A stretch of DNA of 64,000 bases from Polyangiaceae bacterium. Its GTDB lineage: Bacteria; Myxococcota_A; Polyangia; Polyangiales; Polyangiaceae. Positions 1 to 64,000 of the stretch are shown one piece after another. The DNA lies in NCBI GenBank assembly GCA_025353725.1, contig JANXOF010000023.1, forward strand, positions 62,001 through 126,000, written 5' to 3'. Every line of letters starts with the position of its first letter. Position 1 is the first letter of the stretch. The notes beneath the pieces are model-generated. The model was not told the DNA's origin. It searched no databases and saw only the letters and a program-made list of their open reading frames with translations. Position numbers and translations under genes: made by a program.

Positions 1-2
1 CG

Positions 3-416
3 GACAAGCAACCCGACTTGGTGCGCGCCATCTGGTCACGGATTCCGCCTGAAATGGCGTTCCGCGCCGCGCTACTCGTTGGTGATGTCGACCCCGACAA
101 CGTAAGGCGTGAAGATATCTTGCCCTATCTCAGGCATATGACCCACGTGGACTTCTCGATGTTCGTGCGGATGCTTCGCGCGGCCGGCGAGCACAGCGCC
201 GAAGACTACTTACAAAGCATCGACGTGCCGGTTCTCATCGTCGCCGGCGAGCGCGATACGTTCACGCCGGGCTCACTTTCCCAGTGGATGGCGGAGCAAA
301 TTCCAGGCGCTGAACTGCTTCTCGTTCCGGCCGGGACGCACGTGGCGCCGATTGAGCAGCCGGAGCTCATCGGAGCGAAGATACGCGCGTTCGTCGACCG
401 TGTCTCGGCGACGTAG
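3..416 (+). CDS. Alpha/beta hydrolase, C-terminal part (cut by window start)
   Basis: Only the last 137 codons are present; the reading frame is open to the left edge, so the start lies outside. The visible part has the features of the C-terminal half of an alpha/beta-hydrolase fold enzyme: a strand-turn segment PVLIVAGERDTFTP that carries the likely acid of the catalytic triad, and a GTHVAP segment about 50 residues later with the likely catalytic histidine. The nucleophile elbow is not in view, so hydrolase, haloperoxidase or esterase activity cannot be separated. The stop overlaps the GTG start proposed for the next gene by 17 bases, suggesting co-transcription. Confidence 0.8.
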   Translation, partial: DKQPDLVRAIWSRIPPEMAFRAALLVGDVDPDNVRREDILPYLRHMTHVDFSMFVRMLRAAGEHSAEDYLQSIDVPVLIVAGERDTFTPGSLSQWMAEQIPGAELLLVPAGTHVAPIEQPELIGAKIRAFVDRVSAT

Positions 417-1401
417 CGCGTTGCTCGCACGGGCTGCGCTGCTCGCGTCCGTCGTGAGCTGCAGGCACTCACCAGCGACGCTCGAACCGCCTGCGGATAC
501 GTTTGGTGACGGCGCCAGTAAGGCCGTCGACGCGGCCATCCTTCCACGTGTAGCGCCGGTTTCGCACGACGGCGGTAGGCTCGCGACGTCCCACGCGCAC
601 GACGACGATCAGGCCTATGCGTCCTCCGCGCCGGTGGCGGTGCGGAGCATTGGTCACACCTCGATCGTCTTCAAAATCGAGTTCGCGAACGGCAGAAAAG
701 CGGCCTTTAAGCCTGCCTCACGCCGAGGTCCGACGAGGTACAAGGGCGAACTTGCAGCGCGAAGGCTCGCCATCCTTCTCGGTTTAAACAACGTACCGCC
801 CGTTTTTTTCAGAACCTTCGACGCAGGTCTGCTCGCCGCTGCCAAAGGTAGCGACGAGATGATCGTCAAAAACGGTGTCGTCCGCGGCGCACTGATCCCC
901 TGGGTCGACGGCCTGCAGTTCCTCGACCTCGAGAAGGCACCGCTCGTCAACGAATGGAAACGCTGGCTCGTGAACTCCGAGCCCATCGAAGACGCCAAAC
1001 GCGGCCTTGCGGGGCAGATTAGCGCCCTCATCGTGTTCGATTTTCTCACGGCGAACTGGGATCGCTTTAGCGGCGGCAACGTCGGGTTCGACAAGGCCAC
1101 CGGCACGCTTCTCTACATCGACAACGACGGCGCGTTCTTCGAAACCCCGCCCGAGGACGGTCTCGCGAGAAACCAAAAACTCCTCGAGAGTGATGACAAG
1201 CTCTCGCGTAGTTTGATTACCCACGTGCGCGCACTCGACGACACGTCGCTTGTCGGCGCGCTCGGCGATGAAACGCCTGGCGTACCGCTGCTTTCCTCGA
1301 AGGCGATAGCGGGCGTCGTGAGGCGGAGGCTGCAGCTTCTCTCGATCGTCGACGCGAAAATCGCGACGCATGGCGAGTCCGAAACGCTCGCCTTTCCGTA
1401 A
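400..1401 (+). CDS. Lipoprotein with Fam20C/HipA-like kinase fold
   Basis: A 333-residue protein if the GTG at 400 is used, which gives a short basic N-terminus, a hydrophobic stretch and a lipobox ending VVSC at Cys21; longer starts run further into the hydrolase gene. Residues about 85-320 resemble the secretory-pathway kinase group (Fam20C, CotH and relatives) rather than Hanks kinases: a hydrophobic strand then AAFKP with a likely ATP-binding Lys near 104, YKGE with the paired Glu near 117, LGLNNVPPV, then FDFLTANWDRF with Asp near 221 and YIDND near 241 as possible catalytic and metal-binding residues. Lipid attachment would place it outside the cytoplasm. The fold assignment comes from motif spacing; activity is inference. 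Confidence 0.65.
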   Translation: MSRRRSALLARAALLASVVSCRHSPATLEPPADTFGDGASKAVDAAILPRVAPVSHDGGRLATSHAHDDDQAYASSAPVAVRSIGHTSIVFKIEFANGRKAAFKPASRRGPTRYKGELAARRLAILLGLNNVPPVFFRTFDAGLLAAAKGSDEMIVKNGVVRGALIPWVDGLQFLDLEKAPLVNEWKRWLVNSEPIEDAKRGLAGQISALIVFDFLTANWDRFSGGNVGFDKATGTLLYIDNDGAFFETPPEDGLARNQKLLESDDKLSRSLITHVRALDDTSLVGALGDETPGVPLLSSKAIAGVVRRRLQLLSIVDAKIATHGESETLAFP

Positions 1402-1438
1402 GTCATCCTTTGCAGCCGGAGGGTAGCGCCCGTCCTCG

Positions 1439-1774
1439 CTAGCTGGGCAGTACCGTCCCGACTCGGAAAAACACGTCGCGGCGCGTTCCGCAGCGTGAGC
1501 ATCGAAGGCGCACCACCCGCAGTCGACGCGCGGGCTCGCGGCCGTCAGGCGACACGGTGACCGCGACGTGCTCGTCAACGCGTTGCGCGTGAGCCCCGCA
1601 TGCCGCGCACTCAAGGTTAGCCGCGTGCGGCTCGGCGATCGACGCGCTCGCTACCTCGATCGGCCGATCCGCGGCGCCGCCTCGCTCGAGCGCGGCGAGC
1701 TTCGCGCGCGTTTGCGCAAGTTTCGCGAGGTCACGCGCTGCCTCACGCCGTTCCGTACGCAATCGTTTGGTCAT
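1439..1774 (-). CDS. Small zinc-ribbon protein
   Basis: A 111-residue protein with a basic, probably helical N-terminal third (many Arg, Lys, Ala; possible coiled coil at residues 1-35) and a C-terminal part with two CxxC knuckles, CAACG near residue 55 and CSRCG near residue 95, separated by a beta-rich stretch. This spacing is typical of a four-Cys zinc ribbon. No enzymatic motif is present, so nucleic-acid or protein binding is the most that can be suggested. It lies downstream of the MotA/ExbB-like gene on the same strand, with 25 bases between stop and start. Confidence 0.6.
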   Translation of the reverse strand: MTKRLRTERREAARDLAKLAQTRAKLAALERGGAADRPIEVASASIAEPHAANLECAACGAHAQRVDEHVAVTVSPDGREPARRLRVVRLRCSRCGTRRDVFFRVGTVLPS

Positions 1775-1799
1775 TTAAAGCCACTGTACGGCACGCGCG

Positions 1800-2177
1800 C
1801 TATCGAACGGCCGCTCGCTCGTCGAGGCGTCGTCTTCCGACCGCCGTCAGCATGGCGGTGAGCGCAAGGAACGAAAAGCCGAGAATCAGAGGAGCGGTCG
1901 ACTCTGACAATCCGTCGACAATGAGCCGCGCCGCGTCTGACGGGTAGCTGACTCGCGCATCGGCCGAAGCATGACTCGCGCTGCGAAGCGTAGCCCCCAC
2001 GTCAGCTGCCGTCCCGGCGCGGGACGCAAAGAGCGTCGCCTGCGTCATGCTCTCGACGAACCCGAGCGACCGTGCCTCGCCTCGGACGGCAAAGTTAAAG
2101 GAAGCTCCGAGCGAAATAAGCCCAAAAATGAGGATCACCGCCATCGGTATCCCCCCCTCGCGAATCAAGTTCAGCAT
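1800..2177 (-). CDS. Small membrane protein, MotA/TolQ/ExbB-like
   Basis: A 125-residue protein when started at the ATG at 2177 (MLNLIREGGIPM). It has one hydrophobic segment right after the N-terminal amphipathic stretch (about residues 9-28) and a second near residues 97-117, with a soluble Ala/Ser-rich loop between. That arrangement and the N-terminal GGIPM pattern recall short MotA/TolQ/ExbB-type proton-channel relatives seen in Myxococcota, but the conserved channel helix residues are not clear, so the family call is tentative. It is divergent from the broken sigma-factor gene, leaving an intergenic region of about 80 bases. Confidence 0.5.
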   Translation of the reverse strand: MLNLIREGGIPMAVILIFGLISLGASFNFAVRGEARSLGFVESMTQATLFASRAGTAADVGATLRSASHASADARVSYPSDAARLIVDGLSESTAPLILGFSFLALTAMLTAVGRRRLDERAAVR

Positions 2178-2260
2178 AGGTAGACAACGGCGCGTACCGA
2201 GGTTTGTGACCATGACTTTGTTTTTTGTCACGCCGCCGCTCGGCGCGCGTTTCGCTTCTC

Positions 2261-2899
2261 GTGAGCGACACGACGGCCGCAGTCTGCGCGACCGCTTCGG
2301 ACCACGAGTGGGTCGAAAGGCTGCAGCGTGGCGATGCGAACGCCTTCACGCGCGTCTTTGACGCTTACCAGCGGCGGATTCTTGCCTTTTTGGTACGCCT
2401 TTGTGGTCGAAGGCACACCGCGGAGGACCTGGCGCAGGAGACCTGGCTCAAATTCGCGAAGTCCGCGCGCTCACTCCACGAGGACACAAGGCTCGCTCCA
2501 TTTCTCTTTACGATCGCGCGAAACTCGTTTCTTAGCCACCGTCGCTGGGCTGTCTTGGACGTCAGTCGACTCGTGACGTTTGGCCTCGAACGCCTCCACG
2601 CGGCAACGACGGAGGACACTCCAGAGCTAAAGCACGAGCGCAAAAGCACGCTTGCCCAGCTCGAGTCCGCACTTCGGGAAGTGCCGCTAGCCTCGCGCGA
2701 AGTGTAACTCCTCGTGGGCGTCGAGGGGCTGGAGCAAGAGGAGGTAGCGCGCATGCTTGGCCTTTCTCACACGGCGTTGAGGCAGCGCTTGAGTCGCGCG
2801 CGCGCCAAGCTCGCAGAGGCCATGCGCTTGCTCGGAGAGGAGCGAAAGCCAGTGACGACCGGACCACGAAAGAATCGTCGAGGGAGAGAAACGACATGA
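2261..2899 (+). pseudogene. ECF sigma-70 factor interrupted by in-frame TAA
   Basis: Two halves of one extracytoplasmic-function sigma factor lie in the same frame, separated by a single TAA at 2705-2707. The first half, from GTG 2261, holds sigma region 2 (residues about 20-100: RILAFLVRLCGRR, then AEDLAQETWLKF, then APFLFTIARN). The second half has region 4 (GLEQEEVARMLGLSHTALRQRLSRARAKL is split here for length: GLEQEEVARMLGLSHTAL followed by RQRLSRARAKL), the helix-turn-helix for the -35 element. The codons after the stop (CTC CTC GTG GGC) continue the family pattern directly, so no bases are missing. It could be a decayed gene, a sequencing error, a readthrough site, or two separately translated domains restarting at GTG 2714. 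The next gene overlaps by ATGA. Confidence 0.8.
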
Positions 2900-3162
2900 G
2901 GCTTGAGCCGATGGACACGTCCACCAAAACTCAACCGCCACACGATTTCGACTTACCTATCCTGCGTGGCATCGTACCTTGTGCGACCGACGCCAACCTT
3001 CGCGCGAAGGCAAGCTCGGTCTACTTTCAACACGCCGTCACCACGCGGTGGGCAGCTTCCGCTTCCCCGATAGGCAAAGCACTTTGGCCACTGGCGCTTG
3101 CGAGCGTCGTCGGTCTCTACATGACGTGGGCAGACACCGCAGCCACTGCCGTCGTGATGTAA
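2896..3162 (+). CDS. Small single-TM protein coupled to the sigma factor
   Basis: An 88-residue protein whose ATG overlaps the sigma-factor stop in an ATGA (2896-2899), a standard sign of translational coupling. Residues about 1-50 are soluble; residues about 60-80 (ALWPLALASVVGLYM) form one membrane segment, and about 12 residues follow. Position after an ECF sigma gene suggests a membrane partner such as an anti-sigma factor, but the soluble part is short, has a single Cys and shows no zinc-finger HxxxCxxC pattern. I do not recognise the family. If the upstream TAA is real, coupling would depend on translation restarting in the region-4 segment. Confidence 0.5.
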   Translation: MRLEPMDTSTKTQPPHDFDLPILRGIVPCATDANLRAKASSVYFQHAVTTRWAASASPIGKALWPLALASVVGLYMTWADTAATAVVM

Positions 3163-3435
3163 CAACGCACGGACGTGCAGGGACAAGCCCTAGTCCTTGT
3201 TGGCAACCGACGCGGGAGGCTTGGGCGGGGTCGCATGTACGACGGCCTTCGGCGCCGCGGATTTCGCTACCGTCGCATGTTTTGCTGATGGGCTTGGCGC
3301 GACGCTGCTAGCCGTTGCGCTCGCGACTACGGCGACATTTCGTTTCGAGCCCGGCGGGTTCAGCCACGTGCGAGGATGATTGTCCAGGTCGTACGGCTTC
3401 CTCGTCGTGAGCGGAGTGCGATAGGCTCCGCTGCG

Positions 3436-5049
3436 ATGGCTTCGCGGACCGAGCGGCTAGCGCGAGTCGCGCCCTGGATCGCGGGCGTTTTACTCGCCGC
3501 TCCTATCCTCCTGCTTCGATACCCGCCGATGGGTGATCTGCCGATGCACGAGGCGCTCGTCGCCATTCTTCTTCATCGCAACGACGCCGCTTGGGCGCCA
3601 CGTGGGCTCTACTTCGTCGTCGCACCGCAGGCCAACCAGCTCTTCCACTTCCTCGCGTACGCGTTGTCTTTGGTCTTTGGAACAACCCTCGCCTGCAAGC
3701 TCGTCGTCGCCGCCATCGTGCTCGGCACGACGGTCGGGACAGCGCGGTTGCTCGCGTTCTTGAAGCTTTCGAGGTGGCCGTCGCTCCTCGCAGCGCCGGT
3801 CGCGTGCGGGTGGATGTTCCGTTGGGGGCTCGTGCCCAATCTGCTCGGATTCGCGCTCTTCGTGATTTCGGTTCCACTTCTCGAGCGCCTCGCGCGACGT
3901 CCCTCACTCCGCAACGTGATGTGCGCCACGCTCGCGACTGCCGTGCTCTTCTTCGCTCACGAATCCTCGGCCGTTCTTTTTGCGCTCGTCGCGGGTTATC
4001 TGGCGGTGGTCCGCGGTGGCTCGGTGCGAGCGATAGCGATTCGCAGCGTGCCGATCGTGGCAACCTTGGCGCTCGCGCTCGTTCAACTCCGCGCAGGTAA
4101 CGCCCTCAAAGGCGCAAGCATGCAGGCCGTCGGCAACGACTACGGACTCAACGCCTTCGAGCGCCTCGCTATCCTGCCCGGCGCGGTGTTCGGCGGCTTC
4201 GATACGACGCGGCTCGCCTCGATAACAGTGGCGTGGTCGATCGCCTTCGTCGCGAGCGCTGTCGCAAACAGACGGCCCAGGCAGCACGGTACGACGGTCC
4301 GAGTCGTGATGTGGCGACACCGCTACCCGTTGCTCGCGGCCCTTTTTTTCTTGCTGTTCCTCACCTTTCCGATGTCGCTCGGAGGGACGACACTTCTCGC
4401 GCATCGGTTCCTGCCGCCGGCTTGCGTTTTTGCCGTGGTGGCGGCCGCGCCGCGGAAGACGGATGGGTTGCGCGCGCTGCTTTTGGCCCTCGTACCGCTC
4501 GCGATGCTGGGTGTTGAGACGAAAAGCTTTCTCGACGCCGACCGCCGCTTTCGCGATCTCGACGCCGTCTTGAGCCACCTGCCAGACAACGTAGCCGTGG
4601 CGCAGCTCGACCTGTCCCCGCCAAAACCGAGCGTCGTCGCTCCAATTCCTGGCGCCGCAAGCCGCGCCCTCACGCTGCATGGCGGGCGCATGCTCTTCGC
4701 GATGACCGACATGCCCCCGAACCCCATCTACACGCGAACGGATGGACAATGGAACGAGCCGGTGCTCCGCCTCGCTCACAATCCTTACGCGTTCATGCCT
4801 ACCCACGACGCGCGCCGCTTTGGCTACCTCCTCGCGAGGAGCTCGCGCACGAAGCTCCGCGCGCTGGCGGTGCAGGCACTGCAGCCCGAAGAGGAGCTCA
4901 TCGCGTCGCAGGGAGAATGGGACTTGTTCCGCTCGACGCTGCCCGTCGCCTCGCTCGACTCACCGGATGTGCTACTGCCTTCACCACCGCCGGAGACCCT
5001 CGCCGACCGCGTCAACCGACTGGCGAATCCTGTTGGCGAGCAGCGGTAG
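3436..5049 (+). CDS. Polytopic membrane protein, GT-C glycosyltransferase-like
   Basis: A 537-residue integral membrane protein, started at ATG 3436 because the following MASRTERLARVAPW gives a normal basic N-terminus before the first membrane segment. Roughly ten hydrophobic segments fill residues 10-370, and a soluble C-terminal domain of about 150 residues follows. The first periplasmic loop has YPPMGDLPMHEA with acidic residues just after TM1, as in GT-C fold enzymes that use polyprenyl-linked sugars and keep catalytic Asp/Glu in that loop. There is no clear match to a named family, so a membrane glycosyltransferase is a reasonable but unproven reading. It stands alone, convergent with the E1-beta gene. 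Confidence 0.6.
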   Translation: MASRTERLARVAPWIAGVLLAAPILLLRYPPMGDLPMHEALVAILLHRNDAAWAPRGLYFVVAPQANQLFHFLAYALSLVFGTTLACKLVVAAIVLGTTVGTARLLAFLKLSRWPSLLAAPVACGWMFRWGLVPNLLGFALFVISVPLLERLARRPSLRNVMCATLATAVLFFAHESSAVLFALVAGYLAVVRGGSVRAIAIRSVPIVATLALALVQLRAGNALKGASMQAVGNDYGLNAFERLAILPGAVFGGFDTTRLASITVAWSIAFVASAVANRRPRQHGTTVRVVMWRHRYPLLAALFFLLFLTFPMSLGGTTLLAHRFLPPACVFAVVAAAPRKTDGLRALLLALVPLAMLGVETKSFLDADRRFRDLDAVLSHLPDNVAVAQLDLSPPKPSVVAPIPGAASRALTLHGGRMLFAMTDMPPNPIYTRTDGQWNEPVLRLAHNPYAFMPTHDARRFGYLLARSSRTKLRALAVQALQPEEELIASQGEWDLFRSTLPVASLDSPDVLLPSPPPETLADRVNRLANPVGEQR

Positions 5050-5138
5050 GCCCTTTTGGCTCCTTAGCCTCATAGCTCCCCCCCGAAGCCAGTGCCCCTC
5101 CGCGAGCACTGACCTGTACGCATAGCAAGCTGCCGGAG

Positions 5139-6200
5139 CTAAGGCTGGTGGCGCGCGAGCTCTGCGATCGCTCGTTTAATGCCGTCTTTTTGGGGCACAC
5201 TGGCCATTTCAAGCGCATCGGCGAGGCCGATTCCAGGAAGATGCGCGCCCGCAAGGAGCTTTGGCGGCGCGTGGAGCTCGTAGAACAGCTCCTCCGTGAT
5301 GCGGCGGATCAAATGCTCACCGAAGTTCGTTATCTCGGTATCTTCATTGACGCACAGCACGCGGTTCGTTTTGCGAACGCTCTCCTTGATAGCGTCCCAA
5401 TCGTACGGGTGCAGCGAGCGGAGATCGACAATCTCGGCGTCGATGTTATCCGCGGCGAGTTCGTCAGCGGCGGCGACGCACATGGGCACGTTGCGACCGT
5501 ATGTCAGAACGGTAACTTGCGTTCCCGACCGAGCGACCCGCGCTTTGCCAATGGGAATGAAAAGCTCCTCCAGCGTGGGCCACTCGGGCTTCCACGCCGA
5601 GCGATCGCCGAGCGGAGCGTCGATCATTTTCGAGAGCGTTTTTTCGTCCGCGGGCTCCCCGGGGATCTCCTCGCCGGGGCGGCTCTTCACACGCAAGAGA
5701 GCCTTGGGCTTTAGGAACATCACGGGGTTCGGATCACGAATGGCACTCAGCAAAAGGCCATACGCGTCACGCGGAGTCGACGGCATCACGATCTTCCAGC
5801 CGGGAATGCGCGTCGCCTGGGCGTCGAACGAATGCGAGTGGTAAATACTTCCTCGAATTCCAGCGCCCACGGGCGTCATCATGACGAGGGGAACGTTCCA
5901 ATCGCCAGCGGTGGACCAACACGTGTTACCCGCGATTTTGAGAAGATCGATCGTGTTGAACGCGTAGTCGCAAAATTGAATTTCTGCGACAGGCTTCCGC
6001 CCCGCGAGCGCGAGCCCGATCGCCATTCCAATGACGCCGCGCTCGTCGAGCGGCGTGTTCCACGTCGTTCTCAACCCTTGTGTTGCCGTGAACACACCAC
6101 CGAGCGGCGGGCCCACGTCTTCGCCGAAAATGTCCGTGACACCGAGCTTTGACTCGCCGACGTGAAGCGCCATCCGGATGGCCTGAACCATGGTTGCCAT
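5139..6200 (-). CDS. 2-oxoacid dehydrogenase E1 component, beta subunit
   Basis: A 353-residue protein matching the usual length of E1-beta subunits of pyruvate or branched-chain 2-oxoacid dehydrogenases. Visible family features are VTDIFGEDVG near residue 20, the conserved TPLDERGVIGMAIGLALAG with the cofactor-contacting Glu near 52, AEIQFCDYAFNTIDLL, and the C-terminal transketolase domain (VTVLTYGRNV near 230, EIVDLRSLHPYDWDAI near 265). With E1-alpha it decarboxylates a 2-oxoacid using thiamine diphosphate and passes the acyl group to E2. Its ATG directly follows the TAG of the alpha gene, so the two are co-translated. E2 and E3 genes are not in the window, so the substrate (pyruvate or branched-chain 2-oxoacids) is undecided. 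Confidence 0.9.
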   Translation of the reverse strand: MATMVQAIRMALHVGESKLGVTDIFGEDVGPPLGGVFTATQGLRTTWNTPLDERGVIGMAIGLALAGRKPVAEIQFCDYAFNTIDLLKIAGNTCWSTAGDWNVPLVMMTPVGAGIRGSIYHSHSFDAQATRIPGWKIVMPSTPRDAYGLLLSAIRDPNPVMFLKPKALLRVKSRPGEEIPGEPADEKTLSKMIDAPLGDRSAWKPEWPTLEELFIPIGKARVARSGTQVTVLTYGRNVPMCVAAADELAADNIDAEIVDLRSLHPYDWDAIKESVRKTNRVLCVNEDTEITNFGEHLIRRITEELFYELHAPPKLLAGAHLPGIGLADALEMASVPQKDGIKRAIAELARHQP

Positions 6201-7220
6201 CTACTTTTCGCCTCCGACGTAATTTTTGTCCGCAAACACGTGGTCCCAAATCGATTCCGGCGTCGGAGGCGGCTCCTCCCGAACCTTCTTGCTCGCCTCG
6301 AGCAAGACATGCGTGTACTTCGCCCGCATCTCATCCATCTGCGCGCGCGTGAGCAGCTTTTTGTCTTCGAGCTTTTTCTCGAAGAGCGCGAGGCAATCAC
6401 TCTCGTCTTTCACGAAGTTCGCGCCACTCGCCGACGAGTGACCGTGCAAGCGCGAGACCATCGCCTCGAGCAAGTAGGGCTTCCGCTCCGTCCGCACGTA
6501 ATCCATGGCCTTTTTGATCGCGGCGTAACTCGCGGCCGGATCGTTGCCGTCGATGACAGCCGTAGGCATTCCGAACGCTTTACCTCGTTCGGCGACTTGG
6601 TCGTAGCCATGCTGGCCCGCGAACGGCGTCGAGATTCCGTAACGGTTGTTCGTCACGATCATCAGCAGCGGGAGCTCCTGGCCCTTCCGCGAGCTCCACA
6701 CGAGAGCCGTCGCAAAGTCCCCCTCGGCCGTGCCTGCGTCGCCGCCTTGCACGATGCTTATGCCCTTGGCCCCGGTGCCTTTCGCCTGCGCGCGCGCCGT
6801 CCCGATCGCAATCGAGTACTGCACTTCGATCGGTGAGCTCACGGGCGCCACGTTCCACTTTCGCACCGAGTAGTGCCCCGCGAAGTTCCGCCCCCGCGAG
6901 TAGGGGTCCGTCACGGTGTTCTTCATCTGCCTTAGCGAGTCGACAGGGTCGGCGCCCATCGCGAGGAGCGTTCCGCTCGAGCGATAGTGCAAATGCAAGT
7001 AGTCGTGGTCGACCCCCTGCCCCTTGTCGACGAGCAGCCCGAGAGAAACATTGAACGCCTCCTCCCCGGGGCCGCCTATCCAAAAGTAACCGTCTCCTTG
7101 CTTGTACATCGTGATCAGGCGTTCCTCGAGAACGCGCGTTCGAAGCATCAAGTCATGGAGGCGAAGGGTGAGCTCCGTAGTCAACGGCGAGGCGGGGGCG
7201 GGGGTAGAGGAAGCGGTCAT
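6201..7220 (-). CDS. 2-oxoacid dehydrogenase E1 component, alpha subunit
   Basis: A 339-residue E1-alpha subunit. It has the early segment LHDLMLRTRVLEERLITMYKQG, the HYRSSGTLLAMGADP region that lines the active-site channel, and the thiamine-diphosphate motif beginning GGDAGTAEGDFATAL and ending TNNRYGIST about 30 residues later. The more usual GDGxxxEG is GDAGTAEG here, a conservative variant. RLHGHSSASGANF near residue 265 carries the conserved His/Ser phosphorylation-loop region of branched-chain E1-alpha, which tips the call slightly toward 2-oxoisovalerate-type enzymes. It is the first gene of a two-gene unit with E1-beta, and no strong Shine-Dalgarno is seen before the ATG at 7220. Confidence 0.88.
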   Translation of the reverse strand: MTASSTPAPASPLTTELTLRLHDLMLRTRVLEERLITMYKQGDGYFWIGGPGEEAFNVSLGLLVDKGQGVDHDYLHLHYRSSGTLLAMGADPVDSLRQMKNTVTDPYSRGRNFAGHYSVRKWNVAPVSSPIEVQYSIAIGTARAQAKGTGAKGISIVQGGDAGTAEGDFATALVWSSRKGQELPLLMIVTNNRYGISTPFAGQHGYDQVAERGKAFGMPTAVIDGNDPAASYAAIKKAMDYVRTERKPYLLEAMVSRLHGHSSASGANFVKDESDCLALFEKKLEDKKLLTRAQMDEMRAKYTHVLLEASKKVREEPPPTPESIWDHVFADKNYVGGEK

Positions 7221-7263
7221 GGCGTCGAAGGTCTTTTACCGCGAACCCTTCCCGCCGCCTACA

Positions 7264-7680
7264 TCAAGCCGCTCGCTTGGGCCCGTAGAGCCGGTCGGCC
7301 ACCAAACGAGAGTGAAAAAGCATGGCGTCGAGGCGCGTGTAGGTCCCGTGCCCCAGGCCAGACGTGAGCAGACTTAAAAGGCCTGTTTGGCCATAGTCAA
7401 CCTGCGCAATTTCTCCGTAGTCGGGCCATGGGTGAGCGAGGCGGAGTTCGGCGGCGAACTTCACGGGAGCAAACCCCGCCACCCAAGTCGCGCTCAAGGC
7501 GGCGGTCCGACGCCGCGAGGGGCGGAAAGTCCGACCCCTCGACCGCGAGCCGGCGGACCCAGGCACCGCACAGACGCGCCGTGGCCCCTCTGGGGCGACC
7601 CCCGATGACATGAAGAGCTCGCGGCCGTTCGGGTCCGCGGCGATCCAGGAGCCGTGGCCCGGAGATTGCGGCCAGGGTTT
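7264..7680 (-). pseudogene. Frame-shifted remnant of an unrecognised gene
   Basis: The last ~80 codons (7264-7500) read as a convincing protein end, with PWPDYGEIAQVDYGQTGLL and TYTRLDAMLFHSRLVADRLY and GC-rich third positions. Upstream at about 7500-7605 that frame becomes Arg/Ser-rich nonsense while the neighbouring frame reads well (ATARLCGAWVRRLAVEG, then FPPLAASDRRLERD), and before a GGGGG run near 7605 the first frame again looks coding (GHGSWIAADPNGRELFM). This pattern fits two compensating frameshifts or sequencing errors. No start is visible. It lies 43 bases before E1-alpha on the same strand. I do not recognise the family. Confidence 0.5.
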
Positions 7681-7682
7681 AC

Positions 7683-8051
7683 GTGAAGCGCGCACGAATT
7701 CGGTGGGGGAAGAATCCGGCGCTTCGCGCAGTCGCGACGTGGGGTCTTGCGGCGCTATGGTTCGGGTTCTGCGAGGCCGCTGAGGCACGCGGGGCTGAGG
7801 CAAATTCCGACCGCGTGGTTCTTGCGATCCATGCCCCGAGCGCCCGCGGCTGCGCGATGTCGAACGAGCCCGCACGGAACTCCGTCGAACATGCTCTTGG
7901 GATCTTCGCGGTCCTGCTGCTCTTCGCGCGCCTCCTTCGTGTGCGAGCGCGCACACCGCACGACGACACCGACAGAGGACGGATTCCTTATGTCAATCTT
8001 CGCATCCGCGAGTCTGCTCCCTCACTGTCGGACGACGGCGGGCCGCTCTGA
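7683..8051 (+). CDS. Possible small MYXO-CTERM-like protein
   Basis: A 122-residue reading frame from GTG 7683. The N-terminus has Arg/Lys residues followed by a hydrophobic stretch (AVATWGLAALWFGFCEA) like a signal peptide. Residues about 55-92 read ARGCAMSNEP, then a hydrophobic ALGIFAVLLLFARLL, then RVRAR, which resembles the MYXO-CTERM sorting tail (Cys-containing motif, membrane segment, Arg cluster). A further 30 residues follow the Arg cluster, which is unlike a true tail and weakens the call. It starts at the edge of the frame-shifted remnant on the other strand. The gene itself is uncertain. Confidence 0.35.
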   Translation: MKRARIRWGKNPALRAVATWGLAALWFGFCEAAEARGAEANSDRVVLAIHAPSARGCAMSNEPARNSVEHALGIFAVLLLFARLLRVRARTPHDDTDRGRIPYVNLRIRESAPSLSDDGGPL

Positions 8052-8109
8052 CTCGCGCCGCATTCAAGGGAGCCCCTGGCCGCCGCAACGCGCGTGATAC
8101 GCTACCGAG

Positions 8110-9039
8110 ATGGTGTCGACTGGAAAGCTACTCACACGCGCACTCCTCGTCACGACAGCCGCGGGAGCGACAGCCGCGGCACTCGTGGCGTGCTTGGATA
8201 ACTACCGCGTCGTGGGCGTCCGCGAAGACGCGAACGTTGACCTCGACGCTGGCAACTTTGTCATCGACAAGCAAGACAGCGGATCCGGCAAAGAGGACGC
8301 GAGCGTAGTAAAGCCCCCTGATGGCGGTGACGGCGGCGTCACGGCCACCCCGAGCTTCTGCGACACTCCGCCTGGCGCGCGCCCGATGGGCGTGGCGGTC
8401 GGAGATTACCTTTGTGCAGACTTTGAATCCGCGTTGTTTTCGAAGGGTTGGGACAACGCTCCGCTGCCGGCGGCTGGCTCCCTTGACAAAACCCGGGACG
8501 TCTCGGTCTCCAAGCCGTTCGCGTTGTCGGCGACAGGGTCAACACCGGTACGGACGGAAGCGATTCTCACATGGACCCCACCCGTCGGGAGGCCGATCTT
8601 TACCGAAGTTGGGGCGTCGTTTCAACTCAACTCCGTCGTTGCAAAAGGCAGCTCTCCAACCCGCTCCTATATAGAACTTGTTCGCCTTTCAGCCACGTTA
8701 GAATGGGTAACGTTTGGGATCGAGCGACAGCCAACGGTTCTCCAACCAATTCCGACGGTACCCACGGCTTACGTGGAGTTTGGCAACTCCAACGGTGAAA
8801 CCGTACCCTTCGCGGTCCAAGAACCCCTAAAACTGAATAACTGGAACGACATCAAGTTTACGTGGAGCGCTAACGGCACCATTTTGCTGCTTATTAATGG
8901 AAACAAGGCTGTCATCAAGCAAGGGTACGGTACGCAAAGCCGAACGTTGAGCGTTCGACTGGGCGCAAAGGCGACGGGCGAGGTCACGGGGTTTGAGACC
9001 CACCGCTTCGACAACGTCCAGCTCGGCGTGACTCGCTGA
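8110..9039 (+). CDS. Lipoprotein with probable LamG/concanavalin-like domain
   Basis: A 309-residue lipoprotein: Lys-containing N-terminus, hydrophobic stretch, and lipobox ALVAC near residue 28. Residues 35-85 are a Gly/Asp-rich linker (VDLDAGNF, DGGDGGVT) of the kind seen in Myxococcota surface proteins. The remaining ~220 residues are beta-strand rich with DYLCADFES near the start and FETHRFDNVQLGV at the end, the pattern of a jelly-roll carbohydrate-binding type domain. The two Cys residues SFCDTP and DYLCAD could form a disulfide. The domain call is by pattern only; the ligand is unknown. GC at third positions is lower here than in neighbouring genes. Confidence 0.7.
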   Translation: MVSTGKLLTRALLVTTAAGATAAALVACLDNYRVVGVREDANVDLDAGNFVIDKQDSGSGKEDASVVKPPDGGDGGVTATPSFCDTPPGARPMGVAVGDYLCADFESALFSKGWDNAPLPAAGSLDKTRDVSVSKPFALSATGSTPVRTEAILTWTPPVGRPIFTEVGASFQLNSVVAKGSSPTRSYIELVRLSATLEWVTFGIERQPTVLQPIPTVPTAYVEFGNSNGETVPFAVQEPLKLNNWNDIKFTWSANGTILLLINGNKAVIKQGYGTQSRTLSVRLGAKATGEVTGFETHRFDNVQLGVTR

Positions 9040-9054
9040 GCATGCCCTCCTCAG

Positions 9055-10314
9055 CTAGGTGAGCAATGCACGGACCGGCGTGCCGCCATCCGTCAGCGAG
9101 ATAGGCCTCCCGGCCGGTGATTGCGCGCTGTCGGCCGGGTCGAGGCCGAGCGCCGTCGCCACGGTCGCGAGCAAGTTCGGAACTGTAACCGCGTCTTTCA
9201 CGACCTTCGCGGCTTGCGCGTCGGTCTCTCCGTGCACGACGCCTTTGCGGATCCCGGCCCCCGCGAGCACGGCGCTCCACGCGGCCGGATAATGATCGCG
9301 GCCCTCGGTCGCGTTGACGTTCGGCGTGCGACCGAAATCCCCGAGCCACACCACGACCGTGCTTTTCGCGAGTCCGCGGCGCTCGAGATCAGCAAGCAAG
9401 CCACTCATCGCCGGGTCGAGCATTCCCATAAGCCGCTTCGTGCGGCCGAAACCGTCTTGATGCGTGTCCCAACCGTCCAGCGTGACCTCGACGAACTTCA
9501 CCCCTGCTTCCACAAGGCGCGCAGCCGTCAGGCAGCCCCGACCGAACGCGCTATCGCCGTAAGCGTCGCGCACCGACGCAGGCTCCTCCGCGATATCAAA
9601 CGCCTTGAGCGCGCTTGCGCCCATCAATCGATAAGCTTTTTCATACAGCTGACGACGACCTTCTATCTTCACGTCCCCCGTCCGCGAGGCGAAGTCGGCT
9701 TCCATACCGTCGAGAATCACCTTTCGAGCTTCGAACCGAACTCCGTCTACGCCGGCCCCATAGCCGACGTTGTCAGGCATAACTCCCGGGTTTTGCACCA
9801 CGAACGGACCATATTCGACACCAAAAAAGCCCGCCGACGCACCCGGGCCGCCGAGGCTCACACTGGCGGGTAACCCGGTAGCAGGCTCGCCAAACCGCTT
9901 CGTGACCCAGGCTCCGAGCGACGGGTGAGCCACCGTCGGACTGGGCGCATACCCCGTGTGGAGAAGGTGATGCGCACGCTGATGGTTTCCCTCGCGGCTC
10001 GTCATGCCGCGCACAACGGCAAGCTTGTGTGCGACCTGCGCGAGCTGGGGCATGTGCTCGCTGATCTGAACGCCTGGAACGCTTGTTTTAATAGCCTTTC
10101 CGGGTCCGGCAACGGCCCCCGACTTGGGGTCCCATGTGTCGATATGGCTCGGACCTCCGTTCATCCACAAAAGGACGATGCTCTTCGCTCGACCGCTCGC
10201 CACGCCGTCTGCCGAGGCGGCAAGCGCACTTCGTTCGAGCGCGGACGAGAACGAGGACGCAAACCCGAATCCGGAGGCTACCCCGGCATGCAAAAAGTTT
10301 CTTCGCGTAAGCAT
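9055..10314 (-). CDS. DUF1501 family protein with Tat-like signal
   Basis: A 419-residue protein of the DUF1501 family, part of the alkaline-phosphatase/sulfatase superfamily by fold. The N-terminus TRRNFLHAG followed by a hydrophobic stretch resembles a twin-arginine signal. Family features: IVLLWMNGGPSHIDTWDPK near residue 47, EHMPQLAQVAHKLAVVRGM, the SLGAWV region, a GWDTH motif near 282, and WLGDFGRTPNVN near 330. It lies 9 bases after the DUF1549/DUF1553 gene and forms with it the pair common in Planctomycetes and some Myxococcota. The biochemical role is not established; export to the periplasm or surface is inferred from the signal. Confidence 0.85.
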   Translation of the reverse strand: MLTRRNFLHAGVASGFGFASSFSSALERSALAASADGVASGRAKSIVLLWMNGGPSHIDTWDPKSGAVAGPGKAIKTSVPGVQISEHMPQLAQVAHKLAVVRGMTSREGNHQRAHHLLHTGYAPSPTVAHPSLGAWVTKRFGEPATGLPASVSLGGPGASAGFFGVEYGPFVVQNPGVMPDNVGYGAGVDGVRFEARKVILDGMEADFASRTGDVKIEGRRQLYEKAYRLMGASALKAFDIAEEPASVRDAYGDSAFGRGCLTAARLVEAGVKFVEVTLDGWDTHQDGFGRTKRLMGMLDPAMSGLLADLERRGLAKSTVVVWLGDFGRTPNVNATEGRDHYPAAWSAVLAGAGIRKGVVHGETDAQAAKVVKDAVTVPNLLATVATALGLDPADSAQSPAGRPISLTDGGTPVRALLT

Positions 10315-10323
10315 GAACGTGCC

Positions 10324-12096
10324 TCAGTGGTTGAACACGAATTCGCTCGAGTTGAGAAGCGCCCAAACGAGGTCCTCGTACGCCGCACGCCGCGCATCGA
10401 CCGGCGGCATCTTCCGAGCGAGACGGCCGAGCGGCCCCGAACCGCCAGCTACGGGCTTCGGCTTCGGAACCGGAGTCGGAACCCGCGGCTGCTTGAGTGC
10501 GCTTTGCACATAAGAGACCCATCCCGCGCGCTCTTTTTCACTCGGCAGGCGAGAGAGAAGTCGAAGCACAAGGGCATCGACCTTCGAGGCGTCGTCGCCG
10601 GGTCGAGCAAGCACCTCACCGAGCGCAGAGCCAGGAATGACACGCGCGCCCTGCCCGAGGAGCTGACCGTTGAGCAGAGAGAGCGCCTGCGTGACGGTAC
10701 CCGAGTAGTCAGGGACGTCGTCCGTTTCGTCGACGTCGAAGAGAAACGCGTACTGCCTCTCGAGCTGGAGGCGAAGCCGCGGAAGGTCTTGGACGCCCGC
10801 TTCCCTTACCGCATTCTCCACCCCCGTCGCGCGCAGAAGCGCGTTGAGGAGTTCTTCCGGCCCCAAAGGCACGACGTGAAAACGCGACCAGAGCTTGTTT
10901 TCAGGGTCTGCGTTCGACGCCGAGCCCGGACGTGCAAAAGGCGAAAGCTGATACGCCTCGGTGGCACATAGCGTTCGGATGAGCCCCGCAACGTCGTAGT
11001 CGTGCGCGACAAAGTCCAACGCGAGCCGGTCGAGAAGGCGAGGCATCGAAGGCGCATTCACCTCGCGCATGTCGTCGACAGGGTCGTAGAAGCCTCGACC
11101 GAGGAAATGCCCCCACATGCGATTGACAAAGGCTTTCGCAAACCAGGGATTGTCTCGAGCGGTCATCCACGTGGCGAGCGCCTTTCGCGTTCCTTCGCCT
11201 TTTTCGAGATCGGTGCCATCCAGGGCCGTCGCTTTTGCCGAAGCAAAAGGAGCGCTGTCGGGGTTTTTGGCGACCCTGGGCGAGACGCGCGGCAGGTCGA
11301 GGAGTTCAACGCGGCGAGCGACCCCTTTCTCTTTAGCCTCGAGCGGTTCGACTTTGGTGTGCCAAAACGCCGAGGCAAAGCGCCTGAAGTCCGCCTGCGT
11401 CCATGTCTCGGTTTTGTGGTCGTGGCACTGCGCGCACTGAATTTGGACTCCGAGAAACACGCGCGACGCATTGCCCGCGAGGTCTTGCGGCGTGGGCTCA
11501 AAACGCAACGTCCAGTTGACGGCCCCATTGACGGGCTCGGGAGCCCCGCCCTCAGCGCTCGATCGTCGGTTACGACCTGTCGCAGAAACGAGCTCACGGA
11601 CCACCTTGTCCCACGGCGCGTTGGCATCAAAGCGTGCACGCAACCACTCTCGAAAGGCCGCGCGGTCGACGACGGGCCCCTTCGCGTCGCGCCCCATGAG
11701 CACGTCATCCCAGTAGTTCGTCCAATGCTCGGCATACGCCGGTGAGGCGAGCAGGCGATCGACGAGCTTCCTTCGCTTGTCCGGATCGCGGCTCCCAAGG
11801 AACGCCGTCGTCACGTCCGAACGCGGAAGGGTTCCGACGACGTCAAGGTACGCGCGACGAAGGTAAACCGAGTCATCGGCACGAGTCGACGGTGTGAGGC
11901 CCGCACGTTGCCAAGCTTCACGAATCTCCGTGTCGATCTCCTCCGGGCCAAGCGTGACGGGCTTCTGGATGGTCGCGACGCGTGCTCTCGCATGGTCTTC
12001 GGTCGAGCGCACAGTGGGGACTTCGGGCCGCCCGCACGCGATTAGAACTCCCAGTCCAACCAACGCTACGAAACACGGGATGCACTTTCGAGGCAT
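10324..12096 (-). CDS. DUF1549/DUF1553 lipoprotein with CxxCH
   Basis: A 590-residue protein with a lipobox (GVLIAC, Cys21). The N-terminal half matches DUF1549: VYLRRAYLDVVGTLPRSD near 82, then RLLASPAYAEHWTNYWDDVL. A CAQCHDH motif near 218 could bind covalent haem c or metal. The C-terminal half matches DUF1553: NPWFAKAFVNRMWGHFLGRG near 320, GFYDPVDDMRE, and a Pro/Lys-rich insertion near 545. This large protein is transcribed just before the DUF1501 gene. Such pairs have been discussed as polymer-degradation or surface proteins, but no function is proven. Confidence 0.85.
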   Translation of the reverse strand: MPRKCIPCFVALVGLGVLIACGRPEVPTVRSTEDHARARVATIQKPVTLGPEEIDTEIREAWQRAGLTPSTRADDSVYLRRAYLDVVGTLPRSDVTTAFLGSRDPDKRRKLVDRLLASPAYAEHWTNYWDDVLMGRDAKGPVVDRAAFREWLRARFDANAPWDKVVRELVSATGRNRRSSAEGGAPEPVNGAVNWTLRFEPTPQDLAGNASRVFLGVQIQCAQCHDHKTETWTQADFRRFASAFWHTKVEPLEAKEKGVARRVELLDLPRVSPRVAKNPDSAPFASAKATALDGTDLEKGEGTRKALATWMTARDNPWFAKAFVNRMWGHFLGRGFYDPVDDMREVNAPSMPRLLDRLALDFVAHDYDVAGLIRTLCATEAYQLSPFARPGSASNADPENKLWSRFHVVPLGPEELLNALLRATGVENAVREAGVQDLPRLRLQLERQYAFLFDVDETDDVPDYSGTVTQALSLLNGQLLGQGARVIPGSALGEVLARPGDDASKVDALVLRLLSRLPSEKERAGWVSYVQSALKQPRVPTPVPKPKPVAGGSGPLGRLARKMPPVDARRAAYEDLVWALLNSSEFVFNH

Positions 12097-12135
12097 TCTG
12101 CCAAGGCTACCCGACTGTCCGAATTCCAGCGTCTG

Positions 12136-12564
12136 TCAGGTTTGGTGCATGTCTTTTCGAGCGACGCGGACCGACGCCCTTCGACTTACATCCGCGCCAC
12201 CTGCGCTCTGGGAGACGCGCACGGGCGGAGTCTCAACCGGCGCCACGAGCTGCGAAGGGGGCGAGCTCGGCGCGTTCAACGCGGGTGGCAGGACCGCCTG
12301 CGCAAGCAGCACGGCCGAAGCGCCGAGTGCGATCCAAAACGCTTTCCACGCTGTGCGGATGGCTTGTTCCATAACCTGACCGTTACGCTGGCAAACGACA
12401 TGCCATGACTCGTTGGCGAGCTCGTCGCGCTCCTTTCGCCGACGATCGAACGTAGCCGCGGCCCAAGGTTCGACGCGGAGCGTTTTGGCCCAGGGGTCAC
12501 GCGCGTCAAATTGTCGACGCTCGGTCGCGTCGGTCACGCGAGCGTTCACCTCGAAAGAATTCAT
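12136..12564 (-). CDS. Hypothetical single-TM protein
   Basis: A 142-residue protein with a soluble, charged N-terminal region of about 70 residues, a single hydrophobic segment near 73-92 (AFWIALGASAVLLAQAVL) and a Pro/Ser/Val-rich tail with several Arg residues at the end. The positive residues around the segment do not settle the topology. No family is recognised. It sits upstream of the DUF1549 gene on the same strand with about 40 bases between, so it may be the first gene of that operon. Confidence 0.55.
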   Translation of the reverse strand: MNSFEVNARVTDATERRQFDARDPWAKTLRVEPWAAATFDRRRKERDELANESWHVVCQRNGQVMEQAIRTAWKAFWIALGASAVLLAQAVLPPALNAPSSPPSQLVAPVETPPVRVSQSAGGADVSRRASVRVARKDMHQT

Positions 12565-12659
12565 TCGAAGCGCGACTTCGCTCTCGGCGCGCCCGAAGCG
12601 GGAACTTCGCGCTAGGGTCGCACATGAGGCAAGCCTGCGCGTCGCGCGTTAGAACCACG

Positions 12660-13751
12660 ATGATGAAGCCTCAAAGGTGGCACTTCGCGTCTTATTTCCC
12701 AGTACTTCTCGCGGCTGCCTTCGCCCAAGGCGCATGCGTCTCGGCGCCACGTCAGCGCGTGCATGAGGCGACTGCGCGGCCGCCAGCTGAGGCGGCAGCC
12801 CAGGCATCCGCCTTGCCGAGCGGCGGAGCGCGTGAAGACGCACGCTCGCACGGGAACGCGGCCGCCCTCCCGCGGGCCGTAGAATCGTCGGGGAACCATG
12901 GCATTCACGGCTTCGATGAAGCGAAAAGGGAGCTCGGCCGGATTTACGTGGCCGCAAACCAGCACACCGATCTGTACTGCGGCTGCACCTTCCTAAGCGT
13001 CCCGGGTCGCGCCATGCGCGTCGACCTTGCCGCATGTGGCTACGTCGCGGCACGCGATGCCGCTCGAGCCGCGCGCATTGAGTGGGAGCATGCCGTCCCA
13101 GCCGCGGCGTTTGGTCACACGTTTTCGGAGTGGCGCGAGGGTCACCCCAAGTGTTTGGACAGCCACGGAAAAAGCTTTCACGGCCGCACGTGCGCGCGGA
13201 TGGCATCGCCTGAATTCGCGCGCATCGAGGCAGACTTGCACAATCTTTTTCCGGTCGTTGGTGAAGTGAACGGGCTACGCGGTGATCTGCCGATGGGCGT
13301 ACTCGACCCGCCGGAACGCGCTCATTCTCAGATCGGCGGCGCGAGCTCGTTTCGTTTCGGCGCGTGCCAAAGCGCGATCGATCGCGGCGTCTTCCTTCCG
13401 CGACGCGAGGTCCGCGGCGACCTTGCTCGCGCGTATAAGTACATGAACAAGAACTACCCCGAGCGCCGCCTCATCGACGACGCTCATCGCGAGGTGTTTG
13501 ACACCTGGGACCGCGAGGACCCTCCCGACGCGTGGGAGCTCGAAAGAAACAAGCTCATCGCAGCGAAGCAAGGCAATGCGAACGAGTTTGTCGAGCTATC
13601 CGCTCTGAACAACGCGAAGCACGAACCAGGTGCCGCCCGCGAGAGCGACGATGGCGCTGAGTACGCGCACGCCTTGCGGCTCGAAGCCTTTGTGCGTGCG
13701 GAGGAGCCGGATCGCCGGCAAGACAATCGCGAGGGCAAAAAGCTGCCCTGA
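12660..13751 (+). CDS. Endonuclease I (EndA/Dns family), secreted
   Basis: A 363-residue protein from ATG 12660 (the ATGATGAAG start gives a clean signal peptide ending QGAC, possibly a lipobox; an ATG at 12624 is also possible). The nuclease domain covers about residues 80-310 and matches endonuclease I: FDEAKRELGRIYVA, TDLYCGCTF, VDLAACGYVAARDAARAARI, the catalytic-site EWEHAVPAAAFG, and the metal-site DLHNLFPVVGEVNG. Cys pairs suggest disulfides, as in the secreted family. It cuts DNA and perhaps RNA non-specifically with Mg. The last ~50 codons after GNANEFV have no family match and run antisense into the HupE-like gene, so they are probably a non-conserved extension. Confidence 0.88.
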   Translation: MMKPQRWHFASYFPVLLAAAFAQGACVSAPRQRVHEATARPPAEAAAQASALPSGGAREDARSHGNAAALPRAVESSGNHGIHGFDEAKRELGRIYVAANQHTDLYCGCTFLSVPGRAMRVDLAACGYVAARDAARAARIEWEHAVPAAAFGHTFSEWREGHPKCLDSHGKSFHGRTCARMASPEFARIEADLHNLFPVVGEVNGLRGDLPMGVLDPPERAHSQIGGASSFRFGACQSAIDRGVFLPRREVRGDLARAYKYMNKNYPERRLIDDAHREVFDTWDREDPPDAWELERNKLIAAKQGNANEFVELSALNNAKHEPGAARESDDGAEYAHALRLEAFVRAEEPDRRQDNREGKKLP

Positions 13752-14771
13752 CTCGACGCCCAGGTTAAAGGCCACGAGCGCCGTCGGAATGAGCGCGCGC
13801 GGCAAATGAGCCTCCTGGAGCGCGCCCGCAAAGCCAAAGCCGTGAATGAGACCGAACGGGAACGTAATGCGCCATCGCTTACTTGCGTCTTTCACGAAAA
13901 AATTCTCGATACCCACGTAGGCAATCGAAAGCGCAATTGCAGGTTCGACGAACTTTGGACTGGGCGAAAAGAGTCCGAGCACCGCAAGCGCGAGCGTCAT
14001 TGAATGAGCGAGCGTAAAAGCGGAAACCACGGCGAGTAGCTCTCGAAGGCGCGCGCGCAGAAGGACGAGACCGAACAGGAAGACTAAGTGGTCATAGCCT
14101 GTCAGTATATGCTCGATACCCATCTTAAAAAAGCCCCACGCCGACTTCAAGTGACTGACTGGCGGGACTTGCTGTTCGTTTGAAGGCGGCGACTCGGCGA
14201 CCAAAGCGACCAAAGCGGGAGGCGAGATGACTGCGAACGATGAACTTCCCCTGAAGAGAACTTCGTCCCGCGTCGTCGGCCCCACCACCCGCGCCACGTG
14301 ACGGTGACCCGTCGGAAGGTCAGACAGAAGCGCTACGTCGACATCGATTTGCCTTTCGAGGGGAGCTTCGCGTCGACCTGCGACGGGTGGGCAATCGAAA
14401 CGAGCCTCGAGTACGAGTCCGTCCGCATCCGTAAGCGCCGCGCCCAAAAGTGAAGCCGCACACGGGCCGCCGTTCGACGTCACGACCACGCGTGAGAGCA
14501 CTTTCGAGCCGAGCTCCTTTCGCGCGCTCTCCACCTCCCGCGCCGTGACATGGCCGTCGCCGTCGTCGTCAAGGCTAGGCAGAAGAATCGCGAGTTCGGA
14601 GCGCGCGAACGCGATCTTCACCGCAAGCGAATCGCCGCTCGCGGCGTAGTCGCCCGTCGAAAGTCCAATCGCGTGGGCATTTGCGCGTGAAGGAATTCCG
14701 AAGAACGCGACTCCTGAACAGGCGGAGGCCACGCTCAGCACGGCGCCAAACCAACGCGACCTACGAGCCAA
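13596..14771 (-). CDS. HupE/UreJ-like membrane protein with EF-hand-like loop
   Basis: A 391-residue protein. The first ~30 residues form a signal peptide, followed by a periplasmic domain to about 200 containing a calcium-loop-like LDDDGDGHVTAREVE near residue 68. The C-terminal part (about 210-390) has the HupE/UreJ_2 features: HILTGYDHLVFLFGLVLL, AFTLAHSMTLALAVLGL, PFGLIHGFGFAG and several membrane segments rich in His, as in metal permease relatives. The start is a TTG at 14771 or a GTG 30 bases in. It follows the acyltransferase gene by 17 bases. Its 3' end overlaps the endonuclease gene tail-to-tail by 156 bases. Confidence 0.85.
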   Translation of the reverse strand: MARRSRWFGAVLSVASACSGVAFFGIPSRANAHAIGLSTGDYAASGDSLAVKIAFARSELAILLPSLDDDGDGHVTAREVESARKELGSKVLSRVVVTSNGGPCAASLLGAALTDADGLVLEARFDCPPVAGRREAPLERQIDVDVALLSDLPTGHRHVARVVGPTTRDEVLFRGSSSFAVISPPALVALVAESPPSNEQQVPPVSHLKSAWGFFKMGIEHILTGYDHLVFLFGLVLLRARLRELLAVVSAFTLAHSMTLALAVLGLFSPSPKFVEPAIALSIAYVGIENFFVKDASKRWRITFPFGLIHGFGFAGALQEAHLPRALIPTALVAFNLGVESGQLFALAIVLPAIRLLRTHKGFEPQGVRVLSAIVALAGGTWFVLRVVQSG

Positions 14772-14788
14772 AATCCGCGCCCTTCGTG

Positions 14789-15382
14789 TCAGCGCGAACC
14801 AGGGCCATCGGCCTCTTCCTCGCGCAGACGAATCGGTCCGTATTTGCTCACATCGAAAGGTACAGGATTTTTCTCTGCATAGAACGCACGGAGCTTATCC
14901 ATGTCCGCACGCACGTCTCCCGTCATCCAAAGAGCAGGACCCACCCCACCGCGCTTGCGGCCGAAGTCGAGATAGCCAGGAACGACAGGCACATTGGCGC
15001 CGCGAGCAATGTGATAAAATCCAGACTTCCAAAATTCCGCGCGCGACCTCGTACCCTCTGGTGGGATGCAAAGCGCAAAGGCGTCGCGCTTCTGAAATTG
15101 CTCGATCATTTGATCGACAACTTTACTGTGTACGTTCCTATTGATACCGACGGCACCGAACCGACGGAGCACCGAGCCGAATGGGTTTTTGACCCACGAG
15201 TCCTTCACCATCCACTCCATCGGAAGTCCGACGCTTTGAAGGAGCGTCACGAGGAGCAGCCCATCCCAGTTGCTCGTATGTGGCACCGCCAGGGCGACGT
15301 ATTTGCGCGCCGTAGGGAGCTCGCCCTCGAACTGCCAACCCGCGAGACGGAGCGAAAGGTGCACGAGCTTGTTCGGTTCCAC
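14789..15382 (-). CDS. PlsC-like 1-acylglycerol-3-phosphate acyltransferase
   Basis: A 197-residue acyltransferase with the HxxxxD catalytic motif in VPHTSNWDG near residue 35 and the phosphate-binding PPEGTRSR near residue 108. These are the two hallmark motifs of the PlsC/GPAT superfamily, which transfers acyl chains to lysophosphatidate or related alcohols at the membrane. It is on the short side for the family and shows only weak membrane character, so it may be peripheral. The start is GTG 15382. It is transcribed with the HupE-like gene and divergent from trmO. Confidence 0.85.
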   Translation of the reverse strand: MEPNKLVHLSLRLAGWQFEGELPTARKYVALAVPHTSNWDGLLLVTLLQSVGLPMEWMVKDSWVKNPFGSVLRRFGAVGINRNVHSKVVDQMIEQFQKRDAFALCIPPEGTRSRAEFWKSGFYHIARGANVPVVPGYLDFGRKRGGVGPALWMTGDVRADMDKLRAFYAEKNPVPFDVSKYGPIRLREEEADGPGSR

Positions 15383-15475
15383 ACGGCGACGTTAGCCAAA
15401 GACGAGTCACTTTGGCGCGTGCATTTTCACGGAGGAGGCACCCACGTCTCGGGCGGTGCTAGAGACCGAGCCTCT

Positions 15476-16252
15476 ATGGAGTACACAGTGCGCCCCATCG
15501 GCTTCATCCGCTCGCCGTTTGTGTCCAAGGTGGAGGCTCCCCGACAGGCTGTCGCTGACGGGGCGGTGGGCGTCGAGGGTCGGATCGAGATGCTACCCGA
15601 GTACGAACATGCACTCGATGACCTCGGTGGCTTCGACCGCCTCTGGGTTCTGTTCTGGTTCCACGAAGCGAAGGGCGCGCACGCGAAGGTGCTCCCCCCT
15701 CGAAGCACGCGAAAGCGCGGCGTGTTCGCCACCCGCTCCCCTCACCGTCCGAACCCCATCGGAATGAGCGCCGTCAAGCTTACCCGTGTGGACGGCCTCA
15801 CTCTCTACATCCGAGATCTCGACCTTCTCGACGGCACGCCGGTGCTCGATATTAAGCCTTATCTCGCCTACGCCGACGCCTTCCCTGACGCGAAATCGGG
15901 CTGGGTAGGTACCTGTGATCCGCGTCCGTCTTGGTCCGTGACCTTCACGCCGGCCGCCGACGAACAGCTTGCTTGGCTCACCAAAGCCGGCCTTGAGCTC
16001 GCGCTGCGCCAGCGGATCCGTGACGCGCTTTCTCTGGGCCCACACCCCCACCCCTACCGGCGCATCAAGCCTTTAGAAAACGGAGAGCTGGTCCTCGCGG
16101 TCAAAGAGTGGCGCGTTCGATTTGCGAAGGCCGACGACGAATCAAGCGTGGTGGTAAAGACCGTGCGCACGGGCTTTCGTCCGCGCGAATTGGTCACGGG
16201 CACGGCACCAGAGCTCGCACTGCATCGCGCCTTCTCAGAACGGTTCGGGTAG
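15476..16252 (+). CDS. trmO: tRNA (N6-threonylcarbamoyladenosine37-N6)-methyltransferase
   Basis: A 258-residue protein from ATG 15476, where the family pattern begins at once (VRPIGFIRSPF). It matches the TrmO/TsaA/VirR family: a beta-barrel with GGFDRLWVLFWFHEA, KVLPPRSTRKRGVFATRSPH, RPNPIGMSAVKL and TPVLDIKPYLAYADAF. The enzyme methylates t6A at position 37 of certain tRNAs using S-adenosylmethionine. The C-terminal ~100 residues (LALRQRIRDALSLGPHPHPYRR) are the extra domain found in the long E. coli-type form. A frame upstream of the ATG is open but is antisense to the acyltransferase gene and is not coding. Confidence 0.92.
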   Translation: MEYTVRPIGFIRSPFVSKVEAPRQAVADGAVGVEGRIEMLPEYEHALDDLGGFDRLWVLFWFHEAKGAHAKVLPPRSTRKRGVFATRSPHRPNPIGMSAVKLTRVDGLTLYIRDLDLLDGTPVLDIKPYLAYADAFPDAKSGWVGTCDPRPSWSVTFTPAADEQLAWLTKAGLELALRQRIRDALSLGPHPHPYRRIKPLENGELVLAVKEWRVRFAKADDESSVVVKTVRTGFRPRELVTGTAPELALHRAFSERFG

Positions 16253-16264
16253 TCTGCTTGGCTT

Positions 16265-17428
16265 ATGAGCGACCAGTCAGAGCAGGGCGCAGTCATCGTT
16301 CTCGACGAGATCGTGAGGCGCGCCGTTCGGGCGCACGCGAGCGATATCCACCTCGAACCGAAGCGCGACCGAATGAACGTACGACTTCGCGTCGACGGTG
16401 AAATGGTCGAAGAGCAAGCCGTTCCGCTGGAGGTCGCGCCCGAAGTCATTTCCCGCATCAAGGTGCTCGCGCGCATGGACATTGCGGAGCGCCGCGTCCC
16501 ACAAGACGGCCAGCTCACGCTGTCGCCCGAGGGCCACGTCGTCCATCTCCGCGCTTCGTCGTTTCCCTCCTCGCTCGGCGAGAAGGTGGTGATGCGCATT
16601 CTCTCGGGTCAAGCGCTGATTCCCTTCGAGCAGTTGGGCCTCGACGCACCGACGCAGGCGCTCGTACGCGAGCTCGTCGGTCGACCGCAAGGTTTTCTCG
16701 TCACAAGCGGCCCGACCGGCTCGGGCAAAACTTCGACACTCTATTCCTTCATGCGACTTATCGATACGCGGCGCACGAACGTCATGACGCTGGAGGACCC
16801 TATCGAAGTCGAACTCCCACAAATTACTCAGGGTCAAACCAACGTAAAAGCAGGGTTTACGTTCGCGACCGGACTGCGCGCCATCCTGCGACAGGATCCC
16901 GACGTCATCATGGTCGGAGAGATTCGAGATGCCGAAACGGCCGGCATCGCGCTTCAGGCCTCGCTTACCGGACACCTCGTGCTGTCGACGGTACACACCT
17001 CGGACGCGGTCGAAACCGCCGTGCGCCTCGTTGATCTCGGCGTCGAACCGTGGATCGTCGCGAACGCGCTCACCGGAATCCTTGCCCAGCGCCTCATTCG
17101 TCGCGTCTGCAAAAACTGCCAAGAACTCGCCCCGCTCGAGGCGGACGTGATGGACGGTGATGACATCATCCTTCCGGAAGGCACGAAGGTCGTAAAAGCA
17201 CGAGGGTGCGCTACCTGCTTTCGTACAGGCTACAAGGGCCGAACCGGGATTTTCGAGGTTGTCATGATCGACGACGCGATGCGCGAGCTCATTAAGCACA
17301 AGGCAAGCCCGCGCGAATACCGGACACTGCTTAAAAAGCGCGGCGTCGACACGTTGCGTCGTATCGGGCTGGCAAAGGTGCGAGAGGGACTCACCACAGT
17401 CGAAGAAGTCATGCGCGTCACGGTGTAG
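16265..17428 (+). CDS. GspE/PilB-type secretion or pilus ATPase, short form
   Basis: A 387-residue ATPase of the type II secretion/type IV pilus assembly family. It begins near the N2 domain (VRAHASDIHLEPK) and has Walker A GPTGSGKTS at 149-157, an Asp box (TLEDPIE), Walker B-like DPDVIMVGEIRD at 211-222, a His box (STVHTSD) and the four-Cys zinc site CKNC at 281-284 with CATC at 314-317. Compared with PilB or GspE (500-570 residues) it lacks the N-terminal N1 domain that binds the inner-membrane platform. It follows trmO by 12 bases with no pilus or secretion genes nearby, so its partner complex is unknown. Confidence 0.88.
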   Translation: MSDQSEQGAVIVLDEIVRRAVRAHASDIHLEPKRDRMNVRLRVDGEMVEEQAVPLEVAPEVISRIKVLARMDIAERRVPQDGQLTLSPEGHVVHLRASSFPSSLGEKVVMRILSGQALIPFEQLGLDAPTQALVRELVGRPQGFLVTSGPTGSGKTSTLYSFMRLIDTRRTNVMTLEDPIEVELPQITQGQTNVKAGFTFATGLRAILRQDPDVIMVGEIRDAETAGIALQASLTGHLVLSTVHTSDAVETAVRLVDLGVEPWIVANALTGILAQRLIRRVCKNCQELAPLEADVMDGDDIILPEGTKVVKARGCATCFRTGYKGRTGIFEVVMIDDAMRELIKHKASPREYRTLLKKRGVDTLRRIGLAKVREGLTTVEEVMRVTV

Positions 17429-17546
17429 GCCTATGGGCTCAAGCGACTTTCGTAGGCATCGGCTGCGTCTTTTCTTCACGGCGCTCGCGCCGCTTGCATA
17501 ATCTCGTTTCCGAGCCTGCCGAGGGCTGCGGGAGAACTTCCATTTT

Positions 17547-18320
17547 ATGCATTACGCGCGTTTCGCTTCCAAGACTGGCTTCGGTACGTTTCTCGGGCTC
17601 GTACTCGTGGCCGCGGAGGCGCGAGCCCAAACGTCCAACGCCGGAACGCCATCTCAACCGCCGCCCGCACTCGGCGTGACGCAAGGAGCCTCTAACCTCC
17701 CGGTCTCTCCGCCAAGCTCGCCGCCGCTACCTGCGTCACCGCCGATCGCGGCTTCGACGCCGGGAGCGACGCCGGAATCGCAGGCCGCAGCGCAAGCGAA
17801 ACTCAACGACCCCGACGACCGAAAGCGCGTTTCGCTTACGTTGAACCCACTCGGGCTCATCATCTCTCGGTACAGCTTTCAAATCGAGGTTCTACCGGCG
17901 GCGCATCATGCGCTAACGCTCAGTCCTTTTTATACGAGTGTCGACGCGAAGACAAACGGAGCAAACCTCGGTTCGTTTAGCGGCTACGGGGCTGAACTTG
18001 GATATCGCTACTACTCTAGCGCGAAAGGGCCAGAGGGTTTCTTTATTGGCCCTTCGTTTCTCTTCTCGTCGTACAAGCAAACATCGATTACGACCGCAAA
18101 TGCACCCGAAAAGTCATTTACGGCGATAGGCGGCGCCATAGACCTTGGCGGGCAGGGCGTCATTGGACCCGGCATCGTGCTGGGCGCCGGCTTCGGACTT
18201 CAATACACAAGAAACAGCGCCGATCTTTTGAATCTCAATGATCTAAACCTCGCGAGCGCCATTATCGCTGGCGGCGGCCTCCGCCCGCGATTCCTGTTCT
18301 CCGTCGGGTTCGCTTTCTAG
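17547..18320 (+). CDS. Outer-membrane beta-barrel protein
   Basis: A 257-residue protein with a signal peptide ending near VAAEARA, then a Pro/Ser/Ala-rich linker to about residue 85, then a C-terminal domain of alternating strands (LTLNPLGLIISRY, ALTLSPFYTSVDA, GYGAELGYRYY) ending in phenylalanine (VGFAF). A terminal aromatic and amphipathic strands are typical of 8-stranded outer-membrane barrels. The specific family is not recognised. Its upstream spacer of 118 bases from the ATPase gene suggests its own promoter. Confidence 0.7.
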   Translation: MHYARFASKTGFGTFLGLVLVAAEARAQTSNAGTPSQPPPALGVTQGASNLPVSPPSSPPLPASPPIAASTPGATPESQAAAQAKLNDPDDRKRVSLTLNPLGLIISRYSFQIEVLPAAHHALTLSPFYTSVDAKTNGANLGSFSGYGAELGYRYYSSAKGPEGFFIGPSFLFSSYKQTSITTANAPEKSFTAIGGAIDLGGQGVIGPGIVLGAGFGLQYTRNSADLLNLNDLNLASAIIAGGGLRPRFLFSVGFAF

Positions 18321-18363
18321 AAATAGGTAGACGACCCAACGAGTCAGTCTCTACGCTCGTTCT

Positions 18364-18903
18364 ATGCGCGCGATACATCTCTCAAAAATCACGTTTCTTG
18401 CACTCGGAGTCGCACTCGGGGTCGCGCTAGGAAGTGGATGTGTGAAAAAGGGGGACGTAACCGAGGCATCTCCCATACTCGTAAGCGTTTCCACGTTTAA
18501 AACTGCGTCGGTAACTCTCACTGCGCCGCCTGAAGCTAACACGGCGGGCCTCTTGAAGGCTTCGTTGATGAGCAAACTCCGCGAGTCGAAGCTCTTTGCC
18601 GATGTCCCCGAGGAAGGCGGCGAGTTAGTGATACAACTAAACGTAAAGTCTATCGACAAGGGAAGCGCCCTTGCTACCCAACTCGCGGGTAACGCCGGTG
18701 CTGCGGAGGTGACCCTGGAAGTCACTTTCATCGCGAGCACGGACAAGAAAACGATCGGGCAGGTCTTCGTGTCGGGAAACTCAAAGCAGGACTCGAGCAC
18801 TACGATAGGCGGTATTGACACGCGACTTGGCTCGGATCAAACCGCGCGGGCCTACGCGGCCGCAGCCGACCAAGTGGTCGAATACCTCTCGAAGCACCGT
18901 TAG
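18364..18903 (+). CDS. Lipoprotein, DUF4410-like
   Basis: A 179-residue lipoprotein with the signal peptide ALGVALGVALGSGC (Cys22). The mature part begins with a short linker and then an alternating alpha/beta pattern: VSTFKTASVTLTAP, LKASLMSKLRESKLFADVP, and LVIQLNVKSIDKGSA followed by LEVTFIAS. This order of a helix carrying LxxxLrexxlFa and paired strands resembles DUF4410-type lipoproteins that assemble with outer-membrane partners. The assignment is by pattern. It follows the barrel gene by 43 bases and may act with it at the outer membrane. Confidence 0.6.
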   Translation: MRAIHLSKITFLALGVALGVALGSGCVKKGDVTEASPILVSVSTFKTASVTLTAPPEANTAGLLKASLMSKLRESKLFADVPEEGGELVIQLNVKSIDKGSALATQLAGNAGAAEVTLEVTFIASTDKKTIGQVFVSGNSKQDSSTTIGGIDTRLGSDQTARAYAAAADQVVEYLSKHR

Positions 18904-18993
18904 TCACGGCACCGCGTTCACCCCTAGCTGGCTCATCACATCCGCGAAGCCGGTGGCTGGGTTGTGCTTAGGAGACCAGGCTAGCCGTGGGCC

Positions 18994-20085
18994 TCAAAAG
19001 TCGAACCAAGGGAGTAAGGTGGCGACTTTGTCGGCAAGCTCTTTCATCGATTCCGCGCGGACTGTCAAATGCCCAACCTTCCTGCCCGACGCGCTATCTT
19101 TGCCATACGCATGAAGATGCGCGCCCTCGATCGCAAGCACCTGCTCGAGCGGAGGCAGCTTGCCAATGGCGTTCAACATCGCGGAACACCCGACCATCCG
19201 CGTTGACCCTAACGGCAGGCCGAGAATGGCCCGCACGTGATTTTCAAACTGACTCGTCTCTGATCCCTCGATAGTCCAATGGCCTGAGTTGTGGACGCGA
19301 GGCGCCATTTCGTTCGTCACGAGCTTGTTACCTAGAACGAAGAACTCAATGGCCAACACGCCGACGTACCCAAGTTCGACGAGAACGCGAGCCGCGTAGG
19401 CTTCGGCGCTAGCTTGCAGCTCAGACGTCCAGGCCGCGCTCTTTGGGGTCGAGAGGCGAAGAATCCCGCACTTATGCTGATTCTCGACTAGCGGCCAGAA
19501 GCGCGTTTCGCCCGTACGGTTCCGAACCGCGAGAATCGACATCTCGCGGTCGAAAGGGACGAAAGCTTCTAGCACGAGCGAAGCCGCGCCGAGTGCCTCC
19601 CACGCGCGCGCAACATCATCGCGCGTGCGGAGGACCCATTGGCCCTTTCCGTCGTAGCCAAAGCGCCGTGTTTTCAACACCGCGGGAAGCCCAAGCGTTC
19701 GCACGGCCGCGTCGAGCTCCTCGCGCGTCGCGACCGCCGCGAACCCTGCCGTTGGAATTCCAAGCGACTGAAAAAACGTTTTTTCGTCGAGGCGGTCTTG
19801 GCTTACCTCCAGCGCTCGCGGCGGCGGGTAGACGTCGACAAGCTCGTTGAGAAACCGCGCCGACCCGACGGGGACGTTCTCGAACTCGTACGTGACAACG
19901 TCGCTCTTCCGGGCGAGCTCACTCAGGCGCTCCTCGTCATCATACGCCCCCACGCGAAGCTGACCGACGTGTCCCGCGGTCGATTCCGCTCCTGGGTCGA
20001 GAAAGACGAAGCGCTGACCGAGCGTGTAACCCGCGAGCGCAATCATGCGTCCGAGTTGCCCACCACCGAGAATTCCAATCGTCAC
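18994..20085 (-). CDS. purK: 5-(carboxyamino)imidazole ribonucleotide synthase
   Basis: A 363-residue ATP-grasp enzyme of purine synthesis. It starts with the family's [19 protein letters not shown], then EFENVP near 68, [31 protein letters not shown] near 142, an acidic patch ([19 protein letters not shown]) and [23 protein letters not shown] split here as [12 protein letters not shown] then [11 protein letters not shown] near 268-290. It makes N5-CAIR from AIR, bicarbonate and ATP, which PurE then converts to CAIR. Its ATG overlaps the purE stop by 4 bases (ATGA), so purE and purK are translationally coupled. Confidence 0.95.
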
Positions 20086-20807
20086 GTCACGCGCCTCAGC
20101 GTTCCGTCCGCTTCACTCTCGGTCGGCCCTGGCGCCGTCTCGGCCGCCTCTGGCGCCACGCGCGGATCAGGCTGCGAGAGCACCTTCGCCGTCTGGTCGT
20201 CGCGATGCCGGGCAAGGGCTGCGCGAACCACGGTGTCCTGCCGAGCTAGGATTGCGGCGGCAGCGAGAGCCGCATTGACCGCCCCGGCGTGACCAATCGC
20301 AAACGTCGCGACGGGAATTCCAGCTGGCATCTGCACGATCGACAAGAGCGAGTCGACGCCTCGGAGGACCTTCGACTCGATGGGGACACCGAGTACGGGA
20401 AGGAGCGTTTTCGAAGCCGCCATGCCTGGCAGGTGAGCCGCGCCCCCCGCCCCCGCCACGATCACATGAAGTCCGCGTGACTCCGCCGTGCTGGCGTACT
20501 CAAACAGGAGGTCCGGCGTGCGATGTGCCGATACGACTTTCACCTCGAATTCAATCCCTAGCGCTTCGAGGGTCGCTGCGGCGTGCGCCATCGTCGACCA
20601 GTCCGACGCGGAGCCCATGATAATCCCTACTCTGGGTGATAAGTCTCGAGCTCGAGACTCAGAATGAGCCGTATGAGCCGTATGAGCCGTATGAGAATGA
20701 GGCGAACTCGCACCACCTCCGGACGTTCCCGCTACTTCGCGCATTTGGGGCTCAGAATACGAAAGATTGGACCGTTCGGATATCGTCGAACCCACCTTGC
20801 TCGTCAC
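20082..20807 (-). CDS. purE: N5-CAIR mutase with unusual N-terminal extension
   Basis: The catalytic core (from about residue 58) is a typical class I Pur[52 protein letters not shown], and [16 protein letters not shown]. The full 241 residues include an extra ~57 residues at the N-terminus with a TAHTAHTAH tract and a region carrying a perfect 18-base palindrome, and about 35 extra residues at the C-terminus. No usable start codon lies just before the core, and ATG 20807 overlaps the lysR stop by ATGA, so the long form is probably real. It works with PurK in the same operon. Confidence 0.9.
20642..20659. repeat. Perfect 18-base palindrome in purE
   Basis: The 18 bases AGTCTCGAGCTCGAGACT equal their own reverse complement. 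They sit in the part of purE that encodes the non-conserved N-terminal extension, right next to the 9-base tandem repeat. It could be an RNA hairpin or a protein-binding site inside the operon, or a by-product of low-complexity sequence. Confidence 0.75.
20664..20696. repeat. 9-base tandem repeat, unit ATGAGCCGT
   Basis: Three exact copies of a 9-base unit at 20664-20690 and a partial fourth copy. In the purE frame on the minus strand each unit encodes Thr-Ala-His, giving TAHTAHTAH. Because the unit is three codons, gain or loss of copies would not shift the frame. Confidence 0.9.
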
Positions 20808-21769
20808 TTCGTGCTCGGGCGCCTGAGGGCCAAGAGGGGGTCCGAGCTCGCCATCGCCTTCAACGTGACACGCAGGGCAGACACAAAGGCGGTTCGCACA
20901 CGCGCCGCGACTCGGTCGACGTTGCAGGCGAACGTAAGCGGTTCCACGACATCGTAGCCCTCGATGGTGATCTCGACGAGTGCGCCCGTCGACAGTAGCC
21001 GGCGCGCCGCGATGGTAGGGCCGAACGCAAGCTGCTCGGTTTGAGCGGCGAGCTCGAGACCGACAAGAAAGGTCTGCACCTGATGACCTATTTTGCGCAA
21101 AGAGCGAGGGAGCGGGAAGTCGTCGTGAACCGGAACGACCCTCCCCTGTTGCTGAAAAATAGGCATCACGAACGGAATGTCCGTCAGTCGGTCCACGGTG
21201 ATAGGCCCTTGCCCGAGCTTGTCACGCAGTGAAGGCTTGGCGAAAAGTCCGCGCCGAAGCTGGCCAACTTGCTCCGTAACCCAGCTGGCCGGGAGGTGCT
21301 CGCCACCGCCTGGGATAAGAAGAACGTCGAAGCCATCATCTTGTGCACCCGCACGCAAGAGCGACGGCGGTAGCTCGAACGAGCGAATCCGTACATCGGG
21401 CGCCGCTTCGCCGAGCACGGGCAGCAACGACGTCTGGAGGTAGGACGGCGCGCCAAGGGTGAGTTCGGCTCCGTCGGGGCTCGTCGCACGCGCCACCTCG
21501 AGCTGCACCACGACAGCCTCGAGCGCGGGAGCGAGCAATCGCCCGGCTTCGCTCAGGACGACGCCGCGGCTCCCGCGGTCCACAAGCTTTCGCGCGAAGT
21601 GCGTCTCGACGCGCGTGATGGCCTTGCTGACTTGGGAGGGCGTCACCCTTCGCTCGCGAGCAGCCGCCGTCAGGGACGAGCTACGAACGACCGCGAGAAA
21701 GGTCAGGAGATCTGCGACGCGGAGGTCCGCGACATCACCGTGAGGAACCGCCACGCTGCCAGCATGCAC
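20804..21769 (-). CDS. LysR-family transcriptional regulator
   Basis: A 321-residue LysR-type regulator. Residues about 18-78 form the winged helix-turn-helix: [39 protein letters not shown], then [17 protein letters not shown]. The remaining ~230 residues form the co-inducer domain ([20 protein letters not shown] and later segments). It is the first gene of an operon with purE and purK, with ATGA overlaps at both junctions. LysR genes usually face away from their targets, so location inside the operon is unusual. A purine-related effector is an inference from neighbours only. Confidence 0.9.
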
Positions 21770-22107
21770 TAGGCTGGGGTTTCGATCGAGATCCGATAAG
21801 TGTTCCGACCCCTCGACCGTGTGCGGGTGTCACGAACCCCTAGGCCTAGGCCTAGGTGGGGGGCGCTGACCGCGCTTTAGGCTTCCCAATGATCCAGAGC
21901 TCTTGCGAGATGGCTGGGCGTGCACACTGAGCGACCATTTGCCCTCCGGGTTCATTCACATAAGGGGATCATGAATCCGCGATTCACGAACCGAGAGACC
22001 GGAACAATACTTAGCGTAGGGATCCCGCACCTAGGGGTCAACACGAAGAATCGTTCAAAACCGCCGGAAAGTGGGCCATTTGGAGGCAATGTTGGCACAG
22101 CCTGAGC
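21770..22107. other. Divergent promoter region lysR-purEK / pglZ-like
   Basis: A 338-base region without a convincing gene between two divergently transcribed units. It has a perfect 18-base palindrome at 21839-21856 and lower GC than the flanks toward 21940-22080, as expected of a promoter region. No clear -35/-10 pair was picked out. Confidence 0.6.
21839..21856. promoter_or_regulatory. Palindrome CCTAGGCCTAGGCCTAGG
   Basis: Three copies of CCTAGG in a row make a perfect 18-base palindrome, with flanking CCCC on the left and a near-complement GTGGGG on the right. It lies about 70 bases upstream of the lysR ATG and about 250 bases upstream of the pglZ-like gene. An operator for the LysR protein is possible, although classical LysR boxes are T-N11-A, so the role is inference. 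Confidence 0.55.
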
Positions 22108-23643
22108 ATGCAGGAGAACGGACGCACGCCGCCGCTTCCCGCCGAGCACCACGCCGGCATCGCCTTGCGCCCGCCGCTCGACGGTAGCCTTTCGTTCGTC
22201 AGCCGCGAAGCTCGTACAGAGGCAACTGCCGAGCTTGTCGCTCGGGGGGCACTCTTGGTTGAGGTTTCCAGTCCGCCGGCCTCCGTACGGGGACGACTCA
22301 CGGACTATCTCGATGAACAAATCGAGCGAGAGCTTGGCATCCGGGGGGCGAAGCCGTCGTATGACACGCCGTGGAGCGCAACGCAGGGCAGCACGGTGCA
22401 ACGACTTCGAGATCAACTCGACCGAGCACGCGCGGTCGGCTCAACAGGAATTGCCCTAAGCGTCGGCACACTCGCCCAGCTCGCCGCGCCCTCACTTACC
22501 CCGGAAGATAGCGCGACGGTTCGTTCTCTTGCGACCTCCTCCGAAACGAATCCGCTCGCGGTTCTCCTCGACGAAGGAGACCTACGGCTCAACGGGTATT
22601 TCGATTCGAGGGCACTTTCTACGTTGCTTCCAAGCGTCGACATCCAGCGAGTCCAGGGGACCGAGCGAACACTCGTGCCGCCTTATGAGACGGAGACCGT
22701 CGTGGATGCTAAGGTGGCCGAAAAGGGAGAGCACCGAGCGACGATCGCTGCAAGTCCTCTCGACGCCGCGCGTGTCCGCGCAACGGTAGGAATACCCGCT
22801 CGCAGTCAAAGCGACATGTGGCGCTCGTGGGTCGTTCAGCTCGAGGCGGCTCGCGGTCCGCAGCCGCTCAGTGCCTTCGAGCGCCTTTTCGTGTCGAGCT
22901 ACATGCCGCTCGAAACCGCGCTCGCGGAGGGGCTCAAAGACCCCCGCGCGATGCGTACCCACGACGCATTTCGCGCGGCGTTCGAGCATATGTACACGGA
23001 TGCCTTCGCCACGTTCGGCGCGACGGGCCGGCGACCGCGACTGGTCATGGACGCCTTCGACGTCGCCACGAACCATGCTCGCTTGCATCATGCACGTACC
23101 ACACACGTCCTCGTTGTCGACGCGATGCGCTACGACTTAGGAGTGATCGTGCGCGATCAGATAGCGCTCCACGCGCGAGCAGGCGTCGCACTTACTAGCG
23201 AATCCCTCCTCTGGAGTGCGCTTCCCAGCACCACGTTTCGTCAACTCGAGACGCTCGCACGCGGAATGGATGCGTTGCGCGCGCCTTTAGGCGACGAGGA
23301 TTCGGATTCTCTTCGCGGCCGAAGTACCGATACGGTCCGCCGAATGCGCGTCGGTTCACGTGAGCTCTACACGCTCGACGCCGTCCCCGCGATGCTCGCC
23401 GCACTCCCCGCGCCTTCCGCCTCCGGCGCGGCGCATGTCGTCGAGGCGCTGCGTGAAATCGGCGAAAACGTGGCCGTCACGCTCCTGCGTCACCTCACGA
23501 CGCTCGCACCACGCACGCTGCTCCTCGTGCTCGGCGACCACGGCTTTACTGTCGACAAGCGAGGCAACGTCACCCACGGCGGCGCGACGCCCGAAGAAGT
23601 GCTCGTCCCGTGCTTCGCGTACTTCGTCGGCGAGCTTCACTAA
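22108..23643 (+). CDS. Orphan PglZ-domain protein
   Basis: A 511-residue protein. The C-terminal ~200 residues carry a PglZ domain of the alkaline phosphatase superfamily: THVLVVDAMRYDLGVIVRD near 330 with a likely metal-ligand Asp, SALPSTTFRQLETLARG with a possible nucleophile Ser/Thr, LLVLGDHGFTVDKRG near 475, and THGGATPEEVLVPCF with a ligand His near 491. PglZ proteins occur in BREX phage defence, in PorX-type regulators, and alone. Here no BREX genes (brxC, pglX, brxL) and no receiver domain are present. The N-terminal half is unrecognised. Start ATG 22108. Confidence 0.8.
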   Translation: MQENGRTPPLPAEHHAGIALRPPLDGSLSFVSREARTEATAELVARGALLVEVSSPPASVRGRLTDYLDEQIERELGIRGAKPSYDTPWSATQGSTVQRLRDQLDRARAVGSTGIALSVGTLAQLAAPSLTPEDSATVRSLATSSETNPLAVLLDEGDLRLNGYFDSRALSTLLPSVDIQRVQGTERTLVPPYETETVVDAKVAEKGEHRATIAASPLDAARVRATVGIPARSQSDMWRSWVVQLEAARGPQPLSAFERLFVSSYMPLETALAEGLKDPRAMRTHDAFRAAFEHMYTDAFATFGATGRRPRLVMDAFDVATNHARLHHARTTHVLVVDAMRYDLGVIVRDQIALHARAGVALTSESLLWSALPSTTFRQLETLARGMDALRAPLGDEDSDSLRGRSTDTVRRMRVGSRELYTLDAVPAMLAALPAPSASGAAHVVEALREIGENVAVTLLRHLTTLAPRTLLLVLGDHGFTVDKRGNVTHGGATPEEVLVPCFAYFVGELH

Positions 23644-23814
23644 AAGCGTGCGCGACACGTCGCGCCTTGCCAGCGTCTTACCAGGCGCGACGGCGTTTCG
23701 AGCGGCGGCCAGCCTCCGCAGAATTTCGGATTGCCATCCTTCGCTCGCCGACCCGGCAACTCCTCGCGTGCAAACCGTAAGTCGCTAACGTGGCCGACTC
23801 ACCTCCAGCCGGAC

Positions 23815-24327
23815 TTAAAAATTTCTTACCCAGCAATACTTCTTCACTCCGGGACTTGGGTCGCTAAATGAACTGTTGTTGCATGCGACCTCGTTCGGAA
23901 CAAACGTTCGGTCTGAATATTTTCCGTTCGCTCCATACCGAACATACCGAGTCTGACCACCGAACGAGCATTTACCGTCTTCGTAAGCGCAAAGGCTCCA
24001 TCGCGACGGCTCTTGATCTTGTGGCGCGACTGAATCCTTGAACCAACAACGCTTCCCAACACCATAATTAGGGTCACCAAAAGTCTGCTTGTTGCAAGAT
24101 ATTCCGTTATAAACCAAAGTCCTGTCGGAATATTTTCCATTCGCTCCGTATCGAACGAATTTGGTTTGCCCACTAAACCCGCAATAGCCAATTTCGCCGG
24201 CGCACTCGGTCCACGACTCCGCGACTTCCAGGGCGCTCGATTGCTCTACTTCGCTGTCGGTGGTGCCGTCAGCACTGCAGCCAGCGACGGCGAACAAAAC
24301 GGTCATTGCGAGCGTTAACTGCTTCAT
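23815..24327 (-). CDS. Lipoprotein with two YGANGKY repeats
   Basis: A 170-residue lipoprotein; the ATG at 24327 is preceded by a strong purine-rich site (GAGGAAAGAGAG) and begins MKQLTLAMTVLFAVAGC with Cys17 as lipid site. The mature protein is two tandem domains of about 55 residues, each with ECAGEIGYC or LCAYEDGKC, a G-T-(K/R)-(F/Y)-V-R-YGANGKYSDRT segment, a C-N pair and FGDPNYGVGKRCW or FSDPSPGVKKYCW. Four Cys per domain suggest disulfides. Similar single modules occur in secreted carbohydrate-active proteins, so surface binding is plausible. Base composition is AT-richer than neighbours, a possible sign of transfer. Confidence 0.8.
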   Translation of the reverse strand: MKQLTLAMTVLFAVAGCSADGTTDSEVEQSSALEVAESWTECAGEIGYCGFSGQTKFVRYGANGKYSDRTLVYNGISCNKQTFGDPNYGVGKRCWFKDSVAPQDQEPSRWSLCAYEDGKCSFGGQTRYVRYGANGKYSDRTFVPNEVACNNSSFSDPSPGVKKYCWVRNF

Positions 24328-25067
24328 GAGCTTCTCTCTTTCCTCGGTATGTGAAGCCGACCCTCGACCGGCGCGACGGCGCCGTGAAGGTCTCGCTTCC
24401 CTGCGATGAGTTAGGCAGGAGCACAAACTGCGCCGCCCTCGGTCACCGGAACCGAGAAGAACACACGCCCAGCTAGCTCGCTCATATCTGGAAAATTCGC
24501 CTCAAACGCCTGATAACTGGCCCCGTGTGCGCGCTTTCACACGCTTCACAAAACGGATCAGTTTCTCAGGCCGGTGGGCACTCATTCCTCCACGGCGTAA
24601 GTCTCGCTCGGCCGGACGGCGACATAAAGCCTGTTTCGTCCACCCTTCTGTCCTCACATCATTTGAAAACTTAGCGATACAGCAGCGAAAACCCGACATG
24701 AGACTACCGTGCACAAACCACGCGAAATCGAGCGATGACCTCAGACTTAACGGTAGTGCTAGACAACTGTCGACGGCGCCCTTCTTCGAATCGTTACGTC
24801 CGGTCTAATCAAGACCGGTTCAATCGAGCCCACGGTGACTTTCATCAGCGACACGAGGAGAAAAATGGGAGCATCGATTCTATGTCAACGCGAGTGAACG
24901 GGGTACATCAGGTACAACGACCTGATGGCGTGACGGTCGGAGAGCGCCGAGAAAGATTTAGCGGTGGATACCTCCTGGCGTCTGAGAAAGCTCACCTTGA
25001 ACCGAGTCGGGGCGACCTTACAAACCCGTACAAGGGGGGCCTTTCACGCCGAGCAGCACCCGAGCTC
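24328..25067. other. 740 bases without a supported gene
   Basis: The region between the divergent repeat lipoprotein and the haem lipoprotein has short open frames only. Base composition is lower in GC than the rest. A frame runs into the next gene from 24735, but its N-terminal 110 codons have no protein-like pattern and a good lipoprotein start lies at 25068. I see no RNA gene or clear terminator here. Confidence 0.5.
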
Positions 25068-25478
25068 ATGGATCGCGTAGGTTTTATGGCACTCACCGCA
25101 GCAGTTGCCTTCGGCACGTTAGCGTGCAGTTCGCACGACGCCCAAGACCAACCCCCGGCAATTGCCATTGGTCCGGAAACGAAGGCGACGTGCCCGACAG
25201 TGCAGACGTTGACCTCAGCAAACTTCGGCTCCGCATTTATTAGCAAGTACTGCCTCCGCTGCCATAGCGCTTCGGCACAAGGGGACGCTCGCAATGGCGC
25301 CCCGAGTGATCACAACTTTGACCTCGCCAAGGACATTCGCGCACTTGCTAGTCATATCGATCAGTATGCCGGCTCGGGTCCCGCAGCGACGAACATGGAT
25401 ATGCCGAATATCGATCCGAAACCAACCACCGAGGAACGGCGCAAACTGTCTGAATGGCTGGCATGCGGCGCTCCGTGA
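25068..25478 (+). CDS. Small cytochrome c-like lipoprotein
   Basis: A 136-residue lipoprotein from ATG 25068: MDRVGFMALTAAVAFG then lipobox GTLAC. The mature part has a haem-binding CLRCH near residue 65 within FISKYCLRCHSASAQG, and a later MDMPNIDPKP whose Met could be the sixth haem ligand, as in short c-type cytochrome or planctomycete-type domains. A Cys near the end (LACGAP) is unpaired. It may carry electrons at the membrane surface. An ATG 18 bases further in is also possible. Confidence 0.75.
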   Translation: MDRVGFMALTAAVAFGTLACSSHDAQDQPPAIAIGPETKATCPTVQTLTSANFGSAFISKYCLRCHSASAQGDARNGAPSDHNFDLAKDIRALASHIDQYAGSGPAATNMDMPNIDPKPTTEERRKLSEWLACGAP

Positions 25479-25736
25479 GGAACGCTCCCGCCGGGAGGGG
25501 TAAGCCTTGGCAACAACGCCTGACGACAACTTCTCTCCCGACTGTCAGGGACGCCGCCTCCGCGTGCCGGAAGTTCGAGGCTTGCCCCGATTAAGTCTGC
25601 ACAGTACCGCTATCAAATAACTGCAAAACCGTCTCGTACAGGCGGCTCCTGTAGAATTCAAACCGCCGCATCTTTTTTGGCGACCCGAAGGCGAGGCGCG
25701 CGCGATGCCTTTCCGCCCTCAGGGCGACGCCGCCTG

Positions 25737-26600
25737 CTACGGGCTCAGGGCGTCGAAAACAGGTACAGCCCCTGGTGTTTCGGTCGGATTTGCCCCATTG
25801 AACGTTGCTTCAAGGCCGGCTTGGTTTGCAGGTTGGGTGAACCGGAACGCCTGGACGGAAGTCGGCGTTGAGATGCCATCGTCGGTATAGATTTCGACGT
25901 TGTAGGTCACGTCTGCCTCAATCATTCCGGGGACGAGTACCTCGACTTCGGGCGTAGTTATGACCGGAACACGGTACATCGCCACTACCCGCTTTGTGCT
26001 TGCGTCGCCTACTCGTACCTCTACGCGCCTGCCCTGAAATGCTTCCATCCGGCGCAGATGCACGAGGGCTGGCTTGCCAAACTCGGTCGGAGGCGTCGGA
26101 GTGTTGAGGTTTGTGAAGGAAGTATTGTGGTCAAATGTAATGACGTAGGCACCAACGTCATCGAGGGCCTTGTCGTCGAGTGGCAATCGCCACGAGTGGT
26201 CAAGCCGGGTGTCTGGGCGCGGGTCGTAGGCGCCGGAATTGTCATTGTCGGCGAAGAAGTCGAAACGGAAGGGCCCGTTCTGTTTTGGCACCGCGCCTTG
26301 GACGAAGAAGGTCGCCGCGGGGCCGCCAAGCGGGACGATGAAGCCCCGTGATTGAATGACATTGGCGTTGTCTACTACGCGATACTCAAAGCGCTGCTTA
26401 ACGTGAGGCGTCATGCCGCGAATATTGACGCGCAGGTCGAAGAAATTCGTCGGGGCGAGCGCTTCGGCCGGCTCGAAGCGTTCGAGGTCAGTGACGGCAA
26501 AACAAGAGGTCGAAGGGACGATGAGGAGGCAGGCGCGAAGCACAAATGCGCACAATCGGCCGTTGGGACGTCGATTTGTCGGATTACCGCGAAGGTTCAT
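25737..26600 (-). CDS. Lipoprotein, hypothetical, beta-rich
   Basis: A 287-residue protein with an N-terminal signal and lipobox PSTSC near residue 33. The mature region is beta-strand rich: FFDLRVNIRGMTPH, RFEYRVVD, PFRFDFFADNDNSGAYDPRP with a calcium-loop-like acidic run, and VEVLVPGMIEADVTYNVEIY. No family is recognised; it looks like one or two immunoglobulin-like domains. Its start overlaps the upstream PEGA gene stop by ATGA (26597-26600), so the two are coupled. Confidence 0.65.
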   Translation of the reverse strand: MNLRGNPTNRRPNGRLCAFVLRACLLIVPSTSCFAVTDLERFEPAEALAPTNFFDLRVNIRGMTPHVKQRFEYRVVDNANVIQSRGFIVPLGGPAATFFVQGAVPKQNGPFRFDFFADNDNSGAYDPRPDTRLDHSWRLPLDDKALDDVGAYVITFDHNTSFTNLNTPTPPTEFGKPALVHLRRMEAFQGRRVEVRVGDASTKRVVAMYRVPVITTPEVEVLVPGMIEADVTYNVEIYTDDGISTPTSVQAFRFTQPANQAGLEATFNGANPTETPGAVPVFDALSP

Positions 26601-27625
26601 AGGGCAAGCCTCCAGTCAGAGAACCACCCGCGCGCGGTCTTCGATGGAGGAACTACGTTTCCTGGCTCGGGCGAGGCGGTCGCCACGCGATAGCCCCAGT
26701 AGAGTCCGCCAAGGACCGCCACACCACCGATCGCGAGTAGCAGATCGGTCACGCCAACGAACGTACGAGCACTCGAGCGATTGCTATCGAGGTCAAAGCC
26801 GCGAGGGCAGACGTCGTTTTTGCACCGGTCGGCGATGTCGCCGGTTTTGTTCAGTGCGATGATGCCAGTGATTCCGGCGCTCAGGAGCAGCGCTCCACCG
26901 GTCCCGACCACGAGAACCGGTCCGAGCGCCGAAGGCCTCACGGCATTTTGACGGGGCTTCGCCACCGCACTGGAGGCAACCCGAACAGCGCGCGGCGCTC
27001 TCGGGTCCGCCTCGAGTTTGAGGTCGACGGTCGACGTTTTGCCTTCGCTGAGCGTCACGGTCGCCGAGGACGGCAGGCAGCCTTCAGCGCTTACCGTCAG
27101 TGTATGGCTGCCGGGATCAGTCGGCCGTTCAACATCGAAGAAGGAGTCTGAATAGGGGTCGCCGTCGATGAGTACGGTCGGAGCGATGCCGGGTGGCGCG
27201 TGGACCGTAACGCGGAGCGACGGGATCCGCGGAAGCGCGGCGTCGAGTGTCTTGGTCGCGCGTGCCGTAGCGGCCACGAACGCGGGGGGTGCGTTTGGGA
27301 GGACGGGCTCGTGGAGCAACCGCTGGAGTAACTCGGTCCCGGCCACCAATCTTCCTACAGCAATGTAACATTCTCCGAGTCGGCCAGCGATCGTCGGCGC
27401 GTGAAAAAGCTTATCTGCCCGCTCGAGCTTCGGTATCGCGTCTTTGCAATTGCTCTGATCGGCTAGAATTAGTGCCTCGGTCCCGAGGGCGCGGGCAGCT
27501 GCGATTCGTGCGGCCGCCGAGTCGTCAGCGTGGCTAAAACGAGCTGTCACCATCGTGAAAGCAAGGGACAGGAGAAACGCGCCACGGCGAGAGCACCGCG
27601 AACGGAGTGACAGACGAGCTTCCAT
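26597..27625 (-). CDS. PEGA-domain protein with TPR-like region and two TM
   Basis: A 342-residue protein with a signal peptide (residues 1-33), then an Ala-rich helical region to about 130 with paired helices typical of TPR (CKDAIPKLERADKLFHAPTI, LGECYIAVGRLVAGTELL), then a PEGA-type segment (PPGIAPTVLIDGDPY, GSHTLTVSAEGC, GKTSTVDLKLEA), then two hydrophobic segments near 235-255 and 290-310. This architecture is frequent in Myxococcota near Ser/Thr kinases. It probably sits in the envelope. It is transcribed together with the downstream lipoprotein. Confidence 0.75.
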   Translation of the reverse strand: MEARLSLRSRCSRRGAFLLSLAFTMVTARFSHADDSAAARIAAARALGTEALILADQSNCKDAIPKLERADKLFHAPTIAGRLGECYIAVGRLVAGTELLQRLLHEPVLPNAPPAFVAATARATKTLDAALPRIPSLRVTVHAPPGIAPTVLIDGDPYSDSFFDVERPTDPGSHTLTVSAEGCLPSSATVTLSEGKTSTVDLKLEADPRAPRAVRVASSAVAKPRQNAVRPSALGPVLVVGTGGALLLSAGITGIIALNKTGDIADRCKNDVCPRGFDLDSNRSSARTFVGVTDLLLAIGGVAVLGGLYWGYRVATASPEPGNVVPPSKTARGWFSDWRLAL

Positions 27626-28456
27626 TTCTTAGTATCCGCGATCGGGTTTGGGAGGCTTTGACGCGCTAAGGTTCTAAAGCACTTCCGACGGAGCTACCGG
27701 CTGAGCGTCGGCATGAATCCAGCGACTGTCACCCCCGCACTTTCCGAGTTTGGCGACACGGCGACACGGCGACAAATCACAAGTTGACCGAAACGGACTT
27801 TCGATTTGGATACCTCTAAAGTGGCTTGCGGCCCGGCGCATTGCCATACGTAAGTGAACGCCGCCGTCGTTCGGCCGAGAGAAAGAGGCCAACATGTAGC
27901 CGATGGAGGTTCGCCGACACAATCCCGCAATGCAATCACTCAAATCAGCGGGTTGTACGTTTACTGGGAGAACACGCAAACGCGCGAACGAGCGGCAATG
28001 AGCCTTTCTGCCCTCTCGGTACGAGCGCCCCCCCTTCACACCGTCGCGCTAAGCCCAGCCTCTTGCGGTACAATTTCGGTGTCCTGGAAAGCGGCCACGC
28101 CGTAGCGGAACACGGTGAGGCGAGTCGCACATCGTCTCCGTGCTCCGTCGCGCTAGACACATGACCTAGCGAGCCAGCAAGCGGACTTTTGACTACGAGG
28201 GCAACCCCAGCCGATTGGCGATTGCCGCCTCGCGGCATCACGATGCACAAACCCGGTTTCGCGCACAAGAGAACTTCGCTGTCGCGAACTTGTCGACCCG
28301 CGCTGCCGCGAGAGCCCGCCTCCCCTTGATCGTCCTGGCCACGGTTCGCCGGCGTCCTCGATGACGGTGAGCAGAGCTTTCGCGATCGCCGAGAGCAAAA
28401 GCAGGTCCCGACAGTCGCCACTCGGTCCACGGACGGTCATGGACGACGGGATCAGG
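27626..28456. other. 830 bases without a supported gene
   Basis: Several overlapping frames exist, but none has a convincing protein pattern or start. A short tandem repeat (unit GGCGACAC, two and a part copies) lies at 27752-27774. Third-position composition is not that of neighbouring genes. A decayed gene cannot be excluded at 28150-28440 on the minus strand. Confidence 0.5.
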
Positions 28457-29074
28457 TCAAAACGATCGCATGTGGCCGCGTAGTTCGTCGGGTTTCGCGA
28501 GCCCCGTATGTTTCCACACGACGCGCCCAAAGGGGTCGAGGACGACAAGGGTCGGAACAGCGCCGATTTCGCCGAATGGCCCTGCGTTGGTCATGACCGA
28601 AGCGTCGGCGAGCGCGACCGGAAACGCGACTTTCAACGCGGCAGCGTACGCTTCGACGATGGGTATTTCTTTCCGCGGGTGAAGCGCGACGAGGGCGTAG
28701 TTCACCGTTGCGCCGTCGTTCTTCGCCATCGAGACAAGGTAGTCGACTTGAGCTTGCCCGACGATGTCGCCTGTCGTCACGAAGGCGAGAACCGTCAGCT
28801 TTCCGCGATGAACGGCCGACGACACGGCTCGTTCATCAAGCGTGTCGAACGCGTACGCGGCCGGCTTGTCAGGCTTGTCAGGTAACGCGGCGCCCGGCTT
28901 GTCGGAAGCTCCCACGTTCGGTTCGCTAGGTCGCGGCCCGCACGCCGCGCCAACGGCGACGGCAAAAACAAGGTAAGCCGCACGCCCAACAAATCCGATG
29001 ACCGCGCAAGCTCCGGCGAAGGGCGGTCGACCAGAGGCCGCTGTCCGTGCGCTGCATGCCCGCGCGTCAGTCAT
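28457..29074 (-). CDS. Thioredoxin-fold lipoprotein without CxxC
   Basis: A 205-residue protein with a long N-terminus and lipobox (AVAVGAAC near residue 45). After a Pro/Asp/Lys linker carrying DKPDKPA repeats, the domain reads KLTVLAFVTTGDIVGQAQVDYLVSMAK, ALVALHPRKEIPIVEAYA, PVALADASVMTNAGPFGEIGAV, PTLVVLDPFGRVVWKHTG. This is the TlpA/AhpC-like thioredoxin fold including the cis-Pro (AVPT), but the place of the WCxxC active site is TTGDIVG with no cysteine. It is probably a redox-inactive, binding or scaffold member. It overlaps the upstream gene by 8 bases. Confidence 0.75.
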   Translation of the reverse strand: MTDARACSARTAASGRPPFAGACAVIGFVGRAAYLVFAVAVGAACGPRPSEPNVGASDKPGAALPDKPDKPAAYAFDTLDERAVSSAVHRGKLTVLAFVTTGDIVGQAQVDYLVSMAKNDGATVNYALVALHPRKEIPIVEAYAAALKVAFPVALADASVMTNAGPFGEIGAVPTLVVLDPFGRVVWKHTGLAKPDELRGHMRSF

Positions 29075-29753
29075 CGCCTTTTTGGCCTACAAAAGCGTCG
29101 CTCTTGTTCGCGAACAGGACATTGAACGTCGTCAGCGAGCCGTAGCAACCCGTGATGTATTGCTGCATGGAGACCTTCTCCTCGGCCGTGAACTTCGTAT
29201 TCGAGTTCAATTTTTGCTCCAGCACGCGGAGCTTGTCGCGGATCATGACGACCTTTCCGAAAAGCGCCTCGATCGGGATGCGTTTCTCCTGAGTGCCCTC
29301 TTTTCCAGGCTTCAAGATGACCTCACCCCCCTCCCATCGGCTGCCGATCGGTGTCTGACTGACGCCAAGCTCGTCGCGGATAACCTCGCGCAAGACTTCT
29401 CTGAATTCGTCCGCGGTCATGTCGAGCAACTCCTCCGGTAACTGGAAATCAAATCGGGGCGCACGACTCACGCCTGACGCGGTCGACGCGGTCGACGCGG
29501 TCGAGCGCGGAGCACGAGGCGAGCTGCGCGTGCCGTACGTAAGTCCACCGCGCGTCGAACTCTGCACTTTCGTCGCAAATGTCCCACGCTTGACGTACTG
29601 GGAGCAGGTACTCGTGGCGTAGAGCGGAGCTGGCCACACGCCCAGAAGGCATTCGCCGTGGCGCCGCACCTCACCGTTGGCATCAATTTTTTCGACGACA
29701 CGCACGAAGCGCGCGCAGGAGCCGCAGCGACGATCTTCGGTAGGATTACTCAT
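29067..29753 (-). CDS. Hypothetical Cys-motif protein, operon middle gene
   Basis: A 228-residue protein from ATG 29753. The N-terminal part has RRCGSCARF, GECLLGVWP and STCSQYV, giving four Cys in a C-x2-C...C...C arrangement that could bind zinc. A Thr/Ser/Ala-rich linker follows, including the STASTASTAS tract encoded by a 9-base tandem repeat. The C-terminal ~110 residues are charged and helical (ADEFREVLREVIRDELGV, FGKVVMIRDKLRVLEQKL), suggesting a coiled-coil or four-helix domain. No family is recognised. It overlaps genes on both sides. Confidence 0.65.
   Translation of the reverse strand: MSNPTEDRRCGSCARFVRVVEKIDANGEVRRHGECLLGVWPAPLYATSTCSQYVKRGTFATKVQSSTRGGLTYGTRSSPRAPRSTASTASTASGVSRAPRFDFQLPEELLDMTADEFREVLREVIRDELGVSQTPIGSRWEGGEVILKPGKEGTQEKRIPIEALFGKVVMIRDKLRVLEQKLNSNTKFTAEEKVSMQQYITGCYGSLTTFNVLFANKSDAFVGQKGDD
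29476..29502. repeat. 9-base tandem repeat, unit GACGCGGTC
   Basis: Three exact copies of a 9-base unit inside the previous coding sequence, encoding STASTASTAS on the minus strand. The unit length keeps the frame if copies change. Confidence 0.9.
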
Positions 29754-30531
29754 CGGCAAGACTCCCAACAACGTCAGACGGGCCGGAAGGCGGACAGGCG
29801 TCGGTCATCGGAGCCAAATCGGGCGCAAAAAGATCAATGCAGGCGAGGAGCGCGGAGGGAGCTTCACGACCGGCTCTTTGGTCAGCGACAACGGCATGCG
29901 CGAGCGCTTCAACGACATGCGGGAGTGGAGCGTCGACCAACGTTACGCCGAGCTCGTCGGCAGACGTGGCGACCTCGCTTTTGTGCACGAGCCATTCATG
30001 CCGGGCCTCGCGAATTCCCTGGTCAGGATCATACCGGCACACGAGAAGCTCGACAAAGTCAAGATAAAGAGGCGAAACGATAAAACAGACGTGCTCAACC
30101 GCACCGACGCGCAGGCCAGACCCAGACCCAGAACTTGCCGCGCGAACGGAACAAGAGCCGACCATCGCTTGCGGAGGAGTACGGAGGGTCGCCCCGCCGG
30201 TGACGTGCAGCGCGATACGTTCGCGACGTCCGACGTCTTGTTCCACACCGAGAAGAGGTGCGTAGAGAGCAACGGCCGGGACGTTCACGTTCGGAGCATC
30301 GATGTCCAGAGCGTCGAGCCATGCCTCTCGGCCCGCGGCTGGAAGCGATTCGTAAGCGAGCGCCGCGGCGGTTGCGGCCTCAGCGTCCTTGGCGAGTGCG
30401 GCAAGCCAGGTGCGCCACGCGGCATGAGCACGCGGGTCGAGCGACGACACGCGGTCCGTCGCCGCAAGCCGCAATCGGTACGTGCGAGAGACCAACGCCC
30501 CTGCGTCGCGAGGTTTCTTGCCTTCGGTCAT
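29746..30531 (-). CDS. Hypothetical protein, first gene of a three-gene operon
   Basis: A 261-residue protein using ATG 30531 (MTEGKKPRDAG); longer starts run into the region before the divergent sigma gene. It is rich in Ala and has a helical N-terminal half (AAWRTWLAALAKDAEAATAAAL) and a beta-rich centre (EHVCFIVSPLYLDFVELLVCRYD). No catalytic motif or signal peptide is seen, so it is probably cytoplasmic. Its stop overlaps the next gene by 8 bases, tying it to the Cys-motif and thioredoxin-fold genes. No family is recognised. Confidence 0.6.
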   Translation of the reverse strand: MTEGKKPRDAGALVSRTYRLRLAATDRVSSLDPRAHAAWRTWLAALAKDAEAATAAALAYESLPAAGREAWLDALDIDAPNVNVPAVALYAPLLGVEQDVGRRERIALHVTGGATLRTPPQAMVGSCSVRAASSGSGSGLRVGAVEHVCFIVSPLYLDFVELLVCRYDPDQGIREARHEWLVHKSEVATSADELGVTLVDAPLPHVVEALAHAVVADQRAGREAPSALLACIDLFAPDLAPMTDACPPSGPSDVVGSLADE

Positions 30532-30691
30532 CGTCGAGCGCGCAGACCCTAGCATCGCTGCAGGCGACAGGAAGGTGTGACGCGCACTTTCGCGCACCGT
30601 CTTTCTGTTTGTCCGTCGCGCGCTTGCGTAGCCTAGTCTCGAGATCGCACGGCCGACCGATGCGGTCTCCGCGTCCTCTCTGCAAGCCTCG

Positions 30692-31408
30692 ATGCCACCT
30701 CCCCCCAAACCGCCCACCGACTCTCCCGAAGTGCTCGCGCACCTGCACGCGGGGCTCGACCTTGTCGATATGCTGGCGCGTCAACTGCGACGGCAGTGCG
30801 GTTCTTACGTGCAAGTCGACGATCTTGCTTCTCAAGGACGCGAAGCCCTGCTGGCCGCCGCGCGCAGCTTCGACCCGGATCGTGGAGTCCCCTTCCGGCG
30901 CTGGGCGAACCTTCGCGTCCGCGGCTCGATGGTCGACGCCATTCGGTCGCAGGGTCACGTTCCACGCCGCGTCTATCAGAAGCTCCGAGCCATCCAGGCG
31001 GCCGACCAAATTCACCGAGCCGCGGCGGAGCACCAAGCGACGAACCCCCCGAAAACGCCCGAGCAAGCGAGCGCCGCCCTCGAAGACCAACTCGGAACCG
31101 CCGCCATGGCGATGGCACTGGGGTTTTTGTCGATGCGGTCGGGTGAAGATCTCGAACGCGCACCGGACACGAACGAGAATCCCGAGGCCGCCGTGGCGCG
31201 CCAGGAGCTCCTCGCACGAATCCGAGATGCCATAAGGGAGCGACCCGAGGCCGAACGACGCCTCCTCGAGCGGCACTACTTCGACGACGTCGCCTTCGAG
31301 GAAACGGCACGCGAGCTTGGCTTATCGAAGTCCTGGGCGAGTCGCCTCCATGCGCGCGCCATTGAAGGGGTCACGAAGGCGCTAAAGCGCGGAAACATCG
31401 AGCCTTAG
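30692..31408 (+). CDS. FliA/SigF-type sigma-70 factor
   Basis: A 238-residue group-3 sigma factor. Region 2 lies at about 25-95: DLVDMLARQLRRQCGSYVQV, DDLASQGREALLAAARSFD, RGVPFRRWANLRVRGSMVDA. A spacer region follows (to about 165), then region 4: PEAERRLLERHYFDDVAFEE, TARELGLSKSWASRLHARAIE near 205-228. This pattern matches the FliA/WhiG/SigF group, which controls flagellar, stress or development genes. No flagellar genes are nearby. It is divergent from the three-gene operon at 30531. Confidence 0.88.
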   Translation: MPPPPKPPTDSPEVLAHLHAGLDLVDMLARQLRRQCGSYVQVDDLASQGREALLAAARSFDPDRGVPFRRWANLRVRGSMVDAIRSQGHVPRRVYQKLRAIQAADQIHRAAAEHQATNPPKTPEQASAALEDQLGTAAMAMALGFLSMRSGEDLERAPDTNENPEAAVARQELLARIRDAIRERPEAERRLLERHYFDDVAFEETARELGLSKSWASRLHARAIEGVTKALKRGNIEP

Positions 31409-31474
31409 CGGACCTGAACGGCGAAGGTCGCGGGGCGGTCGTGCCTTCGGCGCAAATAGGCTAAGTCCGCTCCC

Positions 31475-32560
31475 ATGACGTCTCGCGAACGCGTCCTCGT
31501 GGCCATGAGTGGTGGTGTTGATTCCGCCGTGGCCGCGGCGCGACTGGTCGACCAGGGCCATGACGTCGTCGGCGTCACCCTTCATCTTTGGGACTATCCG
31601 GAAACCGGAGCAGGCTCGCACGGCCGCTGCTGCGCCCCCGAAGACCAGTATGACGCCCGGCGTACGGCCGACGCCCTAGGAATCCCGCACTTCACGTTCG
31701 ACCGTCGAGAGCTTTTCGCCAAAACGGTCGTCGAGCCGTTCGTCGACGCCTACCTCGCGGGGGAGACCCCAAGTCCGTGTACCGCCTGCAACCGAGGCGT
31801 GAAAATCTCCGAATTGATGACCCTCGCGGACAAGCTCGGAGCCGCGCGCGTCGCGACCGGGCACTACGCGCGACTGTCCCGTACGCCCGACGGCGTTCCG
31901 TTTTTGCGAGAGGGCGCGGACGCGTCGAAAGACCAGAGCTACTTCCTTTATGCGACGCCCCGCGCACACCTCGAGCGCCTGGCCTTTCCCCTCGGTGACA
32001 GCAAAAAACCTCAGGTTCGCGCCGAGGCCGTGGAGCGCGCCATCCCCGGTGCGGCGAAGGGAGAAAGTCAGGAACTTTGCTTCGTCGGAGCAGGTTCAGG
32101 GGCCTACGCCGCCTTCGTCGAAGGCCGCGCGAAGGCACGCGTGCGACCGGGGCCCATTGTCGACGCCGAAGGCCACGTGCTCGGGACGCACGAAGGCATT
32201 CATCGGTTCACGATCGGGCAACGAAAAGGCTTGGGCATCGCCACGGGTAAGCCCGCCTTCGTCACCGCGATCGACCCCGACACGGCGACCGTTCATCTCG
32301 GTGCAAGCGAAGGCCTCGAATCCACCGTCGCAACGGTGGGTGACCTCGTGCTAGCCCCCGGAGTGAGCCTGCCGCTCGACGCGAAGGTACGTGTTCGCTA
32401 TCGCCACGAGGGCGCTGCGGGTCACATCGAGGGGGAAGGCGGCGCCGAAGGGCGGCGTGCAACGATCCGATTTGAGAAGCCCGTTCGGGCGGTGAGCCGT
32501 GGTCAGGTCGCCGTTTTTTACGCGGGCGATCGCGTACTAGGCGGCGGAACGCTCTGTTAG
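31475..32560 (+). CDS. mnmA: tRNA-specific 2-thiouridylase
   Basis: A 361-residue MnmA. The N-terminal PP-loop is MSGGVDSAVA (SGGVDS at 12-17), GATGHY-type segment VATGHYARL near 127, the catalytic Cys pair CTACN (Cys105) and ESQELCFV (Cys202) match the family's persulfide and sulfur-transfer cysteines. C-terminal beta domain follows (HRFTIGQRKGLGI near 222, VAVFYAGDRVLGGG at the end). It adds sulfur to U34 of Glu, Gln and Lys tRNAs. Start ATG 31475; the lipoprotein gene follows 11 bases later. Confidence 0.95.
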   Translation: MTSRERVLVAMSGGVDSAVAAARLVDQGHDVVGVTLHLWDYPETGAGSHGRCCAPEDQYDARRTADALGIPHFTFDRRELFAKTVVEPFVDAYLAGETPSPCTACNRGVKISELMTLADKLGAARVATGHYARLSRTPDGVPFLREGADASKDQSYFLYATPRAHLERLAFPLGDSKKPQVRAEAVERAIPGAAKGESQELCFVGAGSGAYAAFVEGRAKARVRPGPIVDAEGHVLGTHEGIHRFTIGQRKGLGIATGKPAFVTAIDPDTATVHLGASEGLESTVATVGDLVLAPGVSLPLDAKVRVRYRHEGAAGHIEGEGGAEGRRATIRFEKPVRAVSRGQVAVFYAGDRVLGGGTLC

Positions 32561-32571
32561 AGTCGGCGCAG

Positions 32572-33399
32572 ATGGCGAGCTCGGTGATGAAAAGGCTCAC
32601 TCCCATCGGGTCTCCCGGACTCAACTTTTGGCTTTTTGCGGCGGCAGCACTCGCCGTAGGTGGCCTGTTCGCCGGGTCGCTCCCTTCGTGCTCGCAGGGT
32701 GACGGCAACGGTCGGGTGACGGGCACGCTCAATGTCCCCAACTGCTGGACTGGGCCGTTCGAGCTCGAGGCTGACTTTCTCGCCGGCGTGCCTTACCGGA
32801 ACAACCTTCAGCTTCGTATTCAGAGCGGAAGCGACTTCCAGACCTTTAGCGACGGCCTTTCGATTCTGCTTTACGACATCGACAAAGTTCGGCCCAACGC
32901 GAGCCTCGGGTTCGCGGGCCTCCTTGGAATGCCACTCAAGGTTGACGTTCCGCCCGAGGTCACGCCCCCCGGAGTACCTGTGAAGGCCAATGCCGACCCC
33001 GCTCTCGTGAGTATGGCGCTTTACCTTCAAAAGAGCTGCCGCACCCAAAACGTAGCGCTGCATGCGGTTCAACAGGTTAGTTTGCCGGCGGATGGCACCT
33101 GCGAGGCTCGGGCGGTGATGGGCGCCGACCCCACAGCAGGCTGTGATCCGACCCGCGAAGCCCCTCCTGGCGTCGGGAGCGGTAAGAGCCTCATCTCGTT
33201 CACTTACGTGTTCGATGGAAAGGTCGAGGAGCCTCGGGCCTCGGAACGCCTCACCGCGGGCTGCTTCGATGTTTACCTAGCGGACCCACGCGAAGTCGCC
33301 CCAGGTGGTCTCGGCGACCCGCCGCGATGCCGCGGCCACATTCGCGGGTCGTTCGCGTTTTACTTCGAGAGAGGACGCCCAAGTCAGCCGTTCCCGTAG
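32572..33399 (+). CDS. Lipoprotein, hypothetical
   Basis: A 275-residue protein with a signal peptide (LNFWLFAAAALAVGGLFAGS) ending in a lipobox-like SLPSC near residue 40. The mature part has about 8 cysteines in pairs (NCWTG, KSCRTQN, TCEARA, GCDPTREA, GCFDVYL, RCRGHI), suggesting several disulfides, and it is beta-rich. No family is recognised. It is separated from mnmA by 11 bases and may be read from the same transcript, though the functions do not relate. Confidence 0.65.
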   Translation: MASSVMKRLTPIGSPGLNFWLFAAAALAVGGLFAGSLPSCSQGDGNGRVTGTLNVPNCWTGPFELEADFLAGVPYRNNLQLRIQSGSDFQTFSDGLSILLYDIDKVRPNASLGFAGLLGMPLKVDVPPEVTPPGVPVKANADPALVSMALYLQKSCRTQNVALHAVQQVSLPADGTCEARAVMGADPTAGCDPTREAPPGVGSGKSLISFTYVFDGKVEEPRASERLTAGCFDVYLADPREVAPGGLGDPPRCRGHIRGSFAFYFERGRPSQPFP

Positions 33400-33482
33400 T
33401 CCTACAAGGACCCACGCGCTACGCGGCTTGCATCGGGCGGACCGTCCCGATACTTTTTGAGGCGGTGAAACGATCTCGCGCC

Positions 33483-34400
33483 ATGCGTGCTGCGTCCCCC
33501 GCTGTCGCCATGGCGTTTTTCGTTCTGGTGGCGGTTCCGGTGTCGGCGCGGGCGTGGGCCTCGGGTTCGGGTTCGTCGAGCGTGGCTTCAGGAGCTGCGG
33601 CTCTGCGTGAGGCTCGTTCCGCCTGGGAACGCGGCTTGCTCGACACGGCCGAACCCCTCTATCGGGAAGCGCTTGAAAAGGGCGGTCTTGCCCCTGCGGA
33701 GGTTCTCGAGGGCTTCGTGAGGCTTGGCGCGATACGGGCTTCGTTCGGCAAAAAGGAACAAGCCATCAAAGCATTCCGCGCGGCAAGCATCCTCGACGCC
33801 GCGTTCGTCGTCCCTGCCGAGGCCGGCCCGCGTGGAGTCAAGTATGCCGCGCAGGCCAAGAAGGACACCGCGAACGTCGGTAGCCTCAAGCTCGCGCTCC
33901 GTGCGCCGACGGAGGCCCCGTCGGGCAAGGCCTTTACCGTGGTCGCACGGCTCGACAGTGCGCACGTGCCTATCGTAGCGATGCTCGGCCTCGTCGCACG
34001 CGATGGGACGAGCGGCAACGAGGCTGTCTTAGAGGCAAAACCAGGCGAAAACGTTGAGTTCGACGTACCCTCGCAGCTCACGATCCCGAGCGCCGTGATC
34101 GTCGTACACATCGACGCGCTTGACCAAAAAGGCAATCGCCTCGCCTCCGCCGAAGAGCACGTTCGCATCCCGGCGACCCACGAAGTCACGATGCCGCGAG
34201 CCGACGTCGAACCGGTCAACCCAAGTGCGACCCGCGTATCCGCTCCTGCTGAACGCGCCGTGAGGAAAGGTGAAGGATTTTGGCTCTCTCCTTGGCCCTA
34301 CGCCGTCGGGTCGCTCGCCCTTGCAGGCGCAGTCACGGCCGTCGTGTTCGGCGCTTCCCCGATGAGTACCGCGGTCTCAATCCCGACAAAGCCAAAGTGA
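33483..34400 (+). CDS. Exported TPR-like protein with C-terminal TM
   Basis: A 305-residue protein, started at ATG 33483 because it begins a normal signal peptide (MAFFVLVAVPVSARAWA). Residues about 45-130 carry two TPR-type helix pairs (AWERGLLDTAEPLYREAL, RLGAIRASFGKKEQAIKAFRA), then a beta-rich domain (about 130-240), and one C-terminal membrane segment (WPYAVGSLALAGAVTAVVFG). This arrangement recurs in Myxococcota next to PEGA and kinase genes. It precedes the kinase gene by about 40 bases. Confidence 0.7.
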   Translation: MRAASPAVAMAFFVLVAVPVSARAWASGSGSSSVASGAAALREARSAWERGLLDTAEPLYREALEKGGLAPAEVLEGFVRLGAIRASFGKKEQAIKAFRAASILDAAFVVPAEAGPRGVKYAAQAKKDTANVGSLKLALRAPTEAPSGKAFTVVARLDSAHVPIVAMLGLVARDGTSGNEAVLEAKPGENVEFDVPSQLTIPSAVIVVHIDALDQKGNRLASAEEHVRIPATHEVTMPRADVEPVNPSATRVSAPAERAVRKGEGFWLSPWPYAVGSLALAGAVTAVVFGASPMSTAVSIPTKPK

Positions 34401-34439
34401 CGCGCGTACGCATTCATAAAAAGGGAGAGGCGCCGTCGC

Positions 34440-37004
34440 TTGCCGAATGACCGAGCCCACCTTCCTGACGCGGCCAAGGGGCCATTTTTGTCGCCCGAGC
34501 CGCGCGACTCGGGCAACGGGCGCTCACAGATGGGCGGCTCGCTCCCCGATGTTCGAGCGGCGCACGCGGGCACCTACTTCCTAGGCCGCTACCGCATTGT
34601 CGACGAGCTCGGAGTTGGCGGAATGGCATCCGTGCACCTTGCACGGATGGATGGGCCGGGCGGCTTCCAAAAGTGGGTAGCGATTAAGAAGATCCATCCT
34701 CACTTGGTGGAGGACGAGTCGTTCGTCCAGATGTTCTTGGACGAGGCACGCGTAGCAGCCCGCATCTCGCACCCAAACGTCGCGACCGTCTTCGACCTCG
34801 GCAAGCACGAAGATACGTACTGGATCGCCATGGAGTACCTCCACGGCGAGCCTCTACGTGAGGTCATGCGACGCACCGAAGAGCTCGGCACCGCGATGCC
34901 ACCCGAGATCGCCTGCCGCGTGATCGCCGACGCGGCAGAAGGGCTTCATGCGGCTCACGAACTGCTTGGCAAGCACGGCGAAAAGCTTGGGCTCGTCCAC
35001 CGCGACGTCACGCCTCACAACCTTTTTGTGACCTACGATGGCGTCACAAAGGTCGTCGATTTCGGCATCGCGAAGTTCAGCTCGCGGATGAGCCACACGC
35101 GTGCGGGTACGCTCAAGGGCAAGCTCGCCTACATGAGCCCGGAGCAAGTGCACGGGGAGGCCATCGATCGGCGCACCGATGTTTTTGCGCTCGGAGTCGT
35201 CCTTTGGGAGCTCACAACGGGGCAGCGACTTTTTCGCATGGAGAGCGACCTCGACACGCTCGCGAAAGTCCAGGAGTGTAATGTTCCGCGCCCCTCGACG
35301 CTGATTCGCGGCTATCCGGTTGACCTCGAAAAAATCGTGATGAAAGCGCTCTCGAAGAATCGAGGCGAACGATTCCGTACGGCGCGTGAACTGTCTCGTG
35401 CGCTGCAGTCCCTACTGATGCGGCGCGGACTTTTTATCGCTTCCGATGAGGTCGAGGCGTACACGCAATCGATCTTCAACGACCGGATCCAGAAGCGCGA
35501 GGCGCACTTGCGCTGGGCGGCTGAAGTTACGTCGACGATCAACATCGAGGCCCTCGCGCTAAAGCCCGGACTAGCTCCTGAGGTCACGGGGCGCAGCGAT
35601 ATTCACGCACAGCGCCAAGCACCCCAGAATCGGCTCACAGAAAGAAATTCGGCCCCGGCGGGATCGCCGAACACGCCACCCGTCGCCGACGCGGCAGCGG
35701 CTCGGACCACGCGACAAAGGCCCCCCCCTCCGAGACCTGCCGCAGGGATGTCCGCCGACGCGCGAGTACCCTCGTACGCGCATCAAGAGGTCGGGCGGCA
35801 GCTCGAGGAGCCTCACTCGGCCGACTCTGACGGTCCGACCATTCAAGGACAGACCCCAAGTCTCGAGACGGAATCACCGCCCGACTCAACGCCAAGCGAG
35901 CCACCTACGCTGATGGACCTCTCGCTTCGCCTGAAGCGCGGAGGCGGGCAAGGCTCTGCACCGGCGGCGAGCCCGCCACGACTCGCGCGCGCTCCCGAGG
36001 AATCACATAGCGCTGAGACTCGGGACGAAGATCAGGACGATACGATGGTCGCGCTGACGCGCCCCGAGGCGAATCCGCTCCAGGCACCACCCACATTTCC
36101 TCAGGTCGCTTCGGCATCCACGGGGAGTGGCGTCTCCTCGGGTCCGCCTCCGAGGGCGCGTCCTTCCTCGTTCGGACACACGCTTGGGGGGCTTGGGGAG
36201 CAACGGCTGTCACTCGCGCAACAGCGCAGTCAAGGGCGTACCGATTCACTCCGCGTCAACGCCGACCCGCTGCCTGCGATCGTTCGCCTTAGCGGTCCGG
36301 TCCCCATCGCTCGCCCCAACCAAGGAATCGATGGAGCTCCGCCTCCACCGAACCCGTACACGCCAGCGGTGCCGCGCGTCGCATCGCTTGGGTACGACAA
36401 CCGCACGATGACCATGCAGCGTAAGCGACGTCCACCAGGATGGGTCGTCTTCGCTCTTTCATGCTCCACGGCTCTCCTTTTTGCGGGCGTGCTGATCGCC
36501 ATTGTGTCGTCGACGAGTCGAGAGCCTGTGGCGAAGAAGGGTGCGACAGAACCCTTCGACGTCGCGCGCGCTACGTTCAACTCCGCGATTTCTGTCGCTC
36601 TGACGCCCACGACGCTCCCGACGGCACCGGCACCGGCACCGTTAGCCGCAACGCCGACGACGAGTTCTGCGACGCCGCGCGACGTACCTGTCGTCGCGAG
36701 TGCCCCGACCGCCACGGCTGTGACGCCAAAGCCCACCGTGGTCGCGCTGACTCAACCTGTCACGAATCCGCCTGCGGCCATCAAACCCGCGGGGCTCGGG
36801 ACCATCACCATTGTGTGCATGCCTAAGTGCGACCAAATTACCGACAACGGGGTTTCGCTAGGGGCAGGGCATATCTTCGGTCGCCCCGTTTCTGCAGGGC
36901 GGCATGCCTTGCAACTCTCAGCGCCGAGCGGCGCGCGTAAAAATGTAGTCGTCGACGTCGTAGCGGGTGAAACGAGAGAGGTCCGCATCTCTATGGAAAA
37001 GTAA
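34440..37004 (+). CDS. Ser/Thr protein kinase with C-terminal TM and PEGA domain
   Basis: An 854-residue Hanks-type kinase. Kinase domain at about 50-330: Gly-rich loop LGVGGMASV (58-66), VAIKK with Lys83, Glu in the C-helix (FLDEARVAARISHPNV), catalytic HRDVTPHN (Asp189), DFG at 207-209, and GKLAYMSPEQV near 228. HRDVTPHN instead of HRDLKPEN is the usual Myxococcota-like variant. A long Pro/Ser/Thr linker (about 365-660) then a membrane segment (WVVFALSCSTALLFAGVLI) and a C-terminal PEGA-like domain (LGTITIVCMPKC, GRHALQLSAPSG, VVAGETREVRIS) follow, so the kinase is cytoplasmic with an outside sensor part. Confidence 0.93.
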   Translation: MPNDRAHLPDAAKGPFLSPEPRDSGNGRSQMGGSLPDVRAAHAGTYFLGRYRIVDELGVGGMASVHLARMDGPGGFQKWVAIKKIHPHLVEDESFVQMFLDEARVAARISHPNVATVFDLGKHEDTYWIAMEYLHGEPLREVMRRTEELGTAMPPEIACRVIADAAEGLHAAHELLGKHGEKLGLVHRDVTPHNLFVTYDGVTKVVDFGIAKFSSRMSHTRAGTLKGKLAYMSPEQVHGEAIDRRTDVFALGVVLWELTTGQRLFRMESDLDTLAKVQECNVPRPSTLIRGYPVDLEKIVMKALSKNRGERFRTARELSRALQSLLMRRGLFIASDEVEAYTQSIFNDRIQKREAHLRWAAEVTSTINIEALALKPGLAPEVTGRSDIHAQRQAPQNRLTERNSAPAGSPNTPPVADAAAARTTRQRPPPPRPAAGMSADARVPSYAHQEVGRQLEEPHSADSDGPTIQGQTPSLETESPPDSTPSEPPTLMDLSLRLKRGGGQGSAPAASPPRLARAPEESHSAETRDEDQDDTMVALTRPEANPLQAPPTFPQVASASTGSGVSSGPPPRARPSSFGHTLGGLGEQRLSLAQQRSQGRTDSLRVNADPLPAIVRLSGPVPIARPNQGIDGAPPPPNPYTPAVPRVASLGYDNRTMTMQRKRRPPGWVVFALSCSTALLFAGVLIAIVSSTSREPVAKKGATEPFDVARATFNSAISVALTPTTLPTAPAPAPLAATPTTSSATPRDVPVVASAPTATAVTPKPTVVALTQPVTNPPAAIKPAGLGTITIVCMPKCDQITDNGVSLGAGHIFGRPVSAGRHALQLSAPSGARKNVVVDVVAGETREVRISMEK

Positions 37005-37106
37005 GCCGAGGCAACGTCCGGTGGCTGGACTCAGGCACATCACGCCCGTTGCGCCCGCGCGGGTTACAGCTCACGGTCGGACGGCTCGAACCCGAAAGCC
37101 GATCCA

Positions 37107-37994
37107 ATGAAATCAGGTGCCGTAGCCTCTTTGCTTACCGTGGCTCAGCGATCGTTGGACGGAGAAACCAAGCTCGAACGCGGCTCCGTGCTCCTCGCCG
37201 CCGTCAGCGGCGGTCCTGACTCGATGGCGCTCTTGCACGTTTTGTCGCGCCTCGCATCCCCGCTCGGTCTCGCGATCCACGCCCACGGCGTCGATCACGG
37301 GCTCCGCCCGGCAGCCTCCCGCGAACTCGACGTCGCAGAAGCCTTTTCGCTCAGTGTGAGCGTGCCGTTCTCCCGCACTCAGCTTGCGATCGAGTTCGGC
37401 GGGAACCTTCAAGCGCGAGCCAGGGAAGGACGGTATGCGGCGCTCGCAAAGGCCGCGCACAACGTCGGTGCTCGAGCTATCGCTACGGCGCACCACGCGG
37501 ATGACCGCGCGGAAACCGTTGTGATGCGCCTGTTGCGGGGCGCGGGGCCGCAAGGCCTCGCGGCGCTTCTCCCGCGCTCCCGGCTCGGGGACTCGACGGA
37601 AGGAGAGCTGGAGCTCGTTCGGCCGTTACTGCGCGCGCGACGTGAAGCGTTGCACGCGCACGTGGCACGACATGCGGTCCCGTTTTCCACCGACCCATCC
37701 AACCGTGATCCGCGCTTTCTTCGTGTCCGTGTGCGTCATGACGTGATGCCCCTACTCGAACTGCTTTCGCCCAGCATCGTCGATCACCTTGTCGCTCTCG
37801 CAGACCAGCTCGTGAGCGCGCGCGGCAGCGAAACGACGTCTTTTCCCATGCCTCGGTCGACACAGGTGGCCCTCGCAGAGCTCGCTCGAACACGGTCGAA
37901 GACAGCTCGAGTCTGGCTTCCAGGCGGACTCGTCGCGGCGGTCGACCCGAAAGCGCGGCCGACGGCTGATGTCGCCCTCGAAGAAGATCCGTAA
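37107..37994 (+). CDS. tilS: tRNA(Ile)-lysidine synthetase
   Basis: A 295-residue TilS with the PP-loop SGGPDS at 34-39 and the family segments HAHGVDHGLRP near 56, FGGNLQARAREGRYAALA near 100, ATAHHADDRAETVVMRLLRG near 128, and RPLLRARREALHAHVARH near 175. It changes C34 to lysidine in the AUA-reading tRNA-Ile. It is shorter than the E. coli enzyme and lacks a clear C-terminal TilS_C domain. It is followed by ftsH on the same strand, a gene order seen in many bacteria. Confidence 0.92.
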   Translation: MKSGAVASLLTVAQRSLDGETKLERGSVLLAAVSGGPDSMALLHVLSRLASPLGLAIHAHGVDHGLRPAASRELDVAEAFSLSVSVPFSRTQLAIEFGGNLQARAREGRYAALAKAAHNVGARAIATAHHADDRAETVVMRLLRGAGPQGLAALLPRSRLGDSTEGELELVRPLLRARREALHAHVARHAVPFSTDPSNRDPRFLRVRVRHDVMPLLELLSPSIVDHLVALADQLVSARGSETTSFPMPRSTQVALAELARTRSKTARVWLPGGLVAAVDPKARPTADVALEEDP

Positions 37995-38306
37995 CGCCAA
38001 GGTTTCGCACGGGGCCTTCGCTGGTTATGGTGGACGAGACGCGGTGCGGCCCTACACCATGGCGGGTCAGTGAAGCGTGTTCGTGATCAAGATTCCCGTT
38101 CGAGGCTCCTGTTCAATGACCGTGTTCCGTTCTCGTTTTTGTCCTCGTCCGCTCGTGCTGACAGCCCGACCCTTCGGCCCCTTCGGCCCCTTCGGCCATC
38201 GAGCGTTACCCGTACCCTCGGTTCCCCCCCTTTTGATTCGCACAACCGCACAACCGTACAAGACGCTCGGCATCCGACGTAGTAGTCTTAAGAGACCGAG
38301 GCCAAC
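37995..38306. other. tilS-ftsH intergenic region with short repeats
   Basis: A 312-base stretch without a supported gene. It contains three exact copies of the 9-base unit CCCTTCGGC at 38170-38196 and a smaller repeat (unit CGCACAAC, CGCACAACCG) near 38237-38260. The stretch before GTG 38307 has AGAGACCGAGGCC but no strong ribosome site. Confidence 0.6.
38170..38196. repeat. 9-base tandem repeat, unit CCCTTCGGC
   Basis: Three exact copies of CCCTTCGGC between tilS and ftsH. Not obviously coding, but it has the same unit length and copy number as the tracts in purE and at 29476. Confidence 0.9.
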
Positions 38307-40250
<1,944 letters not shown>

Positions 40251-40309
40251 GGTAGTTCACGGCATCCTCGTGGATCTCATCGGTCTCGAGAATCACGAAA
40301 GTTAGATGG

Positions 40310-40339
40310 CGGCCAACGAAGAAGTTCGTTGGCCGTTTT
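40310..40339 (+). terminator. Rho-independent terminator after ftsH
   Basis: An 11-base perfect stem, CGGCCAACGAA pairing with TTCGTTGGCCG, around the 4-base loop GAAG, followed by TTTT. It lies 59 bases after the ftsH stop and about 125 bases before gap, so it should end the tilS-ftsH transcript and separate it from the glycolysis operon. Confidence 0.9.
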
Positions 40340-40463
40340 GCCTTAATCAAATCTCGAGCGGCGTTGTTCTCTTTTAGAGAATCGCTCCTCTCTTGCTCCA
40401 AAGTTAGGCCCCGACTAGAGTTCGCGGCGCTTAGAAACCGGACACAGGAGCGAAAGAAGAGTC

Positions 40464-41480
40464 ATGGCCACGAAGATCGCGATCAACGGATTCGGACGCA
40501 TCGGTCGGTGCATCGTGCGGGCACTCCACGAGCGCAAGATCACGGACCTCGAGATCGTTGCCATCAACGACCTCACCGACGCGAAAACGCTGGCGCACCT
40601 CTACAACTACGACACGGTTCACGGCCGCGCAGAGCCTCGCGCGGAGGCCACGGAGAACACGTTCGCCATCGCCGGCAAGGCCATCAAAATTGTCGCGGAG
40701 CGAGACCCTGCCAAACTTCCGTGGAAGTCTCTCGGTGTCGACATCGTGCTCGAGTGCACCGGTCTGTTCACGGACAAGGAAAGCGCCTCGGCCCACATCA
40801 CTGCAGGCGCCAAGAAGGTCATCATTTCGGCGCCCGCCAAGAACCACGACGCGACCATCGTGCTCGGCGTCAACACCGAAGTGTACGATTCCGCCAAACA
40901 CGCGGTCATCTCCTGCGGCTCCTGCACCACCAACTGCCTCGCCCCCGTCGCGAAGGTCCTTCACGACTCGTTCGGCGTGAAGCGTGCGCTCATGACGACC
41001 GTGCACTCGTACACGAACGACCAAGCCGTCCTCGATATCCCTCACCGGAAGGGCGATCTGAGACGCGCACGGGCCGCCGCGCAAAATATGATTCCGTCGT
41101 CCACCGGCGCCGCGAAGGCACTCGCCGAGGTCATTCCGGCGCTCAAAGGGAAGTTCGATGGCCAAGCCATCCGCGTTCCGACCATGGACGTGAGCGTCGT
41201 CGATCTCACGTTCGAGACCGAGCGACCACTCACGAAAGAGTCACTTCACGCCGCGATCAAGGCTGCCTCGGAAGGTCCGATGAGGAACATTCTCGGGTTC
41301 ACCGAAGAGCCTCTCGTATCGAGCGACTTCATCGGCGACCCGCGTTCGTCCATTTTTGACGCTACGGTGACGCAAGTCATGGGCGACAACTTTGCGAAAA
41401 TCATGAGCTGGTACGACAACGAGTGGGGGTTCTCAAATCGCATGGTTGAACTTTCGCAACTCGTCGCCTCGAAGCTCTGA
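40464..41480 (+). CDS. gap: Glyceraldehyde-3-phosphate dehydrogenase
   Basis: A 338-residue GAPDH. Rossmann start [23 protein letters not shown] near 35-40 (Asp typical of NAD use), catalytic SCTTNC with Cys154 and the partner TTVHSYT with His181, [10 protein letters not shown] near 213. It oxidises glyceraldehyde-3-phosphate with phosphate. It is the first gene of gap-pgk-tpiA-secG; pgk begins 14 bases after its stop, so the glycolytic genes are one operon. A ribosome site AGGAGCGAAAGAAGAG is visible at about 40446. Confidence 0.96.
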
Positions 41481-41493
41481 GCCGCCGCACCCC

Positions 41494-42741
41494 ATGACCA
41501 CGCTCGCAGGCATCACGACGATCAAAGACCTTCCGATCGAGAACAAACGCGTCTTCATCCGTGTCGACTTCAACGTTCCGCTCGAGGAGCAGCCGGACGG
41601 CGCGCAGGTGATTACGGACGACGCACGCATCGTCCAGGCGCTTCCGACGATCCGTCATGCCCTCGAGCGCGGCGCTCGAATCATTCTGGCAAGCCACCTT
41701 GGGCGTCCGCGTCACCCGAGCCCGTCGAACGACCCGAAGCTTTCGCTCGAGCCGTGCGGGTCGCGGCTCGCCGAGCTCCTAGGCGTCGAGGTGCACATGC
41801 CCGAAGACTGCATCGGAGACGCCGCTAAGAAAGTGGTCTTCGACCTTCGACCGGGCCAGGTATGCCTGCTCGAAAACCTTCGATTCCACCCCGAAGAGGA
41901 GAAGAACGACGACGCCTTCGCGCAGAAGCTTGCTGAGCTCTGCGACGTTTACGTCGATGACGCGTTCGGAGCTGTGCATCGCGCGCACGCCTCGGTACAC
42001 GCACTACCGAAGCTTATCCGCGAACGTGGCTGCGGTTTTCTCCTCGAAAAGGAGATCGCCGCACTGAGCAAAATCGTCGACAGCCCCGAACGCCCGTTCC
42101 TCGCCATCTTGGGCGGCGCGAAGGTGTCCGACAAGATAGCTGTTCTCGAGTCGCTTTTGGAGCGCGTGAACGCGCTGGTCATTGGCGGGGCGATGGCAAA
42201 TACGTTTCTCGCGGCCCAAGGAGTTGAACTTCAGGCCTCGAAGATCGAAGACGACCGACGTGCGCTCGCCCGAACCATCCTCGATAAAGCGCGCGAAAAG
42301 AAGGTCACTGTCCTCCTTCCCGTCGACCTCGTGGTCGCTTCCAATCTGCACTCCCCCGCGGGTCAGGTGGTTGACGTAGGAGCCGTTCCCGAAGGCCACA
42401 TGGCGCTCGACATTGGCCCGAAGTCGGTTGCACTCTTCGAGGCCGCCATCGCTTCGGCAAAGACCGTATTCTGGAACGGTCCAATGGGCCTTTTTGAACG
42501 AGCCCCATTTGCCCACGGCACGTTCGCTGTCGCTCGGGCGCTCGCTGAATCCTCCGCGTTTACCGTGATTGGTGGCGGCGATAGCGCCGCGGCAGTGAAA
42601 GACGCCGGCGAGGGAGTGGCCGCAAAATTCAGCCATATTTCCACGGGTGGTGGAGCCTCACTTGAGCTTATCGAGGGCAAAAAATTGCCTGGGATTGAGG
42701 TGCTTCGCCGGCAAGAGTCCGCGACGAGCAGCTCGGTCTGA
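41494..42741 (+). CDS. pgk: Phosphoglycerate kinase
   Basis: A 415-residue phosphoglycerate kinase started at ATG 41494; an upstream in-frame start inside gap is not needed. Family marks: [14 protein letters not shown] near 20, [10 protein letters not shown] near 66 (substrate site), [16 protein letters not shown] near 121, [14 protein letters not shown] near 204, WNGPMGLFE near 330, [10 protein letters not shown] near 363 (nucleotide site). It makes ATP from 1,3-bisphosphoglycerate. It lies between gap and tpiA on the same strand with short spacers. Confidence 0.96.
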
Positions 42742-42759
42742 GGTAGGTTTCCGGAAACC

Positions 42760-43551
42760 ATGGCATCCGCGCAACCGACACGCCGACTCCGCAGACCTCT
42801 GATTGTCGGCAATTGGAAGATGTACAAGGGGGGCCGCGCCGGCATCGAGCTCGCTGAGGCGTGCGTTGGGTTCGCGCGTGACTTACGTGACGTCGACGTC
42901 GTCGTGGCGCCGCCGTACACGGCGTTAGCCGCGGTCGCTGAGACGCTCGACGGCTCCCCCGTGAGCCTGAGCGCGCAAAACCTTTACCCCGCGAGCGAAG
43001 GCGCGTTCACAGGCGAAGTGAGCGGCGCGATGCTCGAAGAATGCGGCTGCACCTGGGTAATCATAGGCCACAGCGAGCGCCGCCAGGTCTTCGGCGAGTC
43101 GAACGCACTGGTGGCGGACAAGGCAGCCGCGGCCCTGCGGCACAATCTTGTGCCCATCCTGTGCGTCGGCGAAACACTCAAGGAGCGCGCGTCGGGTGAA
43201 ACGTTGGGTATCGTCGAGCGGCAGGTCGAGGCCTTCCTCGACATCATTGCTCAGTCGACGAAGCCCGTAGCTATCGCGTACGAGCCCGTGTGGGCCATTG
43301 GCACGGGTCGCACAGCCGGCCCCAGCGAGGCGGAAGAGGTTCATGCCGCGATTCGATCATGGCTCTTTAAAAAGGACCCAGCCCTCGCCGACCGGACGAG
43401 AATTCTGTACGGCGGGTCCGTGAAACCAGAAAACGCCAGCGCGCTGTTGGCGTGCCCGAATGTGGATGGCGCCCTCGTCGGTGGGGCAAGCTTGGACGCA
43501 GCATCGTTCGGTGCTATCGCCTCCGCCGCAGCGGTCACGCCGGCGACGTAG
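42760..43551 (+). CDS. tpiA: Triosephosphate isomerase
   Basis: A 263-residue TIM barrel. Active-site residues Asn18 and Lys20 (GNWKM), His104 (IIGHSERR), Glu175 (AYEPVWAIGTG), and the phosphate-binding YGGSVKP and GGASLDA near the end. It interconverts dihydroxyacetone phosphate and glyceraldehyde-3-phosphate. A Lys/Arg-rich N-terminal extension of about 10 residues precedes the core. Third gene of gap-pgk-tpiA-secG. Confidence 0.96.
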   Translation: MASAQPTRRLRRPLIVGNWKMYKGGRAGIELAEACVGFARDLRDVDVVVAPPYTALAAVAETLDGSPVSLSAQNLYPASEGAFTGEVSGAMLEECGCTWVIIGHSERRQVFGESNALVADKAAAALRHNLVPILCVGETLKERASGETLGIVERQVEAFLDIIAQSTKPVAIAYEPVWAIGTGRTAGPSEAEEVHAAIRSWLFKKDPALADRTRILYGGSVKPENASALLACPNVDGALVGGASLDAASFGAIASAAAVTPAT

Positions 43552-43585
43552 CTCGGGACGCGAAACTCGAAAAGTCCAAAAGTCC

Positions 43586-43993
43586 ATGCTCAGCACGTTC
43601 GTCACTATCATTCACATCTTCGTATGCCTTGTGCTCATGTTTGTCGTTCTCCTGCAGCAGGGGAAGGGCGGCGGGATGGGGTCCGCTTTCGGCGGAGCCT
43701 CGGCGCAAGTGTTCGGCGGCAGCGGCGCGGGGAACCTTTTGACCCGCGCGACCGCGATTTGCGCCGGAATCTTTATGCTCACCAGCGTAAGTCTTGCTTA
43801 CATGTCGTCGTCCGGCGACCGCGCGCTCCGTGCAAAGGTGTCCGAGGAGCAAAGCAAGATCAAAGACCGCGGCACGAAGCGAGAATCAACCGCGGTAACG
43901 CCTTCGCCGAGTGGGGCGAGCAGCGCGAGTCCGGCGCGCGATACACCGCCGCCAACGGGTTCAGGCGCGCCTGCCCCGGCGCCGAGCCCCTAG
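43586..43993 (+). CDS. secG: Preprotein translocase subunit SecG
   Basis: A 135-residue SecG. Residues 1-80 have the two-helix fold: FVTIIHIFVCLVLMFVVLLQ, then the conserved QGKGGGMGSAFGG loop, GGSGAGNLLTRAT and the second membrane helix (AICAGIFMLTSVSLAYM). The rest is a Ser/Pro/Ala/Lys-rich tail. It is an accessory part of the SecYEG export channel. The tpiA-secG order is conserved in many bacteria. Start ATG 43586, 34 bases after tpiA. Confidence 0.92.
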   Translation: MLSTFVTIIHIFVCLVLMFVVLLQQGKGGGMGSAFGGASAQVFGGSGAGNLLTRATAICAGIFMLTSVSLAYMSSSGDRALRAKVSEEQSKIKDRGTKRESTAVTPSPSGASSASPARDTPPPTGSGAPAPAPSP

Positions 43994-44067
43994 GCAAGTT
44001 TTCGCGGGCCGGTTAGAAGCGTGGGCCAGTTCCGAGCTGGGATGGTGAGTGAACCCGCCCTGCTCGT

Positions 44068-45495
44068 GTGGTTAGCGGACGCGGACGCGGTTTGACGCCG
44101 AATCCGCAGCGTGCGGTTCGCGACCGGCACGTCACCGTTCGCGACGTCGCGGGCGGCGTGGCCGTTGCCCTGGTCCACGCGGGCCTCTGCGCTCTCGTGC
44201 TCGTCGTGGGCTTCGACCACATCTCGGACGACGACTTCGCGCGGGTGACGATAGCCCAAGCCTTTGCCCACTCCCCCAGGCTCGATCCAAGCGGAACGAG
44301 TTGGCTGCCGTTTCCGTTCTGGACCCTCGGCAGCGTGATGACCGTGATCGGCCGCTCGCTCGCCGCGGCGCGCATGGCATCCATAGGTTTTTCGAGTTGC
44401 GGGTTTGGGGTGTTCTATCTCGCGCTTCGCATCGCTCGCATCCGCCGTTCGCGTGCGATGGCCGGAGTCGCGCTTGCCGCTCTCTCACCCTGGACTCTTT
44501 GGCTGGGCGCGGCCACGGTGCCGGAGTCGCTGACGGCGACCTTGAGCGCGGCGGCAGCGATCGCACTCGGAAGCGCTTCGACGGGGACACCGAAAACCCG
44601 AGGCAGCCAGATCCCGTTCGCCGTCGGGATGTTGGCCGCTTGCTTGTCACGCTACGAGGCGTGGCCCGTCGCGGCGATGCTCGCGCTGGTGGTTGGTTGG
44701 CGAACTTTCCGCGTGCGGCTCGTTCGCAACCCGAACGAAGTTTGCGCGCCGACGCGTTTCGTCGCGCTCGTGACCGTCGCCATTCTAAGTGCAGGGCCTC
44801 TCGTTTGGATGACATGGAACTGCCGCGTTCATGGCGACGCGCTCCACTTTTTCGAACGCGTCAGCCGCTTCAAGCGCGCGTTGGGCGAAGGCTCTTCGGA
44901 TACGGTCGAGGCGCTTCTTTTCTACCCTCGCCTGCTCGTCACGATGCGGCCCGAACTCGTCGTCGGATTTTTGTGCGCTTTTACGGCGCTAAGAGGCTTC
45001 AAGGTTTCGATCGACGAGTGCGCCCATCGCTGGCGAATCCCTCTGCTTTGCGCCGTGGCTCAGGTCGGTTTCCTTGCCTACGGCAACGCGCACGATGGTG
45101 CCCCCACGCACCACGGCGAGCGCGCGCTCCTTGGGGTGGTGCTCCTTTTCGCCGCGTGCACCGCGGACGTGGTCGCCGAGGCCGCGCCCGTCCTGTGGAG
45201 GTGGTCGCGACCGACCGCTGCGGCGGGAGGTTTCGTCCTCGTCGCGTTGTGGCTCGGAGCTACGGTTGCCACGCTCCGCGCGATGCCAGGCACGGGCACG
45301 GCCGATCGGCGCGCGCAGGTGGCAGCCGGCGACACGTTGCGCCGTGAGGGCGCCTCCAGACTCCAACTCACGCCGTGCGCCTACGAGCACTTCGCGCTGA
45401 TCGCGGCCTACGAAGCTCCAGAAAACGTCACGGTTTACACGCCCTCGGGTGGACCACGCGTCACGTCCACATGCCCAGCGGTCGAACGTCGGTGA
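44068..45495 (+). CDS. GT-C-like membrane glycosyltransferase
   Basis: A 475-residue polytopic protein (about ten membrane segments). After the first segment the loop HISDDDFARVTIAQAFAHSP has the acidic cluster typical of GT-C enzymes, and LDPSGTSWLPFPFW follows. It resembles mannosyltransferase/arabinosyltransferase-like proteins that use polyprenyl sugars; the exact substrate is unknown. The start is a GTG. It precedes the first PRMT-like gene by 13 bases, so it is probably in one transcript with it. Compare the other GT-C-like protein at 3436, which does not look closely related. Confidence 0.65.
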   Translation: MVSGRGRGLTPNPQRAVRDRHVTVRDVAGGVAVALVHAGLCALVLVVGFDHISDDDFARVTIAQAFAHSPRLDPSGTSWLPFPFWTLGSVMTVIGRSLAAARMASIGFSSCGFGVFYLALRIARIRRSRAMAGVALAALSPWTLWLGAATVPESLTATLSAAAAIALGSASTGTPKTRGSQIPFAVGMLAACLSRYEAWPVAAMLALVVGWRTFRVRLVRNPNEVCAPTRFVALVTVAILSAGPLVWMTWNCRVHGDALHFFERVSRFKRALGEGSSDTVEALLFYPRLLVTMRPELVVGFLCAFTALRGFKVSIDECAHRWRIPLLCAVAQVGFLAYGNAHDGAPTHHGERALLGVVLLFAACTADVVAEAAPVLWRWSRPTAAAGGFVLVALWLGATVATLRAMPGTGTADRRAQVAAGDTLRREGASRLQLTPCAYEHFALIAAYEAPENVTVYTPSGGPRVTSTCPAVERR

Positions 45496-45508
45496 TATAC
45501 CCCTCCCG

Positions 45509-46744
45509 ATGCCGCAAACGACGCCGAACGACGACCGCGGCGACGCGCCGACCGTAACCTCTGAACGCGTGCGCATACTCGTGCGCGCACGCGAAATGCT
45601 TGTGAAGCTCACCGACGAGGACGAGGTAGGGGTCGACCTGCAAGGAGATCGCTTTTACTTCCCGCGCGTTGCGCTCATGCTCCTTGATCGCTTTGCCACG
45701 CCATGCGCTATCGGAGACGTCTTGGCCGAACTCGCGAGCGCCGGCGCCGAGCGCCAGAGCGAAGCCAAGAGCTGCATCGAGCATCTTGCACAGAGCGGCA
45801 TCCTCGTCCGACCCGACGAACGCGAGCCGTTGGGTTCTCGCGGGTGGGTCAAGCCCGCCATCCACCTTATTATGCTCGACGATCGGTCGCGAACGGGCGG
45901 CTTTTGTCATGCCCTGCGCGGCGCGGTGAAGCCCGAGGATGTGGTCGTCGACATCGGAACCGGGACGGGGGTCCTCGCGACCTGCGCGGCTCTTGCCGGC
46001 GCGCGAAAGGTCTACGCCGTCGAGTCGAGCGGCATCGCCGAGGTTGCGGCTCGCGTGTTTGCAGCCAACGGCGTCGAAGACCGGGTAACGCTCGTCCGCG
46101 AACGTTCGACGACCACCACGCTTCCCGAGCGGGGCACGCTGCTCGTGACCGAGACCATCGGAAACGATCCGCTGGACGAACAGCTCCTCGAGATTGTCGC
46201 GGACGCAAAGAAGCGCCTGCTGGTGCCCGGCGCCCGCATCGTCCCGTCGGCCATCGAGATCTACGGAATCGCGGTAGATATCCCGCGCACCGTTCTCGAG
46301 CGGCATGTGTTCACGAAGCGAAAGGTCGACGGCTACACCGAGGCCTACGGGATCGACTTCTCGCCGCTCGAGCAGCATCGACTCTCCTGCTCCGACCCCA
46401 TCATGGTCGACAACCGTGACGTCGCGACCTGGCCGCTCTCAGCGCCATTTTTGCTCGCATCCATCGACCTGACAGGCCCCTTCGAGACGGTCCTCTCCTC
46501 GCAAGCCACGGTGAAACTCTCACGCGACACGCAGTACCTCGGAATTATGCTCGCGTTTCGGGCGACACTCGCACCCGGTATCGTGATTTCAACGTTGCCC
46601 GAGGATTTCGACCCCACCTGCCACTGGGCGCACGCGCTCTTCCCCGCGTTCGACTTGCCCGTCGCCAGCGGCGGCACGTCAATCGAGGTCGACTACAGCT
46701 ATGACCGCGGATGCACGACGCTGCGCGTTGCGCAAACCACGTAG
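45509..46744 (+). CDS. PRMT-like methyltransferase with N-terminal PqqD-like domain
   Basis: A 411-residue protein from ATG 45509. Residues about 22-100 follow a PqqD-like pattern (VGVDLQGDRFYFPRVALMLLD, IGDVLAELASAG, EHLAQSGILV), as in RiPP leader-binding domains. The rest resembles a protein-arginine methyltransferase: IHLIMLDDRSRTGGFCHAL before SAM motif I VDIGTGTGVLA (about 147), an acidic residue after strand 2 (VYAVESSGIAEVAA), TETIGNDPLDEQLLE in place of the double-E loop, and a C-terminal beta-barrel. The protein substrate is unknown. It is next to the lasso-type cluster but separated from it by transposase debris. Its 3' end recurs at 49447. Confidence 0.7.
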   Translation: MPQTTPNDDRGDAPTVTSERVRILVRAREMLVKLTDEDEVGVDLQGDRFYFPRVALMLLDRFATPCAIGDVLAELASAGAERQSEAKSCIEHLAQSGILVRPDEREPLGSRGWVKPAIHLIMLDDRSRTGGFCHALRGAVKPEDVVVDIGTGTGVLATCAALAGARKVYAVESSGIAEVAARVFAANGVEDRVTLVRERSTTTTLPERGTLLVTETIGNDPLDEQLLEIVADAKKRLLVPGARIVPSAIEIYGIAVDIPRTVLERHVFTKRKVDGYTEAYGIDFSPLEQHRLSCSDPIMVDNRDVATWPLSAPFLLASIDLTGPFETVLSSQATVKLSRDTQYLGIMLAFRATLAPGIVISTLPEDFDPTCHWAHALFPAFDLPVASGGTSIEVDYSYDRGCTTLRVAQTT

Positions 46745-46773
46745 CGCGTAAAACGCGCCTGTTCGCGCCCCGC
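46682..46773 (+). repeat. Direct repeat copy 1 (3' end of PRMT-like gene)
   Basis: The last codons of the PRMT-like gene and about 30 bases beyond. The first 56 bases match 49447-49502 with three mismatches; after 16 extra bases the match resumes with CTGTTCGCGCCCCGC. Marks one end of the scarred region. Confidence 0.85.
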
Positions 46774-47683
46774 GGCCTCTTGCGCGTGCACGACGCCTCG
46801 AACGAGGCGCCCGCGTGCAGCGCGAGCGAAGCCATGACCCTCGCCGGGATGCAGCGAGGCACCCTCGAGACCGCGAACGATACGGGCGAGCCCAACGAGC
46901 CCGAGCCACTCCCTCGCGTCACGGACGCCGTCGTGCACGAGCGCGCTAACCTGCACGCGACCGAGCAGGTCCCTGCCCACGACGACCTCGCGCGCGAGCG
47001 GTTGTGCCGCTACCTCGCGCATTCTCGCTGGCGCGCCTCGCCCTGCGTCGCGACGGCCTCGTCGTTTATCGCATGAAAAAAGCCGCCCGCGGCCGGATAA
47101 AGCAGCGCGTGATGGCGCCCATCGAGTGTCTCGCGCGTCTGGCGGCCATGGTCCCTCCGCCGCGCTATCCGCGGCTTCGCCTGCACGGGGTGGTGGCGAC
47201 GCGCCACGCAGGGCGAGCGCGCGTCGTGCCTAGGCCCCCCGAGGCGCATGCAAAGCGCACGAAGTCGTCGGAAAGAAAGAAGAACGCGAACTCCGTGGCG
47301 GACGCGGAAGCGGTGCCCGCGGAGCCCATCGAGCGGCCAGGGCCAGCCGCGCGGACCGAGGCGCGGGAAGGCGACGCGGCGCTCGTGGTGACCGCGGACG
47401 CACGCGAAAACCAGCACGTTTGTCGCGACGGGCGCGGCGACAGCCCTCGCGCCAAACATCCGCTCCCTCGCGCACGGGGAGCGACTTCTTCGCGATGAAC
47501 TCTACGCGCCGCTCTCCCGTGTCGACGGGGCCCCCTCTTACGCCGCACCTTCCACGTCGACGTGAAACGTTGTACCGCCTGCGGAGGCCGCATGACCATC
47601 CGCGCCGTCCCGACCGACCCGACGGCCATCGCACAAAGGCTCGGCGCGCCCTGTCGCTCGCGCGACACGCCCGACGCGGCCTG
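46753..47683 (+). pseudogene. IS91-family transposase remnant, frameshifted
   Basis: Several frames read as pieces of an IS91-type (Y2 rolling-circle) transposase in order: DLARERLCRYLA at about 47000 in one frame, then RRDGLVVYRMKKAARGR and ECLARLAAMVPPPRYPRLRL and HAGRARVVPRPPEAHAKR at 47030-47260 in another, and finally GPLLRRTFHVDVKRC with the zinc-knuckle end TACGGRMTIRAVPTDPTAIA at about 47520-47640 in a third frame, ending in TGA. At least two frameshifts break it, and the N-terminal half is missing. It is inactive. The first part is repeated at 49094-49281. Confidence 0.75.
46806..46984 (+). repeat. Direct repeat copy 1 of transposase segment
   Basis: About 180 bases, from GGCGCCCGCGTGC onward, that recur at 49094-49281 with scattered mismatches and one 9-base insertion in the second copy. 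It encodes the segment MTLAGMQRGTLETANDTGEP in a transposase-like frame. Confidence 0.85.
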
Positions 47684-47942
47684 AGCTCCGCACGACCGCG
47701 CGCCACACGTCGCGCCTTGGCCGCGTTTTGCCCCCCCTCGGCGTGACGCATCCCTACATCCACCCATAGCGGAATAGCGACCCGCAACGCTTCTTGCGCC
47801 GGCTCGGAGGCCCTCCCTTGAGAGCCACAGGCCGCTAACTCGGGCTACTCGCGGCGTCAGCAACGTGCTCGGCACCCCCGGCCCGCACGATGAAGACTCC
47901 TGCGCGGGCAAAGGCTTCATGCGCGATGCTCCGCGGGATTGG

Positions 47943-48130
47943 CTAGCCCATATTCCATAGTTCACCCAGGTCGAGCGCGACGGCATCAAACTGAATCGCG
48001 CGAATTTGTACGCTATGGGCGAAGACATCGTGCACCCGGTAGGTCGGACCGTCGAGCGCAAGAACCTCGAGAGACCGAGCAATCGGATCGACAAACCAGA
48101 CGTATCCGACGCGCTCCCGCGCAGTGCTAG
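47943..48130 (-). pseudogene. Truncated Uma2-family gene, C-terminal fragment
   Basis: About 62 codons on the minus strand ending in TAG read as the C-terminal part of an Uma2 (DUF820) nuclease-like protein: RERVGYVWFVDPIARSLEVL then ALDGPTYRVHDVFAH and FDAVALDLGELWNMG. This matches the family's usual end, but no N-terminal part is present; it breaks off at the start of the intact Uma2 gene on the other strand. Probably a leftover of rearrangement. Confidence 0.7.
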
Positions 48131-48139
48131 GCTCATGTC

Positions 48140-48709
48140 ATGAGTACGGCGCGCCGGCTGCACTACAGCTATGAGGACTATCTCGCGTCGCTCGCGGTGA
48201 GCCCGTTGAAGCTCGAATTCTTCGATGGTGCGATCTTCGCGATGGCCGGCGGGACGTTGGCCCATGGACAGCTGGGCGCCGCCATGATCATGGCACTCGG
48301 GCGCGTGTTATCGAAGGGATGCCGCGTCGCCTCCTCGGACGTGAAAGTTCGCATCGAATCATCGAACCTCAGCACCTTCCCCGATGCTTCCGTCATCTGC
48401 GGTGATGCCAGGACGGCCGCCGTCGACGACAACGCGGTCGTCAATCCTTCGATCTTGGTGGAGGTGACCAGCCGCTCGACCGAAGACTACGACCGCGGCG
48501 ACAAGCTGAGTCACTACAAGCAGTTGACTACTCTCGAAGCGGTGATCTTCGTTTCGCACCGCGCGCGGCGCATCACCGTCGTCGAGCGAACGAAGGATAC
48601 GTGGACCGAGCGCGACTTTTGGGGCGGCGAAAGGGTTCTCATCGATGCCTCCGAAATCTCGTTCGCGGTCGACGACGTCTACGACGGCATCGTTCTCGAC
48701 ACGCGCTGA
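48140..48709 (+). CDS. Uma2 family endonuclease-like protein
   Basis: A 189-residue protein of the Uma2/DUF820 family, restriction-endonuclease-like fold. Features: YSYEDYLASLAVSPLKLEFF, DGAIFAMAGGTLAHG, VASSDVKVRI, FPDASVICGD (active-site Asp), NPSILVEVTSRSTEDYDRGD (ExT and the following DRGDK, with probable catalytic Glu and Lys), HYKQLTTLEAVIFVS. These genes are widely scattered by transfer, and their biological role is unknown. It lies inside the transposase-scarred segment and points away from the truncated Uma2 fragment. Confidence 0.85.
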   Translation: MSTARRLHYSYEDYLASLAVSPLKLEFFDGAIFAMAGGTLAHGQLGAAMIMALGRVLSKGCRVASSDVKVRIESSNLSTFPDASVICGDARTAAVDDNAVVNPSILVEVTSRSTEDYDRGDKLSHYKQLTTLEAVIFVSHRARRITVVERTKDTWTERDFWGGERVLIDASEISFAVDDVYDGIVLDTR

Positions 48710-48929
48710 ACCGAGCGTCCAACGAGGCTCGGCTATGCCACCTCTCCAAGACGCTCTTTCGCCCCGCGCGCCGCTCCCTTGCCGACCGTGGGCTGCTATT
48801 TGCTCACCAGGCAACCCACGTTGCTAGCGGATGACAGAAAGTCTCCGCGCGGAAGCGACAAGCAGCTCACCTCGAAACGTCCACACATGCTGGAGTTCCT
48901 CCGTCGTGCCCGTTGCCTCCTGGGTCCAC
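48710..48929. other. 220 bases without a gene between Uma2 and transposase fragment
   Basis: No frame with protein-like pattern was seen. The sequence probably belongs to the debris of the mobile element. Confidence 0.4.
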
Positions 48930-49350
48930 ACTCCGTCACCCGCACTGCGCGCGAGAAAACCCGCACACGTGTCGAGACGGGCGCGGTGACTGGCGGGGGC
49001 GAGCCTCAATGTGCACGTACATTTCCACCTCCTCTGCCTTGATGGCGTCTACGTCGAGGCCGAAGCCAAAGACGACACGCGGAGGTTCGAGCCGGCGCCC
49101 GCGTGCAGCGCGCGCGAAGCCATGACCCTCGCCGGGATTCAGCGAGGCACCCTCGAGACCGCGAACGATACGGGCGAGCCCAACGAGCCCGAGCCGCCCG
49201 AGCCACTCCCTCGCGTCACGGACGCCGTCGTGCAAGGGCGCTTTAACCTCCACGCGGGCGTGCGGGTCCCTGCCCACGCCGACCCCTGCCCAGAGCCCGA
49301 CGTCACACGTTGCTTCGTCCACGGAATAGCGGAATCCCTACTCGATGGGC
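48930..49350 (+). pseudogene. IS91-family transposase fragment, N-terminal half
   Basis: The frame around 49002-49050 reads SLNVHVHFHLLCLDGVYVE, the conserved HxHxH-like metal-site segment of the IS91 transposase N-terminal half. It continues to FEPAPACSAREAMTLAG and, via the ~190-base repeat, to PRVTDAVVQGRFNLHAGVRV. After about 49290 similarity ends. No start and no C-terminal half. Together with copy 1 it covers most of one transposase, but with overlap, so they are two element fragments rather than one split gene. Confidence 0.75.
49094..49281 (+). repeat. Direct repeat copy 2 of transposase segment
   Basis: Second copy of 46806-46984, with one 9-base insertion (GAGCCGCCC) that keeps the reading frame and several substitutions. 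Confidence 0.85.
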
Positions 49351-49446
49351 GCCAACGAAACCCGCTGAGTCGGGGTCATCGGTCATCCCTACGCTTTCGC
49401 GGTAAAACAGCGTTCCCTGGGCACTCGGACGCCAGAACATGCGACT

Positions 49447-49522
49447 ATCGAGGTCGACTACAGCTACGACGGCGGATGGACGACGCTGCGCGTTGCGCAA
49501 ACCGCGTCTGTTCGCGCCCCGC
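49447..49522 (+). repeat. Direct repeat copy 2 (PRMT-like gene 3' end)
   Basis: Matches 46682-46773: 53 of the first 56 bases agree, then a 16-base gap relative to copy 1, then CTGTTCGCGCCCCGC again. In the methyltransferase frame it reads IEVDYSYDGGWTTLRVAQT, where copy 1 has DRGCTTLR. The reading frame would run on for about 15 codons. It lies directly before the 3' end of the exporter gene. Confidence 0.85.
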
Positions 49523-49524
49523 CA

Positions 49525-51165
49525 TCAACCAAGGCGAACACGCGTGCCTTCGAGTGACGAAAGCTCGCGGGTGTGGGCCGCAAGTGCGACCATGCGACCG
49601 CGGGCAAGAAGCTCTGAAATCACGTCGACGACAAGCTCGATACCCGCCCTATCGAGATTCGCGTCGGGCTCGTCAAGCAAGTAAACCGCGGCGTCTTGGA
49701 GGAGCACTCGCGCCAACGCGAGTCGTTGTCGCTGCCCGGCCGACAATTCGCCGACGGAGACCTCGAGCACCTCGTTTTCGTTTTCGCGGCGATCGTTGCT
49801 TGTGCGCGAGAAAGGCTGGCTAAGCCCGACGCGTGTAAGCGCAGTCATCAGCGCGCTGTCCTCGGCGCCAGCGGCCGCGATGAGCATCGCGTCTCGCACC
49901 GTTACGTAGGATTCGCCCAGGTACGGGCGCTGCGGGAGGTAGGCGATTTTTTGCCGAAAGGAGCGGAGATCGAGCTGCTCAAAGGGGATTGCAGCAACAG
50001 TCAGAGTTCCGTGTTTGGGCAAGCGGAGGCCGAGCAAAAGGCGCAAAAGAGTGCTTTTCCCCGAACCGTTCGGACCCTCGACGATAAGCCTCGTGCCTGG
50101 AGTCCAATTGAACGAGACGTCTCGAAACGTCGGCGCGTGGTCATCAGCGTAGGCAAACGCAAGCTGCCGGGCTTCAATGGTGGCCGGCATCGGAGGCGGT
50201 GCGCTTCCCTCGCGCGCAAACTCGGGGCGAAGACGCACGGCAAGGACATCGAGGACCGGACGTACCATCGCGGAGACGCGGAGCACGTCGGACGTCCGCA
50301 TCACGACTCCCAAGAGAACCGGAGCGGACGCCGCGAGGACCAGCGCTTGCCCGAGCACTTCGGCCCTGACGGCTTCGCGGTTCGAGGCATCGAAGAAGAA
50401 CACGAGGAGTACGACCGCGATCCCGACGACCAGCGGAGCCCGCCCCAGCAAAGCCGCGCTCCACGAACCGCGATACGCCACGCGCCGATAGGCATGTATT
50501 GCGCATGCAATCGCACGGAGCGCGGTTGCATCGCCCCCACGGGAGACCAGCTCAAGGCGCCCATCCATCGCACTCGCGACGTGCTCCCCGACCGCCAATT
50601 GGGCATCCGCGACGAGGGACTGGGCGGTCGATGTTACGCGTCGGAGCAACCAAAGAGCAACGAAAACAGAGCTGGTCGCGACGGCTCCTACGGCGAGCGC
50701 GCGGAGTGAGAGCCTCATCGCCAGAAGCGGAACCACCGCGAAGAGAGCAAGCGCGCTCGCAACAAGCTCCGGAACGATCGTGCTCACGAGTGCGCGTGCG
50801 TGAAAGGCGGGCTCTACCAGCGCACGCGGCGTGTGATGACTCGACACGACAAGCACGTCACCTTCGATCAGGGAACGCGCGAGTGCGTATTGCAGATCGC
50901 ATTCAGTTTGTACCCGTACGCGGTTGGAGGCGATACGAATAAGTGCGAGAGTGAGCATGGCGGCACCACCGACGGGAATCGCCGCACGAGAGTGGCTGTC
51001 AGCCAGCGCGACGACTGCGGCGAGAGTCAACACCTTGGCGCCAAGGAGAAGACTGACCAGAACAGCGAGGCCTGCGCGAAGCGAGAGGGACGTGGTCGCG
51101 TAAAGCGAAGAGATCGTACGGACCCACGCGAACGATGTTTGCGTGGCTCGTGGTAGCGACTGCAC
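49525..51165 (-). CDS. ABC exporter (fused TM and ATPase domains)
   Basis: A 546-residue half transporter: about six membrane segments in residues 20-300, then the ATPase with Walker A GPNGSGKSTLL near 365, Q-loop IAYLPQRPY, signature SVGELSAGQRQRLALAR near 480, Walker B AVYLLDEPDANLDRAG and H-loop LAAHTRE. Type and size fit peptide exporters (LasD/McjD-like) of lasso and other RiPP clusters; no peptidase C39 domain is present. It likely exports the mature peptide. Its start lies about 47 bases from the divergent PRMT-like gene, so a shared promoter region is likely. Confidence 0.9.
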   Translation of the reverse strand: MQSLPRATQTSFAWVRTISSLYATTSLSLRAGLAVLVSLLLGAKVLTLAAVVALADSHSRAAIPVGGAAMLTLALIRIASNRVRVQTECDLQYALARSLIEGDVLVVSSHHTPRALVEPAFHARALVSTIVPELVASALALFAVVPLLAMRLSLRALAVGAVATSSVFVALWLLRRVTSTAQSLVADAQLAVGEHVASAMDGRLELVSRGGDATALRAIACAIHAYRRVAYRGSWSAALLGRAPLVVGIAVVLLVFFFDASNREAVRAEVLGQALVLAASAPVLLGVVMRTSDVLRVSAMVRPVLDVLAVRLRPEFAREGSAPPPMPATIEARQLAFAYADDHAPTFRDVSFNWTPGTRLIVEGPNGSGKSTLLRLLLGLRLPKHGTLTVAAIPFEQLDLRSFRQKIAYLPQRPYLGESYVTVRDAMLIAAAGAEDSALMTALTRVGLSQPFSRTSNDRRENENEVLEVSVGELSAGQRQRLALARVLLQDAAVYLLDEPDANLDRAGIELVVDVISELLARGRMVALAAHTRELSSLEGTRVRLG

Positions 51166-51212
51166 GGGCGTCCCTTTACCTTGCGCTATCGAGATCTGCT
51201 AGGTGTTGCACC

Positions 51213-52337
51213 ATGTATTCGGTGTTGTCTTACGGTCGCATGGCGTGCGACGGCGTGCGTATCGACGCCTACGCGCGCGCCATTGCGCAAACCGTTCGCC
51301 CCGGCAGCGTCGTCATTGACCTTGGCAGCGGCACGGGGACCATGGCGATGCTTGCGCTGCGAGCGGGCGCAAAGCGCGTTTACGCCGTCGACTTGGATCC
51401 CGCAGTCTGGCTCGCACGAGATATCGCGCAGGAAAACGGTTACGCGGATCAACTTGTCGTACACCACGGCAGCTCGCTGGAGCTGAACTTGCCAGAGCCT
51501 GCGGACGTCGTCATTGCTGACTTGCGCGGCAGCTTTCCGCTTTTTCAACAACATCTTGCGGTGCTGAGAGACGCGCGCACGCGCCTGCTCAAGCCTGATG
51601 GCCTACTCGTCCCCAAAAAGGACCGCTTGTTCGTCGCCTTTGCCGAAGCGGACGCTTGCCGCCTGAACTTAGAGCCAGGCTGGACGAGCCTGGAGCGCCA
51701 CGGCTTTTATGCGCAGAGTGCGCGGCAGGCGACGCTCAACGCCTCGTACACGGACCGCGACGCGCCCATCCGCGCGAACCACCTGGTGTCGGACGCGAAA
51801 GTCTGGGGCGAGATCGTTTATGGAGAGTCGTTCGAGCGCTCGATGAGCGCGACGGTCGACCTCACGTTCACCCGAAGTGGGACCGCAGATGTGCTTACCT
51901 TGTGGTTCGAGGCTACCCTTCACGAGGGCATTGTTTTCAGCAACGCGCCCGGTCACCAGCTTGTTTACGACCGCGTCGTCCTCCCGTTGCTCGCCCCTGT
52001 TCGCGTTGCGGCTGGCGATCGAGCTCGCGTCACGTTGCGCGCAGACGTCGAGGGCAACCAGTGGGCTTGGGAAACCACGATCGGAAGCGGCGCACGGGTG
52101 CGACAAGCCACATTTCTCGGTCTTCCAGCCTCGCCCGAATCGCTGGTTCGGCAATCGCTCACGGCGACGCCTCGGCGCTCTTTACGCGGTGACCGCGCGG
52201 CAAGGCTTCTCCCCTTGCTCGACGGTGAGCGAACCGTCGAAGAGCTCGTGAACGTCGCGGCAGCCGCCGAGCCGGAGCGAAATCGCGAGGAGCTCGTGGA
52301 GGAAGTGAAAACGCTCGTTCGCCACTACGGACGCTGA
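51213..52337 (+). CDS. PRMT-like methyltransferase with C-terminal PqqD-like segment
   Basis: A 374-residue protein from ATG 51213 (MYSVLSYGRMACDGVRIDAY matches the PRMT start; earlier starts run into the exporter gene). SAM motif I VIDLGSGTGTMAM at about 35-46, VYAVDLDPAVWLA next, IADLRGSFPLFQQH where the double-E loop would be, then a beta-barrel domain. Residues about 310-374 (AARLLPLLDGERTVEELV, LVEEVKTLVRHYGR) look like a PqqD-type or winged-helix segment. The domain order is opposite to the PRMT-like protein at 45509. It converges on the GT2 gene with 13 bases overlap. Confidence 0.7.
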   Translation: MYSVLSYGRMACDGVRIDAYARAIAQTVRPGSVVIDLGSGTGTMAMLALRAGAKRVYAVDLDPAVWLARDIAQENGYADQLVVHHGSSLELNLPEPADVVIADLRGSFPLFQQHLAVLRDARTRLLKPDGLLVPKKDRLFVAFAEADACRLNLEPGWTSLERHGFYAQSARQATLNASYTDRDAPIRANHLVSDAKVWGEIVYGESFERSMSATVDLTFTRSGTADVLTLWFEATLHEGIVFSNAPGHQLVYDRVVLPLLAPVRVAAGDRARVTLRADVEGNQWAWETTIGSGARVRQATFLGLPASPESLVRQSLTATPRRSLRGDRAARLLPLLDGERTVEELVNVAAAAEPERNREELVEEVKTLVRHYGR

Positions 52338-53188
52338 GCGCAAGCGGCGATGGCCTCGCGAGCGAGCGTGCACTCGTGGGCGGTGGGAGGCCGGCCACGA
52401 CGAAGCACGAGTCTTTGCGAAAGGCCCGCTGTGAAGAGCGCGCGCATGAGGCATGACTTCATGCTCGCGGCGGCGACGAGACGGGTCGTCTCCAAGCGTC
52501 CCACAAAAGCCGGGCCGTACTTTTTCGCGACGACTCTATTTTGGCGCTGCGCCTCGACGTAGCTTGAAAGAAAACTTCGCTTCGTCACATCGACACGAAT
52601 GACATAGAGCGGTTCGGCAACGACCTCGATGCGACTTGCGAATGTGCGGCACCACAAGTCACGATCTTCTGCGCGGGTAAGCGTTTCGTCGTAAGGATTC
52701 GCGAGGAACCAAGCGCGCCTTCCGAGCAACGTAGCGTGCGGTACGACGCCTTGAAGAAGTGCCGAGCGCCGCGTCGCCGGCAACGGCCCGCTTTCGACCA
52801 CGGCGAAAGGGTGCGTTTCGGCGTCAACGAGAATTGCCCACGTTCCAACGGCATCGCACGAAGCGTCGGCGTCGAGAACCGCGAGCTGCAGTGCGAGACG
52901 CGAAGGGTGCATCATGTCGTCAGCGTCAAAGCGCGCAACAAGGGGCGTGCGCGCGCGACGGACGATCTCGTTCAAGCGCGCGGGAAGGTAGCGGCGCTCG
53001 CCATCCGCTATCAGCGTGATGCGCGGGTCGCTGAACGATCGCGCAATGGCAAGCGAGTCGTCGCGCGACCCGTCGTCGATGAGCATGAGCTCAAAGTCGC
53101 TGACCGACTGCGCAAGCACCGATCGAATCGCCGAGCCGAGCGTGCGGGCTTCGTCGAAAAAAGGTAGACCCACCGTGATGCGCGTCAT
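52325..53188 (-). CDS. Family 2 glycosyltransferase
   Basis: A 287-residue GT-A fold enzyme: start ITVGLPFFDEARTLGSAI, DFELMLIDDGSRDDSLAIA near 34-52, FDADDMMHPSRLALQ near 88 as the DxD-type metal site, and EDRDLWCRTFASRIEV near 178. It would move a sugar from a nucleotide sugar to an acceptor. It overlaps the nucleotidyltransferase gene by ATGA (53185-53188), so the two are probably co-translated. Possible role in sugar tailoring of the cluster product is inference. Confidence 0.85.
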   Translation of the reverse strand: MTRITVGLPFFDEARTLGSAIRSVLAQSVSDFELMLIDDGSRDDSLAIARSFSDPRITLIADGERRYLPARLNEIVRRARTPLVARFDADDMMHPSRLALQLAVLDADASCDAVGTWAILVDAETHPFAVVESGPLPATRRSALLQGVVPHATLLGRRAWFLANPYDETLTRAEDRDLWCRTFASRIEVVAEPLYVIRVDVTKRSFLSSYVEAQRQNRVVAKKYGPAFVGRLETTRLVAAASMKSCLMRALFTAGLSQRLVLRRGRPPTAHECTLAREAIAACAQRP

Positions 53189-54198
53189 CGCTCGCTTCCG
53201 AGCAGCCGCCTTGCGTGCGCCAACGAGGACGTTGTCGCGTAGCGCAGCGACGCCTCCGCCGCGTCGGTGAGCATCATCGTGTAGGCGAAGCGCGTTGCGG
53301 AGCTCAGCACGCGTTGACGCGGCTCAAAGAGCGTCTGGTAGAGGAGAGCGCGTCTTGCCGAAGAGAGCGTGCCCAGCGGGCGCACCCGCGCGGGCGCGAC
53401 GTCAAAGACGGAGACGAGGAGCTCGCCCGCGAACGCGAGGACGCGAGAAAGGCCTACCTGGCGCGCTCTTTTTGCGGCTTCCGCCAGCGTTGGCTCTGCG
53501 AGCCGGTCGACCATGAGCCGCAAGTCGTAAAGCCAAGACAAACGCCCAAACCGGTGGGAAGCGGCGTGGACCGCGAGAAAGACGAACTCATCGGCCGGTG
53601 ACGGTACACGCAGGGCACGAAACCCTAGAGCAGGTACACTTCGCTCGAGTAGCGCTTCCGAGCGGAGCGTGACTCCAAACCCACGGTGAGCGTGAAAGTG
53701 GAGCTCGAGATCAGGATAGCCCGGGCGTGCGAGATGAAGGTGATGATGCTCACGACGCGACCAGGCGATCTCGTCGGCGGAGTCGATAACGACAAATCCG
53801 ACCCCCGCGAGAGCCTTCACGGTCACGTCGAGATCGCGCTCGTCGACCAGAATATCGATATCGCTTGTCCCGCGAGCCGACGGCCTAGCGTAATACCGGG
53901 ATGCAAAAAGGGCGCCTTTCAACGCTACTGTCGGGCGCACGAGGCACGCGTCGATCGCATGAAGCGCGTTTAGATGCGCCTCATAATCCAACTCGCGCGC
54001 GACAGCGCTCAGGGCGCCGCGGTGCGATAGGTCAGCGTCAACTTCGCCGGCTGACGAACGCACGGCGTCCCACAGAATGCCCGCGACACCGTGTGCCTCA
54101 GCGACGAGAAACGTCTCGAGCAGGAGGCCCCCCGTCGACACTGCAAGAGGGGCATCGCTCAACCGGGCGGCTACGGAGCGAATATCGCGTAGCCGCAC
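53185..54198 (-). CDS. Nucleotidyltransferase family protein of RiPP-cluster type
   Basis: A 337-residue protein of the uncharacterised nucleotidyltransferase family (NTP_transf_5-like). Core pattern: RPTVALKGALFASRYYARPS, RGTSDIDILVDERDLDVTV with the paired Asp residues near 116-118 as metal ligands, then HHHLHLARPGYPDLELHFH with a third acidic residue, and a helical C-terminal part (PADEFVFLAVHAASHRFGRL). Such genes recur in HprK-containing lasso clusters, where their role is unknown. Translationally coupled with the GT2 gene. Confidence 0.8.
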   Translation of the reverse strand: MRLRDIRSVAARLSDAPLAVSTGGLLLETFLVAEAHGVAGILWDAVRSSAGEVDADLSHRGALSAVARELDYEAHLNALHAIDACLVRPTVALKGALFASRYYARPSARGTSDIDILVDERDLDVTVKALAGVGFVVIDSADEIAWSRREHHHLHLARPGYPDLELHFHAHRGFGVTLRSEALLERSVPALGFRALRVPSPADEFVFLAVHAASHRFGRLSWLYDLRLMVDRLAEPTLAEAAKRARQVGLSRVLAFAGELLVSVFDVAPARVRPLGTLSSARRALLYQTLFEPRQRVLSSATRFAYTMMLTDAAEASLRYATTSSLAHARRLLGSER

Positions 54199-54209
54199 CG
54201 ACTAGGCAT

Positions 54210-55169
54210 TCAGTTGCGAAAGGCGCCGCAAGAAGTTCCCCAATACACTTCGGGCGACTTACATACGTACGGCTCGGTTTCGGGGCAAATACCGTTGTTG
54301 CACCAAATACTAAATTGGCAGGGTGCGCCTAAGGGACGAGCCGCTTTACACTTTTGCTGGCCGACGGGTATCGGTAAGCCGTCTGCGGGGCTGTACGTCT
54401 CACAGAAAGCGCTGTTCGTGGCTCCCGCGCGGTAGGAGCAAACTTCGTCGCTCCGATCCTTAGCCGTGACGTTCCCGCATGAACCTTCAAGGGGAACGAG
54501 AGCGGTACAGACGCCGGGACCCACACCGCCGTCGCTTGCCTGCTTGCAAAAGTTATCCGGCTTGCACTCAATGCTCTGAGTGCAATTACCACCGGGCTCG
54601 ACGAGACCCACATAAACTCCGAAGCAAGCATCCCGAATGGCCTTGAATTCGGTACCCGGCAGATTGCAGCTCATCGCCTTGGCTTTCGCGAGACAAGAAT
54701 CGCCGGCCTGTCGGTCAATCGCAATTTTGCCTTTCGTTTTCAGCGCGCTATCCGCATTCGATGACTCCCAACCCAAGGGCGTGTACTTGGCGATGCAGGC
54801 GGCTTGGTCGAACGTCCCACCATCGGCACCTCCGTCGGCCGGCGTGGAGTTTCCATAGCAACAGCGCGCGAGCGACTCGCAAAGTTGAGTCGCGAGCCGG
54901 ACATCGAAGGAGAGCACGTCAAAGCCGCCGTCGGCCGAAGCGTCGGCCCCATCGACGCCCGCATCCGTCAATCCGCCATCCTCCGAGGCAGCTTCGACGG
55001 CCGCGTCTTTTTCTTTGCCCGAGTCCGCCCCAGGGCCCCCGTCAGGCGTGCTCGCGTCGAGACCAACCACCGTGTCGTCTCCCGTGCAAGCGACCAGCAT
55101 TGCTGCGGTAACGCCCGCGAAGAGTGTGGCTCCGCCGAAGAGAGCGACGAGTCGAAATTGATTTCTCAT
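54210..55169 (-). CDS. Cys-rich, Asp/Gly-rich lipoprotein
   Basis: A 319-residue lipoprotein: Arg-containing N-terminus, hydrophobic stretch, lipobox MLVAC near residue 28, then an Asp/Gly/Ala-rich linker (DAGVDGADASADGG). The mature region has about 17 cysteines (for example LCESLARCCYG, CTQSIECKPDNFCKQ, CNNGICPETEPYVCK) in a pattern like other Myxococcota Cys-rich surface lipoproteins. It lies inside the lasso-type cluster between the PqqD gene and the nucleotidyltransferase, same strand, so it may be co-transcribed but may equally be an unrelated insertion. No function assigned. Confidence 0.75.
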   Translation of the reverse strand: MRNQFRLVALFGGATLFAGVTAAMLVACTGDDTVVGLDASTPDGGPGADSGKEKDAAVEAASEDGGLTDAGVDGADASADGGFDVLSFDVRLATQLCESLARCCYGNSTPADGGADGGTFDQAACIAKYTPLGWESSNADSALKTKGKIAIDRQAGDSCLAKAKAMSCNLPGTEFKAIRDACFGVYVGLVEPGGNCTQSIECKPDNFCKQASDGGVGPGVCTALVPLEGSCGNVTAKDRSDEVCSYRAGATNSAFCETYSPADGLPIPVGQQKCKAARPLGAPCQFSIWCNNGICPETEPYVCKSPEVYWGTSCGAFRN

Positions 55170-55231
55170 TTAAGTTTCCTATTCGCCGTAACGGTAGCAT
55201 CGCGCGTCCAAACGACCCGTGCCGTATGCAG

Positions 55232-55543
55232 CTATAGCCGCTTTTCGGCTTCCACTACAACCGCCAGCTCAAGGAGATGATATTTGCGTAGCTGTGCGAC
55301 GAGGGCGCAGATGTCCCGCAGCGCCTCCGCGTGACTTACCTCGTAAAGGCATGTGAGCCGCCCTGCGATTGCCCCGAGCGGTTCACAAGATTCAAGGCCA
55401 CGCCAGACTTCGCTCGCGATCGGGTCGAGTCCGAAATACTCGCCCTTCCCAAACTCGAGCAACACCATCTCGTGCCCGAACGCCCGCGCGTACACGCTCG
55501 AAGCAATGGTTACGAGTGAGGCTTCGTCAACGGTGTCGTTCAT
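55232..55543 (-). CDS. PqqD-family leader-binding protein (lasso B1-like)
   Basis: A 103-residue PqqD-family protein (ATG 55543): VYARAFGHEMVLLEFGKGEYFGLDPIASEVWRG is split here as VYARAFGHEMVLLEF then GKGEYFGLDPIASEVW, the typical beta-hairpin and helix, and the C-terminal helix RDICALVAQLRKYHLLEL. In lasso clusters such B1 proteins bind the leader peptide. The start overlaps the kinase stop (ATGA), placing it in the same operon. A B2 peptidase domain is not fused to it. Confidence 0.85.
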   Translation of the reverse strand: MNDTVDEASLVTIASSVYARAFGHEMVLLEFGKGEYFGLDPIASEVWRGLESCEPLGAIAGRLTCLYEVSHAEALRDICALVAQLRKYHLLELAVVVEAEKRL

Positions 55544-56340
55544 GGAGTTCTCGAGAGAGCGTTATCGGCGACGAAGCGCGCCGTTGCCGCAAGGAGGTCA
55601 AGCTTACGGGGTCGGTGGAATCGGAGCACGGGCGTTTGGTCGATCAGCTCAGCGAGCGCGTCAATGTCTCGTCGCGCCACGTGCGGCTCGTCGACAACAA
55701 ACCGCGTTAGTTGCGAGAGCAGCGCGGCCACCGCGTCGCAGCCTGAAACCGCTTCGAGCCGTATCAAAGAGTCCTCACGCCCGTCAAAAGCGAGCGTCAC
55801 GACGCGGGCGAGCGGTACGCGGTCAGCCGCACGTGGGCGCCGCTCGAAAGGCGCTTTGCCCTCGCGGAAAGGACCGCCAGCCGAGCGCCCCACGGCGCGC
55901 GCTGCAGGAACGTCGAGCCAGTGGCTTTCGTCGAGCGCCAAAACATCGAACGAGTCGCCACTGCGTACAATCACGACGGCGTCGTCGCCAAGGAGAGAAG
56001 CCCCTTCCCGTTCGCAGAGCGCCGCGGCGAGCGTGGACTTGCCATCCCCCGCGCCGCCGAGAAAGACAACCGCACGGCCACCTATCGCGATTGCGGAGGC
56101 ATGAAGCGGGATGTCACCGCGCAAGTGGGCGAGCAGTAGCGGAAGGGCGCCCTGTTGCAACTTTGCGATGTCAACTGCAGCGGCCGATGCAGACGGCTGG
56201 AACTGAACGTCGGTACCGTCACGCCGTACGGAAAGCTTCGCAAGACCTGGCCACTCGGCGACCATGGACTCGGCGTCTCGACCGACGCGTGCCGTGACGA
56301 TGTCGCCGTCGAACGATTCTGCGAGCCAAGACACCGTCAC
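55540..56340 (-). CDS. HprK-like kinase
   Basis: A 266-residue protein with GTG start at 56340 that overlaps the cyclase stop (GTGA). The C-terminal part is HPr-kinase-like: IPLHASAIAIGGRAVVFLG near 78-95, then Walker A GGAGDGKSTLAAAL, and SLLGDDAVVIVRSGDSFDVL (Walker B-like acidic pair DD) near 118, plus ALDESHWL. In paeninodin-type lasso clusters a kinase of this type phosphorylates the precursor C-terminal Ser. Here the predicted core ends in Pro, so the target may be another residue or another molecule. Function by analogy only. Confidence 0.85.
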   Translation of the reverse strand: MTVSWLAESFDGDIVTARVGRDAESMVAEWPGLAKLSVRRDGTDVQFQPSASAAAVDIAKLQQGALPLLLAHLRGDIPLHASAIAIGGRAVVFLGGAGDGKSTLAAALCEREGASLLGDDAVVIVRSGDSFDVLALDESHWLDVPAARAVGRSAGGPFREGKAPFERRPRAADRVPLARVVTLAFDGREDSLIRLEAVSGCDAVAALLSQLTRFVVDEPHVARRDIDALAELIDQTPVLRFHRPRKLDLLAATARFVADNALSRTP

Positions 56341-57725
56341 GACGCCCTCCCGCGGAGCCACGCCTCGACCGCAAGCGCAGCCCACAATTCTACCCAGCTT
56401 TCGCCGTGTTCAGGCTCTGCGACAAACCGTTCAAACGCCACGCGAAACGCGTCCGGCTCGACAAGCCCGAGCGACGCCAGCTCGCGCCCTGAGGCCAGTG
56501 GCCGAAGCGATTCAAGCCCTCCGGCTGCTTCGACCCATCGCCGCATAGCCGGTTCGAAACTCGCTTTGTCCATCCGATCGCGAAGCGAGCTCGGAAGCAG
56601 GTCATGCGCGGATGCGCGAAGCAAACCCCGCCACCGGTCACCAAAAAGCAGGTGCTCCGGGGCCATCGACGCGACAGCCGCGATGAGGTTGCGGTCCATA
56701 TAGGGATACCAGAAGTCTAAACCTGACGCGTGCTCCTGCATCTGACGACCCGCAGCAACGATGGCTTGGTAGGCCGGGTCGGTCATCGCCACCAGGCGCT
56801 GCGCCGCGTTCATGGGCAAGCGGCTGAGGAAGCGACTTCGCAGTCGCCGCTTGTCCTCGAGGTAGGTCCGAACGATCGGGCCCGCCCATGGCACCATGCT
56901 CGTCGCTCCGTACCGAAACGTCCTCCAGGCACGCACCGCCGGGGGAAGCGCCCGACCCAAGAAAGGACGGACGACCCAGGACCAAGCCGGACTCGGAGGC
57001 CGGTTGAACCCGTTTAGCCGACGCGCTGTTCGTATGGCCGTCAGCGGGTGGCCGCGACGCGCGACGTTCACAAGGGCTGCAGGGTTCCCTCCGAAGAGCT
57101 CGTCTCCACCAGCCCCTGCGAGCATCCGCTCGGCTCCGTTGGCTTTCGCGCGGACCATCAGCTCAACCTCCATCGGCATCGTAGAGGACGTCGCAGGCGC
57201 ACCGTCGACGCCTGACCGCATGAGAGCGATTCGTGGAGCCGCATCTTCCGGTCGCATACGGATAACCTCGCACCCAAGGTGCTTTTGAAGCGCGCTGAGA
57301 TACGGGCGATCGTCGCCGGGTCCACCAAAGTCGAGGCATGCCGCGAACGCCGTTCCTCCCGTCCGCCTTGCCCACTGGACGGCGAGGCCGAGGAGTACCG
57401 AAGAATCAAGTCCGCCCCCCGTCATCACGGCCACGCGCCGAACGCCATCAAGGGCTACGTCTACGCTTCGCTCCAAAGCACGGCGGAGAAAGGCTGGTGA
57501 CTCTTGCAGAGAAGGCAGCGATGAGGGCCACTCGAACCCGCGATCGGCGTAGAGCCGCGAGGTTACGCCGGCGTACAAGGTCATCTCGGGTCGGTTCTCG
57601 GTCCAGTAACTTACCCAGGCGGCAAGGCCCATCAAGTCTAGCGCGCTTCGAGGGCCTGCCACGTCGGAGAGCAGGTTCGATTCCTCGATTCCGCGTCGAT
57701 AAGCAAGCCGTGTCGGGCCTCCCAC
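56337..57725 (-). CDS. Asparagine-synthetase-like lasso cyclase, short form
   Basis: A 462-residue protein. The ATP-binding PP-loop TGGGLDSSVLL at about 102-112, GAGGDELFGGNPAAL at 204-218 and WYPYMDRNLI near 345 match the asparagine synthetase C-terminal domain as used by lasso cyclases (C protein), which adenylate an Asp or Glu side chain and close the ring with the N-terminus. Lasso cyclases are usually near 600 residues with an N-terminal glutaminase-like domain; only about 80 residues precede the PP-loop region here, so that domain is largely missing. It starts 12 bases after the precursor gene. Confidence 0.82.
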   Translation of the reverse strand: MGGPTRLAYRRGIEESNLLSDVAGPRSALDLMGLAAWVSYWTENRPEMTLYAGVTSRLYADRGFEWPSSLPSLQESPAFLRRALERSVDVALDGVRRVAVMTGGGLDSSVLLGLAVQWARRTGGTAFAACLDFGGPGDDRPYLSALQKHLGCEVIRMRPEDAAPRIALMRSGVDGAPATSSTMPMEVELMVRAKANGAERMLAGAGGDELFGGNPAALVNVARRGHPLTAIRTARRLNGFNRPPSPAWSWVVRPFLGRALPPAVRAWRTFRYGATSMVPWAGPIVRTYLEDKRRLRSRFLSRLPMNAAQRLVAMTDPAYQAIVAAGRQMQEHASGLDFWYPYMDRNLIAAVASMAPEHLLFGDRWRGLLRASAHDLLPSSLRDRMDKASFEPAMRRWVEAAGGLESLRPLASGRELASLGLVEPDAFRVAFERFVAEPEHGESWVELWAALAVEAWLRGRAS

Positions 57726-57737
57726 TCCGGCGGGACC

Positions 57738-57926
57738 TTAGGGCTTTTTCGCGCCCGGCGTGCCATCCATTTGACCTCCAGACGGCGAACCTAACGTTAG
57801 GTCTCGTACGGAACCGAGGCTGCGAACATACGGCGGACTGTACGTGCGTCGCGGACTTACGGCGGTGGGAATCGCACGGGACTCGGGGGCGTTTGACGGC
57901 GGGTTGCTCTTGGGTTCAGGCGACAT
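57738..57926 (-). CDS. Lasso peptide precursor
   Basis: A 62-residue peptide with ATG 57926 and the ribosome site AAGAGGA seven bases before. The leader is Pro/Ser-rich and ends YSPPYVRSLGSVRDLTL, matching the lasso leader pattern (Tyr-x2-Pro...Gly...Thr at the penultimate position). Cleavage after Thr-Leu leaves the core GSPSGGQMDGTPGAKKP of 17 residues, in which the amino group of Gly1 and the side chain of Asp9 would give the nine-residue macrolactam. The tail has eight residues. It is the first gene of the unit precursor-cyclase-kinase-PqqD. Core boundaries are predictions. Confidence 0.85.
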   Translation of the reverse strand: MSPEPKSNPPSNAPESRAIPTAVSPRRTYSPPYVRSLGSVRDLTLGSPSGGQMDGTPGAKKP

Positions 57927-57930
57927 CAAT

Positions 57931-57937
57931 TCCTCTT
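57931..57937 (-). promoter_or_regulatory. Ribosome binding site of lasso precursor
   Basis: AAGAGGA on the minus strand, four bases from the ATG at 57926. It decides the start at 57926 over a longer frame from 57971 that has no such site. Confidence 0.75.
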
Positions 57938-58221
57938 CGGCATAGTGGGTTGCGCGCCCGTGCCGACGCATTCACAAGGGTTCTATCTGACTTCCGCCGG
58001 AGCTTCAACTCAGCGCTGCGTTCCGTGCGCGGTATGCTCGGGTTTACTCGCCGGCGGAACGACAAAGACGTGCCGAGCCGAACGGTCCGCACGCGCGCTG
58101 ACCTCGCGGTGAGACGGCCTACCTTCTCGTAAAGCACGGTAAAGGACGGAATGTCTCGCGCACTCGGACGTCTGCGTTAAAGGGGACGACAACAAGGTCC
58201 TTAGGAGAGAGCAAAGACACC

Positions 58222-58659
58222 ATGCGTTCACACATTTTCGCCACGGTCATCGCCCTAGGTACGCTCCTCACGACAACGGCGTTCGCGGCGCCCTCGGATG
58301 CGCAGCCCCCAACAGGGACGGAGCACGCCGAGCGAGGCGAGAAACACGAAGGACACAGGCACTTCCCAATGCCGGCCGCAGACTTCAAGGCCAAGGTTGA
58401 CAGGCACCGAGCCCGGGCGCGGGCCCGGATGGAAGAAGAAGCAGGAAAAGCCTCTGCGGACGAGGCCAAAGCGCTTCGTTCAACGTTTGAGGCGAACGCG
58501 CAAAAAGTCGATGCCGAGGTTGCGAAAGCCGTCGCCGATGGCACCGTTACGAAGGACGAAGCGAAAGCCGTTCGCGCCGTGAGCCCTCATCACGGCCGAC
58601 ACGCGCACGCTCGCGGCGGGGCGCACAGCGACCGCGGCCCCCACCGAAACGGTGTATGA
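58222..58659 (+). CDS. Secreted His-rich small protein
   Basis: A 145-residue protein with a signal peptide (VIALGTLLTTTAFA then APSDA). The mature protein has His clusters at both ends (GEKHEGHRHFPMP and SPHHGRHAHARGGAHSDRGPH) and a charged, helical middle (ARARARMEEEAGKASADEAKALR, split here as ARARARMEEEAG then KASADEAKALR). Metal binding (zinc, copper or nickel) in the periplasm is plausible from the His clusters. No family is recognised. A good ribosome site (GGAGAGAG) precedes the ATG. Divergent from the lasso precursor gene. Confidence 0.75.
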   Translation: MRSHIFATVIALGTLLTTTAFAAPSDAQPPTGTEHAERGEKHEGHRHFPMPAADFKAKVDRHRARARARMEEEAGKASADEAKALRSTFEANAQKVDAEVAKAVADGTVTKDEAKAVRAVSPHHGRHAHARGGAHSDRGPHRNGV

Positions 58660-58706
58660 GACGCGACGCGAACAAGGGCACTCTCGTCGGGCGCGTTGGG
58701 CTCGCG

Positions 58707-59534
58707 TTAGCGCCCGACGTCGACGCTGACTTTTGGGAACTCACTTCGTTCTAGCGCGCCCAAAAGCGGCACGACGACGCGCAGGGTAACTCGACCTGGA
58801 GCAAGCGGTGTGGACGGTGCGCGCGGATACCCGCGGCCCGTCCACCCGCGTTTAAGCGCCTCGGGTGCCCATCGCGTCTTCACGGCCTGCCATGCAAGCT
58901 TGACGTGTGCTGTCCCGCCCGGTGCGAGCGTGACCCGCGCAACCTTGCTGTCGCCCGAGGAAAACGCAGGCTCCTTCGGCGGTTTGGTGGACGGGTAATC
59001 GACGCGCTTGTCTTTGGCGTCGACCGCCTCGACCTCAAAGTTCGGCGCGGGCTCTCCGCTGAAGCTGAAGTAGAGCGGCAGCGGCTCGGAGGAGTTGTTT
59101 TTCATCGTAAGGGTGAGGTCGACCCGGCCCCCAGGCGCAACTAGTGGCCGGGCCGCGGTTACCCGAAGCTCGAGCTTGTCACGCAGAGCGGACGAGAGGT
59201 CGCGGGGCTTCGGAACGGTACCTGTCGTCACGCAGGAGGGGAGAACATCGTTCAGCGCGACGAAGTTTGAACCGGAGCAAGGCCCCTCCCCCTCCGCTCG
59301 CGCCGACGGCGTGCCGCTATTGGGCGTCGTCGTGCGAGTTCCGTCGTCCGGCTCCACGCTCGTGCGCGAAACGTTCGCGACCGTGCCGATGGGAGTCATT
59401 TCAAGGGGCAGGCGGGGCTCCGGCGGCGGCGCGCAGTTCGTCGACATCGCGGAGATTGTGAGGGTGGTGAGAACTGCGACGCGCATGGCCCAAACGAGCG
59501 CGCTCGGCCGAAGTCGCCGGGCCGAAGTCGTCAT
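58707..59534 (-). CDS. Lipoprotein, hypothetical, beta-rich
   Basis: A 275-residue protein with a signal peptide and lipobox-like SAMSTNC (Cys near 34). A Ser/Thr/Pro-rich linker is followed by a beta-rich domain: LELRVTAARPLVAPGGRVDL, TLTMKNNSSEPLPLYFSF, KVARVTLAPGGTAHVKLAWQA. The pattern is that of an Ig-like or intracellular-proteinase-inhibitor-like fold. No family is recognised. It is convergent with the secreted His-rich gene. Confidence 0.7.
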   Translation of the reverse strand: MTTSARRLRPSALVWAMRVAVLTTLTISAMSTNCAPPPEPRLPLEMTPIGTVANVSRTSVEPDDGTRTTTPNSGTPSARAEGEGPCSGSNFVALNDVLPSCVTTGTVPKPRDLSSALRDKLELRVTAARPLVAPGGRVDLTLTMKNNSSEPLPLYFSFSGEPAPNFEVEAVDAKDKRVDYPSTKPPKEPAFSSGDSKVARVTLAPGGTAHVKLAWQAVKTRWAPEALKRGWTGRGYPRAPSTPLAPGRVTLRVVVPLLGALERSEFPKVSVDVGR

Positions 59535-59652
59535 GACGATGAACCTTGGGCAAAGCGTGCTTTTTCGTAAAGGTTTTTCGTAAGCCGAAGTAAAAGCGGG
59601 CCGAATCGGCGGGACGGCGTCAGGGCTGTCGGCATCCTACGAACTGCGATGC

Positions 59653-61176
59653 GTGAAGGAAAGACTGCCAATGCTGAGCTTCGGAGTGCGGTCGGTGAAT
59701 GTGACGTCAGCGTGGTTTGCCCTAGGTTCGTTCCCGTACGCGGTCGCGGGTGGGCTCCTTTCAGCGTTCGTCGTGTCGACACCTGCGTTCGCGCAGGCCG
59801 GCGCGGAGGCCAAGCCGGGACGTGAAAGCGGCAACGCCGTGACGTCGACGGGGGCCGTCACGGCCGACCAGGTTGGGCAGCGCGCCGCAGCGACCAGCTA
59901 CCAGGCGAAAGCTGCCGAGCAGAATCTCACGGCCGCCGGTGCGCGCGTCGAGCAACAATGGGCGAACTACGTTCCTCGCCTCGGACTGGCGGCGCGATAC
60001 ACCCGCTTGAGCGACTTTGTGCCGCCCGCACTCGGGGGGAGCGGGAGTCTCGTCGTGACGAGCGAGCCGCCGGGCACGCTCAATCCCACCCCGACGTTCG
60101 CGTCTCCGGGATTTAGTTTTCCACTCGTTCTCGACAACTTTCTCACGCAAGCCACGATCGCGGTGCCGATCAGCGACTACTTTCTCCGTATCGGGAAGGC
60201 GTATTCGGCGTCGACGATGTCCGAAGATGCGGCGCGGTTCGACGTCGTGGCCGCGCGAGCGAAGTCGTACGCCGACGGGAAAATTGCGTACTACACATGG
60301 CTTCGCGCTCGCGGAGCCGTGGGCGTGGCGGACCAGTCGCTCGCGGTGGCTCGTGCTCACTTGAAAGACGCTGAGAATCAATTCGCGGTTGGCAACGCGT
60401 CAAAGGCTGACGTGCTCCGCGCGCAAACGCAGGTCGCGGCTGCCGAGCTCGCCTTCGAACGCGCGAAAAGCGGGGCCGCACTGACCGAGCGGCAGGTTCG
60501 GGTCGCGATGCACCTCAAAGGCGAGGAGCCGCTCACGCCAGCCGAGAGGCTCGATGGCCAGGTCCCGCAGGCGCCTGTAAACTTGGTAGCGCTCGTGACC
60601 GAGGCGCAGCAGCAACGCCCCGAGATCAAGAGTATCGACAAAAACGCCGACGCCGCCCGAAGGCTCGCGGATGCGCAACGCGCCGGAAAATATCCCGTGC
60701 TTTCGGGATTCGGCGACGTCACGTACGCCAACCCAAACCAGCGCCGAGTGCCACAGCAGAGCGAATGGTTTCCGACGTGGTCCGTGGGCGCACAGGTAAC
60801 CTGGTCACCGAACGACGTCCTCGCCGCGGGCGCGGCGGGCGCGGACGCCGACGCACGATCTGCCGCACTCGACGCGCAAAAAGAAGCCACGCGGGATGGC
60901 ATCGAGCTCGAGGTCACGCAGGCGTATCAGGGCATCGTCGAAGGTGACGCGGCGATCCTTTCGACCCAGCGCCAGCTGGAGAGCTCCGTCGAAGGGTACC
61001 GCGTCGCTCGGGAGCTCTTCACGAACGGTCGGGGTACGGCGACGACGCTCATTGATGCAGAAATTGTCCTCGCGCAAACGCGGTTTGAGCACCTCAATGC
61101 GCGCGTCGACGCACGCATTGCCCGGATTCGCCTCGAACACGCCGTGGGCCGTGACACAAAGACGCCGAGCCCTTGA
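59653..61176 (+). CDS. TolC-family outer-membrane channel
   Basis: A 507-residue outer-membrane efflux protein. Signal peptide (AFVVSTPAFA) from GTG 59653 or ATG 59671. The mature protein has the paired helical repeats of TolC: AKAAEQNLTAAGARVEQQWANYVPRL is split here as AEQNLTAAGARVEQQ then WANYVPRLGLAAR, SLAVARAHLKDAENQFAVGN, and in the second half ATRDGIELEVTQAYQGIVEG and YRVARELFTNGRGTATTLID. It would serve as the outer channel of a type I secretion or efflux pump; no inner-membrane partner is adjacent. Confidence 0.88.
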   Translation: MKERLPMLSFGVRSVNVTSAWFALGSFPYAVAGGLLSAFVVSTPAFAQAGAEAKPGRESGNAVTSTGAVTADQVGQRAAATSYQAKAAEQNLTAAGARVEQQWANYVPRLGLAARYTRLSDFVPPALGGSGSLVVTSEPPGTLNPTPTFASPGFSFPLVLDNFLTQATIAVPISDYFLRIGKAYSASTMSEDAARFDVVAARAKSYADGKIAYYTWLRARGAVGVADQSLAVARAHLKDAENQFAVGNASKADVLRAQTQVAAAELAFERAKSGAALTERQVRVAMHLKGEEPLTPAERLDGQVPQAPVNLVALVTEAQQQRPEIKSIDKNADAARRLADAQRAGKYPVLSGFGDVTYANPNQRRVPQQSEWFPTWSVGAQVTWSPNDVLAAGAAGADADARSAALDAQKEATRDGIELEVTQAYQGIVEGDAAILSTQRQLESSVEGYRVARELFTNGRGTATTLIDAEIVLAQTRFEHLNARVDARIARIRLEHAVGRDTKTPSP

Positions 61177-61209
61177 ACGCGCGGCGAAGGCATCGGGACG
61201 TGCCTTTGC

Positions 61210-63249
61210 CTATTGGAGGAGCAACGAAGACGCGGGGCATAGGAGTCGAAGCGGCCCTGTCTGAAGCAGACGAACGCCTCCCGAAGCGGCAACGAAAAGG
61301 TCCGCTGGCGCGCCTTTTTTTGCCGTTTCGGGGACTTTTTCGCACGTCGCCCACGGTCTTGCTTCTTCCGAAGAAAGCACGCCGACGGCCACCCACGCGC
61401 ACGCGACAGCCCCCGTTGGAACACCGAGATCCTTAGCGGCACCGAGGGAATCAAACGCGAGACGATGAAACGTCTCGCCGCCGTCCATCCGCTCGCTCAC
61501 GAGTGTCCAGTAAAGCCGTAGTGCGTTATCCCACCCAATTCCACATGGGATATTGACACGATACCGTTCCGATGGATCCTCGAATACGTGAGCGGACAAG
61601 CCTCCGTGGGTCATGAGATAAAAGGCATGATTGGTAATGCCTGCCATCCGGTGCACCTCCGCCTCGCACTTTCCTTCAGCGACCTCTGCCATGAAGTCGC
61701 AGTGCACAGGTCCGTCTGGCTCGATGAGACTTCGTTGCTTCGGATAGGCAAGGCTTCGCCACGGGTGACCGAGGGCATTGTCGTCCTCGGAAAAGAGGAA
61801 ATCCGTCCGTTCGTCCGGAGATGTACGATGACTTACAAAGGCTGCAAACACGTCAGACATGCTCTCGTCGATAGCTCCAGGTTGGAGTTCCGCGCTGCGA
61901 GTTTTTCGCCACGTTGCGGCGCTCACGCCATGACCGACCTCGTGAGCGACAGTTTCGAGTGAAGCTGCAATTGGGTAGTATCCTTGACCTGCCTGTCCGG
62001 AAGGATTCGTGTCGCTGTAGAACATCTGATGGTCATCAATCGACCACATGGCGCCCGTGGGTACGTCGCGTGCGGAGACGTTGACGATGCTTACGAGCGG
62101 AGAGCCCTTCCCGTCGTGGGAAAGATAAGGTTTCCCGCCCCGTTCGAGAGAGGCGTAAAACTTCGCAACGACGGAGGCATTCGCTTGAGCATCAATGGCT
62201 ACCCCCAATGGCTTGATGCCGTCGAGCCAAGGCGTGAGCGCGCCGCGGGAGGTCGTCGCGATCGGAAGTAATTCTGCTGGGTTCGTCGCATACGAAAGAG
62301 CACGGGTTTCAATGTTTACGAGCGTACCGCCGAGGTCGAGCGATCCAGACAATTCGGCGGGTGCCACGGAGGCACTCACGGGAAACGAGCGGAGAGGGAG
62401 CGTTGCGTTTTTCTCGAACTTGTCGAACGGCGGATAATGCTTGGCGCCGTGGCCTCCCGCAAGGTGCGCGCTTTCGGCGCCCGAGCTATTGGACCACGAC
62501 GCGAGGACATCCGCCGTAACGGCATCGAGACGATAGCTCGTGCCGGGCGCGAATCGATTCGCGGGGCGGACCGTCACTGCATAGGCGAGGCGGGCTTTTT
62601 CTGCTGTTGGTATGTAAACGAGGGTTGGCAACACCTGGACGGTCTTCGCATCGAGGTCCGAGGGCGACATGCGTTCGTAAGCGTCGAGTGCAGCCTTCCG
62701 GGCAGCTTCTGGCGTGAGCGTCGCAACCGCGGCATCGACGCTTTGAACATAGTGGCCGGACATGGCGGTCACGCGTTCGCTCTTGTCTAAGTGAAGAGTC
62801 CAAAAGCCATTTTCGATGACGACGCCGAAAGCGGTCTGCTGAAGGCGCACGACCTTTCGTCCGTCAGCGGAGGCAAGCTCTTCTTGGAGCACGTAGTCAT
62901 CCTTCGCGCTTCGCATCCTGAGCGCGGGTCCAACGCTTTCGAGAAATGACACCGCTCGCTCGGCAAGCGAGCCGCCATTAGGAAGCGAGACCGGCTGCGA
63001 AGGCTGGGCAAAGCTTGGCGGGTCCGCGTCGACAATCCATGAAACCTTCGTGAGCGCCTCAAGGTTCGCGGACGGCCCTCCCGCGCCAACCAATGCCTCG
63101 TCGTGGCCGCACCCAGCCGACGCAACCGGCAGCCAAGCAACGCTAGCCGTGGCGACCGCCACAACAAGCTGCCGACAAACCAGATCGTGTCGCCTAAACG
63201 AGCGAAGGGCTCGCGAACGGTCTGGCGCATTCGGCATGACTGGCGGCAT
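61210..63249 (-). CDS. M4 (thermolysin-like) metallopeptidase, exported
   Basis: A 679-residue protein from ATG 63249 (or ATG 63237), chosen because a signal peptide and lipobox-like SAGC (Cys47) follow; the longer open frame upstream lacks protein character. A propeptide region is followed by the catalytic domain: LETVAHEVGHGVSAATW with zinc motif HEVGH at 436-440, then GAIDESMSDVFAAF with third ligand Glu462, and HRMAGITNHAFYLM near the end. It would cleave proteins outside the cell. The C-terminal tail (after about ALGWGG-type end) is unrecognised. Confidence 0.85.
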   Translation of the reverse strand: MPPVMPNAPDRSRALRSFRRHDLVCRQLVVAVATASVAWLPVASAGCGHDEALVGAGGPSANLEALTKVSWIVDADPPSFAQPSQPVSLPNGGSLAERAVSFLESVGPALRMRSAKDDYVLQEELASADGRKVVRLQQTAFGVVIENGFWTLHLDKSERVTAMSGHYVQSVDAAVATLTPEAARKAALDAYERMSPSDLDAKTVQVLPTLVYIPTAEKARLAYAVTVRPANRFAPGTSYRLDAVTADVLASWSNSSGAESAHLAGGHGAKHYPPFDKFEKNATLPLRSFPVSASVAPAELSGSLDLGGTLVNIETRALSYATNPAELLPIATTSRGALTPWLDGIKPLGVAIDAQANASVVAKFYASLERGGKPYLSHDGKGSPLVSIVNVSARDVPTGAMWSIDDHQMFYSDTNPSGQAGQGYYPIAASLETVAHEVGHGVSAATWRKTRSAELQPGAIDESMSDVFAAFVSHRTSPDERTDFLFSEDDNALGHPWRSLAYPKQRSLIEPDGPVHCDFMAEVAEGKCEAEVHRMAGITNHAFYLMTHGGLSAHVFEDPSERYRVNIPCGIGWDNALRLYWTLVSERMDGGETFHRLAFDSLGAAKDLGVPTGAVACAWVAVGVLSSEEARPWATCEKVPETAKKGAPADLFVAASGGVRLLQTGPLRLLCPASSLLLQ

Positions 63250-63479
63250 GAGAGGCGTTGGGCAAAGCTCGTGCCGATTCGCTCGTACTGGAAAATTTTC
63301 GCACGACTCAACGTGCCTTTCGTCGGAAGCGACCGGTCGATCCGTAGGCGTAGGTGGGCCGAGTTGACGCGAGGCGGAACTACGCATTCCGGTCCGGAAC
63401 CACGCGTTCCGCGCTACGAAGCCGACCGCACGTTTCGGCTCCGAACGGTTCCGGCTTCGCTCATGTGCGCTCCAAGCGG

Positions 63480-64000
63480 CTAAGCGCCAAGCGGCGCGAA
63501 CAACACATCGACGTCGTTCTCCGATAGGACGCTTGCAGCGGCGCCTTGACCGAGAATCGCGTCCGCCATGTGACGCTTGCTCCGCTGGAGGCCGAGGATG
63601 CGTTCCTCGACGCTCCCCGCGGCGAACAGGTGATACGACATGACGGGCTTTTTTTGACCAATGCGGTACGCGCGGTCTGTCGCTTGCGCCTGAACCGCGG
63701 GGTTCCACCAGGGGTCATAGTGAATGACGACGTCGGCGCTCGTCAGCGTGAGCCCGGTACCGCCCGCCTTCAGACTAATAAGAAAGACTTGTGCTTTGCC
63801 ACCTTCGAACTTATCGACGGCGGCGGCGCGGTCTACCGTCGCGCCCGTCAACTCCGAATAGATGATTTTCCTCTGCTTGAGGCCCGCAGCGAGAAGACCC
63901 AGCATGGTCGTGAACTGCGAAAAGACCAGTACCCGATGGCCCCCCGCGAGCTGGGTTTCGAGGAGCTCGAAGAACATGTCGTACTTGGCAGTCTCGCGGA
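63480..64000 (-). CDS. SNF2-family helicase, C-terminal part (cut by window end)
   Basis: The last 173 codons of a SNF2-type ATPase. Visible: AGGHRVLVFSQFTTMLGLLA, SELTGATVDRAAAVDKFEGG, VFLISLKAGGTGLTLTSADVV (motif V), HYDPWWNPAVQAQATDRAYRIGQKKPV (motif VI, split here as HYDPWWNPAVQAQATD then RAYRIGQKKPV), and a C-terminal tail. Transcribed leftward; the N-terminal helicase lobe and start lie beyond the window. Likely chromatin-like DNA remodelling or RapA-type function; not determined here. Confidence 0.9.
   Translation of the reverse strand, partial: RETAKYDMFFELLETQLAGGHRVLVFSQFTTMLGLLAAGLKQRKIIYSELTGATVDRAAAVDKFEGGKAQVFLISLKAGGTGLTLTSADVVIHYDPWWNPAVQAQATDRAYRIGQKKPVMSYHLFAAGSVEERILGLQRSKRHMADAILGQGAAASVLSENDVDVLFAPLGA

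Follow-up and report, generated by a model that had tools for sequence, protein, structure and literature searches.

By one description, a lasso peptide cluster requires a precursor together with a leader peptidase and a cyclase (PMC13352647). The bsf cluster of Bradymonas sediminis FA350 shares with the locus described here a precursor, a separate RRE, a cyclase, an ABC exporter, an HprK-like kinase of the same motif and a nucleotidyltransferase (PMC10368454). Its kinase, BsfK, phosphorylates core Ser3 and acts inside the ring region (PMC10368454), which resembles the kinase reading proposed below. Of the two, only bsf possesses the leader peptidase B2, Ile at position -2, an Asp8 ring and Ser3 (PMC10368454), whereas the window (the whole stretch of 64,000 nucleotides analysed) has no detectable B2, Thr(-2), Asp9 and Pro3 with Ser2 and Ser4, in addition to a Cys-rich lipoprotein and a family 2 glycosyltransferase (GT2). 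The pseudomycoidin (psm) and paeninodin (pade) clusters also share the kinase (PMC9266682, PMC8498205), and psm has a nucleotidyltransferase, PsmN, linked to the hexose on the phosphate of pseudomycoidin (PMC9266682). Both clusters contain B2 (PadeB2, PsmB2; PMC10368454). They modify a C-terminal Ser, whereas the core in the window ends in Pro and no B2 was found in its cluster. Pseudomycoidin is said, in the title of a 2019 study by Zyubko, to have formed in vivo without leader and leader peptidase. In the cochonodin I system, cited in a review (PMC10885120), leader removal likewise does not rely on a free-standing B2, the peptidase being part of a fusion with the ABC exporter; in contrast, the family scan indicated no peptidase domain in the exporter of the window.

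As read from the sequence, the usual lasso recipe is incomplete in the cluster of the window and in those of its close relatives. The core is new in sequence and belongs to a known kind, and the oddity is a cluster without B2 together with a lineage-specific lipoprotein. Rules for finding clusters commonly look for a leader peptidase, and B2-less clusters may therefore be overlooked. If such clusters are functional, the leader can be removed independently of B2, and a further peptidase is still to be discovered. In the open-licence literature, no described lasso cluster lacking B2 and no lasso peptides of this bacterial group were found, which is no proof of novelty.

Precursor and gene unit of the window

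The window lies within a 6.6 Mb draft genome (G000), 97.6% complete, and its features are collected in Table 1. The initial annotation had read a lasso-type leader and core at this position. This interpretation is supported, and the frame, on the minus strand, is a real lasso-type precursor gene. The 45-aa leader ends in YSPPYVRSLGSVRDLTL and carries the pattern YxxPxL...G.....T(-2)x, with the consensus Leu changed to Val; in an alignment of 15 precursors, Y29, P32, L37, G38, V40, R41 and T44 are invariant. The match to the NCBIfam model lasso_leader_L3 (NF033521) is 19.2 bits, narrowly above the cut-off of 19. Moreover, a leave-one-out profile made only from the precursors of relatives gave E 6.4e-15 for this frame among 1,498 frames of the window (next frame, 0.003), and the pattern Y..P.....G.....T occurs a single time in the six frames of the whole window. 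A longer in-frame start exists at 57971; the start at 57926 is preferred because of the alignment with relatives and the ribosome-binding-like site.

Table 1. Location of the lasso-type cluster genes and precursor elements in the window
Feature	Position	Strand	Evidence or remark
Lasso precursor gene	57738..57926	-	62 aa + stop; ATG at 57926, TAA at 57738-57740
Leader, 45 aa	57792..57926	-	Recognition motif Y(-17)SPPYVRSLGSVRDLT(-2)L at 57792-57842
Core GSPSGGQMDGTPGAKKP	57741..57791	-	Predicted Gly1-Asp9 nine-residue macrolactam ring
Ribosome-binding-like AAGAGGAA	57930..57937	-	Sequence, shortly 5' of precursor ATG
Lasso cyclase (C), asparagine-synthase family, 462 aa	56337..57725	-	PF00733 119.6 bits; NF033561 102 bits
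HprK-like kinase, H / GxGKST / DD motif	55540..56385	-	Motif + family scans
PqqD / RRE (B1)	55232..55543	-	PF05402 53.4 bits; lasso_PqqD 36 bits
Conserved Cys-rich lipoprotein, lipobox LVAC, directly after PqqD	54210..55169	-	Sequence + relatives
NTP_transf_5 nucleotidyltransferase	53185..54198	-	PF14907 111.8 bits
Family 2 glycosyltransferase (GT2)	52325..53188	-	PF00535 76.6 bits
Class I methyltransferase, weak PqqD-like C-terminus	51135..52337	+	PF06325 46 bits; PF05402 only E 0.18
ABC exporter	49525..51165	-	PF00005 96 bits

The core has Gly1 and Asp9, in agreement with the lasso pattern of Gly, Ala, Ser or Cys at position 1 and Asp or Glu at position 7, 8 or 9. This spacing for a nine-residue macrolactam, pointed out initially, was confirmed across the bacterial family: all 53 distinct family cores have an acid at position 7, 8 or 9 (shuffle mean 11.9, maximum 23), a single acid only being present in 45 of them, and 52 of the 53 have a small residue at position 1. 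Among cores outside the search model, the ring acid is found in 38 of 38 (shuffle maximum 20, 10,000 rounds). The family-level evidence for a predicted Gly1-Asp9 macrolactam is therefore strong. The nearest cyclases belong to Labilithrix sp. and other Polyangiaceae or Myxococcales metagenome-assembled genomes, and the cyclase homologues of relatives have a lasso-leader precursor next to them: a simple pattern showed this at 18 of the 19 loci examined at the start, and the profile at 19/19. At E<=0.01, the precursor profile detected the leader in 51 of 108 family genomes, with doubt attaching to the weakest hits. At E<=1e-6 the count was 35 of 184 genomes for the order, and every one of these 35 belongs to the same family; a lack of lasso-type leaders in homologues, named beforehand as grounds for rejecting the reading, was thus not encountered. 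The core had also been called new, which stands for its sequence; within its family it is ordinary, as GSPSGGPMDALPGGKRAM and GSPPGKAADGAGAKRNSM in sister genomes indicate.

The precursor had been described as the first gene of a unit with cyclase, kinase and PqqD genes, and a tight minus-strand unit was indeed found. With overlaps or short gaps, the order is precursor, cyclase, kinase, PqqD, lipoprotein, nucleotidyltransferase and glycosyltransferase, the last three being absent from the initial annotation; beyond them lie the methyltransferase, which is kept alongside related lasso clusters, and then the ABC exporter that canonical clusters have nearby. This order is common to G000, G002, G003, G007 and G011, with one rearrangement in G005. 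An asparagine-synthetase-like cyclase, as in canonical clusters, is present, and it retains the PP-loop GGGLDS and DKxxFEP, both conserved in alignment. Its NF033561 match starts at profile position 189, indicating that most of the N-terminal glutaminase domain is gone, and its score lies below the NCBI curated macrolactam cyclase cut-off of 300, as do those of the cyclases of B2-bearing sister loci. The PqqD/RRE protein matches the lasso RREs TbiB1 and TfuB1, so that a canonical B1 is present. Scans for promoters and terminators around the operon returned no signal stronger than in shuffled sequence.

In the kinase, the residues LHASAI, GGAGDGKST and LLGDD make up the H-(GxGKS)-DD motif and are conserved in 41-43 of 43 sequences. 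The reported kinase acceptors, C-terminal Ser for PadeK and ThcoK and core Ser3 for BsfK, are replaced by Pro17 and Pro3 in the window. Ser2 and Ser4 are present in the ring region, and Ser or Thr occurs at core positions 2-5 in 43 of the 47 kinase-linked cores.

Several additional genes were observed around the unit. A small secreted protein family (145 aa; 58222-58659, plus strand), divergently upstream of the precursor, occurs in eight lasso neighbourhoods. A PhyH-like Fe/2OG oxygenase gene is divergently upstream of relatives' precursors (L028 10060-10977, plus strand; L034 6566-7465, minus strand; and others) and is missing from the window. A second methyltransferase (45449-46744, plus strand), related to the first, lies ~3 kb past the ABC exporter, and its N-terminal stretch looks PqqD-like by eye.

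Leader peptidase B2 in the window and its relatives

No B2 leader peptidase, an enzyme of the canonical cluster, was found over cut-off in the G000 genome with NF033537, PF13471 or a family-specific B2 profile. The family profile hit ten genomes with E-values between 1e-38 and 1e-44, whereas it had no match at E<=0.01 in G000 to G007, G009, G011, G021, G035, G064, G065 and G087; the scores are bimodal. G001 was left out of the B2-less count, as a B2 of another type in another cluster was found there by NF033537 and missed by the family profile; in G065 the contig ends beside the precursor and a cyclase was not seen. Fourteen leader-bearing genomes (G000 and 13 others), several of them 94-100% complete, have no NF033537 match at E<=0.001. 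A missing B2 in one draft of the completeness of G000 proves little by itself, and the repeat across relatives therefore carries the argument.

Nine B2-bearing sister clusters from the same bacterial family (L033, L035, L119, L120, L121, L123, L125, L135 and L141) have the same leader, cyclase, kinase and RRE, and eight of the nine have the lipoprotein. They keep a B2 of ~110-130 aa, mostly right after PqqD, whereas in the window only 62 bases lie between PqqD and the lipoprotein gene. For loci whose neighbourhoods are intact, the best cyclase tree requires at least 4 changes in B2 presence, two of them being forced by well-supported branches. In a wider cyclase tree, the window falls in a group of eight same-genus loci, all without B2 (support 100/97). 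Apparently, the lasso pathway here lost B2, and more than once.

Thr(-2) is present in 28 of the 29 precursors from loci without detected B2, some of these loci being on truncated contigs. According to a review, the invariance of Thr(-2) is accounted for by a peptidase-RRE-leader model (PMC10885120). The conservation of this residue in B2-less loci suggests that the leader is probably still processed, by a non-B2 agent. Because B2, a defining enzyme, was searched for and not found, the cluster is regarded as a B2-less variant of the lasso cluster, not a canonical one. The absence of B2 also counts against the lasso reading, since no enzyme is otherwise known to expose the Gly1 amine. A B2 hidden inside the cyclase, kinase, nucleotidyltransferase or exporter was considered and rejected, as no such domain appeared in family scans.

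Two other arrangements were seen among relatives. In the complete genome G030, a B2 gene (L150 8086-8571; G030:C1:1026232) lies ~1.15 Mb from the lasso cluster, so that B2 may act in trans there. The lasso precursors of L120 (6724-7326, plus strand; G109) and L121 (6135-6761, plus strand; G108) extend past the core into a ~110-aa C-terminal domain, with the junction ...GTFMGGGTMMM-SSREAKEDI..., which resembles the S74 intramolecular chaperone/autoprotease (PF13884 18.3 and 17.1 bits, cut-off 22). If this is a self-cleaving follower, the C-terminus of the lasso peptide would be defined in an unusual manner.

The Cys-rich lipoprotein

The lipoprotein is secreted and has a lipobox, a linker rich in Asp and ~20 conserved Cys, and its family adjoins most of these lasso clusters. 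Across the bacterial family, 26 of the 38 strong hits lie beside a precursor, and further copies exist elsewhere in some genomes. In G000, two strong members were found, each at a lasso locus (one in the window, one on contig C87), and a third hit, on contig C93, is weak (36 bits). A fold search gave no match at E<=0.001, with weak Dickkopf/colipase-like similarity only (best Z 5.2 over 62 residues). If the B2-less clusters are functional, this conserved protein is a lead to the role of these peptides in myxobacteria.

The second lasso locus of G000 (L041 4533-8042, contig C87) has the core GRSSGFAEGAGTFIRPFM, a cyclase and a lipoprotein domain joined to a trypsin-like protease (PF00089 43 bits); its surroundings showed neither a kinase nor PqqD nor B2. 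A similar arrangement exists in G007 (L042), and G004 (L117) has a precursor and a lipoprotein gene of comparable length, with no cyclase detected. G021, G064 and G065 have three or four family copies, mostly away from a recognised lasso precursor; some are in long open frames and may be fusions.

Replacement of the leader peptidase by the lipoprotein was rejected as a simple answer: eight loci carry both the lipoprotein and a B2, and nearly every conserved column of the lipoprotein is a Cys, none being a His. The trypsin-lipoprotein fusion was likewise rejected as a general B2 substitute; it was seen in G000 and G007, and most same-genus B2-less genomes have a single copy of ordinary length.

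Proposed pathway and alternatives

The product is quite probably a lasso-type macrolactam RiPP with a Gly1-Asp9 ring, a ring Ser phosphorylated by the kinase, possibly a sugar, and a leader cut by a non-B2 peptidase. In such a pathway, the PqqD/RRE protein would bind the Y-x-x-P...G...T leader, and the kinase would probably phosphorylate Ser2 or Ser4. The nucleotidyltransferase and glycosyltransferase may elaborate the ring phosphate, perhaps giving a glycosylated product. Leader cleavage, after Thr(-2)-Leu(-1), would be the work of a peptidase which, B2 being apparently lost, would not be a recognisable B2. The ATP-dependent cyclase would then join the Gly1 amine to the Asp9 side chain, and the ABC exporter would move the product out. 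Outside, the clade-specific disulfide-rich lipoprotein may act on the product, most simply as a binding partner, anchor or immunity factor. The broader evolutionary picture is about an even bet: B2 dropped more than once in this lasso lineage, a different protease freeing the core, and a dedicated disulfide-rich lipoprotein acting extracytoplasmically (compare the trypsin-like fusion at the second G000 locus).

The missing B2 can be explained in other ways. A decaying cluster without product would fit both this loss and the lack of the relatives' Fe/2OG oxygenase beside the window's precursor. This is very unlikely: the genes for precursor, cyclase, kinase, RRE, lipoprotein, NTP5, GT2, methyltransferase and ABC exporter are all open, their order is maintained among the relatives listed above, and Thr(-2) and the ring acid were conserved in B2-less loci while the cores diversified. 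It is also rather unlikely that a B2 is present and the pathway fully canonical, the enzyme being too divergent or missed in the assemblies. The genomes are drafts, the distant B2 of G030 could act in trans, and the family profile did miss the G001 enzyme. However, the fourteen genomes lack B2 by two to three models, the profile scores are bimodal, and PqqD and the lipoprotein gene are contiguous at the very site where sister loci have B2.

A non-lasso macrolactam is an equally doubtful alternative. The leader may be kept and Asp9 joined to a Lys15/16-type side chain, consistent with the Lys-Lys in the tail and with no B2 to free the Gly1 amine. As a rule, the side-chain crosslink was rejected, because several B2-less cores (AGSGGALEGGRRMAM, GTGEMFPDFSGGPAGAMAAPM and GRSSGFAEGAGTFIRPFM) have no Lys and still keep a small first residue and an acid at 7-9. 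Alternatively, a Gly1 ring may form unthreaded. The tail, GTPGAKKP, has no aromatic plug, and residues as small as these would be unlikely to lock a nine-residue ring; the product could thus be a branched ring without threading. For the cyclised core of the preferred lasso-type reading, the computed monoisotopic mass is 1552.730, rising to 1632.697 with phosphate and to 1794.750 with phosphate and hexose.
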